Source of the DNA: Anaerolineae bacterium | Lineage (GTDB): Bacteria; Chloroflexota; Anaerolineae; JAADDB01 | Reading direction: 5' to 3' | Length of the DNA stretch: 37,114 nucleotides | Assembly (NCBI GenBank): GCA_015486845.1 | Contig: WFQU01000140.1 | Coordinates: 1-37,114 of the forward strand | Part shown: piece by piece, positions 1-37,114 of the stretch | How positions within the stretch are numbered: the stretch's first letter is position 1 | Layout: each line of letters starts with the position of its first letter | The notes under the pieces: model-generated | Seen by the model: only the letters and a program-made list of their open reading frames with translations | Told to the model about the DNA's origin: nothing | Databases searched by the model: none | Translations under genes and position numbers: made by a program

Positions 1-370
1 CCCGTGCTACGTCGCCAAGAAGCCCCCTGAAAGGGGGCTGGTGTTGAACAGCCTTTTGGCAGCGGACGCAACCTTGACGTACCCCGCCGCCGTGCCGGAA
101 TCGAGGCTTTAGCCGGTGTTGACGCTGCCAAGCCGCCTAAAGGCTCGACGCCAGTCGTAAATTTTCATCCGCTGTGGTGCGCCATAGGCTCATGATAACT
201 CCTCTAAAAATAGAATGGGACGCAGATCAACGCAGGCTGCGCACGCAGATAAAAAACAATGGTCCGGCGATTGGAAATCGCTGCTACAACTGCGAAACCT
301 GCCTGCGCAGGTTGCAAGCTAATCGCCGTAGGGCAATTTTGCAGATGTTGCCGTGACTTTTAGTCGCTGG
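1..370 (-). repeat. Composite repeat R1 (modules A, B, E, C on minus strand)
   Basis: Read on the minus strand this stretch is module A (370-264, hairpin chain), module B (about 258-137, Shine-Dalgarno plus mini-ORF), an E segment (about 136-60) and module C (58-1, G/C-rich hairpins). The A-B junction is almost identical to that at 36877-37083, and the B-E-C order matches 6583-6870. No protein gene is supported in 1-508; the 371-508 remainder holds nothing I recognise. Confidence 0.85.
137..193 (-). other. 18-codon mini-ORF inside repeat module B (copy 1)
   Basis: ATG at 193 is preceded by AGAGGAG with 5-nt spacing and opens an 18-codon frame, MSLWRTTADENLRLASSL, ending in TAG. Near-identical peptides of the same length start at 6644 and 37053 in other copies of the repeat. 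Whether it is translated is unknown; the sequence only shows a perfect initiation signal and a short frame shared by copies. Confidence 0.3.
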
Positions 371-508
371 GCGCCATCAGCCGTTATCAACTAACCCCAT
401 TCCTATCCCCGTAGCATGGCCCATTGCATTATAGCAACAGAACGCCAATGAAGCCAACCATATCGGCAAAGGGCATCGCGCGATAGCGCACCCAACTGCT
501 CAGCGGTC

Positions 509-1399
509 TCACAAAAGGTGCAACAACTTTCCCAACAGATTGCGGGCAATATTTTCCCAAACCACCCGGCAGGCGGTTCTGCCATGGCGACTAATGAGCA
601 CACCCCGCACGCCTTCGTTGCTCCGTTCGTAAACCAGGCCGCGCAGCAAGACGGCCGGCACCCCTTCTGCCGATTGCTTCATCAGCAAAGCCGCAGCCGC
701 GCTGATTTCATCTACAACCAGGTCTAGTCCTCCAAATTTTGGCCGGCCGTACAAATCCGGCGCCCCGAACGCCCGCGAGAGGGGCGCAATGCCGGCAGCG
801 CCCACAGCCAGATCCAGCGTGCCGAATTTCCCGTTAGACAAAGTAAATTCCGTATCACTGACCACTACGGCGATCTCCACGCCCCAGCGTGCCCACACTG
901 CCCCACGGAGCTTCCCGGCCAAGCCATCAAAGTCATAAGCATTTACCACTACATAGCCGGGCGGCACGTTGGAATAGTCTAAGCCAGAATCGGTAGTGAG
1001 GAACCCGTTCTTGCTCACAGTAAAGAGAACAGCTTGTTCCCCCGCCAAAGCTGTCTGCGCCTGCTCTCGCTGCCGGCCCACATCATCTAAATACGCCGCC
1101 ATGAAATCCGTTCGGGCGAAGAAAAGGACACGGCGAGAAGCATCGAGGATCATCTGAACTTCCAGTGCCGGCTTGCCGGTCAGTTTAGCCAGCAGTTTAG
1201 CTCGTAGTCCGGGGTGTACGTCGGCCATGCACACTACCAAACCGGCCGCCTTCTGCACATATTTGGAAGTGACAACCAGAACGTCGCCGTCTCGCCAAGA
1301 CAAATCATGCGCCTGCATGTAGGTCGCCAAAAGATCCACCAGATTGGCCTCAGTATCAAGCCGCGGCAAAGACAATCCATAGAGCTCGATTTTGCCCAT
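509..1399 (-). CDS. CofE-like coenzyme F420-0:L-glutamate ligase family protein
   Basis: This 296-aa protein matches the F420_ligase fold of CofE, which adds L-glutamate to F420-0 using GTP. Family signatures are GDVLVVTSKYVQKAAG (residues 38-53), the NAGVD-like block TDSGLDYSNVPPG with Asp141, the metal-binding SDT at 181-183, DLAVGAAGIAPL around 196-207, and DLYGR at 215-219. The usual GRPWREG stretch after SDT is replaced by EFTLSNGKFG, so substrate specificity may differ from classical CofE. ATG at 1399 lies 3 nt after the stop of the upstream phosphodiesterase, so the two are probably co-transcribed. No other F420 biosynthesis gene is in the window. Family assignment is firm; F420 as the substrate is inference. 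Confidence 0.8.
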   Translation of the reverse strand: MGKIELYGLSLPRLDTEANLVDLLATYMQAHDLSWRDGDVLVVTSKYVQKAAGLVVCMADVHPGLRAKLLAKLTGKPALEVQMILDASRRVLFFARTDFMAAYLDDVGRQREQAQTALAGEQAVLFTVSKNGFLTTDSGLDYSNVPPGYVVVNAYDFDGLAGKLRGAVWARWGVEIAVVVSDTEFTLSNGKFGTLDLAVGAAGIAPLSRAFGAPDLYGRPKFGGLDLVVDEISAAAALLMKQSAEGVPAVLLRGLVYERSNEGVRGVLISRHGRTACRVVWENIARNLLGKLLHLL

Positions 1400-1402
1400 G
1401 GT

Positions 1403-3016
1403 TTACTCCAAATAGCCTAGCCCGGCCAGCCGCTCGGCGATAGCAGCCGCTTCATCATCGTCGAACGCTTCGTGCTCGCTGCGGGCAATTTTGTCCTCCT
1501 TGCGGTAGCGCACAGGCGACACCCCCGGCCGGAACAATGACGATAGCACACGGCCATCTAAACCCGCCGGAACCGCCAATTCTAAAGCGTGCAGCAGCGT
1601 TGGCGTCATATCCAACAAACGAGCGCCTTCCATTTTGCCCACCGCGATTTTCGGACCGGCGGCCAACAAGATACCTTCTGGTTCGTGGTTGCCTCGCCCT
1701 TCGCCGGCCACTGAGTGCAACAACCAGTTTTCCCGTTTGGGCGTCAGCCGCCAACCGCGCCGGGGCTGCAACAAAATGTCCGGGGCACGCTGCAAATAAG
1801 GCCCGCTGTGCACTTCCTCCCGGCGCTTAGCTTGCCGAATCAACGGTTGCCCATCTTCTGAATGGCACCATGCCAGCGCAGCAGCGATAATTTCGTCCCG
1901 CAGTCGCTCGTAAGGTTCCCCCGATGGCACAATCCCGGCCGGTTCCCGCCCTTGCACATTAAGCCAAATGCCTTCTTCCGTCGGTGCGCCGCTGTAGGCT
2001 ACACTGTGTGACCAATCCAACAATTGCTCGGCGCTGAAAGTGGAGCGGGCCTGCTTAACCCAGTTCAGCGGCAAATGACGTTTCACCGGCTTGACCGCTT
2101 CTGCCAATATGTGTCGCAAGCCACTTTTGCCGGCCCGATAGCGTAGCCAGCCGTGCTGTGCCAGCCAGTTATTCAGCGCCAAATCTCCTTGCAGCCGGCC
2201 AAAGCCGTGATCCGAAAGCATAAACAGCGTCGTCTCATCATCAGCCCGCGCCACGATTTCCCCCAACACCGCATCCAACTGCCGATAGCACGCGACCACA
2301 CCTTCCCGATTCATTGTCCATGCTTCCTGCGTGGTGCTGGCCACCGATTCCCCTGCCGCGTAGGCCCAAAATGGATGCTGTAAACGGTCCGGCGCAGTGA
2401 AAACCACCATGAAGAAATCGTAGTCTTCTCTATTCAACAGAAAATGCACAGCCCGGCGACGGCTTTCCAGCATCCGGCAAACAGCGTCCAAATAAAGCCG
2501 CACGCCCGCCGCAGTCCGCTTATCCCATTCCCGGTTCTGGATGTCCACATCGATAACATAATCCGGCACCGCTTGCAACAGTTCAGCCTGGAAATCCGTC
2601 GGGTACGTGAAAGTGACATGACGATTCGGAGTCAACATGCCGCCGATTAAAACGCCATTCAGCGGCCGGGGGGGATAGGTCAGCGGCACGTTCAGCACTG
2701 CCGCCCGTTTTCCAGCCAGGCTGATCCATTCCCACAAACGCCGGCCCTGCAAGGCAGTGGCGTTGATCCAGGGGCGACGGAAGCCTTCGGTTAGTGGCAA
2801 TTGCCAATCGAACAGGCCGTGTCGTCCCGGCGTCAGCCCCGTCATGAAGCTGCTCCACGCCGTGGCCGTGACCGGCGGACGCGTGGACTGCAATTGGCCC
2901 CAGGCCGAGCGTTGGGCCAGTTTGCCTAAATTGGGCAGCTGTCCTGCTTCTATCAATGGTTGCAGAATGCGCCATGTCGCGCCGTCCCATCCGACGACCC
3001 AGACTTTTTTGTTCAT
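1403..3016 (-). CDS. Type I phosphodiesterase / nucleotide pyrophosphatase superfamily protein
   Basis: A 537-aa member of the alkaline-phosphatase superfamily (phosphodiesterase/nucleotide pyrophosphatase type), acting on an unknown phosphate ester or phosphodiester. The N-terminus VVGWDGATW gives the metal-binding Asp11 and Thr14 nucleophile. LTPGRHGLFDW, DRLQHPFW, LSDHGFG (metal Asp-His) and GNHEPEGILLAAGP (metal His) follow in the family order. I chose ATG at 3016 because GAGGAAAA sits 5 to 9 nt upstream; the in-frame extension to 3052 has no ribosome site. There is no signal peptide or membrane segment. It is the first gene of a two-gene operon with the CofE-like ligase. Confidence 0.85.
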   Translation of the reverse strand: MNKKVWVVGWDGATWRILQPLIEAGQLPNLGKLAQRSAWGQLQSTRPPVTATAWSSFMTGLTPGRHGLFDWQLPLTEGFRRPWINATALQGRRLWEWISLAGKRAAVLNVPLTYPPRPLNGVLIGGMLTPNRHVTFTYPTDFQAELLQAVPDYVIDVDIQNREWDKRTAAGVRLYLDAVCRMLESRRRAVHFLLNREDYDFFMVVFTAPDRLQHPFWAYAAGESVASTTQEAWTMNREGVVACYRQLDAVLGEIVARADDETTLFMLSDHGFGRLQGDLALNNWLAQHGWLRYRAGKSGLRHILAEAVKPVKRHLPLNWVKQARSTFSAEQLLDWSHSVAYSGAPTEEGIWLNVQGREPAGIVPSGEPYERLRDEIIAAALAWCHSEDGQPLIRQAKRREEVHSGPYLQRAPDILLQPRRGWRLTPKRENWLLHSVAGEGRGNHEPEGILLAAGPKIAVGKMEGARLLDMTPTLLHALELAVPAGLDGRVLSSLFRPGVSPVRYRKEDKIARSEHEAFDDDEAAAIAERLAGLGYLE

Positions 3017-3201
3017 GTCACTTTTCCTCGTCGCGCCGCCCGAAGGTGACACGATGCGTTGATCGTTGGCCGGAGCTGCTGAGAAGGAATAGTGTGCCGG
3101 CTATGATAACTATAAAACAAATAGGCCGGTCGTTGCAAATACGGTTAGCTGGCAAATCGCGCCAAAACAGGTGATTTCTGCCGAAAAGTGTGATTTTCCC
3201 C

Positions 3202-3259
3202 TTGACAAAGGCGGAATCCTGTGCTATACTTAGAGTACTTTGAAAAATAGAGTACTCTA
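3202..3259 (+). promoter_or_regulatory. Orphan sigma70 promoter with twin palindromic operators
   Basis: TTGACA at 3202-3207 and TATACT at 3225-3230 are separated by 17 bp. Directly after the -10 box come TAGAGTACTTTG (3231-3242) and the perfect palindrome TAGAGTACTCTA (3248-3259), whose starts are 17 bp apart. The same arrangement, including the flanking TGTGATTT-CCCCTTGACAAA context, is found at 4436-4493 before the ABC exporter genes. No gene with a ribosome site follows here. A 20-codon frame at 3264-3326 lacks a Shine-Dalgarno sequence. Confidence 0.75.
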
Positions 3260-3336
3260 AGCCATGGGAGAAGGCAGAATAGCAGGCCACCATGGGCTTG
3301 CAACGTTTTGCATTGTTTCAGGTTAGTACATGATCG

Positions 3337-3369
3337 GTTAATTTCTTGTATAGTGTACAAGAAATTAAC
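3337..3369 (+). other. Perfect 14-bp inverted repeat downstream of orphan promoter
   Basis: GTTAATTTCTTGTA (3337-3350) and TACAAGAAATTAAC (3356-3369) form a perfect 14-bp stem with a 5-nt loop. It lies about 100 nt downstream of the predicted start of the orphan transcript and could end a short RNA. It has no U-tract, so terminator function is not established. The rest of 3017-3489 holds short direct repeats of the ACGCAAAGACGC type (about 3368-3400). Confidence 0.5.
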
Positions 3370-3394
3370 GCAAAGACGCTAAGGGCGCCAAGAC

Positions 3395-3435
3395 GCAAAG
3401 AGAAAGAATCAACGAATCAGCGCATCGCTGATTCG
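3395..3435 (-). terminator. Probable terminator of the pilin gene
   Basis: CGAATCAGCG (3413-3422) and CGCTGATTCG (3426-3435) give a perfect 10-bp stem with a 3-nt loop, 55 nt after the stop codon of the minus-strand pilin gene. On that strand the hairpin is followed by a T-rich stretch (TTGATTCTTTCTCTTTG). Confidence 0.5.
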
Positions 3436-3489
3436 CAAAGTTTAGTTTCCTGGTTCTGGCTTGTCCAGGATGCATCGTGACTGGGTGCG

Positions 3490-4032
3490 TCAAGGCGTTT
3501 CGACCACGCGTAGCGTGTTGATGTCCACCGGAATGTTGTCCTGGATGTTGTGATAGTACCACTGGTGGTCGGCGAAATTGTACCAGACGGCGTAACCATC
3601 GTAGAGATGGCGCTCGTTGCCGCGCGAGTCGGTGACGTAGACCTGGTAGCTGTCGCCCATAGCGTTACCGATGCCAAAACGGTTGCCGGAAGGATTATAA
3701 TCAAGCCCATCGATGGGCTGTCCCCAAACTTGTGGATCAAGCCCCAGATCGGCGTAGCGGTAGTCGCCCCAACTGCGCGGCCAACGGCCGTGTTCGTTGT
3801 AGTATTGTTGCATGAGGTCAATGAAGCTGCCGGCGATTTCCGTTGGCTGGGAACCTAATGGCGTGCGCGGTGCGGAACCGCTACCGCCGAAAAAACTCGC
3901 TACGCTGGCTAAGCTGCTGCTGATGTTGCCACCCAAAGACCCCAAAGCAATGGTGGCCGCGAGCGCGATGGTTGCAATGATCAGTGCGTATTCGCTTAAA
4001 GCTTGTCCGAATTCTCGTTCTTTCTTGCCCAT
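3490..4032 (-). CDS. Flp-type pilin with a long pseudopilin-like C-terminal domain
   Basis: This 180-aa protein begins MGKKEREFGQALSEYALIIA. After Gly9 the mature sequence QALSEY places Glu at +5 and Tyr at +6, the classical Flp/TadA-system prepilin peptidase site, followed by a hydrophobic helix (residues 15-35). Flp pilins are usually 50-70 aa; here about 120 more residues follow. They begin with FIDLMQQYYNEHGRWPRSW, which resembles the region after the helix in GspG-type pseudopilins. ATG at 4032 was chosen because AAGGAA lies about 10 nt upstream and the charged leader before the cleavage site then has normal length. No tad assembly genes are nearby, so it is an isolated pilin gene with its own probable terminator. 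Confidence 0.75.
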   Translation of the reverse strand: MGKKEREFGQALSEYALIIATIALAATIALGSLGGNISSSLASVASFFGGSGSAPRTPLGSQPTEIAGSFIDLMQQYYNEHGRWPRSWGDYRYADLGLDPQVWGQPIDGLDYNPSGNRFGIGNAMGDSYQVYVTDSRGNERHLYDGYAVWYNFADHQWYYHNIQDNIPVDINTLRVVETP

Positions 4033-4232
4033 GGTTTGTGATTCCTTGTTTTGATTGCGTGCGCTGTGAGTATGGAACGGTTGCACGCGAACGGTTGCAC
4101 GCGGACGTTGACTCTATAAATAGATGCTACTGCCGGGTGGTCTCATTGTATAGAGGATATAGGTACTAACACGCTTGGATTATTGCTCAAGAAAAGTAGA
4201 AAATGGGGGGATTGGGCAATACAATACAGGAT

Positions 4233-4290
4233 AGTGGTGGCGCGTAGGCGTTTCCCGCCTCGGCAAGCAGTGTTGTCGCCACCACTCTTT
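4233..4290 (+). other. Nested hairpin, possible structured RNA or terminator
   Basis: AGTGGTGGCG (4233-4242) pairs with CGCCACCACT (4277-4286), and an inner AGGCG/CGCCT stem (4246-4250 and 4256-4260) sits inside. CTTTT follows on the plus strand. No plus-strand gene ends just before it, so its role is open. It is the only structured element I see between the pilin start (4032) and the promoter at 4436. Confidence 0.35.
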
Positions 4291-4435
4291 TAGAAGATAG
4301 TCGGGCCGCCATTTTCTCGGGTCATTTCAGCTGTGCCATGCTATCGTGGTGAAACTTCATGATGGGTACACTTTCCATGCCTGAATCCGGTCTCCTGAAT
4401 CGGCACAAATTCTGCACAAAATTGTGATTTACCCC

Positions 4436-4493
4436 TTGACAAACACACAATCATCTGTTATAATCAGAGTACTCTGAGATGTAGAGTTCTCTG
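4436..4493 (+). promoter_or_regulatory. Sigma70 promoter with twin operators for the ABC exporter locus
   Basis: TTGACA (4436-4441), a 17-bp spacer and a consensus TATAAT (4459-4464) form a strong promoter. CAGAGTACTCTG (4465-4476, perfect palindrome) and TAGAGTTCTCTG (4482-4493) start 17 bp apart and cover the predicted transcription start. Binding there would block initiation, and the winged-helix protein encoded second in the operon is the obvious candidate repressor. The downstream ribosome site AAGGAGA precedes ATG 4523. Confidence 0.85.
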
Positions 4494-4522
4494 ATATAAT
4501 AAGGAAGCGAAAGGAGATCACA

Positions 4523-5086
4523 ATGGATATCACACGTGATGAGGCGGAAACATCATTGGCAATGATCAAACAGGTGCAGGAACAAACTCGCCGTGCCGTT
4601 GCTCGCGGGGGCGGCCCCTATTTCTTGATCATATGGGGATTTGTCTGGTTTTGGGGTTATTTAGGAAGCCAATTCCTGCCCGACCAGACCGCGACCATCG
4701 TTTGGTGGATACTGAGCGGTGCAGGCACGATCCTATCGGTTGTGGTCGGAGGCGCCGTGGAGAAACGGGTTCGCCGGCCGTTGCACGATGCCCGGGTTGG
4801 GCTGTTTTGGCTGGCGCTGATCGTCTACGCAGCTCTGATCATCTGGATTGCTGGCGTCAGTGATCCGACCCGTATCAGCCTGGTCGTGGGCATTTTCGCT
4901 ATGTTCGGCTATGTGGTCATGGGCTTCTGGCTTTGGACGCCTTTAGCCTGGATCGGACTGGTGGTCACGTTGTTAGGAAGTATCAGCTACGTCTTGATCC
5001 CCGGGTACCTCAATTTGGCCATGGCCATCATGGGCGGCGGCACCCTGTTTTTCGGCGGGTTATACATGTTGCGCCATTGGAGGTGA
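4523..5086 (+). CDS. Six-helix membrane protein of unknown function, first gene of ABC exporter locus
   Basis: I do not recognise a named family for this 187-aa protein. A soluble N-terminus of about 30 residues is followed by six hydrophobic segments (about 31-52, 58-77, 92-110, 115-135, 137-155 and 160-180), with a basic loop VEKRVRRPLHDAR after the second. It starts at ATG 4523 behind AAGGAGA, directly below the operator-bearing promoter. It ends 3 nt before the winged-helix regulator. Its position suggests a partner or sensor for the exporter or regulator, which is inference only. Confidence 0.8.
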   Translation: MDITRDEAETSLAMIKQVQEQTRRAVARGGGPYFLIIWGFVWFWGYLGSQFLPDQTATIVWWILSGAGTILSVVVGGAVEKRVRRPLHDARVGLFWLALIVYAALIIWIAGVSDPTRISLVVGIFAMFGYVVMGFWLWTPLAWIGLVVTLLGSISYVLIPGYLNLAMAIMGGGTLFFGGLYMLRHWR

Positions 5087-5089
5087 GCC

Positions 5090-5392
5090 ATGGAGGGATT
5101 GGATACGATCATTCACCAGCCTGTACGGCTGCGCGTCATGGCGGCGTTGACAGCGCTTCCCCCGGACGCACAAATGGAATTCACGGCACTACGGGATTTG
5201 CTGGACGTGACAGATGGGAATTTGGGCGCACATTTGCGCAAGCTGGAAGATGCTCATTACATCGAAGTGGAAAAGAAATTCGTGGGGCGGAAGCCGCACA
5301 CGTATTTGGCGGCTACGGAGGCTGGGCGCGAGGCGTTTCGCCGGCACGTGAAAGCATTGGAAACGATTTTGCAGCAAGTGAAGGAGGAATGA
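5090..5392 (+). CDS. Winged-helix transcriptional regulator (HTH_27/PF13601-like)
   Basis: A 100-aa one-domain winged-helix DNA-binding protein. IIHQPVRLRVMAAL forms the first helix, FTALRDLLDVTDGNLGAHLRKLEDAHYIEV the helix-turn-helix, and FVGRKPHTYLAATEAGREAF the wing and following helix, a pattern typical of PF13601 regulators that sit beside ABC-2 exporters. There is no ligand domain. ATG at 5090 is 3 nt after the membrane protein stop, and the ATPase gene starts 2 nt after its own stop. The likely target is the pair of AGAGTACTCT-type operators at 4465-4493, and possibly the copy at 3231-3259. That binding is inferred from position and symmetry. Confidence 0.87.
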   Translation: MEGLDTIIHQPVRLRVMAALTALPPDAQMEFTALRDLLDVTDGNLGAHLRKLEDAHYIEVEKKFVGRKPHTYLAATEAGREAFRRHVKALETILQQVKEE

Positions 5393-5394
5393 GG

Positions 5395-6309
5395 ATGGAG
5401 GCAGCCATTAGTGTCGAGCAATTGCGCAAAGTTTACGGCTCGATAACCGCTGTGAACAAGGTGTCTTTCGCCGTACAACCCGGCGAGATCTTCGGCATGG
5501 TGGGGCCAAACGGCGCCGGCAAGACGACAACCATTGAATGCATCGAAGGGCTGCGCCAGCCGGATGGAGGTACTATCAGCGCGTTGGGACTTTCTCCCCA
5601 AGCCGATGGCTATGCCCTGCGCCAACAGATCGGCGTGCAATTGCAAACAGCGGCGCTGCCTGCCCGGCTAAAAGTGTGGGAAGCACTGGACCTTTTCGCT
5701 TCGTTCTACCGCCGCACCGTGCCCTGGGTGCCACTCTTAGAACAGATGGGGCTGGCGCAGAAACGCAATGCGTACGTAGCTAAGCTTTCCGGCGGCCAGA
5801 AACAGCGTTTGTTCATTACTTTAGCATTGCTCAATGACCCTGAGATTGTCTTTTTCGACGAACTTACCACCGGCCTGGATCCACAAGCGCGTCACGCCAT
5901 GTGGGATTTGGTACGATCCATACAGCAAGCCGGCAAAACGGTCTTCCTCACCACCCATTTCATGGAAGAAGCAGAGCGCCTCTGCCACCGGGTCGCCATT
6001 TTGGACGCGGGGAAGATCATCGCCTTGGACACACCAGAACAGCTCATCCGCGACCTGAACGCCGAGAACAAAGTCATTTTTAGCGTTGCGAACCACTTCG
6101 ATCCGGCTTGGGTCGAGGCATTCCCTGGTATCAGCCGTGTGGAACAAGCCGGCGAACGGGTCATTATTTATGGCAGCGACGAGAAAATAATCAGCAACGT
6201 TATCTCAGCCTTGGAAGCACACCATTGCCGCTATCACAATCTGCGCACAGAACAACCCACCCTGGAAGATGTCTTCTTGGCGCTGACCGGCCGGGCTGTG
6301 CGGGATTGA
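5395..6309 (+). CDS. ABC-2 type exporter ATP-binding protein
   Basis: A 304-aa ATPase of the CcmA/daunorubicin-exporter class that powers an ABC-2 permease. Walker A GPNGAGKTT is at residues 37-45, the signature LSGGQKQRL at 131-139, Walker B IVFFDE with Asp155-Glu156, the D-loop TTGLDP, and the switch His188 in LTTHFMEEAE. The last 80 residues match the C-terminal extension (DUF4162-like) common in this class. I chose ATG 5395 because AAGGAGG at 5381-5387 gives 7-nt spacing; ATG 5389, overlapping the regulator stop, would leave only 1 nt. A much longer in-frame extension upstream overlaps the two preceding genes and is not credible. Its permease partner is at 7028, beyond the repeat block. 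Confidence 0.93.
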   Translation: MEAAISVEQLRKVYGSITAVNKVSFAVQPGEIFGMVGPNGAGKTTTIECIEGLRQPDGGTISALGLSPQADGYALRQQIGVQLQTAALPARLKVWEALDLFASFYRRTVPWVPLLEQMGLAQKRNAYVAKLSGGQKQRLFITLALLNDPEIVFFDELTTGLDPQARHAMWDLVRSIQQAGKTVFLTTHFMEEAERLCHRVAILDAGKIIALDTPEQLIRDLNAENKVIFSVANHFDPAWVEAFPGISRVEQAGERVIIYGSDEKIISNVISALEAHHCRYHNLRTEQPTLEDVFLALTGRAVRD

Positions 6310-6312
6310 TGG

Positions 6313-6350
6313 AGGTTGTCACGAGCCGGCGGCGCACCACAGCGCATGAA
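6313..6350 (+). repeat. Decayed fragment of module B
   Basis: Directly after the ATPase stop, GGAGGTTGTCACGAGCC and the following CGCACCACAGCG track module B, with ATG changed to ACG. Together with 6430-6515, an E-like segment, it shows that the gap between the ATPase and permease genes is built from repeat debris. Confidence 0.6.
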
Positions 6351-6643
6351 AACAGGCAGGTAGCTGGTGGCCGGCAGCCGGCAGCCGTTAGCCGTAGCGG
6401 CAAAGCAGTTCGCCGTGCGCAGTGCAGTTTTGGCTGCTGGCGACTGGCGTCTAATCTTTAGGCAACGTGGCAGCATCGACACTGGCTAAAGCCTCCATTC
6501 CGGTGTTATGGTGTTGTATTTTCAGGGAAAGATACCACGCTTCGCTGAAAATGACGTCATCAGGATTATTTTTGACTATCATTTTTATCTGCGTGCGCAG
6601 CCTGCGTTAATCTGCGTTCTATTTTATTTTCAAAGGAGTTATC

Positions 6644-6700
6644 ATGAGCCTACGGCGCACCACAGCGGATGAAAATCTACGGCTGGCGTCAAGCCTTTAG
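6644..6700 (+). other. 18-codon mini-ORF inside repeat module B (copy 2)
   Basis: CAAAGGAG lies 5 nt before ATG 6644, which opens MSLRRTTADENLRLASSL and stops at TAG 6698-6700. The peptide differs from copy 1 (137-193) by one residue, and some codon differences are silent (for example TTA/CTA, CGA/CGG, TCG/TCA). Translation is unproven. Confidence 0.3.
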
Positions 6701-6878
6701 GTGGGTTGGTGGGTCTACCACCGGCTAAAGCCTCGATTCCGGTACGGCGGCGGGGTACGTCAAGGTAGCATCCGCTGCCAAGAGGCTGCTCAACACCAGC
6801 CCCCTCTCAGGGGGCTGCTTGGCGACGTAGCACGGGGATTTGACCCCCGCGCGCGCTCGGGCGGAGAACGCTGTCGAT

Positions 6879-6915
6879 TAGAAGTTCAACTTCTGCGAGA
6901 AGTTGAACTTCTAAA
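6879..6915. repeat. Palindrome D (17-bp stem)
   Basis: A near-perfect hairpin: 17-bp arms at 6879-6895 and 6899-6915 with a 3-nt GCG loop. Each arm contains its own smaller palindrome, AGAAGTTCAACTTCT, so a cruciform with side hairpins is possible. A second copy is at 20647-20684, and a related inverted repeat is at 17760-17804. Confidence 0.8.
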
Positions 6916-7027
6916 AGGAACTGTGGCCGTGACGCCGTAACGAAACAAGTTTTTTTGATCTGGTTTTTTATCTGCGTGCGCAGCCTGCGTTAATCTGCGT
7001 TCTATTTTATTTTCAAAGGAGGTTATC

Positions 7028-7771
7028 ATGCGTGCATTTGCGAAATTGACTTGGGTGCAAACAAAACTTTATTGGCGGGAACCGGTGGCGCTTTTTTTCA
7101 CCATAGCTTATGCGCCGCTGATGTTGTTACTTTTCGGATCTATTTACGGCAACAAACCTAACCCGCTGTTAGGCAACCGTGGAATGGTGGATATGTCGGT
7201 ACCAGCCTACGCAGTGCTCATCATCATCGCCGTTGGCCTGATCAGTGTGCCCATCGGTGCCGCCACCAGCCGGGAACAAGGCATTTTGCGCCGCTACCGG
7301 GTCACGCCGCTGCGGCCGCTGGTTTACATTCTGGTAGATGTGTTCGTTTACTATTTGATGACCTTGTCAGGCATGATTTGTCTCATTGCGGTGGGGGCGG
7401 CTGTTTTTCATGTTCATTTCGCTGGCAACTGGTTCTACGTCTTTTTGGCTTTCACGTTGGGCACTCTTGCGACGTTTGCCATGGGGTATCTCATTGCCGG
7501 TGTGGCCAAGACGGCCCGGATGGCGCAATCTTTGGGCATGATCATCGCATTCCCTATCATGTTCCTTAGCGGTGCGGCCATTCCCCTGCAAGTATTGCCC
7601 CACAACATGCAGCGTTTCGCCAAACTGATCCCGCAAACCTACGCAGTGACACTGCTGCAAGGGCTTTGGTTCGGTACAAGCTGGGGTAAGCACCTGACGG
7701 ACGTGGCAGTTCTCTTGGGCGTGATGATCGTAGGCACATTAGTCGCCATCAAGGTCTTTCGTTGGGAATGA
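7028..7771 (+). CDS. ABC-2 type exporter permease
   Basis: A 247-aa integral membrane permease of the ABC-2 family (daunorubicin-resistance type), the partner of the ATPase at 5395. It has about six hydrophobic segments: near 20-40, 60-80, 105-128, 134-158, 170-192 (MIIAFPIMFLSGAAIPLQ, the conserved SG-A-PL region) and 222-240. The loop TSREQGILRRYRVTPLRPL is typical of the family's coupling region. ATG 7028 with AAAGGAGG 6 nt upstream is the only good start. Both the ribosome site and the ATG lie at the edge of repeat module B, so translation initiation of this gene is repeat-derived. The exported substrate is unknown. Confidence 0.92.
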   Translation: MRAFAKLTWVQTKLYWREPVALFFTIAYAPLMLLLFGSIYGNKPNPLLGNRGMVDMSVPAYAVLIIIAVGLISVPIGAATSREQGILRRYRVTPLRPLVYILVDVFVYYLMTLSGMICLIAVGAAVFHVHFAGNWFYVFLAFTLGTLATFAMGYLIAGVAKTARMAQSLGMIIAFPIMFLSGAAIPLQVLPHNMQRFAKLIPQTYAVTLLQGLWFGTSWGKHLTDVAVLLGVMIVGTLVAIKVFRWE

Positions 7772-8375
7772 TCATACGTACAAAAGCTGTATCAATAGTA
7801 ATCGCCCAGGCCTGGTCAAATAGAACAGAGATGCCCGCAGATAAATCAAAAGAGATCAGCAAAAATCAACGTTCATCTGCATTACCTGCGTCCTATTATT
7901 AGAATGGCTTAGGAGTTTGGCCGTGACACATACACGGTCAAACTGACCCGTTCACAGCCAGGTGCGCACACAGTAAGACAGTTTTACGAACAATCTAATA
8001 TTCCCTCTAGAAGTCCAAAGCCCGTAAGAAGTTAAAACTCCTCATCCAAACAAAAATATTATAACGCGCTCTGATGCATTTAGCATTGCGCCATCAGCGA
8101 CAGTTACGTTGCCGCGAGTTTTTACATATTGTGAAATTCGTGTATCATGTTAAGTCTTAAGGAAAAAACAATCTATAGAATATTTATGGACCACTTATGT
8201 AAATATAACTATGTCTAAGCATAGTAGAGCTTCAAAGAGATAAAATATTCTGTGCCAAGCTGTATAAAAAAGTAGAAAATGGGGCCAAGTGGCTCTATGG
8301 ATTTGCACATATTTGATAGAGCTGTAATATATGATATTAATATGGTGATCTTCGTGAAAAAAGGAGAACAACGTT
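7772..8375. other. Intergenic stretch with degraded repeats, AT-rich
   Basis: 7830-7920 resembles a worn module B (TCATCTGCATTACCTGCGTCC, then TTAGGAGTTT). 7924-7984 is a copy of repeat H, also found at 30783-30845. 8040-8360 is clearly richer in A+T than the rest of the window. No open reading frame or convincing promoter was found, although one for the cupin gene must lie here or upstream. Confidence 0.55.
7924..7984 (+). repeat. Repeat H, copy 1
   Basis: The stretch from GTGACACATACACGG to ACAGTAAGACAG aligns over about 60 nt with 30783-30845 (CACATACGCGGCCAACTTGG to ACAATAAGATAG). The two copies have diverged and lie 23 kb apart. Confidence 0.55.
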
Positions 8376-8771
8376 TTGGAAGAACAAGAGAAGCCATTCC
8401 TGATTCATGAAAGTGCAATGACCTATCGACGCGATGACATTTCGGGCCCCAAGTATTTGATGCGCGGCCCGCGCTTGGATTTTGGCTTAGTCGTGCTAAC
8501 GCCAGGCGAGGACTATCAAACTCATTATCATCGAACCATCGAAGAAGATTTTTTCACTTTAGAGGGCAACATTGATATTTATGTTGATGGTCATTTTTTT
8601 GCCACGCTGAAACCTGGAGACTTAATCCATTTGCCTCCTATGTGTCCGCATTATTTAATAAACCGAGGGGCATCGCCGTGGAAAGCGGTTCTCGTAAAAG
8701 CGGGATTCAGCCCCGGCGACCGAGTGAATATTAATTGGTTGCCAGGCGATCCGGCCGTGACCATCACATAA
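8376..8771 (+). CDS. Small single-domain cupin protein
   Basis: A 131-aa cupin_2 protein. Motif 1 (GEDYQTHYHRTIEEDFFTLEG) supplies the two metal-binding His and the Glu, and motif 2 (PGDLIHLPPMCPHYLINRG) supplies the third His and the Asn. The fold binds a metal and often acts as a dioxygenase, isomerase or sugar-binding protein; the exact reaction cannot be read from sequence. It starts at TTG 8376, with AAGGAGA at 8361-8367 about 9 nt upstream; no ATG fits. It stands alone, convergent with holA, in a locally AT-rich context. Confidence 0.85.
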   Translation: MEEQEKPFLIHESAMTYRRDDISGPKYLMRGPRLDFGLVVLTPGEDYQTHYHRTIEEDFFTLEGNIDIYVDGHFFATLKPGDLIHLPPMCPHYLINRGASPWKAVLVKAGFSPGDRVNINWLPGDPAVTIT

Positions 8772-8815
8772 TTGATGGCCCGCTGATATTCTGGCCAGGC
8801 CATGCTGAACCGGCT

Positions 8816-9826
8816 CTACCGGCTCAGATCTATGACCAACAATTGAAGCGCTAAATCGCTATCCATCTCACCAGACTTGATAGCGACATCGGTAGCTAAA
8901 AGCCGTTCGTAAGTAGCTTCTAAACGCGACCAATTAAGGCGGCGGGCCACACTCAAATCGCGGTCGACCATCCATTTTTGCAGATTAAGCTGAGTTGTAA
9001 TCTCATCCGGCGTCAATCCTTGTTCGTACAGTGCCTTGATACTCACATAAAGGCGATACTGTCGCGTAATCGTTGCTAATATTGCCAAAGGATGTTGCCC
9101 CGACGACAACAATGATTGTAACAGGGTTACAGCTTGCCTTTTGTGCCCATTGCTGACTGCTTTAAGCATCTGAAACGTATTGCTCCACAGCGCTGCGTCA
9201 ACTAAAAGGCGGATTTCTTCCGAACGAATTTCTTTGCCAGGGCCTAAGTAAGCGCGTATCTTCTCTAAATCCTGAGAAGCGGCCCGTAAATCATTGTTCA
9301 CGGAGGAGGAGAAAAGCGCCAACGCGTCCGAGCGGAAACGCATATCCAGCGCTTTGGCTTTCTCTTGCAGCCAAGCGCGGATGAACTGTTCTCGATCTCT
9401 ATAACGTTTAGGCAGAGAACAGGGGAGGATGGCACCTTTTTCAGCGGCCGCTAACCTCTTAATTTGTTTGTACAAAGGATTGGAAGCCGCAAGCGCTTCT
9501 GGTTCCACAAAAAGGAGAATTGTACTTTCCGGCAAGCGGGGCAAATAATCCGCCAAGGCTTGTGTCATTTCGGCGGACTTTTGCCCACCTCGCTTATTCT
9601 CTTTCGCCAACCAGGTCAAGAATCCATCGATGCGCACGATTTGCCATGGCGTCAGGAACGGCAGCGCGTCGGTGTGGGCCCGCAATGAGACTAAAGAAAG
9701 CCCTTTGCCGGCTAAGCGGACCCGCCCTAAATCGCCCATCCCTTCCTCACCGGCATATTGCTGTTCAACGATGGTGAGTTTCTCGTGGCAAAGAAACTCC
9801 TGATTACCGTGGATCAAGAAAATCAC
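8816..9826 (-). CDS. holA: DNA polymerase III subunit delta
   Basis: A 336-aa delta subunit of the clamp loader, which opens the beta clamp ring during replication. The start MIFLIHGNQEFLCHEKL is typical of HolA. The middle IRIDGFLTW and LLFVEPEALAASNPLYK blocks, the SSSVNNDLRAASQDLEKI helix and the C-terminal HPLAILATITRQYRLYVSIKAL block match the family order. GTG 9826 is preferred because GGAG lies 6 nt upstream and the GTGA overlaps the stop codon of the DUF6391 gene. An earlier in-frame GTG at 9838 lacks a site. Length is normal. Confidence 0.9.
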   Translation of the reverse strand: MIFLIHGNQEFLCHEKLTIVEQQYAGEEGMGDLGRVRLAGKGLSLVSLRAHTDALPFLTPWQIVRIDGFLTWLAKENKRGGQKSAEMTQALADYLPRLPESTILLFVEPEALAASNPLYKQIKRLAAAEKGAILPCSLPKRYRDREQFIRAWLQEKAKALDMRFRSDALALFSSSVNNDLRAASQDLEKIRAYLGPGKEIRSEEIRLLVDAALWSNTFQMLKAVSNGHKRQAVTLLQSLLSSGQHPLAILATITRQYRLYVSIKALYEQGLTPDEITTQLNLQKWMVDRDLSVARRLNWSRLEATYERLLATDVAIKSGEMDSDLALQLLVIDLSR

Positions 9827-10335
9827 GACTGACTCCACTGTACGTGCACGAATTGCACCGGCGTGTTCCCTTGCTGGCCTTTATCTTCTATGGCAACAAC
9901 ATAGCCGGCGCTGCTGTCTGTTACCGTTGTGACATGTTCTTGCAGCCAATAGCCAAACGGCCGGCCCAAAAATGTACTAAGCATGGCAATAATTGTGAGA
10001 ACATTGAAACGATCCCACCAGCCATGCTTCCTCCGGCCAGAAAGGGCGATGCTGCCGCCCACGCCGGCCAAAATACTCATGGCCACGATATTCGTTCCGC
10101 AGTTCTCGTGAATGGCCAAAGTATGTTCGCCGGCAGCCAGCCGGGCCAAAGCCTCTTCAACACTTTCTTGAAGCACTGACCGGGGCACAGCACCATATAG
10201 CCAAAAACCGTTAGCGCCGCTGCGTCCGATCATGTGCATGCCCGGCAACTTACGGCTTAGAATATGGATAGTGGCATGTTCCAGCGCATGGTTACGGCGG
10301 ACTAACATGATCTGTTTTTGCAGCCAGTTTTGCAT
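9823..10335 (-). CDS. DUF6391 family protein
   Basis: A 170-aa protein of a family I associate with Chloroflexota and Cyanobacteria, of unknown function. Conserved-looking blocks are RRNHALEHATIHIL (residues 13-26), GRSGANGFWLYG, and AIHENCGTNIVAM followed by a hydrophobic segment and a second one near LTIIAMLSTFLGRPFGYWL. ATG 10335 has GGGGAGAAACTA directly upstream; the in-frame extension to 10362 does not. It overlaps holA by 4 nt (GTGA), implying coupled translation. The HALEH and HENCGTN blocks could bind metal, but that is a guess. Confidence 0.75.
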   Translation of the reverse strand: MQNWLQKQIMLVRRNHALEHATIHILSRKLPGMHMIGRSGANGFWLYGAVPRSVLQESVEEALARLAAGEHTLAIHENCGTNIVAMSILAGVGGSIALSGRRKHGWWDRFNVLTIIAMLSTFLGRPFGYWLQEHVTTVTDSSAGYVVAIEDKGQQGNTPVQFVHVQWSQS

Positions 10336-10394
10336 TAGTTTCTCCCCTGAAATATAGGACACTGATCAACGCTGATGTGCGCTGATAAATGTTG

Positions 10395-10510
10395 ATCTCA
10401 AATATATTACGCCGGCAACACGAAGCCCCCCGGCCCCCAATTCTAGGGGTGTGTTGCTCCCCCCAAGGTTGGGGGATAGGGGACGTTTTCAGCCGCTGTG
10501 GCGTGCCATT
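10395..10510 (-). repeat. Module F with module B fragment
   Basis: 10421-10490 is the reverse complement of the G/C-rich hairpin unit at 14150-14221 (runs of CCCCCC with GGGTTGGGGG-type arms). 10491-10510 is the CACCACAGCGG end of module B on the minus strand. It lies directly downstream of the RNase J stop and could act as a transcript end, though no U-tract is visible. Confidence 0.65.
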
Positions 10511-10533
10511 AGCCTCTGCTGGCGCGACCGATG

Positions 10534-12198
10534 CTACACTTCGACGATCACCGGCAAGACCATGGGGTGCCGGCCAGTGCGTTTCTGGCTCAACCGTCCC
10601 AACCGATCCCGAAGCTCACTTTCCAATCCCTCCCGGAAGCGAGCATGGCTAACCACATCGCGGATAACGCCAGTAGCCGCTCTATTGAGGCCATTTGTTT
10701 TCCCATTTCCGGCATAAATGAAACCGCGGGAAAGCAATTGGGGCGGCACAACTAACCCACCAGTCTGGGCATCAATGGTGACGATAGCCACCCAAACCCC
10801 GTCTTCCGCCAAATGGCGTCGGTCACGCAAAACAACTTTGCCCCCTTCTTCTTCCACTTTAGCGCCATCCACCAAAACGTAACCATTGTCAACTTTATCG
10901 GCAACTCGCATTTGCTTGCCATCAAAAGCAAGAACGTTACCGCTTTCCAAGACGAAAATGTTTTGTGCTGGGATGCCCATTTCTTCCGCCAAACGACTAT
11001 TCAAGACTAAGTGACGGTATTCGCCATGAATGGGCATGAAGTAGTGAGGACGTGTGAGTGCCATCATGTGTTTGTAATCTTCCTGATTTCCATGACCGGA
11101 AACGTGCACATCAAACAAATCCTGGTAATAGACATCCGCTTCCCGGCGGAACAAGTTGTCAATAGTGTGATTGACCATCGTTTCATTGCCGGGAATGGCC
11201 ATCGCGGAAACAATGACACTATCACCCCGGTGCACTTGCAGTTGGCGCATGGTGCCCCGCGCCATACGCACCAACGCCGAAGTGGGCTCTCCCTGACTAC
11301 CGGTGCAAACAATAGTGACTTGGCCGGGCGGCAGATTGTTCATCTCGTGGACCGTTAACAAGTTAGTTTGTTGAATGTCTAAATAGCCCAATTCGATGGC
11401 CATGCGCACATTATTGACCATACTGCGGCCAATAACACCAATTCGGCGATCAAAGCGGCGTGATATGTTGATCAATTGCTGCACCCGGGAGAGATTAGAG
11501 GCGAACGTCGCAACGATAATGCGTCCTTTCGCTTTGGCAAAGATCTTTTCGAAAGTGCGACCTACCTCCTGCTCGGAAGGGGTAAATCCACGCTCTTCGG
11601 CGTTAGTCGAATCGGAAAGAAGCAGCAAAACCCCTCGGTCGCCGTAAGCGCGTAAACGTTCTTCATCCGTCAGGATACCGTCCACCGGTGTGGGATCGAA
11701 TTTATAATCTGTGGTATGAATGACCAAACCATACGGTGTTTCGATAGCCAAACCTAACGTTTCGGGGATGGAGTGACAAAGGTGAAAAAACTCAATCTTG
11801 AACACGCCTAACTCGATTTTATCCCCTGGTGCTACAGTGTAAAGGATTTCGTCATCCAAATGCGACTCACTGAGCTTAACTTCGATCAGCCCGCGGGCCA
11901 GGCGACTGGCATAAATAGGTAAATCGACCCCAAATTGGGGTAGAATATAAGGCAAAGCGCCGATATGATCTTCATGGCCGTGGGTGATGACAATGCCGCG
12001 GATTTTGTCTTCACGCTCACGCAGGTATTCGACATTGGGAATGATAACGTCAATGCCGAACATGTCGCTATCCGGAAACATCAGACCGGCATCCACGATG
12101 ATAATATCATCACCATACTCGTAAGCGGTCATATTTTTGCCGATTTCCCCCAGGCCGCCCAACGGAATAATTCGCAGTTCTAGTTTGCTATTTGTCAA
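10534..12198 (-). CDS. rnj: Ribonuclease J
   Basis: A 554-aa metallo-beta-lactamase/beta-CASP nuclease with 5'-exo and endonuclease activity in mRNA decay and rRNA maturation. N-terminal IIPLGGLGEIGKNM, the zinc motif THGHEDHIGALPYIL, the SDSTNAE block, the beta-CASP motifs and C-terminal GHGNQEDYKHMMALTRPHYFMPIHGEYRHL are all present. I place the start at TTG 12198 (MTNSKLELRI) because AAAGGAGATAAAT lies immediately upstream. The earlier TTG at 12219 would put the ribosome site inside the gene. Length equals that of typical RNase J. It is transcribed alone. Confidence 0.95.
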   Translation of the reverse strand: MTNSKLELRIIPLGGLGEIGKNMTAYEYGDDIIIVDAGLMFPDSDMFGIDVIIPNVEYLREREDKIRGIVITHGHEDHIGALPYILPQFGVDLPIYASRLARGLIEVKLSESHLDDEILYTVAPGDKIELGVFKIEFFHLCHSIPETLGLAIETPYGLVIHTTDYKFDPTPVDGILTDEERLRAYGDRGVLLLLSDSTNAEERGFTPSEQEVGRTFEKIFAKAKGRIIVATFASNLSRVQQLINISRRFDRRIGVIGRSMVNNVRMAIELGYLDIQQTNLLTVHEMNNLPPGQVTIVCTGSQGEPTSALVRMARGTMRQLQVHRGDSVIVSAMAIPGNETMVNHTIDNLFRREADVYYQDLFDVHVSGHGNQEDYKHMMALTRPHYFMPIHGEYRHLVLNSRLAEEMGIPAQNIFVLESGNVLAFDGKQMRVADKVDNGYVLVDGAKVEEEGGKVVLRDRRHLAEDGVWVAIVTIDAQTGGLVVPPQLLSRGFIYAGNGKTNGLNRAATGVIRDVVSHARFREGLESELRDRLGRLSQKRTGRHPMVLPVIVEV

Positions 12199-12238
12199 AT
12201 TTATCTCCTTTCCTTTCAAAAATTGTAATCACTCAACC

Positions 12239-12346
12239 CAGCGCTTGGAAGTCACAGCAACGTCCGCTAAATCACCTTGCGGTGATTGGCATTCAGCCTG
12301 CGCAGGCAGGTTTGGCAACTGTTGCAGCGATTTCCAATCGCCGGAC
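12239..12346 (+). repeat. Module A hairpin chain, copy 2
   Basis: Four short palindromes in the order seen in the other copies. The second hairpin reads ATCACC-ttgc-GGTGAT where most copies have ATCGCC-ctac-GGCGAT: a compensatory pair change that keeps the stem. The remainder of 12199-12536 holds no gene. Confidence 0.8.
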
Positions 12347-12536
12347 GCAATAGGTTCGGGTCGTTACCACAAATTTTAGTTTTCAGACACACAGCCATCA
12401 ACCAGAAAAAAAGGACGGCAATTATCCGTCCCTCCTTGTACATTATAGTCACCACCAAGGCTACGAACTGCTACATCGGCCCGCTCCTATGGCTCAGTTT
12501 TCCAATATGATGAAACGTTATACCACTATCCTTTTC

Positions 12537-13154
12537 TCAAAAGAAGGACAGTTGTTCAAATTGATCGTCCTCGTCTTGGTCGACACTGTTGTCAGCCGTT
12601 GCAGATTCCAGTTCTGCGATCAACTCGGGAATTTTTCGCACATCATCTTCTAATGCGGTACGCCAGCGCGGTTGATGCAAGGCCGCCGCAGGGTGAAACA
12701 TAGGATAATAGATGCGATCTCCCTCCCGTTTTGGTTGTCCGTGGATGCGCGAGATAGATGCTTTTGGAAAATAACGTTGCATGGAAAAACGGCCCAAGGT
12801 GACAATAAGTTTGGGCTGAATAATATCAATCTGTTGTTCCAAGTACGGCCGGCAAGCGGCGATCTCTTCCGGCTCTGGGTCACGATTGCCCGGCGGGCGA
12901 CATTTCACCACATTAGTAATGAAAACATCTTGGCGTTGGATGCCGACATTGTTGAGCAATTCTTCCAACAGACGACCAGAAGCGCCAACGAATGGCCGTC
13001 CTTGCCGATCTTCGTGGTAGCCGGGTGCCTCGCCGATAAACATAATCTTGGCATTACTGGACCCCTCCCCCGGCACAGGATGTTTGCGGCTGTAGTGCAA
13101 TGGACATTTCTCGCATTTAGCAATCTGTTCGGCAATGTCGTGTAGTGTCGTCAT
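12537..13154 (-). CDS. Family 4 (type 4) uracil-DNA glycosylase
   Basis: A 205-aa iron-sulfur uracil-DNA glycosylase that removes uracil from DNA in base excision repair. Cys14, Cys17, Cys85 and Cys101 are the expected 4Fe-4S ligands. The catalytic motif GEAPG is at 41-45 and the DNA-binding FHPAAALH around 153-160. ATG 13154 has GAGGG about 7 nt upstream. The last 25 residues are acidic (SVDQDEDDQFEQLSFF) and extend beyond the usual end, possibly for interaction with another protein. This family is frequent in thermophiles and Chloroflexota. It has no operon partner. Confidence 0.93.
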   Translation of the reverse strand: MTTLHDIAEQIAKCEKCPLHYSRKHPVPGEGSSNAKIMFIGEAPGYHEDRQGRPFVGASGRLLEELLNNVGIQRQDVFITNVVKCRPPGNRDPEPEEIAACRPYLEQQIDIIQPKLIVTLGRFSMQRYFPKASISRIHGQPKREGDRIYYPMFHPAAALHQPRWRTALEDDVRKIPELIAELESATADNSVDQDEDDQFEQLSFF

Positions 13155-13401
13155 CTTTAACCCTCGCTGAAGATATACCGTCCGGTGCCGGCTGTAATAA
13201 GCTAACCGCTCCGGTACGCCACTTATTTTAACGTAGTTTCCCTTCCTTGTCTAATAGCGACGACATTTCTGCGTTAGTCTTTGCATGAGATAAAAAGCCA
13301 ACGCAGCCATGCAAAGCGGCCCCCATTTCTGGCCCGTGGCGGGTTAGGAAAGAATCCTGGTACTGTGTTATAATTTTACTCTATATGAAAGGTAATTTGT
13401 A

Positions 13402-14052
13402 TTGGGATACCGGAATTGGAAGGCAGTTTTACTCATCTTGGCGTTGCTTTTCTTTGTCTTGATGGTGGATATTGACGCCTATGGGCGACACGATCATGCC
13501 CATAAGGCCGATGTCATCATCGTTTTGGGCGCACGGGTGCAAAGCGACGGCCAACCCGGTGCTAATTTGCGTCGCCGGATAGAACACGCTTGGCGGTTAT
13601 GGCACAAAGGTATGGCTTCCTACCTCATTACCACAGGCGGTTTTCGTCACGAGCCGTTATCGGCCGCCGAAGTATCCCGGCGCTATTTAATTGCGGCTGG
13701 CATCCCGGCAGAGCGGATTTTCTTAGCGGAAGGTTCAACCAACACAGTACAAGATGCCCAGGTTGTCCGGCAAATCATGGCTGAGCACGGTTGGCGTGAT
13801 GCCATCGTCGTAACGCATCCCTATCATTTGTTGCGAGCGGCCTGGAGCTTCCGGCTGGCCGGAGTAAAAGTTTGCGCCAGCCCAACCAGTACCGCTGTCG
13901 CTTACATAGATTACCCGGCCCGGATTTACTATTTAGCCCGTGAAGCGGTGGGTATCATTTGGACGACGATAGTTTTCATACCTACTGTGGGACATAAATT
14001 GCAAACTTGGTTACAGCCTTCCATCAACCGGCTCAAGGCGATGTTGCCGTAA
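13402..14052 (+). CDS. DUF218 (YdcF/SanA-like) membrane-anchored protein
   Basis: A 216-aa DUF218 protein. An N-terminal hydrophobic helix (residues 6-24) anchors it, followed by ADVIIVLGARVQSDGQPGANLRRRIEHA, LITTGGF, EGSTNTVQDA and VVTHPYHLLRAAWSFRLAG, the conserved blocks of the SanA/YdcF fold. SanA-type proteins have been linked to envelope integrity; the biochemical activity is not known. Translation appears to start at TTG 13402 with a weak site (GAAAGG) upstream. A TATAAT at 13369-13374 lies suitably placed, but no good -35 box is visible. Confidence 0.85.
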   Translation: MGYRNWKAVLLILALLFFVLMVDIDAYGRHDHAHKADVIIVLGARVQSDGQPGANLRRRIEHAWRLWHKGMASYLITTGGFRHEPLSAAEVSRRYLIAAGIPAERIFLAEGSTNTVQDAQVVRQIMAEHGWRDAIVVTHPYHLLRAAWSFRLAGVKVCASPTSTAVAYIDYPARIYYLAREAVGIIWTTIVFIPTVGHKLQTWLQPSINRLKAMLP

Positions 14053-14117
14053 CCAGAATGATGGGAGCTAAAGTCTTTTTCGCTTTCATGTCGTCCAGAA
14101 TAACGAGGGAATCGGCA

Positions 14118-14380
14118 GGAGTTCGCAGCGCACCACAGCGGATAAAAGCGCCCCCTACTCCCCCCAAGGTCGGGGAGAGCAACACCCCCCCAGAACTAGG
14201 GGCCGGGGGGCAATTACTCGGCGCCCAGCGACTAAAAGTCGCGGCAACATCTGCAAAATCGCCCTACGGCGATTAGCACGCAACCTGCGCAGGCAGGTTT
14301 CGCAGTTGTGGCAGCGATTTCTAATCGCCGGGCGTGCATCAGCGTTAATCTGCGTTCTATTTTCAGAGGAGAGGAGTCAT
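14118..14380 (+). repeat. Composite repeat R5 (B fragment, F, A, B)
   Basis: 14118-14149 is a module B fragment, 14150-14221 is module F (reverse complement at 10421-10490), and 14226-14334 is module A copy 3 (hairpins at 14228-14242, 14253-14270, 14282-14299 and 14313-14327). 14336-14381 is the Shine-Dalgarno half of module B, ending in GAGGAGAGGAGTCATG. This fills the whole 340-bp gap before the radical SAM gene. Confidence 0.85.
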
Positions 14381-14396
14381 GATTTTTAGCAGATGA
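14379..14396 (+). CDS. Five-codon leader ORF from repeat module B
   Basis: ATG 14379, behind GAGGAGAGGAG (3 nt), opens MIFSR and stops at TGA 14394-14396. The stop overlaps the ATG (14393) of the radical SAM gene as ATGA. This layout suggests that ribosomes load at the repeat-borne site and restart on the downstream gene. Direct initiation at 14393 from the same site (17-nt spacing) would be poor. Translation is inferred. Confidence 0.45.
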   Translation: MIFSR

Positions 14397-16135
14397 AATG
14401 GCAAACGATCGCCCGGGCCAAAGCGCGATTGGCCAAAGAAGAAGGCACACTATACAAAGATTGGGGCGGCAAATTACGCGTTGCCTTAGCTTTTCCCAAT
14501 GATTATTACGTGGCCATGTCCAGCCTGGCATTGCAAATTCTCTACCGGCGGTTAAACGACTTTGCCGATGTGGTGTGTGAGCGGCTCTTTTGGGATAAGA
14601 TGGCCATCACACAAGGAGAACCGCTAATTTCGCTGGAATCGCAGCGCCCGGCTGACGCATTCGACGTCTTAGCGTTCACTATTTCTTATGAAATGGACGC
14701 CTTTAACTTAGTGGCCATGTTGCGGCAAAGCGGCATGCCACCTTTAGCAGAGGATCGGCAGCAAGGAGAATGGCCGCTATTCATCGCCGGGGGGCCAGTA
14801 GTCAGCATGAACCCGGAGCCTATCGCTCCCTTTTTCGACGCTATGGTAATCGGCGAAGGGGAAGAAGTATTGGAAGACATCCTGGCTTTGGCACGGGCCA
14901 ATCTGCCCCGGCCGGCGCTGCTGGAAGCGCTGACGCATTTGCCCGGCGTTTACGTTCCGCTACGGCATCCGGCCGACCCCACCGACCCCACTTTCCATCC
15001 CATCGAGCGGCTTTGGGCCCGGGAATACGGTGCTTACCAGCCGGTGACCGCCGTCTACACGCCAGATACCGAATTCGGCAATATGCACCTTATTGAAATC
15101 GCCCGGGGCTGTGGCCGGGGTTGCCGTTTCTGCTTGGCCGGATACATTTACCGCCCTCCCCGCGAACAGCCATTGGCGCGCATTTTGGATTGGGCACAAC
15201 CAGCTATCAAGCAAGGCCGGCGCATTGGGCTGGTCAGTGCAGCTGTCTCGGATTACTCTCACATTAACGAATTGGCCATCATTTTGCGTCGTCAAGGGGC
15301 ACGGATCAGCGTCAGCTCCATGCGCACCGATCCGCTGAGCGTGCCGTTGGTGGAAGCGATGGCTGCCAGCGGAACCAAGACACTGACGGTGGCACCGGAA
15401 GCAGGCAGCGAGCGGCTACGTCGGGTCATCAACAAACCCCAGCCAGAAGCAACACTTTTCGCAGCCATCGAATTAGCGGAAAAACTGCATTTTCCGCACC
15501 TGAAACTCTACTTCATCGTCGGTCATCCTTCAGAAACGGAAGCGGACATCCAAGCCATTGTGGACTTTACTTTAGAGGCGAAAAAACGGTTCCATCGTCA
15601 GATTACCATCAACGCGACTCCCTTCGTGCCTAAAGCACAAACCCCGTTCCAATGGGCAGCCATGATGCCGGCGAAAACGTTGAAAAAACGGCAAGTTTTT
15701 TTGCAGAAGGCATTAGCACGACACCAAGTGGCTGTACGCGCCGATTCGCCGGCCTGGGCGGAAGTGCAAGGCGTTCTGGCCCGGGGCGACCGCCGGCTGG
15801 CGCGGGTGCTATTGGCCATAGACCGGCCTTCTGTGCGCGGTTTCCACAACGCACTGGCGGAGCAAGGGCTGGATGCCGGTTCCTATTTAGCTGCTCGTGA
15901 TCCGGCTGCGCCGCAACCGTGGCAAGTAGTGAGTCCCAATGTCCGTTTGAGCTTCTTACAGAAAGAGTGGCGGTTAGCCAAAGCGACGCAGGTGGGCCAT
16001 GCTTGCCCGCCCGGGGCCAAAGGATGCTTAGTTTGTGGCGCTTGTGACCCGGCTTGGGCATTTCGCGAGGAAATAAGTAGCGGAACCGAAATTATTTCGC
16101 CATCCTTGCCCTTGACAACGGAGGTTATCCCCTGA
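14393..16135 (+). CDS. B12-binding-domain radical SAM protein (TIGR03960-like)
   Basis: A 580-aa radical SAM enzyme of the TIGR03960 group. The N-terminal part (about 30-170) has the B12-binding-like arrangement (RVALAFPNDY, FDVLAFTISYEMD, LFIAGGPVVSMNPEP, VIGEGEEV). The core has the cluster motif CGRGCRFC (Cys240, 244, 247), followed by SMRTDPLS, TVAPEAGSERLRRVINK and LKLYFIVGHPSE. The C-terminus has a cysteine knuckle CPPGAKGCLVCGAC. Function is not established; relatives occur next to ribosome or RNA genes. Start ATG 14393 overlaps the stop of a 5-codon leader. The stop overlaps pgeF by one base (TGATG), so both are co-translated. Normal family length; no DUF2344 fusion. Confidence 0.9.
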   Translation: MKWQTIARAKARLAKEEGTLYKDWGGKLRVALAFPNDYYVAMSSLALQILYRRLNDFADVVCERLFWDKMAITQGEPLISLESQRPADAFDVLAFTISYEMDAFNLVAMLRQSGMPPLAEDRQQGEWPLFIAGGPVVSMNPEPIAPFFDAMVIGEGEEVLEDILALARANLPRPALLEALTHLPGVYVPLRHPADPTDPTFHPIERLWAREYGAYQPVTAVYTPDTEFGNMHLIEIARGCGRGCRFCLAGYIYRPPREQPLARILDWAQPAIKQGRRIGLVSAAVSDYSHINELAIILRRQGARISVSSMRTDPLSVPLVEAMAASGTKTLTVAPEAGSERLRRVINKPQPEATLFAAIELAEKLHFPHLKLYFIVGHPSETEADIQAIVDFTLEAKKRFHRQITINATPFVPKAQTPFQWAAMMPAKTLKKRQVFLQKALARHQVAVRADSPAWAEVQGVLARGDRRLARVLLAIDRPSVRGFHNALAEQGLDAGSYLAARDPAAPQPWQVVSPNVRLSFLQKEWRLAKATQVGHACPPGAKGCLVCGACDPAWAFREEISSGTEIISPSLPLTTEVIP

Positions 16136-16920
16136 TGTTGCGGAGGCAACGAAACGGTATAGCCTGGTGGGTGTTCGAGAACATGATGGCAGAGTCCGGG
16201 TTGGTGCAAGCGTTTTCCACGCGGCAAGGCGGAATCAGCGACGGCATCTACGCATCGCTGAATCTGAGCGTGTCTACCGGCGACAGCGCCCAGCGGGTTC
16301 AGGAGAACTTTCGCCGTTTTTGCACGGCTGTGGACGTTCCGCCGGAAGACGTCGTCAAAGGGTGGATGGTGCATGGCCGCGATGTGGCTGTCGTCACCGC
16401 TGCGGATCGAGGCCGGCGCCTGTCACCACACGATATCTTGCTGACTGATGTGCCGGGGGTGCCGCTTTTCATGACCTTTGCGGATTGTGTGCCGCTGGTC
16501 TTGTTCGATCCTCGGCGGCGAGCCGTGGCGCTGGCCCATGCCGGCTGGCGCGGCACAGGTTTGCGCGTAGCGGAAGTCTCCGTGCAGGCAATGACCGACG
16601 CATTCGGTAGCCGCCCCGGTGATTTGTTGGCCGGTATCGGCCCCAGCATCGGACCGGATCATTATCAGGTAGGCACGGAGGTGATCAGCATGCTCACAGC
16701 CGTACACCGCCATCCAGAGCACCTTTGGCTGCAGCGTAACGGCCATTACTGGCTAAATTTGTGGGCGGCGAATGCACAGCAGTTGGCCGACGCCGGCGTA
16801 CAGCATGTAGAAGTAGCCCGGCTTTGCACCGCTTGCCATTTAGAAGATTTCTACTCCCACCGAGCGGAACACGGGAAAACAGGTCGATTGGGTGCGTTAG
16901 TGATGTTAGCCGATTTATAA
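16135..16920 (+). CDS. pgeF: Purine nucleoside phosphorylase / polyphenol oxidase family protein (DUF152, YfiH)
   Basis: A 261-aa protein of the YfiH/PgeF (Cu-oxidase_4) family. Bacterial members cleave purine nucleosides, and E. coli PgeF helps correct misincorporated residues in peptidoglycan. The metal site residues are in VHGRDV, FADCVPLV, HAGWRGT and the C-terminal CTACHLEDFYSHRAEHGKTGR. ATG 16135 shares a base with the stop of the radical SAM gene, and GGAGG lies about 10 nt upstream. The link to the next cluster (yggS) is loose, 89 nt away. Confidence 0.92.
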   Translation: MLRRQRNGIAWWVFENMMAESGLVQAFSTRQGGISDGIYASLNLSVSTGDSAQRVQENFRRFCTAVDVPPEDVVKGWMVHGRDVAVVTAADRGRRLSPHDILLTDVPGVPLFMTFADCVPLVLFDPRRRAVALAHAGWRGTGLRVAEVSVQAMTDAFGSRPGDLLAGIGPSIGPDHYQVGTEVISMLTAVHRHPEHLWLQRNGHYWLNLWAANAQQLADAGVQHVEVARLCTACHLEDFYSHRAEHGKTGRLGALVMLADL

Positions 16921-17009
16921 AGCGATGGGGTGCAGTGTCACCAATCTTGTTTACGCTAAAAAGCAAATCTGTTTTACAATAAGCATTATAAAAAATTATG
17001 AGGAATGTG

Positions 17010-17738
17010 ATGGAAATTACTGCAGCCATGTTGAAAGCAAATATCGAAAAGGTACAAGAACGCATCGTCCAGGCCGCACAGCGTGCAGGACGCGATGAAA
17101 AGCGTATTACTTTAGTTGCCGTGAGCAAGACACACACACCGGAACTGGTGGTCGATGCGTATCGACTTGGTTTGCGCCATTTCGGCGAGAACCGAACGGT
17201 GGAAGGTAATCCGAAGATAGAAGCCGTGGCACGCCTTTTGGGGGAGACAGGGGCAGCTGATCCTCCACATTGGCACATGATCGGCCACGTGCAAAGCCGC
17301 AAAGCTAAAGAGGTTGTGGCCCGTTACATTTTGGTGCACTCAGTGGATCATTTGCGCTTAGCACACCGATTAGAACGGGCTATGGCTGACCAGGACAGCG
17401 TGCTGGATGTATTGCTGGAGATTAATATCTCCGGCGAGGAGAGCAAATACGGCTTTACGCCGCCATCGCTTTTGGCCGCGCTGCCGGAGTTGTTAGCGTT
17501 GTCCCATTTGCGGGTACGCGGTTTGATGACTATGGCGCCGATCGTGCCAGATCCCGAATTAGCCCGACCGGTATTTGCCGGGCTGCGGCGGTTGCGCGAT
17601 GATTTGCGACGCCGCTTTCCTGACGTGGCCTGGGATGAACTTTCCATGGGCATGACCGACGATTTTGAGGTCGCGGTGGAAGAGGGTGCGACGTTAGTGC
17701 GCATCGGCCGGGCTATTTTCGGCACCAGGGGAGTTTAG
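17010..17738 (+). CDS. yggS: YggS family pyridoxal-phosphate homeostasis protein
   Basis: A 242-aa single-domain PLP-binding protein related to alanine racemase, which buffers PLP levels. The PLP lysine is Lys40 in [66 protein letters not shown] and [27 protein letters not shown] are all family blocks. I chose ATG 17010 because AGGA lies 5 nt upstream; ATG 16998, four codons earlier, has no site. First gene of the conserved yggS-proC-yggT-yggU order. Confidence 0.93.
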
Positions 17739-17759
17739 GGGGGCATCTTATAATTACTT

Positions 17760-17880
17760 CTCCGTTTAGGAGTCCCTGTTTAGATATTGAACTTCTAAAC
17801 GGAGTTGGCATAGGCCCGCAACACACCACAGCGCCTGAAAATAAGATCAGCGTGCATCCAGCGTTCTATTTTCAAAGTAA
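17760..17880 (+). repeat. Inverted repeat and worn module B between yggS and proC
   Basis: CTCCGTTTAG (17760-17769) and CTAAACGGAG (17795-17804) form a 10-bp stem; GAACTTCTAAAC inside it is related to palindrome D. 17820-17880 is a degraded module B (CACACCACAGCG, then CAGCGTTCTATTTTCAAAG) with the Shine-Dalgarno site lost. Confidence 0.6.
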
Positions 17881-17934
17881 ACAGCGGGTTTTGTGTTTGT
17901 CGTAATACTTTTGTGGAAAGGGAGAGAAACGCGT

Positions 17935-18768
17935 ATGCTTAGAGAAATGGTCTTGTCCTTTATCGGCTCGGGCAACATGGCGGAAGCGATGATCCGCGGG
18001 TTAATTGCTCGGCAGTTAATGCCGCCGGAGAATATCGTAGCAGCCGGGCCCCGCCGGGAACGTGGCCGCGAGCTGGCAAGGCAATATCACGTCCGCTGGA
18101 CGCAGGATAACAGTGCTGCGGCGCGAGAAGCGGATATCCTTGTTTTGAGCGTCAAGCCGCAAGTGTTGCCCAAAGTTTGGCCGGAAATCAAGTCCTATCT
18201 CAAAGAGGAGCTGTTGGTTATTTCTATCGTAGCCGGGGCTCGTATCAGCACCTTGAGCCAAAACACCGGGCGCACACAAATCGTGCGGGCGATGCCCAAT
18301 ACGCCGGGGCAAATCGGCAAAGGGATGACAGTGTGGACGGCCACCGATGCTGTGCCATCGGTGCGGCGCACCCAGGCGAACGCTATCTTAGGCGCTTTGG
18401 GCGAAGAAATCTTTGTCGGTGATGAAAGTTACTTAGATATGGCCACAGCACTCAGCGGCACCGGCCCAGCTTATGTTTTCCTGTTCATGGAAGCAATGAT
18501 CGACGCCGGGGTGCACATGGGCTTTTCGCGTCACGTAGCGGAGAAATTGGTGCTGCAAACGATCGAAGGCTCGGTAGCCATCGCTCGTGAAAGTAAGCGA
18601 CACCCGGCAGTTTTGCGCAATCGGGTTACTTCGCCGGGAGGGACATCGGCCGAGGCGCTCTACCAGCTTGAAAAGGGAGGCTTGCGCACCGTCGTTTCTA
18701 AAGCAATTTGGGCAGCTTACCAAAGGTCCAAGCTGTTAGGGGATATGAGTGAAGGAAAGAAAGCATAA
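17935..18768 (+). CDS. proC: Pyrroline-5-carboxylate reductase
   Basis: A 277-aa enzyme for the last step of proline synthesis, NAD(P)H-dependent reduction of pyrroline-5-carboxylate. The Rossmann motif is FIGSGNMAEAMIRGL near the N-terminus. VLSVKPQ, RAMPNTPGQIGKGMTVW, LSGTGPAYVFLFMEAM and RVTSPGGTSAEALYQLEKGGLR are diagnostic, the last being the P5CR dimerisation region. ATG 17935 is preferred, with AAGGGAGAG about 9-11 nt upstream; an in-frame extension to 17893 has no site. It ends 8 nt before yggT. Confidence 0.95.
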   Translation: MLREMVLSFIGSGNMAEAMIRGLIARQLMPPENIVAAGPRRERGRELARQYHVRWTQDNSAAAREADILVLSVKPQVLPKVWPEIKSYLKEELLVISIVAGARISTLSQNTGRTQIVRAMPNTPGQIGKGMTVWTATDAVPSVRRTQANAILGALGEEIFVGDESYLDMATALSGTGPAYVFLFMEAMIDAGVHMGFSRHVAEKLVLQTIEGSVAIARESKRHPAVLRNRVTSPGGTSAEALYQLEKGGLRTVVSKAIWAAYQRSKLLGDMSEGKKA

Positions 18769-18776
18769 GGTCATTT

Positions 18777-19052
18777 ATGGTAATTAGTTATTTGATCAGT
18801 TTTGTTAATTTGTTCTTTACAGTCTTGGATTGGCTCATTATCATTCGCATTTTGTTGAGCTGGTTCCCAAATATCGATCCTTATAATCCATTAGTAATGC
18901 TCTTGCGCCAAATTACAGATCCGATTTTGGAACCAGCCCGGCGTATCATTCCGCCTTTGGGCATGATAGATTTCTCGCCCATTGTGGTGTTGCTGGTACT
19001 GGATTTAATCATACGGCCGTTTATCATTCGCTTTTTGTACATGTTATACTAA
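18777..19052 (+). CDS. yggT: YggT family membrane protein
   Basis: A 91-aa inner-membrane protein with two hydrophobic regions (about 5-30 and 62-90) around the conserved RILLSWFPNIDPYNPLVMLLRQITDPILEPARRIIPPLG loop. This is the YggT signature, with the family's usual length. The role is unclear; relatives have been tied to osmotic response and to cell division or photosystem assembly in other phyla. AAGG lies about 6 nt before ATG 18777. Confidence 0.93.
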   Translation: MVISYLISFVNLFFTVLDWLIIIRILLSWFPNIDPYNPLVMLLRQITDPILEPARRIIPPLGMIDFSPIVVLLVLDLIIRPFIIRFLYMLY

Positions 19053-19080
19053 CGTTGCTGGTTTCTAGAGGCAATTGATC

Positions 19081-19380
19081 ATGGAGAATTGGCTAACGGA
19101 AACAGCAACAGGCGTACGTTTACAAATCCGCGTTCAGCCAAGGGCCAGCAAAAACGAGATTACCGGCTTGCAAGGCAATGCCTTGAAAGTGCGGCTCACT
19201 GCGCCACCGGTGGAAAACGCGGCCAACAAAGCATTGCTAGCTTTTTTGGCAAAAACGTTTGGTGTTCCCAAAAGAGCCGTTCGTTTAATAGGCGGCAAGC
19301 ATGGACGGTCAAAACGAGTGCTGATCGAGGGCATTTCCGGGGCAGATGTGCGCCGGTGGCTTGGGAACACAATCACGTAA
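19081..19380 (+). CDS. yggU: DUF167 (YggU) family protein
   Basis: A 99-aa DUF167 protein of unknown function, the usual fourth partner of yggS/proC/yggT. QIRVQPRASKNEITGL, LKVRLTAPPVENAANKALLAFLAK and VRLIGGKHGRSKRVLIEG are the family motifs. ATG 19081 with AGAGG 9 nt upstream is preferred over an in-frame TTG at 19075. Confidence 0.93.
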   Translation: MENWLTETATGVRLQIRVQPRASKNEITGLQGNALKVRLTAPPVENAANKALLAFLAKTFGVPKRAVRLIGGKHGRSKRVLIEGISGADVRRWLGNTIT

Positions 19381-19444
19381 CGGATCGTCGTTTTAACAGA
19401 ACGTTACGAACGCTTTGGTTTGCTATGGCGGAAAGGAGAAAATA

Positions 19445-20242
19445 ATGCGCAAGACAATCTTAGCAGGCTCAGTTTGGTTGATTGCTGTTTTAATATTGGC
19501 CGGGTGTGCCAGTGCCGGCAAAGCGATCTTGCCAACGGTGACGCTGGTGGACGTAACCGTGCCAGCAGAAAGCACCCAGGTACGCCCCGGCGCTGCCACA
19601 TTTACGCCTACCGTTGTTAGCCCGGCAGAGAGTCATACTGTCGTGCAGACGCCGCCCCCGGCTACGGTGGTGCCGGCGGCAATGGCAACTTTACCAACCA
19701 TGCCCCAGCCGAGTCAACGGGTGCTCATGGCGCGACAAGATCTGGCTAAGCGGATTAATCTCGATATCGCCCAGATCCAATTCGAAAAGTTAGTTACCAA
19801 AACGTTGCCGCAAGGTGCAAAGTGTGCCCCCGATGCTGTGAGTATGCCGCCGTTTGGCGCCAAAGAAGGCATCCAATTGCAGGCCGGAGAAATCCATTAC
19901 ATCTATTTTAGCAATGGCGAACAGGTGTTACTCTGTGTGGTCCCAGCAAAACAGGATACGGAGGTCGGAGAAATGGGAATAGGACGAGTGAACGAGGCTC
20001 AGAAAAAACAAGTGATTGCCTTAGCACAGCAAGATTTGGCCAAGAGGTTAGGCGTAGCTACGGCCCAGATTAGTGTTGTTTCCGCGACATCTGTACAATG
20101 GCCGGACGCCAGCTTGGGTTGCCCAAAGCCTGGGCAAATGTATGCCCAAGTAATTACGCCAGGTCTGCAAGTCGTCCTCAAAGCAGGCGGCAAGACGTAT
20201 GAGTATCACACCAGCTACAGCCGCGTACAGTTCTGCAAATAG
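19445..20242 (+). CDS. Lipoprotein with two copies of a DxSLGCP-type domain
   Basis: A 265-aa predicted lipoprotein. The signal peptide ends in the lipobox LILAGC, with the lipidated Cys near residue 21. A low-complexity Thr/Pro/Val linker runs to about residue 95. Two related domains follow: MARQDLAKRINLDIAQIQFE to EQVLLCVV, and LAQQDLAKRLGVATAQISVV to YSRVQFC. The second has WPDASLGCPKPGQMYAQVITPG, a motif I know from many Chloroflexota and cyanobacterial exported proteins. The first has lost it but keeps spaced cysteines. ATG 19445 follows AAAGGAG. Function unknown; probably anchored outside the membrane. Confidence 0.8.
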   Translation: MRKTILAGSVWLIAVLILAGCASAGKAILPTVTLVDVTVPAESTQVRPGAATFTPTVVSPAESHTVVQTPPPATVVPAAMATLPTMPQPSQRVLMARQDLAKRINLDIAQIQFEKLVTKTLPQGAKCAPDAVSMPPFGAKEGIQLQAGEIHYIYFSNGEQVLLCVVPAKQDTEVGEMGIGRVNEAQKKQVIALAQQDLAKRLGVATAQISVVSATSVQWPDASLGCPKPGQMYAQVITPGLQVVLKAGGKTYEYHTSYSRVQFCK

Positions 20243-20351
20243 TCCGTGTGGATGCCCTAAACTGATCTGTTCAAGGGGATAGCGTGCTGTAGTCTGAGGC
20301 AGGTAATGCTACAGTGATAGGAATTGGGTTGGTTGATGGCGGCTGATGGTC

Positions 20352-20684
20352 CAGCGACTAAAAGTCACGGCAACCTCTGCAAAATCGCTCTACGGCGATT
20401 AGCTTGCAACCTGCGCGGGCAGGTTGCGCAGTTGTAGCAGCGATTTCTAATCGCCGGGCGTGCGCAGACTGCGTTGACCTGCGTTCCATTCCGGTGTGCC
20501 GGCACCTTGCCGCCGTGGCGGCAAGGTACGTCAAGGTAGGGTCCTCTACAAAGAGGCTGCTTGACACCAGCCCCTTTCTAAGGGGCTTATCATTTACGTA
20601 GCACGGAGCTTTGAGCTCCGTGCGCTAAGTCGGCCAACCCCGTCGATTAGAAGTTCAACTTCTTCGAGAAGTTGAACTTCTTTA
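20352..20684 (+). repeat. Composite repeat R3 (A, B fragment, C, D)
   Basis: Module A copy 4 (20352-20460), a short B/E-like piece (20461-20553), module C (20554-20626) and palindrome D (20647-20684). In this C copy the two hairpins read AGCCCCTT/AAGGGGCT and GCACGGAGCT/AGCTCCGTGC, both fully paired although their sequence differs from the C copies at 6785 and 36794. Confidence 0.85.
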
Positions 20685-21202
20685 AACATATCGTTGGCGG
20701 CCCGAGTTCATACCAGTTTGATACTATTCACTAGTATGAACCAGGCCCGAAAACAGAAATTATTCGTATTGCCGGCACGACCGGCTTGCCTAAGCAAGCG
20801 ACCAATAACCTATCTTAATTCGTTTGACCACCTTAGCCGGGGGGACGCTTTTCGGAAGGGTTGGAGGGGAACCGTAGGGGTTCCCCTGCCGGGAGCTCGA
20901 GGGCAGCACCCTCGAAGAAGAAAAAGGAGGCGAGATTATCTTTTGGCCAGACCTTGCCTTAGGCAAAATCATGCTACGGCGCTTAGCATGCAACCTGCGC
21001 AGGCAGGTTTTGCAGTTGTAGCAGCGATTTCTAATCGCCGGGCGTGCTATCGAGAAACTATTGTGGCAGAAAAGTGGCCAATAAAGGAATCGTTGTCAGG
21101 CTGCGGAGGGCTGGCATTGCAATGTTCAGCACGCACCCCGCAGATTGGCGCAATTAACTGAGATTTTATTGAAAACCTAATCAGAAGGAAGGAGCAAAAA
21201 GC
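20685..21202. repeat. Repeat-rich intergenic stretch with truncated module A
   Basis: 20872-20894 has an AGGGGAACC/GGTTCCCCT hairpin, and 20911-20934 has GAGGGCAGCACCCTC, another short hairpin. 20965-21044 is module A copy 5, lacking its first hairpin. No credible gene: the long open frame across this stretch is composed of repeat sequence. Confidence 0.65.
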
Positions 21203-22003
21203 ATGACTACAGAAGGTTTGCAGGGAAAATGGGCGTTGATTTTGGGCGCATCCAGCGGTTTCGGCGCCGCCACGTCGCGGGCATTAGCCAAAGCGGGTCT
21301 GAATATTTTCGGCTTGCACTTAGATATGAAAGCGACTTTGCCGCGGGCCAAAGCGGTAATAGCCGATATCGAAGCGGCCGGCGGTCAAGCTATTTTCTTC
21401 AACACCAATGCCGCGGATTCCCGTAAGCGAGCTCGGGTGATCAAGAAGATCCAAGACACTTTGCCGGAGGGAGAATACCTGCACGTTTTGATGCACTCTC
21501 TGGCCTTTGGCACGCTATTGCCGCTCATTGATGATGATCCGGAAAAGTGCATCAGCCAGACGCAAATGGAAATGACCTCAGACGTGATGGCTCACAGTTT
21601 AGTCTATTGGACGCAAGATTTGTGGCGAGCCCGGTTGTTGGGCGATGGCAGCCGTATTTTTGCCATGACCAGTGCCGGATCGCACCGTGTAGTGCCCACT
21701 TATGGCGCGGTTTCGGCAGCAAAAGCAGCTTTGGAATCGCACACACGCCAATTAGCACTGGAATTAGGGCCACATGGCATCAGTGTGAACTGCATCCAGG
21801 CCGGTGTAACCAACACGCCAGCATTGCGCGTTATCCCCGGCCATGAAATTCTCATCGAAGAAACGCTGAAGCGTAACCCGCGCGGTCGTATGACTGTGCC
21901 GGAAGATGTAGCTAATACCATTGTGGCGCTCAGCCAACCTTCCGTCTCGTTTATCAGCGGCACCATCATCCGGGTAGACGGCGGAGAAGATGTTGTCGGT
22001 TAA
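21203..22003 (+). CDS. SDR-type enoyl-[acyl-carrier-protein] reductase, FabL/FabI-like
   Basis: A 266-aa short-chain dehydrogenase. The N-terminal WALILGASSGFGAATSRALAKAG binds the nucleotide, and HVLMHSLAFG and FAMTSAGSHRVVPTYGAVSAAK follow. Tyr and Lys are separated by six residues (YGAVSAAK), the Tyr-X6-Lys spacing of enoyl-ACP reductases rather than the Tyr-X3-Lys of ordinary SDRs. AALESHTRQLALELGPHGISVNCIQAGVTNTPALRV resembles FabL. It most likely reduces the enoyl-ACP double bond in fatty acid elongation. Start ATG 21203 follows AAGGAAGGAG. It is preceded by nearly 1 kb of repeats and followed by a 10-bp hairpin at 22050-22089. Confidence 0.8.
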   Translation: MTTEGLQGKWALILGASSGFGAATSRALAKAGLNIFGLHLDMKATLPRAKAVIADIEAAGGQAIFFNTNAADSRKRARVIKKIQDTLPEGEYLHVLMHSLAFGTLLPLIDDDPEKCISQTQMEMTSDVMAHSLVYWTQDLWRARLLGDGSRIFAMTSAGSHRVVPTYGAVSAAKAALESHTRQLALELGPHGISVNCIQAGVTNTPALRVIPGHEILIEETLKRNPRGRMTVPEDVANTIVALSQPSVSFISGTIIRVDGGEDVVG

Positions 22004-22049
22004 AACCTTACCGTTCGTCTTGCCTCTTTTCGAACACTAATTTTAGTCA

Positions 22050-22089
22050 GGTGCTCCCGACCACATAGAAAGATTCCGCCGGGAGCACC
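22050..22089 (+). terminator. Hairpin after the FabL-like gene
   Basis: GGTGCTCCCG (22050-22059) and CGGGAGCACC (22080-22089) form a perfect 10-bp stem with a 20-nt loop, 47 nt after the stop. There is no U-tract, so it may instead be a processing or attenuation structure for the next operon. Confidence 0.35.
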
Positions 22090-22130
22090 CACCGAAACTG
22101 AGCTTATCTCAGTCATTGAAGGATTGTGCC

Positions 22131-22784
22131 ATGCGCTGGCGTCCTGTTTTGTATCGCGAGCTCAACGCGTCGCACCAATGGCGTTGGGCCGGGCAGACGA
22201 TTTTTATTTGGTTCTTTTTCATCCTTTTCACTGTTAGTTTGGGATTAGGCCTCTGGGCGCCAACCTTTTGGCTCATAGCTATTAGCCTGTTGGTGGCTGT
22301 CGGTCTGGCGCTTTTCCTGGTCGATAGGACTATACAGCGCCATAGGTACATACTTTGGCAGGATGAGAAAATAAAAGCCGTGGCACCACAGGCGCTTTCG
22401 CCAGTGCGAGAAATAACTTTACGAGCCAGCGGCGTTTTCAGCGTAAATGGGAAGAAGCGCTATTGCCGGGCACGACCCGGATTTTACGAAACTTTCGTGA
22501 CGCGTGAACATGTCATAGCTGTCCACGTGCGGGAGAAGCGTTTTGGGGGATGGCAGCGTGGCCGTACGGAAGATATAGGAATGTGGTATGCCTTTTTAGT
22601 GCCACGATACCTCCAATCTGTGACACCGGGAACAGTTTTTTGCGTGCAGCGTGCCTACCCAGGACTGAAATTAACCTATCAAGATAAAACGGAACGTTTA
22701 CTATTTTACCTGTTTTTCGACCAACGTGCCGCTCGCGACACGGTTTGGGCGGATTTATTAGAGGATATAAAGGAACACGTATAG
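22131..22784 (+). CDS. Hypothetical protein with two membrane helices
   Basis: A 217-aa protein I cannot place in a family. Two adjacent hydrophobic helices lie near the N-terminus (IFIWFFFILFTVSLGLGLW and FWLIAISLLVAVGLALFLV), followed by a mainly soluble C-terminal part of about 140 residues with many basic and aromatic residues. This resembles the general layout of PH-like or YcxB-like membrane-anchored proteins, though no motif confirms it. ATG 22131 was chosen because AAGGA lies 7 nt upstream. It ends 3 nt before the NYN protein gene, so the pair are co-transcribed. Confidence 0.65.
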   Translation: MRWRPVLYRELNASHQWRWAGQTIFIWFFFILFTVSLGLGLWAPTFWLIAISLLVAVGLALFLVDRTIQRHRYILWQDEKIKAVAPQALSPVREITLRASGVFSVNGKKRYCRARPGFYETFVTREHVIAVHVREKRFGGWQRGRTEDIGMWYAFLVPRYLQSVTPGTVFCVQRAYPGLKLTYQDKTERLLFYLFFDQRAARDTVWADLLEDIKEHV

Positions 22785-22787
22785 AAA

Positions 22788-24317
22788 ATGACTGAACTTG
22801 TCGACGTGGCTGTTTTTATTGATTTCGAGAATATCTACTATTCAGTACGCAACCGTTACGGCGATTCACCGGATTTCGCCGCTATCGTTGAAGAATGTCG
22901 TCGCCATGGCCGTGTTACAGTAGCTCGGGCTTATGCCGATTGGGCACGCTATGAATTTCGCAACATCCCTTCAGCGCTTTACGCTAACAGCGTCGAACCT
23001 GTTTATGTGCCAGTCTACTATCGGGACAACGGGGATGACAGCCGGCATTTGATCAAGAATAGCATCGACTTATATTTATCCATCGACGCCATGAAAACGC
23101 TTTACACGCAGCCGTCGGTAGAAACATTTATCATTCTGACAGGTGATCGCGATTTCATTCCGCTGACCAATGCATTGCGTCAAAGCGGCAAAAGGGTCGT
23201 GGTCATCGGCGTAGAGGGCGCAGCTTCCACACATTTGGCCCAGTCGGTGGACGAATTCCTCTATTACTACGAGCTTCTCGAAGATGAAGATGAGGATATT
23301 TTCCCTGACGACACGTTAAATGATATCGTTGCCCTCCCTTATTCGATGCTATTTCAAGCATTGGATGCATGCACCAAGCAGACGTTAGGCTGTCCCAGCG
23401 CAGAAGTAAAACGTCTGGTCGAGGGACTCCTGCCGGCACTCGGGCACGGCGAGTGCGTGAATGAAAAAGGGGAACATATTCTCGGTTTTGACGCTTTGGT
23501 GGCCGAGGCAGAACATCGCGGCTGGATAAGGCAAGTCCGTGACGCCGAAGACAATCTGTTTTTAACTTCGGTACAACAACCGCTGCAAGCTGTGAGCCAA
23601 CGCCGGCTGGAAATGGCTTTACAAGCATTACGGCGGGCCTTGCTCCGAGGAGCCGAGCTGGGATATGACCAGTTGCCGGTGCCAACCGTTAAACCGGCCA
23701 TACGCCGCTTTGTGCCCGATTTCGACGAGCGGAAACTAAAAGATCCGTGGGGCCGCCCTTTCCTGCGCTTCAAGGATTTTCTGCGTGAAGCGGAACGGCG
23801 TGGCCTGGTTTCTATCCTTACCATTGGCGGGGTGGAACAAGTTGTGTTAGTCGAGGACGAACTAGCGGAAACAGCAGAATTGCCTAAGAAAAAGGGCCAG
23901 ACAAGTGGACAAGAACCGGTTTTTGCCTTGGAACCCCCGGCTATGGGAGTGGAAATACTCTCTTATCGTGATTACTTGGGGCAACGGTATTACACATTGT
24001 TGGATAAGCGGAACAGCCGGGTCATCCGCAATGTAGTAGGAGAGCAAGCGCGGGGCTTGTGGCGTTACGCTATCGAACAATATAAGCTTTTCCAACAAGG
24101 AAAGGTAGAAATCACCTGGAATGGTGCCATCGGCTTAGTCAATGCGGATTTCCGAGTGGGAAAAGAGCGCTACGATCTGGCTCAACGGGATTTAGATGGC
24201 AACGTGCATATTTACTACGGAGTCACAGGAGAAGCACTGACCGGCCCCTGGCTACAATTCCGCTTGCCATCTGCAACACAGCATCAATCTTTCGATTTGA
24301 TGCAATCTATGGATTGA
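22788..24317 (+). CDS. NYN-domain ribonuclease-like protein with OST-HTH/LOTUS-like repeats
   Basis: A 509-aa protein. Residues about 5-165 form a NYN (PIN-like) nuclease domain: VAVFIDFENIYYSV with Asp12, KNSIDLYLSIDAM, and FIILTGDRDFIPL with paired acidic residues, so the metal site appears intact. Two regions of about 75 residues follow (190-275 and 278-360). Each has an FQALDAC/LQALRRALL helix and an F.DLL.EAE.RGLV-type end, which fits OST-HTH/LOTUS RNA-binding domains. The last 120 residues (YRDYLGQRYYTLLDKRN to WLQFRLP) are unfamiliar. Likely an RNA-binding or RNA-cleaving protein; target unknown. Start ATG 22788 follows the upstream stop by 3 nt. Confidence 0.8.
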   Translation: MTELVDVAVFIDFENIYYSVRNRYGDSPDFAAIVEECRRHGRVTVARAYADWARYEFRNIPSALYANSVEPVYVPVYYRDNGDDSRHLIKNSIDLYLSIDAMKTLYTQPSVETFIILTGDRDFIPLTNALRQSGKRVVVIGVEGAASTHLAQSVDEFLYYYELLEDEDEDIFPDDTLNDIVALPYSMLFQALDACTKQTLGCPSAEVKRLVEGLLPALGHGECVNEKGEHILGFDALVAEAEHRGWIRQVRDAEDNLFLTSVQQPLQAVSQRRLEMALQALRRALLRGAELGYDQLPVPTVKPAIRRFVPDFDERKLKDPWGRPFLRFKDFLREAERRGLVSILTIGGVEQVVLVEDELAETAELPKKKGQTSGQEPVFALEPPAMGVEILSYRDYLGQRYYTLLDKRNSRVIRNVVGEQARGLWRYAIEQYKLFQQGKVEITWNGAIGLVNADFRVGKERYDLAQRDLDGNVHIYYGVTGEALTGPWLQFRLPSATQHQSFDLMQSMD

Positions 24318-24420
24318 TAAAAGGTAATGACGCAGCCTACCTCTGCCGGCAATTGGGAGCCGCTCTCTCAGTTGTTCAATCTGGCTGCGCAGAATGAACG
24401 TCAATCGGCACCGGGCGCTT

Positions 24421-24455
24421 GCGCAGACGTTACCGTGACGGATAGTCGCTGGGCT
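24421..24455 (-). repeat. Fragment of module A (minus strand)
   Basis: Read on the minus strand, GCCCAGCGACTATCCGTCAC and the following bases match the first hairpin end of module A (compare 14223-14245). The rest of the module is missing. Confidence 0.55.
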
Positions 24456-24471
24456 AAATAGCGACAATGAA

Positions 24472-24515
24472 GGATAGAAAAGAGCGGGAACCTTTTCCCA
24501 AGCTACGGTTCCCGC
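24472..24515 (-). terminator. Rho-independent terminator of eno
   Basis: GCGGGAACC (24484-24492) and GGTTCCCGC (24507-24515) make a perfect 9-bp stem. On the minus strand it is followed by TCTTTTCTATC. It begins 23 nt after the enolase stop and may also serve the convergent NYN operon. Confidence 0.75.
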
Positions 24516-24537
24516 CTATTCAATCGCTTAGTTCCCG

Positions 24538-25935
<1,398 letters not shown>

Positions 25936-26024
25936 TCAACTTCTCGCCAGTTCTCCCGAGCCATCGCATTTTTGTACATGGCGCTTGTGCTCCAGGTTGC
26001 CTACAGAAACAGCGGTCATACCCA

Positions 26025-26053
26025 TTGCGCGAAGTAAATGGGTGTGCTATACT
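26025..26053 (+). promoter_or_regulatory. Sigma70-type promoter for the STAS gene
   Basis: TTGCGC (26025-26030), a 17-bp spacer and TATACT (26048-26053) lie about 155 nt upstream of the STAS protein start. The rest of the enolase-STAS divergent gap (25834-26209) shows no other feature I can support. Confidence 0.5.
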
Positions 26054-26209
26054 CTGATACCATGTTAGGCCTTTCTCGTATATGGATCGTGCGAAATTTG
26101 TATGCCTTCCATCTACCGTGATCTACATAAATTGTGGTTTGTTTCTTGTTATTCGGGCTGACGTTTGTTCTGTAAAGTATCACAGAATCGCATAGAAATT
26201 AGGGATGCT

Positions 26210-26551
26210 ATGTTCACCGTTCACTTACAACGCGCTCAAAGCTGTACGATCCTTGCCGTTCAAGGCGAATTCACAGAAATTGCTGTACGTTCATTCCAAA
26301 AACAAATCGCCCCACTTCTCCAAGAACCGACCTCACTGGTTATTAACTTGGAACATTGTACTTACATTAGCAGCGCTGCCTTGCGGGCTTTATTGACCAT
26401 CCAGCAGGCAGTACGTTCGGAGAACAAACGGCTTTGTTTAGCACAGCCGGCGCCATTTATCCAACATATTCTGAAAATAACCGGTATCGCTGCTACGATT
26501 TCCGTTTATGCTACTTTGGAAAAGGCACTGCAGGCTTGTCAGGAGAACTAA
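26210..26551 (+). CDS. STAS-domain anti-sigma factor antagonist-like protein
   Basis: A 113-aa single STAS domain. LAVQGEFTEIAVRSFQKQI and LVINLEHCTYISSAALRALLTI follow the SpoIIAA/RsbV pattern, and the Ser-Ser pair contains the residue that partner kinases phosphorylate. Such proteins bind an anti-sigma kinase and free a sigma factor, or act as stressosome-type switches. No partner kinase or sigma gene is adjacent. ATG 26210 with AGGGA 4 nt upstream was chosen; the upstream in-frame TTG at 26165 has no site. Confidence 0.85.
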   Translation: MFTVHLQRAQSCTILAVQGEFTEIAVRSFQKQIAPLLQEPTSLVINLEHCTYISSAALRALLTIQQAVRSENKRLCLAQPAPFIQHILKITGIAATISVYATLEKALQACQEN

Positions 26552-26624
26552 AGTCAGTGTGAATCGAGGGTAAATAGCATAACAATTGGAATGCGCTAAT
26601 GGAAGGAATTTTAGCCATTACATA

Positions 26625-26669
26625 GCCCCAAAGCGCCGGCCCAGTACGGACAGAGCGGCGCTTTGGGGC
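26625..26669. terminator. Strong hairpin between STAS gene and ndk (convergent)
   Basis: GCCCCAAAGCGCCG (26625-26638) and CGGCGCTTTGGGGC (26656-26669) form a perfect 14-bp stem with a 17-nt loop, placed between the stops of two convergent genes. Neither strand has a clean U-tract after it, so it may be a bidirectional transcript end of the hairpin-only kind. Confidence 0.5.
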
Positions 26670-26676
26670 GAGTCAC

Positions 26677-27126
26677 TCACTCATAAATCCAGCGGTCAAT
26701 ACTGCGGTCGTAAGTCATTAGTTCGTCTTCAGAGAACCAGAGCGCGATCTCGGTCGCGGCTGTTTTCGGTCCATCCGAGCCATGTACCAGGTTACGCCCG
26801 ATCTCCAAAGCGTAATCGGCGCGAATTGTGCCTGGATCAGCGTTGGCCGGGTTGGTAGCTCCCATCGTACGGCGGGCCACCTCAATAGCATGGGTTCCCT
26901 CCCAAACCATGGCAACTACCGGCCCCATGGTGATATAATCAATCAAGCCAGCGAAAAACGGTTTCCCTACGTGGACGGCGTAATGTTTTTTCGCGAAATC
27001 CTCACTTAGGTGCAGCATCTTCATTCCGACTAAACGCAAACCGCGTCGTTCTAACTTAGTGATAATTACACCGATCAAACCGCGTTGGACCCCATCCGGC
27101 TTGACCATGATAAAAGTACGTTCCAC
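26677..27126 (-). CDS. ndk: Nucleoside diphosphate kinase
   Basis: A 149-aa enzyme that transfers the terminal phosphate between nucleoside tri- and diphosphates through a phosphohistidine. RTFIMVKPDGVQRGLIG, MGATNPANADPGTIRADYA and the active-site His in NLVHGSDGPKTAATEIALWF are canonical. The start is GTG 27126 with GGGAGG 5 nt upstream; the extension to 27192 has no homology. A TGCTATACT extended -10 box at 27183-27191 on the minus strand may drive it. Normal length. Confidence 0.96.
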   Translation of the reverse strand: MERTFIMVKPDGVQRGLIGVIITKLERRGLRLVGMKMLHLSEDFAKKHYAVHVGKPFFAGLIDYITMGPVVAMVWEGTHAIEVARRTMGATNPANADPGTIRADYALEIGRNLVHGSDGPKTAATEIALWFSEDELMTYDRSIDRWIYE

Positions 27127-27182
27127 CTGAACCTCCCTGTGCGAAATCAATAGTATTACCCGAGCAATCTTTGCCGGCCTGG

Positions 27183-27191
27183 AGTATAGCA
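27183..27191 (-). promoter_or_regulatory. Extended -10 promoter of ndk
   Basis: On the minus strand TGCTATACT (extended -10) lies about 57 nt upstream of the ndk start. No convincing -35 box is seen. Confidence 0.4.
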
Positions 27192-27305
27192 TAATCCGAG
27201 AAGCCCCTGAAAAAACAGGGTTCCATTTTTCTGCTCACGGTTAATGCGTATCCGCCACAGCTTTTAGTCTCGAGCGCCCGGGTTGCAATACGTAATATAT
27301 ACGTA

Positions 27306-28397
27306 TCACCCGTCTTGCCCCAAGCCCGAGAAAAATCGTTTTGCCTCCATCGCTTTGGCCACAGCAGCAGCGCGGCTATTGACTTCCAGCTTGGCAAAAA
27401 TAGCTTGTAAATGGCGCTTCACGGTGTTGGGGGAAATATACAAAGCCCGCGAAATCTCCTTGTTGGACATGCCGCGGACGAGGGCATCCAGCACTTCCGC
27501 CTCGCGGGGGGTCAATCGGCCCAAAATATCACGCTCAGCCTGATAGGTCGCGATAATAGTCGCTATGGTACGCTGGAAAGCGCGCCGATCGAAAGCTTGT
27601 TTCTCCTGATAAGCGAAAATGTCATACCGGTCGTAAAGCCGCGCGACTTCCTCCGGCCACGCTTTGCCACTGACGACGACGGTGGGAATATGGCCGGCAC
27701 GGGCGCGTTCCAAAACGAGATGGCCATCCTGATTGTCCGTCACAGCGACAGAACTAGCTAAAGAGAGATCAACCACAGCCAGCACGTATTGCTCTCGGCG
27801 CAGATAGCCCAAAGCTTCACCAAAGCTATTGCAGCGGTGCACAATGAGCGCGTTAGCGGCTAGTAATTCGCCGAGGATGTCTTGCCAACTGGCGTCATCC
27901 TCCACGACCAGTGCTTGCCCCACCGGTTGTGATACGGTTGGCGGTGGCGCAGTACTGGTCAGTGCGGCGGCCGGTGGTATTTTTAGTCCCGATTCACTGA
28001 CAGCAGGTGGCACAGCCAAGATTTGTTGCACTACAGCCCGGAATTGTTTGCGTTGGAAGGTCTCTTTGCGCAGACAGGTATAGGCCCCGTATTCTTTCAG
28101 AGCGCTGACGGTTACTTCCACGGTAAGGTAGCCAGAAAGGAGCAAAGTCGCACAATTGGGGTCTAAGCGCGGCACGGCAGCCAACAATTGCAAGCCGTCC
28201 TGGTTCAACTTATCACCGCCCAAAGAGAGATCGATGATCGCCAAGCGATGCGTGTGTCTTTGCAAAGCGGCAACCGCACTATCGTAGCTGTTCGCACAAT
28301 CGACTGTTAATCCCATATCGCTGAGCAGTTCGCCGAGGATCTGTTGCCAGGAGCGGCTATCTTCGATCACTAAAGCACGTGCGTGTTGGTCATTCAT
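27306..28397 (-). CDS. Response regulator with two receiver domains and a LuxR-type HTH
   Basis: A 363-aa regulator. Receiver 1 spans about 5-125 (phospho-acceptor Asp56 in AIIDLSL, Lys110). A Pro/Ala/Thr linker (128-158) follows, then receiver 2 at about 160-285 (Asp210 in AVVDLSL). A LuxR/NarL HTH lies at about 295-355 (LTPREAEVLDALVRGMSNKEI and ISPNTVKRHLQAIFAKL). The two receivers are clearly related: ALVIEDSRSWQQILGELL against ALVVEDDASWQDILGELL, so they arose by internal duplication. ATG 28397 overlaps the stop of the kinase gene (ATGA), so it is translated with its cognate kinase. Target genes are not visible. Confidence 0.9.
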   Translation of the reverse strand: MNDQHARALVIEDSRSWQQILGELLSDMGLTVDCANSYDSAVAALQRHTHRLAIIDLSLGGDKLNQDGLQLLAAVPRLDPNCATLLLSGYLTVEVTVSALKEYGAYTCLRKETFQRKQFRAVVQQILAVPPAVSESGLKIPPAAALTSTAPPPTVSQPVGQALVVEDDASWQDILGELLAANALIVHRCNSFGEALGYLRREQYVLAVVDLSLASSVAVTDNQDGHLVLERARAGHIPTVVVSGKAWPEEVARLYDRYDIFAYQEKQAFDRRAFQRTIATIIATYQAERDILGRLTPREAEVLDALVRGMSNKEISRALYISPNTVKRHLQAIFAKLEVNSRAAAVAKAMEAKRFFSGLGQDG

Positions 28398-30598
28398 CGC
28401 TCTTGCTTCGCTTGCGGCAATTGCAGCCAGAATGTGCTACCGTGCTCGCCATCACTTTCCACACTGATCGCTCCGTTCAGCCGGGCCATCAAGGTTTTGA
28501 CCCACCAGAGACCGAAACCCAATTTCCGGCGAGGAGTGCCCTGGCCGCCGGAGAAGCGGAACTCGAAAATGCGATCGTGCAGTGCGGCAGAGATGCCCGG
28601 CCCGTTATCCTGCACGGCAATAAATACAGCATTGTTCTTCGTCTCGCCCCAGATGCGGATCATGCCTTGCTGTTTCATAGCCGTAGCGGCGTTTTCCAGC
28701 AAGTTGGCGAAAACCAGTTGCAGACTGCGTTCCCCGGCCATGACAGTCGGCAGTGCGTCTAAATTCTCCAGTTGTACGGTCAACTGTGCGGGAGCGTTCA
28801 TGGCGTCCACGGCTGCCTGCACACAATGGGCCACGTCCACCGGAGCGAGGTGAATGGGACGCAGGAGAGAGAGGCTTTCGCTGACCGCGTGCATCGCTTC
28901 GCCGGCGCTCTGCTCAATCTCCTGCAGGTTGGTGGCCAAGTACGGATGCGCCTGGAGCAGGTAAGGGTATTTATCCTGAATACCTTCGACCCGAACCGGA
29001 ATAGTACCCACTTTGTTGTTTAAATGGTGCAACAAGTTAGCCGCGACGTCGCCGACAGCGGCAAAAGTCTCGGCCACAGAGCGCTGTTCCTGGGCAATGT
29101 GCAACGCTTCACGACGGGCGCTATTTTGCTCGGCGAGGGCGGCATAATGGGCTAAGATAGTTAGCACTTTTTTGTCCCAATCGGAACTAATTAGATGCTC
29201 GCCCTGGTCACCACTGCCATAAACGCTAAACGCCCCCACCGGATCCCCTTCTTTCTCTGCTAAAAGGGGCACAATCAATGCTTGTCGCCATCCTTGCGCT
29301 TCGGCTAAATCAGGGCGGCGAAAACGAGGATCGTTGCTGACATCCGTGGCTGTCACTGGCGCCCGGGTGAGAAGCGCCTGACCGGTCAGACTACCCTGCA
29401 AAGCCAGTCGGTCACCTCGCTGATGGCCGGCGCTGGCAGCGCGCAGGCGTAAATGATTGCCGTCTAATGTCCAAATAGCGCTAACCTGGGCATCCAGCAA
29501 GTCCAAGGATAGCTCGATCAAGCGCCGAAAGACTTGCGTTGATTTTTGGGTCAGAAGTTGTTCGGTAATTTCCTGTACTGTGTCCAGCAAGTGCGCTTCC
29601 TGGATAGCGATGACTGCTTGCGGGGCTAATGATTGTAACAAGAGGCTATCCCGTTCGCTAAAGCCGTTTACCATCGGACTTTCTAAATTCAGCACACCTT
29701 CCAGCCGGCCGTTAGCGCCGATCAATGGCACAGCCAGCTCGGAGCGCATTTCTAAATCTCGATAAAGGGGATAGTAAATGCGATCCCAGGGAGGAAGATG
29801 AACATCAGGGATGCAAATTGGTTGGCGCAATTGGGCAACCCGACCGGTCACGCTGCTATTGTCGATGGGCAATGTTTCCACGGCAGGATGTCCTGGCCGT
29901 TCTCCGGTAACTGATTTGGTGACCAAATTTTGCCCGCTGTGATCCACAAGGCGGAAAATGCCGTAAGGCGCGCCAGTAACTTCTATGGCCATTTGCAAAA
30001 TTGCTTCTAAAGTATCTTCCAAGCGCAGCCGGGAAGAAATAAGCAAGCCGGCGCGGCGCAGGCGCGTCAGCTCTTCCTCACGCCGCGCTAAATCTCGTTG
30101 AACAGCTGTTTGTTGGCAGGCATGGAAAATAGCTTGGGTGGCATGATGGGCAAAGCTTTCCAGCAAAGTTGCCACCAAAGGGGTGAACCAGGCACGACCC
30201 GGTCGGGCAAGAACCAACATACCAATACGCTCGTTAGCCAAGATCAGCGATGTGTAGATCACAGATGTTGTTCCAGTCGAAGTACTATTCTCTAGCAGAG
30301 AGACAACACGCCGCCCCTGGGCCGTGGCCTGTGCGTCTAAGATATCTGTGCAAAGATCGATGTCGGCTGGCCAGGTCTCACCGGCCGTCATGCGCTGGAA
30401 CGGCGCTATCGTTTCGGAGATGTTGTCGTATAACTGCATAATCACCGCCGAGCCGGAAAACGTCGCTGCTACACTGCGGACGATACGCTGCAATATGTCG
30501 GTGATGTTATCCGAACCGGCGACTTGCATTCCATCGATAGCCTGGCCAATTGCGTTAAGATTGCACAGAGCTTGTTCTAAACGCAATGTATCGTCCAT
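28394..30598 (-). CDS. GAF-domain sensor histidine kinase
   Basis: A 734-aa cytoplasmic kinase without membrane segments. An N-terminal region and three GAF-like domains (about 40-175, 190-350 and 360-515) are followed by a dimerisation helix. The likely phospho-acceptor His is in NLLHHLNNKVGT, near residue 523. The ATPase domain comprises NLLENAATAM (N box), DNGPGISAALHDRIFEF (G1) and KLGFGLWWVKTLM (G2). The H region is not the standard HisKA type. Several GAF domains suggest sensing of small molecules, redox state or light through bound cofactors; no bilin-binding Cys was identified. The start at ATG 30598 follows AAGGA closely. First gene of the two-component operon. Confidence 0.9.
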   Translation of the reverse strand: MDDTLRLEQALCNLNAIGQAIDGMQVAGSDNITDILQRIVRSVAATFSGSAVIMQLYDNISETIAPFQRMTAGETWPADIDLCTDILDAQATAQGRRVVSLLENSTSTGTTSVIYTSLILANERIGMLVLARPGRAWFTPLVATLLESFAHHATQAIFHACQQTAVQRDLARREEELTRLRRAGLLISSRLRLEDTLEAILQMAIEVTGAPYGIFRLVDHSGQNLVTKSVTGERPGHPAVETLPIDNSSVTGRVAQLRQPICIPDVHLPPWDRIYYPLYRDLEMRSELAVPLIGANGRLEGVLNLESPMVNGFSERDSLLLQSLAPQAVIAIQEAHLLDTVQEITEQLLTQKSTQVFRRLIELSLDLLDAQVSAIWTLDGNHLRLRAASAGHQRGDRLALQGSLTGQALLTRAPVTATDVSNDPRFRRPDLAEAQGWRQALIVPLLAEKEGDPVGAFSVYGSGDQGEHLISSDWDKKVLTILAHYAALAEQNSARREALHIAQEQRSVAETFAAVGDVAANLLHHLNNKVGTIPVRVEGIQDKYPYLLQAHPYLATNLQEIEQSAGEAMHAVSESLSLLRPIHLAPVDVAHCVQAAVDAMNAPAQLTVQLENLDALPTVMAGERSLQLVFANLLENAATAMKQQGMIRIWGETKNNAVFIAVQDNGPGISAALHDRIFEFRFSGGQGTPRRKLGFGLWWVKTLMARLNGAISVESDGEHGSTFWLQLPQAKQER

Positions 30599-30616
30599 GA
30601 TCCTTCTGTCTCTCCC

Positions 30617-30646
30617 TATACAGAATAATTGACGTAGAACCGTCAA
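30617..30646 (-). promoter_or_regulatory. Promoter of the two-component operon
   Basis: On the minus strand TTGACG (30646-30641), an 18-bp spacer and TGTATA (30622-30617) precede ATG 30598. They give a very short 5' leader of about 12 nt. Confidence 0.55.
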
Positions 30647-30782
30647 GACACATCACCAAGCTTTCTTGGCGCTCATCGTTTGCCATTAGGCATAATTAAA
30701 ATCACACCGCTATAGGGCTTCCAGCCAAACAGTGACCTTCGCCACATGCAATTGTAATCCAGTAGTAACTACTTTGACAATG

Positions 30783-30845
30783 TCACATACGCGGCCAACT
30801 TGGCCCCGTTCACGGCCGGTCGGGCAGGCACACACAATAAGATAG
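30783..30845 (+). repeat. Repeat H, copy 2
   Basis: Matches 7924-7984 over about 60 nt with scattered changes. In both places it stands in a long non-coding gap. Confidence 0.55.
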
Positions 30846-30883
30846 CTTCATGAGCCATCTGACATTATCGAACTACGCAGCCC

Positions 30884-30995
30884 TGCGACGATAAGTCATG
30901 GCAACATCGGCAAAAATCACCCCACGGCGATGGGCAAGCAACCTGTACCGGCAGGTCGCGCAACGGTTGCAACGATTTCCAATCGCCGAGCGAAG
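30884..30995 (+). repeat. Module A hairpin chain, copy 6 (diverged)
   Basis: It keeps the four-hairpin order, but several stems carry mismatches: the first reads GACGATAAGTC, the second ATCACC/GGCGAT. Together with repeat H it fills most of the 30599-31117 gap, where no gene is seen. Confidence 0.7.
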
Positions 30996-31117
30996 TAGAC
31001 TAAATCGTCACATCCAATAAATGATAACATGGGTACGCCTCACAGAAAAATGCTGTCATTAACCGCACCGGAGTTCCTTTCCATGATCCCTTTTCCTCCC
31101 TCCTTCTTCTATATAGT

Positions 31118-31147
31118 TTGCCACGCACTTAATAGACGCACTATAAT
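31118..31147 (+). promoter_or_regulatory. Promoter of the GH57 gene
   Basis: TTGCCA (31118-31123), an 18-bp spacer and a consensus TATAAT (31142-31147) lie 49 nt upstream of ATG 31196. Confidence 0.65.
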
Positions 31148-31195
31148 ACGTTCGGCAAATATTCTGCCAATAGAAACAGAAAGGAGTAATGAAAT

Positions 31196-34100
31196 ATGAG
31201 AAATAGCAAACTATTCAGTATCGTGTCAGTTTTGCTCGTAGTGAGCATGGTCCTGGTCTCGTGCGGCCCCGCAACGACACCGACACAACAACCCACGACG
31301 CAACCAACCGCTGTGCCGCCAACAGCGACTGCTTTGCCGGCAACGGCGACCGCTGTGCCGGCAACACCCACCCAGGTGGCCGAACAACCTATTTACCTGT
31401 CCATTATCTGGCATCAGCACCAGCCGCTTTATTACAAAGACCCAAAAACCGGCATCTACAGTCGGCCCTGGGTGCGGATGCACGCAGTTAAAGATTACTA
31501 CGACATGGCCGCCACCGTGGCAAAATACCCAAAAGTCCACGTCACTTTCAATTTGACGCCATCCCTCATCCGTCAGTTAGACGACTTGGCTAACGGCGCC
31601 AAGGACAAATATTGGGTACTGGCGGAGAAACCGGCCAACCAGCTCACCGCAGAGGACAAACAGTTCATTCTGCGTCATTTCTTCGATGCCAACTGGGATC
31701 ATATCATCGGGCAGTTTCCACAGTATAAAGCGCTTTTGGATAAACGCGGGCATGACAGCACCGAAGCAACTATCAACAAAGCACTAAAAAGCTTCACCGT
31801 TCAGGATTATCGCGATCTGCAAGTGTGGTTCAATTTAGCGTGGATGGATCCGGATATCCTGGCACAGGAGCCGTTTAAATCCTTAACCAAGAAAGCACAT
31901 TTCACAGAAGCGGACAAAGCCCCTATCTTTGCCGAGCAATTGAAGCTCATCAAAGCAGTGATCCCGGAGCATAAGAAGCTCCAGGACGCCGGTCAGATCG
32001 AGGTCACCATGACCCCTTACACCCACCCGATCTTGCCGCTTCTCTACGACACGAATCTGGCGAAGATCGCCATGCCAGGTGTCAAGCTACCGCACCGGTT
32101 CTCTTATCCCAACGATGCCATCGCCCAGGTGCAGAAAGGGGTACAGATTTACAAGGATCACTTCAGCCGAGCGCCGCGAGGAATGTGGCCTGCGGAGGGT
32201 GCCGTCGCCCAGCAGATCGTCAAGATGGTAGCGGACGCCAAAATCCAGTGGATGGCCTCGGACGAAGAGGTGCTGGCTAAGTCCTTGGGTATGGACGGAT
32301 TCACCAGAAATAGCCAAGACACGGTCCAAGAAGCGGATAAGCTCTACCGACCGTACTATGCCGTGGATCAACGCAGCGGAGAGAAAGTGGCGGTAGTGTT
32401 CCGCGACCACTTGATCTCCGACAAAGTCGGTTTCACTTACTCCGGGATGCCCGGCGATGCCGCGGCGAAAGATTTCATCCGCCGGATTCACAACATCAAG
32501 GACGAGTTAAAACGGGAGGGAGCCACCGGCCCGCACCTGGTTACGGTCATCTTAGACGGCGAGAACGCCTGGGAGTACTATCAGAACGATGGTAAAGCTT
32601 TCCTCAATAATCTGTACAAATATCTCTCCAACGATTCTGAGATCAAGACTGTGACGCCTGCGGCGTACCTGAAAATGTTCCCTAACCAACCGAAACTGAA
32701 GAATCTGTGGGCCGGCTCCTGGATCAACCACGATTTCAGCACTTGGATCGGTGAACCGGAGGAGAACGAAGCGTGGAACCGGCTGGGAGATGCCCGTAAA
32801 GTGCTTTCTTATTACGACATGCTCCACCGGAAGCAGGCACCGAAGGACGTAATCGCCAAGGCAGAGAATCTAATTTACGCCGCCGAGGGTTCCGATTGGT
32901 TCTGGTGGTACGGTTCCGATCAGGATTCCGGCGATGATGCCGCATTCGACATGATGTTCCGCCAAACCCTCATTGACATGTACAAGACATTGAACGAGCC
33001 GGTACCGGAGAACCTCTACGTGCCCATCGTGTCGGCTAAGAGCCCCCCACCCCAACAGCCGCTTACCGGCAACATCACGCCGGTCATTGACGGCTTGGGC
33101 GAAGGGCCTGAGTGGTCGCGAGCAGCCGCTTACCGCCGTCAAGGTGGTGCTATGGCAGCCGGCCAAGTTCTAACGGCGTTCCTCATGGGTAATGACAAGA
33201 AGAATCTCTACCTACGGCTGGATTCTGCCCGCCCATGGCAGGAGATCACCGGTGGTGCGGCGGCTGTGTATATCAACGTGCCATCGGCGGAGAAAGCCGA
33301 TCCGTTCCCACGCTACGGCGACCTGATGGAGCCAAAAGTCACACTGGGGTTCGGCGCCGCTTACGAAGTGCTGGTTACATGGAAAGATAACAAGCCGCAA
33401 GCAGTCATCGCCCCAGCGCTGGGCGGGTCCAAATGGGGCCAGGGAACGCCAGTTAAGATCGGACTCGGCGGCAACACCATCGAACTGGCACTACCGTTTA
33501 CGGCGCTGGGCGATCTGGAGGCGGGCGACAAGTTAAAATTGCGGACAGCAGTATTTTCCGGCCAGCGGGTGGCGGACATGATGCCGGACGAAGGCCCAGC
33601 CACGCTGGTGATGCCGGAGGTAGGCACGGTTACGCCCATTATCACCGTGGAAGATCCTGTCGGCGACGACCACGGTCCTGGTACCTATAGTTACCCAACC
33701 GACGTCGTCTTCAAGAAGAGCGTCTTCGACCTGACTAAATTCAGTGCCGGCGAGGACAGCCACGGTAACTTAGTGTTCACATTTTTCATCCAGGGACCTA
33801 TCGAGAACGTTTGGAATTCGCCCAACGGACTTTCAGTGCAGGCACTGGACGTGTATATCGATGTAGATCACAAAGCTGGAAGCGGACGAAGGATGCTGCT
33901 ACCGGGACGGAACGCGGCACTTTCCGCCAAGGATGCCTGGGATTACGCTATCTGGGCGGAAGGATGGACGCCCGGTGTGTTCAAGGTAGATGCCAAGGGG
34001 AATCCACAGAAAACAGACATACCGTTGAAGGTTATAGTGAACGCTGCCACCCACAAAGTTACGCTGCGGGTGCCGAAGTCTGCTTTCGGCGCCGGCGATC

Positions 34101-34378
34101 CAGCCGGATTCGGCTATGCGGCTGTTGTTTTGAGCCAGGATGGTTTCCCGGCGCCCGGCGTCTGGCGGGTGCGGGATGTGGAGCAGTCCGCTCAGCAGTG
34201 GCGGTTCGGTGGCGCGCCAGCGGACAGTAACCATACCCGGATCATTGACCTGGCCTGGCCTAAAGGTGCATCGCCGTCACAGGAGGAAATCCTGAGCCAA
34301 TACAAACCGTCGCAGGAAAAGGATATGGACAAGCTCTCGCCGGACGACTTCGCTCAACTGCCTATGCTGAGGAAGTAA
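31196..34378 (+). CDS. Lipoprotein glycoside hydrolase family 57, amylopullulanase-like
   Basis: A 1060-aa exported enzyme. The signal peptide ends at LVSC (Cys23), so it is a lipoprotein. A Thr/Pro/Ala linker (27-62) leads to a GH57 barrel (about 65-480) that starts with YLSIIWHQHQPLYY. The catalytic nucleophile is Glu334 in MWPAEGAV, and the acid/base is Asp454 in VILDGENAWEYY, both intact. An SDWFWWYGSDQDSG helical region follows. The C-terminal 330 residues hold a beta-rich module and a glucodextranase C-terminal-like (DOMON-type) domain beginning ITVEDPVGDDHGPGTYSYP. Likely role: breakdown of alpha-glucans outside the cell. AAAGGAG lies 9 nt before ATG 31196. Own promoter; no transporter genes adjacent. 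Confidence 0.92.
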   Translation: MRNSKLFSIVSVLLVVSMVLVSCGPATTPTQQPTTQPTAVPPTATALPATATAVPATPTQVAEQPIYLSIIWHQHQPLYYKDPKTGIYSRPWVRMHAVKDYYDMAATVAKYPKVHVTFNLTPSLIRQLDDLANGAKDKYWVLAEKPANQLTAEDKQFILRHFFDANWDHIIGQFPQYKALLDKRGHDSTEATINKALKSFTVQDYRDLQVWFNLAWMDPDILAQEPFKSLTKKAHFTEADKAPIFAEQLKLIKAVIPEHKKLQDAGQIEVTMTPYTHPILPLLYDTNLAKIAMPGVKLPHRFSYPNDAIAQVQKGVQIYKDHFSRAPRGMWPAEGAVAQQIVKMVADAKIQWMASDEEVLAKSLGMDGFTRNSQDTVQEADKLYRPYYAVDQRSGEKVAVVFRDHLISDKVGFTYSGMPGDAAAKDFIRRIHNIKDELKREGATGPHLVTVILDGENAWEYYQNDGKAFLNNLYKYLSNDSEIKTVTPAAYLKMFPNQPKLKNLWAGSWINHDFSTWIGEPEENEAWNRLGDARKVLSYYDMLHRKQAPKDVIAKAENLIYAAEGSDWFWWYGSDQDSGDDAAFDMMFRQTLIDMYKTLNEPVPENLYVPIVSAKSPPPQQPLTGNITPVIDGLGEGPEWSRAAAYRRQGGAMAAGQVLTAFLMGNDKKNLYLRLDSARPWQEITGGAAAVYINVPSAEKADPFPRYGDLMEPKVTLGFGAAYEVLVTWKDNKPQAVIAPALGGSKWGQGTPVKIGLGGNTIELALPFTALGDLEAGDKLKLRTAVFSGQRVADMMPDEGPATLVMPEVGTVTPIITVEDPVGDDHGPGTYSYPTDVVFKKSVFDLTKFSAGEDSHGNLVFTFFIQGPIENVWNSPNGLSVQALDVYIDVDHKAGSGRRMLLPGRNAALSAKDAWDYAIWAEGWTPGVFKVDAKGNPQKTDIPLKVIVNAATHKVTLRVPKSAFGAGDPAGFGYAAVVLSQDGFPAPGVWRVRDVEQSAQQWRFGGAPADSNHTRIIDLAWPKGASPSQEEILSQYKPSQEKDMDKLSPDDFAQLPMLRK

Positions 34379-34729
34379 GTCCAGCGCCTAACACAGCGGT
34401 ACCGCGCCGCAGAGGCGCCAGTGTATAAGACCATAAATCACAGATTGCGCGGATGAAAAGCTTAAAACCTTATCATCTGGTGCAATCTGTGGCGCCTTTA
34501 CCTGATATCGCTTAGTATCTTACCAGTGAAATGCTTGTCCACTGAGCAAAGATTTGACGCAGAGACGCAAGAGACGCAGAGGCAAAAAACAGTTAATGCC
34601 AGGCCGCAAAGTGGGGTGAGAACGCAAAGGGGGAACTTTTAATAGCCTTTGGTGCTGACACATATTGCCGGCTTCGCCCCCCTTACGGGGGCTCACAATG
34701 ACATTTGCCTGGCTGAACTGCGTAACTCA
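34379..34729. other. Non-coding stretch after GH57
   Basis: 34550-34595 holds short repeats of the GACGCAGAGACGCAAGAGACGCAGAGG kind, related to those at 3368-3400. 34670-34692 has a short GGC/GCCCCCCTTACGGGGGC hairpin. No gene or certain terminator was found. Confidence 0.45.
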
Positions 34730-34977
34730 TAGTACTCTGTCAACTGTGCTCTGATACAGTAGGCGAGAACCACTGGCTATGAATGCTGTGCAGAGAGCCG
34801 TTAGCCGTTAGCCGATAGCGATTGCTTTGTTCGTATATCCGTGCTAACTGCTGTCGGGCACCGGCTAATTGCTCATCAGATCGGTGGGTGAGCGTCGCAG
34901 GCAAGCCATTCGTCGAGGCGTCCATTCACTGATTCGAAAGCAGAAAATGCCATCGTTCCACGGTTGACAGAGTACTA
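34730..34977. mobile_element. MITE-like element with 15-bp terminal inverted repeats
   Basis: TAGTACTCTGTCAAC (34730-34744) and its exact complement GTTGACAGAGTACTA (34963-34977) bound a 248-bp stretch without a real gene. The outermost TA on each side would fit the TA target duplication of IS630/mariner-type elements. No transposase is present, so it would be a non-autonomous element if the call is right. Only one copy is in the window. Confidence 0.45.
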
Positions 34978-35038
34978 GTTAATATTTAGTACGACAGTAG
35001 TTTTCCCCTAAGCAGGCGCTAAAATATACATCCATGAC

Positions 35039-35070
35039 AAAAAATAGGATAACACAGGTTAGTGTTATCC
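35039..35070 (-). terminator. Rho-independent terminator of the isopentenyl phosphate kinase operon
   Basis: On the minus strand GGATAACAC/GTGTTATCC (arms 35062-35070 and 35047-35055) form a 9-bp stem with a 6-nt loop, followed by TATTTTTTG. It lies 26 nt after the kinase stop. Confidence 0.85.
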
Positions 35071-35095
35071 TTAAAACTGGCGTCTGTTTAACTTT

Positions 35096-35923
35096 TTAGC
35101 GTGTGCCGCCGATGCTCGTGCCAGGAACATTCTCGTCCAAAAGAGCGCTTTGCACCCGCCCAGGTACCAGCCCGCTGATAATTTTCACCATCACCTGCGG
35201 CAGGGCAGCAGAAAGCGCCACCATCTCAGCGACTTTAGCTTCCATGCCACCAGTGACATCCGTGCCGTAGGCGGCAGCAAATTGCGCCGCCCCACTAGCC
35301 AGCATGGCTGCGTCGATATGCCGGATCAACTGCGCGTCGGGGTCGAGATGGGGATCAGCCGTAAACACGCCCGCGACCTCGCCGGCTAAGATAATACGAG
35401 CCGGACGTAATTTCGGCGCTAAAAAGCGGAAAAGTTCTTCCGTCGAAACAATGGTGCCCCCACGCATGTCGTCTAACACTACATCGCCGAAGATCAACGG
35501 GGTCAAGCCGACAGCCAAAAGCTGGTCAACCGGTTTCCAGGCTAAATCCTGCAAAACGCCGTCGTGACAGCAGCCGGAAGATAACGGCGGCAAAGGCAGG
35601 GCGTCCACGCCGGCCGCCCAGAGTGCATTGGTCACTAAGCGGTTCAACGCCCTCGCTGCCCTCGCCGTGGCGGCAAAACCATGCCACCCGGCCGGGCCGG
35701 TCACGCCCTGTCGCACATGGTAGTGATCACCAACAGCATGCCCAAAAGAGCCGCTACCATGACCAATCAGTAATCGCAAGGCAGGACGACGACGACGGAC
35801 GACAGCGATTTCATGGGCCAACCGTTCTATCACGTCCGCGCGGGGCGTTTCCGGCTGCCCTTTCTCAGTGATGAGGGAGCCACCTAATTTTAAAAAGACG
35901 CACGTTGATTCAACGTCCATCAC
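35096..35923 (-). CDS. Isopentenyl phosphate kinase
   Basis: A 275-aa amino-acid-kinase-family enzyme that phosphorylates isopentenyl phosphate to isopentenyl diphosphate, the last step of archaeal-type mevalonate pathways. FLKLGGSLIT (Lys12) and LLIGHGSGSFGHAVGDHY, with the family-specific His62, identify IPK rather than glutamate 5-kinase or UMP kinase. PLIFGDVVLDDMRGGTIVSTEEL, IILAGEVAGVFTADP and YGTDVTGGMEAKVAEM complete the ATP and substrate site. ATG 35923 overlaps the stop of the DUF126 gene (ATGA), so the two are translated together. IPK is known in some Chloroflexota such as Roseiflexus. A strong terminator follows. Confidence 0.9.
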   Translation of the reverse strand: MMDVESTCVFLKLGGSLITEKGQPETPRADVIERLAHEIAVVRRRRPALRLLIGHGSGSFGHAVGDHYHVRQGVTGPAGWHGFAATARAARALNRLVTNALWAAGVDALPLPPLSSGCCHDGVLQDLAWKPVDQLLAVGLTPLIFGDVVLDDMRGGTIVSTEELFRFLAPKLRPARIILAGEVAGVFTADPHLDPDAQLIRHIDAAMLASGAAQFAAAYGTDVTGGMEAKVAEMVALSAALPQVMVKIISGLVPGRVQSALLDENVPGTSIGGTR

Positions 35924-36327
35924 TTGTCCGCTCCGGGACGATCCACGCGGAGCACAGCGCCATCCACCGTGACCCAGTCGCCATCCCGAATTTGGGCAAT
36001 GGCAACATGATCCAGCATAGGGATTTCGGCGATGATGGCACCTACGGCAACGATAGCCTCGCTCTCGACATTGATCATCGCTGCCGGGGCTACGCCATTA
36101 CGCGCTAAACGCAAAATTGTGTAAGAGCCCACTGTGCTTCCTTTGCCGTGAGGAAAGGCTAACATTTTGCCGGCCACGGATTGCCCTTGCAACGGGTGCC
36201 CCGGCTCGACGATGATTCCCGTTTCCGGGTCCACACCACCTAAAAAGCCGATGGGCGCCGGGGAGACCAGCGCCTTCCCCCGGGCATGCCCTGACTTGAT
36301 CACCCTGCCGTGCATGATCCATTCCAT
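35920..36327 (-). CDS. Aconitase X swivel/small subunit (DUF126), candidate phosphomevalonate dehydratase small subunit
   Basis: A 135-aa DUF126 (AcnX swivel) protein. GKALVSPAPIGFLGGVDPETG, GQSVAGKMLAFPHGKGSTVGSYT (active-site Ser in GKGSTVGS, residues 61-68), NVESEAIVAVGAIIAEIPML and the C-terminal GDWVTVDG match the family. In archaea this subunit pairs with the AcnX catalytic subunit to dehydrate mevalonate 5-phosphate to trans-anhydromevalonate 5-phosphate; other AcnX enzymes act on cis-3-hydroxyproline. Co-translation with isopentenyl phosphate kinase favours the mevalonate role. ATG 36327 is chosen for the AGGTGGAG site 6 nt upstream; a longer frame runs through the tRNA gene. No large subunit lies in the window. 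Confidence 0.85.
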   Translation of the reverse strand: MEWIMHGRVIKSGHARGKALVSPAPIGFLGGVDPETGIIVEPGHPLQGQSVAGKMLAFPHGKGSTVGSYTILRLARNGVAPAAMINVESEAIVAVGAIIAEIPMLDHVAIAQIRDGDWVTVDGAVLRVDRPGADK

Positions 36328-36501
36328 TTTGATCTCCACCTCGACTGTTTTCCCAATCCTGCAACGGACCATTAAAAAGACGGCAGCGGGCAGCCTGGCA
36401 AATTTTAATGCCGTTTCTGACAACCTCGTCGCTGTTGCCGATCCGGACCGTTGCGCCATACCACGCCACGCTACACGCTTACCCGCTGCGAGGCATGGAT
36501 A

Positions 36502-36528
36502 GAGAAAAAGCCACCAGCAACTGGTGGC
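36502..36528 (-). terminator. Rho-independent terminator of tRNA-Val
   Basis: On the minus strand GCCACCAG-TTG-CTGGTGGC (36528-36510) followed by TTTTTCTC is a textbook terminator, 8 nt after the tRNA. It separates the tRNA transcript from the DUF126 operon. Confidence 0.88.
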
Positions 36529-36535
36529 CTGCCTG

Positions 36536-36609
36536 TGGGCGAAACAGGACTCGAACCTGTGACCTCTTCCTTGTAAGGGAAGCGCTCTAACCAACTGAGC
36601 TATTCGCCC
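36536..36609 (-). tRNA. tRNA-Val (anticodon UAC)
   Basis: On the minus strand the cloverleaf is complete: acceptor GGGCGAA/TTCGCCC, D stem GCTC/GAGC with loop AGTTGGTTA, anticodon stem CTTCC/GGAAG with loop CTTACAA (anticodon TAC), variable loop AGGTC, and T stem ACAGG/CCTGT with TTCGAGT. The discriminator is A and CCA is not encoded. Confidence 0.97.
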
Positions 36610-36793
36610 GTAAAAATCATTATACGTGACGGGCATGCGCCTGTCAATTTGTCAATACTTCTTCATTACAGTCCCGGTTGGGACACACCAGGAACCTAAG
36701 TCATCATCTAACAATGGCTTTCCTGAAAAAAGTCTTCTTACCGCAGAGCTCGCGAAGAACGCAGAGAGAAATAATCTGCAACGGATCTCACAA

Positions 36794-37114
36794 TACCAGC
36801 CCCCTTTCAGGGGGCTTTCTGCCACGTAGCACGGGGACTTGACCCCCGTGCCGCTTGGGCGGAGAACGATTTAGCCCAGCGACTAAAAGTCACAGCAACA
36901 TCTGCGAAATCGCCTTACGGCGATTAGCGTGCAACCTGCGCAGGCAGATTTCGCAGTTATAGCAGCGATTTCTAATCGCCGGACCATTGTTTTTTATCTG
37001 CGTGCGCAGCCAGCGTTGATCTGCGTCCCATTTTATTTTTAGAGGAGTTATCATGAGCCTGCGGCACACCACAGCGGATGAAAATAAGCCGGTAGCCGAC
37101 AGCCAGTAGCTGTC
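36794..37114 (+). repeat. Composite repeat R4 (C, A, B)
   Basis: Module C (36794-36870), module A copy 7 (36877-36984) and module B (36990-37083) run into the window end. The A-B junction (CGGACCATTGTTTTTTATCTGCG) is the same as in R1 on the opposite strand. The rest of 36610-36793 shows no gene; ACGCAGAG-type short repeats are present around 36740-36770. Confidence 0.85.
37053..37109 (+). other. 18-codon mini-ORF inside repeat module B (copy 3)
   Basis: AGAGGAG is 5 nt before ATG 37053, which opens MSLRHTTADENKPVADSQ and stops at TAG 37107-37109. The first 11 codons are those of copies 1 and 2 with one residue changed. The rest is different sequence, yet the frame ends at the same length. 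Confidence 0.3.

Follow-up and report, generated by a model that had tools for sequence, protein, structure and literature searches.

Module A elements in the window and in the source genome

The window, that is, the whole 37,114-nucleotide stretch of the Anaerolineae bacterium contig analyzed here, contains eight copies of a palindromic repeat, module A. An earlier note made from the sequence alone had claimed seven of these copies, and all seven are present where it placed them; the eighth, a diverged copy on the minus strand (24343-24453), was overlooked and is recovered both by a profile built from the other seven (nhmmer E-value 1.5e-11) and by a covariance model (E-value 3.2e-11). One full-length element (12225-12367, plus strand) is an old MITE of 143 bp, whose terminal inverted repeats are GTAATCACTCAACC and GGTTCGGGTCGTTAC; it is bounded on the left by the target-site duplication CAAAAATT (12217-12224) and on the right by CACAAATT (12368-12375), which match at 7 of 8 positions. 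Two more copies are full-length and diverged, with degenerate terminal repeats: the overlooked one, which spans 24324-24465 (minus) and has a target-site duplication matching at 5 of 8 positions, and the one at 30869-31011 (plus), with no clear duplication. Four copies consist of the core, namely the reference copy of the high-copy form (14224-14334, plus) and those at 261-371 (minus), 20350-20460 (plus) and 36875-36985 (plus). In the remaining, partial copy (20946-21044, plus; previously delimited as 20965-21044), the left quarter is replaced. A reading of 20694-21161 as a gene found no support.

The source genome is a 3.28-Mb MAG in 182 contigs, in which a first look yielded approximately 236 candidates for the reference copy, and a 415-kb sample contains 28 copies. 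Module A is a small mobile DNA element present in about 200 copies in this genome. Of the 28 sampled copies, 24 fall in sequence free of crude ORF calls, which cover 84% of the sample; the flanking genes are divergent in 9 cases, co-directional in 7 and convergent in 3, with no bias toward convergent or co-directional gaps. Literature searches retrieved no description of this family.

Hairpin architecture and folding

The module A core spans about 108 bp and is nearly palindromic, with two inverted half-units: H1 and H4 are the outer hairpins, H2 and H3 are the inner ones, and in each half the linker GCAAC-N3-TGC separates the outer hairpin from the inner one. Pairing between the two linkers is weak. 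In the reference copy, the four hairpins, all given on the plus strand, are H1 GCGACT-AAA-AGTCGC (14228-14242), H2 AATCGCC-CTAC-GGCGATT (14257-14274; the loop reads GTAG on the other strand), H3 AACCTGC-GCAG-GCAGGTT with a GNAG loop (14282-14299) and H4 GCGATT-TCT-AATCGC (14314-14328). Among 82 non-redundant cores, the H3 apex is C(GNAG)G in 68 and H2 has its complement; similarly, the H1 loops are of the GA or NGA types and the H4 loops are their complement. The arrangement is therefore the same on either strand, and most of the core copies are matched by the covariance model on both. A consensus-like copy folded as DNA reaches -35.2, compared with -21.5 +/- 2.5 in 200 dinucleotide shuffles (z -5.4), and folded as RNA reaches z -6.3. 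An early fold that paired H1 with H4 was dropped because, in the third of the subfamilies found in a related genome (G003), H1 changes together with its own partner (GCAGTTGGAAACTGC in place of GCGACTAAAAGTCGC), which breaks the H1/H4 pairing.

The paired stem changes claimed in the earlier note are real. They include the compensated pair of the copy at 12239 (AATCACC/GGTGATT as opposed to AATCGCC/GGCGATT) and two changes in another repeat, module C, where AGCCCCCT/AGGGGGCT becomes AGCCCCTT/AAGGGGCT and GCACGGGG../..CCCCCGTGC becomes GCACGGAGCT/AGCTCCGTGC.

Spread of the core and covariation of its stems

Module A copies similar at the DNA level are present in only one of 60 close genomes, G003, which belongs to another genus of the same family and carries three subfamilies that share one architecture and differ in their stems. 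A covariance model built from 29 cores extends the four-hairpin core to 58 of 298 genomes of the class, in 46 of 186 genera, and among the matches listed, most are full length. The linker GCAAC..TGC and the loop types are conserved in sequence across genera, and the fold is retained in divergent cores that lie under different transposon ends. A scan with a pattern of 25 specified positions, run on one genome per species for 84,980 species, matched 33 contigs, all from Chloroflexota MAGs (titled Chloroflexi, Anaerolineae, Anaerolineales or Ardenticatenaceae). In some genomes, the cores form clustered, tandem-like arrays, for example, L130 (G226:C1; 1501-2097) and L148 (G131:C379).

The copies in the source genome are almost identical to one another, so those in the window alone have little power to reveal covariation; the excess described below is supplied by the cores of the relatives. 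The 82 cores (less than 95% identical) were aligned with MAFFT, which is blind to structure, and compared with a null in which the inferred substitutions were re-placed on the tree, using our own script that imitates R-scape and is not R-scape itself. Most hairpin pairs are Watson-Crick in 90-99% of the cores, with frequent exchange (one H2 pair is CG in 49, GC in 21 and AT in 9 cores). When all columns were tested against all, 7 column pairs were significant, all within stems and none outside them; when only stem pairs were tested, 14 of 39 exceeded the phylogenetic null, and stem pairs occupy all ten top places in the covariation ranking. Along the tree, there are 125 double, same-branch changes and 308 single ones, as opposed to 26-30 double changes when the pairing is slid. 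The suggestion in the earlier note that structure is kept rather than sequence is thus borne out on an alignment that knows nothing of the structure, and the result that it named as refuting, no excess covariation over a phylogenetic null, is not what the comparison shows.

Transposon ends and target-site duplications

The old copies in the source genome and in G003 are 142-143 bp long and have the ends GTAACTACTCAGCC...GGCTGAGTAGTTAC. When the alignment was used to place the duplication boundaries, 7 of the 14 copies compared (one of which is the core-less 122-bp element described below) are flanked by 8-bp direct repeats matching at 7 of 8 positions or better, including the element at 12225-12367, whereas 200,000 shuffles of the partners never gave more than 5. 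The duplication is perfect (8/8) in L112 and in L102; the right end of the latter is degenerate, so that its boundary was set by element length. The elements of these two genomes, at 105-143 bp and with no transposase gene, have the short length typical of MITEs. A likely source of the transposition activity is indicated by a remnant of an IS66 transposase in locus L093 of G003 (PF03050, E-value 8.6e-7), which lies beside GTAACTATTCAGCC, bears the same end as the module A copies and, across six genomes of the family, is the sole match to an IS66 transposase. The source genome yielded no intact copy of this enzyme, so that the element may at present be unable to move or may be moved by other means. 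A core-less MITE of 122 bp (L099:2308-2429) has the same GTGACTACTCAGCC ends and an 8-bp target duplication matching at 7 of 8 positions around an unrelated interior. In the high-copy form of the source genome, the left end is degenerate and other repeat modules stand in place of the right end; most of these units have neither the right terminal repeat nor a target-site duplication.

IS66 elements generate 8-bp direct repeats (PMC3281130), and both the insertion sequences and the MITEs derived from them share with module A ends that start with GTAA and 8-bp target duplications. Unlike the IS66-derived MITEs, module A does not have a recognizable deleted IS66 as its interior; it has a structured core that is found also under other ends. 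Module A is a real family of MITEs (non-autonomous DDE transposons) that conserve structure.

Different ends around the same core

In one genome (G192), the cores are enclosed by CAGGGYCATTCARTTCTC ends, and 2 of 3 copies have duplications of 9-10 bp; the same end bounds an ISAs1-type insertion sequence (PF13808 and PF01609) in that genome. This element resembles an ISAs1-type MITE, with an 18-bp end shared with the same-genome insertion sequence and duplications of 9-10 bp, and yet its interior is the four-hairpin core that is also found in the IS66-type elements. In the genome pair G233 and G253, every full TA-flanked copy has the form TATACCAACGAAGGGC...GACAGTATA, is 172 bp long and lies within unrelated flanks; one of these, on contig C17 of G233, is absent from the orthologous, empty site in G253 (L283, G253:C459). 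The C17 element interrupts a palindrome (GACCTGACAGGTTT...AAACCTGTCAGGTC) at its loop. The same two genomes also contain cores without the TA-type ends, some of them with GTTAAC-, GCATATTCCTCAAT- or AGCAATTC-type ends; one genome pair sometimes has four end types. Further end types are found in G244, G094, G065 and G043, and outer palindromes surround 21 of 95 copies across the class, compared with 1.4% expected from mixed flanks; many cores in other genomes have no terminal repeats. On a rough tree with low support, the end types cluster with core clades within a genus, and a single genome may carry several. From these sequence comparisons, we infer that the core and the ends have probably become associated several times independently, either through transfer of the core between ends or through exchange of the ends.

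Pairing in DNA or in RNA

A single transition in a base pair produces either G.U or A.C, of which G.U is tolerated in RNA; DNA has no such strand preference. In about 2,100 cells, the four hairpins contain 31 G.U and 47 A.C mismatches, and no excess of G.U is detectable on either strand, whereas 14 tRNA genes in this dataset contain 23 G.U and no A.C in 317 cells. In DNA, GNAB tetraloops with a C-G closing pair are stable (PMC8373063, citing Nakano 2002). The mismatch balance and the C(GNAG)G apex together point to palindromic DNA rather than single-strand RNA. The earlier note had left the choice between DNA and RNA open; its claim of conserved structure stands and is narrowed here to DNA, in that the sequence evidence favours pairing kept at the DNA level, although reading of an element from both strands might produce a similar balance.

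The covariation might be purely mutational, with template switching continually perfecting the palindromes and the structure serving no function. The paucity of half-changed pairs, the lack of strand preference and the many same-branch double changes are all compatible with this scenario. We nevertheless consider it rather unlikely as the whole explanation: the linker and the loop types are kept at the sequence level across genera, and divergent copies retain the fold even with different ends around them. Template-switch repair could yield part of the covariation and would leave the conserved linkers and loops unexplained.

Protection or processing of mRNA has been proposed as a role for ERIC or NEMIS-type repeats. 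Module A might likewise be transcribed with the neighboring genes, its four hairpins acting on the mRNA in this manner, and its dispersed, intergenic location, the genuine covariation and the strong RNA fold are all as expected of such an element. An RNA role appears improbable, given the lack of G.U excess on either strand, which is in sharp contrast to the tRNA genes, and the lack of preference for convergent or co-directional gaps. Furthermore, the GNAG/CTNC apex differs from the classic GNRA and UUCG loops, although GAAG variants do occur in RNA, and an Rfam scan of the window detected only a tRNA, with no family match for module A above the gathering score.

Module C and the RAYT question

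The earlier note reported that the window encodes no transposase or RAYT, and neither domain turned up in those ORFs of the window that were scanned; the search for a RAYT/Y1 transposase that it proposed identified two Y1_Tnp genes elsewhere in the source genome, which do not fit as movers of module A. Such a mover would make module A a REPIN/BIME-like element, with a Y1 (RAYT) transposase reading the hairpins in single-stranded DNA. Module A does resemble REPINs and BIMEs in being an intergenic, high-copy, inverted pair of hairpin units, and unlike them, it has no GTAG-tagged foot and no cognate RAYT, and shows DDE-type target duplications (PMC3733652, PMC6006769). Y1_Tnp genes are present in 207 of the 298 genomes of the class, with a weak association (45 of the 58 genomes with the core and 162 of the 240 others), but are absent from 13 genomes that carry the core. 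No module A copy lies on the contigs of the two Y1_Tnp genes of the source genome, both of which are flanked by AGAAGTTCAACTTCT-type hairpins unlike those of module A, and comparison across genomes revealed no protein family repeatedly located within 1.5 kb of the core, so that a partner encoded beside the core was rejected as well. Considering also the duplications of 8 or 9-10 bp that point to DDE transposition, RAYT was rejected as the mover of module A, and a REPIN-like nature of this element is highly unlikely.

Because the Y1_Tnp genes are bounded by hairpins of the module C type, the RAYT lead applies to module C. The window contains this hairpin, AGAAGTTCAACTTCT-GCG-AGAAGTTGAACTTCT, at 6880-6912 and a second copy at 20649-20681. 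Near the Y1_Tnp genes, AGAAGTTCAACTTCT..AGAAGTTGAACTTCT hairpins are located at 1250-1282 and 1808-1840 in L032 and at about 1255-1287 in L031; the C73 copy has an internal stop and lies within duplicated flanking sequence. The module C hairpin and these RAYT-like genes are likely a REP/RAYT pair.

Finally, an origin of module A as decayed transcription terminators that arose independently can be dismissed: the hairpins are intergenic, as terminators would be, but homology unites all copies over 108 bp or more, they have no T-runs, and they are found in divergent gaps more often than in convergent ones.

A probable MITE with a class-wide hairpin core

The entire set of observations is probably best explained by a MITE moved by IS66 whose core is class-wide, with varied ends and with pairing kept as DNA. 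Of the overall reading in the earlier note, the observation itself and the precedence of structure over sequence hold, and the RAYT/Y1 lead gives way, for module A, to DDE-type ends and 8-bp duplications. Under the mechanism proposed for this family of Chloroflexota, an IS66-type DDE transposase would act in trans, now or formerly, on the 14-bp ends GTAACTACTCAGCC, and transposition would create the 8-bp target duplications. Between these ends, the two inverted half-units make both strands fold alike, and the similarity search and the covariance model place this core in a class-wide family set between different transposon ends in different genomes. The hairpins, with their C(GNAG)G apices, would form in extruded or single-stranded DNA and might be kept by selection for hairpin formation, by template-switch repair that perfects imperfect palindromes, or by both. 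The high-copy form of the source genome, having lost its right end, spreads within mosaic intergenic repeats.

Palindromic MITEs of the ERIC, NEMIS and Correia types are intergenic, 100-150-bp imperfect palindromes, and MITEs are usually taken as deleted copies of one insertion sequence. By description, module A resembles the former in size, palindromy and intergenic location; unlike them, its core pairs with several unrelated ends across the class. What looks unusual here is that one core is common to MITEs with unrelated ends throughout the class and that its covariation is DNA-like. A tentative extension of the IS66-moved MITE scenario is that the core is a portable DNA hairpin module peculiar to Chloroflexota, adopted as a MITE interior by independent transposon families (IS66-, ISAs1-, TA-type and others); it might favor amplification by binding a protein of replication, of repair or of a mobile element, with the ends being interchangeable. 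The pairing is kept while most of the stem letters change, inside MITEs with several unrelated ends. Experiments could therefore address whether a portable DNA hairpin module can promote the multiplication of mini-transposons. The same family offers a clean natural case of covariation apparently in DNA, not RNA.

Other features of the window

A dispersed repeat, ATCTGCGTGCGCAGCCTGCGTTGATCTGCGT...TTTTCAGAGGAGTTATCATG, occurs at 199-257, 6569-6638, 6952-7021, 14342-14383 and 36978-37047. It ends with a stretch resembling a ribosome-binding site followed by ATG and adjoins module A in mosaics. The longest ORF call for the aconitase-X swivel protein (35920-36636) overlaps a tRNA gene (36536-36609, minus strand), and the true start of this protein is therefore probably located further in.

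Follow-up and report, generated by a model that had tools for sequence, protein, structure and literature searches.

In 2023 the archaeal anhydromevalonate pathway was still described as unique to archaea (PMC10040528). According to a 2026 review (PMC13001223), it was reported for Ca. Promineifilum breve, a member of the Chloroflexota, by Kanno et al. (2024, Appl Environ Microbiol 90:e0110624). That organism has in common with the genome analysed here the phylum and the route through phosphomevalonate dehydratase, a UbiD-type anhydromevalonate phosphate decarboxylase and isopentenyl phosphate kinase (IPK); its lineage is probably different, and in our genome the dehydratase subunits are encoded on separate contigs. 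For Ca. Promineifilum breve, both enzyme activities have reportedly been shown by the same authors. The archaeal pathway in Chloroflexota is not new in kind and our genome is a further example, not the first; the hypothesis put forward earlier for this DNA (the original prediction) was right, but its novelty is reduced, since the pathway was published for this phylum in 2024. As far as the literature consulted shows, the new elements are the class-wide count, the near-exclusive exchange of the middle steps, which also took place within one family, the two AcnX clades of the class and the split dehydratase.

The type IIb aconitases X (AcnX) of Thermococcus kodakarensis (7cnr, 7cns) and Aeropyrum pernix resemble the enzyme described here in their two subunits, three cluster cysteines and mevalonate 5-phosphate pocket; here, however, the host is bacterial, and the subunit genes are not in tandem, that of the small subunit having IPK as its partner. 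The AcnX cis-3-hydroxyproline dehydratases belong to the same superfamily and have the same fold, but differ in substrate residues, cluster cysteines and hydroxyproline gene context (PMC8184944). The haloarchaea-type route of Roseiflexus and Anaerolinea has the upper pathway and IPK in common with our genome, whereas a single ATP-using GHMP decarboxylase, without a match in our genome, replaces the dehydratase and UbiD.

The analysed window is a stretch of 37,114 nucleotides, contig C140 of an Anaerolineae assembly (G000; 3.28 Mb, 182 contigs, 97.9% complete). Its acnX-S/ipk pair (Table 1) very probably encodes one phosphomevalonate dehydratase subunit and the final kinase of the archaeal anhydromevalonate pathway, an assignment based on gene presence, family membership, active-site residues, the absent rival decarboxylase and conservation in relatives.

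Table 1 Features of the window around the acnX-S/ipk pair
Feature	Position	Strand	Remarks
AcnX small (swivel) subunit, type IIb aconitase X	35920..36327	minus	135 aa; ATG 36327, stop 35920
Isopentenyl phosphate kinase (IPK)	35096..35923	minus	275 aa (GTG start at 35923) or 274 aa (ATG start at 35920)
tRNA-Val(tac)	36535..36609	minus	directly upstream of acnX-S; likewise upstream in G003 and G036
Terminator-like hairpin and T run	36508..36530	minus	between tRNA-Val and acnX-S/ipk
Intrinsic-terminator-like hairpin and T run	35046..35071	minus	just 3' of IPK
Perfect sigma-70 consensus promoter	36619..36647	minus	TTGACA-17-TATAAT, 12/12; just upstream of tRNA-Val
Lipoprotein-like protein	31196..34378	plus	1060 aa; glycoside hydrolase family 57 and glucodextranase C-terminal module

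Both protein assignments of the original prediction, an AcnX swivel protein and an IPK, were confirmed by profile searches. The small subunit scored 114.9 bits against Pfam AcnX_swivel (PF01989; cut-off 27), was the only match of this profile in the genome and had 7cnr chain B (T. kodakarensis) as its top solved match (E 4e-35). Its NCBIfam label is merely 'DUF126 domain-containing', so annotation would miss the route. The kinase scored 166.7 bits with NF040647 'isopentenyl phosphate kinase' (cut-off 120) and matched the solved isopentenyl phosphate kinase 3ll9 with an E value of 3.1e-36, and its stretch HGSGSFGH lines up with solved IPKs. A Shine-Dalgarno-like sequence, AGGTGGAG, is located directly 5' of the small-subunit gene. 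The ATGA overlap proposed for the two genes has to be corrected: at the junction, AAGTGATGG, the small-subunit TGA (35922-35920) is shared either with the GTG start at 35923 (4 nt, GTGA) or with the ATG at 35920 (1 nt, TGATG). The AcnX large subunit is not adjacent to the pair in the window, and a tRNA with its terminator occupies the upstream position, as had been noted. With the terminators upstream and 3' of IPK, acnX-S/ipk is delimited as a two-gene unit without the large subunit. No sigma-70 site comparable to that upstream of tRNA-Val was found between the tRNA-Val terminator and acnX-S.

The searches suggested with the original prediction located all other genes of the pathway elsewhere in the genome. 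The AcnX large subunit, the single PF04412 match (453 bits), is encoded on contig C106, which agrees with the proposed genetic split of the two subunits. On C40, the gene of mevalonate kinase (245.8 bits with TIGR00549, cut-off 163) overlaps a UbiD gene, and thiolase, HMGS of the archaeal type (TIGR00748, 547 bits) and HMGR are encoded in a row on C101. UbiX was found at C114:32898-33440 (TIGR00421, 218.8 bits) without linkage to UbiD, and the type 2 IPP isomerase (IDI2) on C32 (408 bits). UbiX remained below the cut-off in the relatives G011, G021 and G056, which would need a more distant flavoprotein in its place. In the proposed pathway, acetyl-CoA would be converted via HMG-CoA to mevalonate by thiolase, HMGS and HMGR, and mevalonate kinase would form mevalonate 5-phosphate. 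The two-subunit [4Fe-4S] AcnX would dehydrate this compound to trans-anhydromevalonate 5-phosphate, the prenyl-FMN UbiD, with its cofactor supplied via UbiX, would yield isopentenyl phosphate, and the window IPK would produce IPP for isomerisation by IDI2. We infer that each of these reactions takes place and that the cell obtains its IPP in this way. A complete DXP pathway without mevalonate kinase, envisaged as a counter-indication, does not fit: mevalonate kinase is present and IspG was absent from all 28 class genomes searched, in a DXP test consisting of IspG and, indirectly through the GHMP search, IspE.

According to the haloarchaea-type (Roseiflexus-type) reading, a GHMP-family phosphomevalonate decarboxylase would make isopentenyl phosphate, IPK would complete the route and AcnX would be otherwise employed. 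IPK alone is not diagnostic, since it occurs in 28 of 28 genomes whichever route they carry, and a decarboxylase of this family is carried by the nearest relatives G001, G004 and G005 from the same family. However, no mevalonate (di)phosphate decarboxylase (TIGR01240) was detected in the window genome (97.9% complete) or in G003, and the GHMP proteins of the former comprise only mevalonate kinase and one galactokinase. Moreover, AcnX and archaeal-type UbiD are absent, with few exceptions, where the decarboxylase is present. This route is therefore improbable in our genome. The mixed route that had also been considered found no support, as no PMD/DMD-type decarboxylase was found, while the anhydromevalonate route agrees with the presence of AcnX-L, UbiD beside mevalonate kinase, UbiX, HMGR/HMGS and IDI2.

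The alternation of the two routes extends over the class. Type IIb AcnX alone was found in 11 of the 28 class genomes and the decarboxylase alone in 14; two genomes have both and one neither. The near-exclusive distribution gave a Fisher p of 5e-5, uncorrected for kinship among the 28 genomes. The genome with neither set (G002) is incomplete, and those with both are G018 and the doubtful G006. In G018 (L159, L279), the AcnX/UbiD set is accompanied by a mevalonate diphosphate decarboxylase homologue; this is possibly a dual or transitional genome. G006 was set aside as a hybrid of AcnX and decarboxylase lacking UbiD, because missing and foreign sequence explain its content equally well: its contig with mevalonate kinase and UbiX stops right past UbiX, its AcnX-S has a foreign-looking N-terminus and is encoded at the very end of a contig, and its decarboxylase is on a contig of 3.8 kb. 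Within the window's family, G000 and G003 carry the AcnX set and the three relatives named above the decarboxylase; in the IPK tree, both route types of this family group with G027 and G035 (support 86). Because IPK occurs in all 28 genomes and the two routes are intermingled in its tree, it was rejected as a route marker. These findings are most simply explained by inheritance of IPK and exchange of the middle steps. Small subunits in the type IIb range (at least 107 bits; other small subunits reach at most 98 bits) were found in 98 genomes, belonging to 34 families, of a class sample of 396. These data indicate that the anhydromevalonate route is common across the class and that close relatives may differ in having either this route or that through the decarboxylase.

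The UbiD encoded on C40 falls into a clade with archaeal AcnX-linked UbiDs (SH-aLRT 99); the genes of its clade-mates stand directly before AcnX in Methanolobus, Methanomethylovorans and Bathyarchaeota, and this group also includes the only UbiD from a Thermococcus genome. The protein keeps the R...E...E motif, whose arginine and glutamates we take to be the catalytic residues of the UbiD family. By homology, it is a putative anhydromevalonate phosphate decarboxylase, and UbiX from C114 is proposed as the source of its prenyl-FMN. Two other UbiDs of the genome were rejected for this role. The C76 protein is outside the C40 clade, and that on C129 was excluded both by the tree and by its match to menaquinone decarboxylase TIGR03701 (617.6 bits). 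The C76 UbiD (L149 1-2789) is outside both the archaeal and the menaquinone clades, and its gene adjoins genes for aldehyde:ferredoxin oxidoreductase and for an ABC transporter.

Among solved structures, the large subunit matched 7cnr chain A best (E 4.9e-94), and the cis-3-hydroxyproline dehydratases ranked lower. In an alignment evaluated with the residue list of PMC8184944, the cluster and substrate positions of TkAcnX were identical in 14 of 14 cases (11 of 11 for the non-cysteine ones). The cluster cysteines Tk Cys110, 283 and 342 are kept in L001 as positions 122, 315 and 372 of P0003. The bacterial AcnX of other types in this alignment differ mainly at the phosphate-pocket positions 47-53; the aligned Agrobacterium sequence is the S449C/C510V crystal mutant, whose cysteine in the Tk 283 column was introduced by engineering. 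With its FLGGVDP and GKGSTV motifs, the small subunit matches the substrate residues Leu27/Ser62/Thr63/Val64 of TkAcnX, where type I carries Trp/Thr (PMC8184944); it has Leu and Ser-Thr-Val where type I AcnX has Trp and Ser-x-Thr. The large and small subunits probably form a type IIb enzyme, a putative phosphomevalonate dehydratase by homology to characterised enzymes.

It is very improbable that this AcnX is of the cis-3-hydroxyproline dehydratase type. Both subunits do score on the NCBIfam model of that enzyme, far under its cut-off (303.5 and 87.8 vs 700 bits), but the large-subunit pocket, Ala-Gly-Val-Ser...Asn, is of the mevalonate-phosphate type as opposed to Asp-Gly-Cys-Ile, and the three-cysteine cluster set is that of type IIb. 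At the places compared with hydroxyproline-type AcnX, the proteins have Ala, Ser, Leu and Val. The tree also speaks against this reading: the large subunit lies in a type IIb clade of 52 rows together with archaeal proteins and apart from the six rows of other-type AcnX (SH-aLRT 99). No hydroxyproline genes were recognised beside either subunit. A large subunit in a hydroxyproline locus would have counted against the original prediction; its gene was found instead between those of methylmalonyl-CoA mutase and a peroxiredoxin-like protein. A second AcnX type with other pocket residues is common in the class, e.g. L181 (G031), L015 (G021) and L021 (G024), and also in families f27, f35 and f45.

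Because each is the sole copy in the genome, the separated subunits are regarded as partners, and we infer that they assemble into one enzyme of the phosphomevalonate dehydratase type. In five relatives outside the split subclade (G018, G021, G032, G047 and G056) the genes form one operon, UbiD-L-S-IPK, and AcnX-S adjoins IPK in 11 of the 13 type IIb genomes compared. The split subclade comprises G000, G003, G027, G035, G022, G036 and G057 (support 99 in the AcnX-L tree). Each of its genomes in which both subunits were located encodes them on separate contigs; the split therefore seems to be old and not an assembly accident of one genome. G003, from the same family, repeats all three arrangements, i.e. 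tRNA-Val, AcnX-S and IPK; mevalonate kinase and UbiD; and AcnX-L and methylmalonyl-CoA mutase, with identities to the window genome of 79% (L), 72% (UbiD) and 59% (IPK). A binning artefact, in which contigs of archaeal origin would have been added to a bacterial assembly, might be suspected from the fragmented genome and the archaeal-type pathway but is largely refuted, and hardly credible, given the similar G+C content (53-58%) of all contigs concerned, the bacterial genes on the same contigs and the repetition of the arrangements in the independent genome G003. In the split subclade, three genomes have methylmalonyl-CoA mutase following the orphan large subunit (L002 12941-14626; L154 2964-4643; L163 8717-10399). 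In related families, selA (selenocysteine synthase) precedes acnX-S and IPK (L026 5319-6698; L284 5259-6665), and tRNA-Val takes its place in the window's family and G036.

Two groups of Anaerolineae were found in the AcnX-L tree, which is a quick tree with long branches elsewhere. The group of the window (support 97) includes a KSB1 bacterium. The second also contains the Chloroflexi MAG SI074 and has Bathyarchaeota as its sister lineage (support 99). The KSB1 genome (L040, L096), which is outside Chloroflexota, has AcnX L-S-IPK and UbiD of the same clade. The two Anaerolineae groups are less sharply apart in the UbiD tree than in the AcnX-L tree. The AcnX-L tree suggests that AcnX may have entered from archaea more than once. 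We consider it rather likely that the middle steps of the mevalonate pathway form a module that can be exchanged in the Anaerolineae: archaeal dehydratase/decarboxylase genes would have entered at least twice, they and phosphomevalonate decarboxylase would have replaced each other even among members of one family, IPK would have stayed, and the operon of the window subclade would then have broken into the S/IPK pair and a distant L.

The anhydromevalonate route achieves decarboxylation without ATP but requires an oxygen-sensitive iron-sulfur enzyme. The pairs of close relatives with different routes are natural material for asking why a lineage prefers this one.
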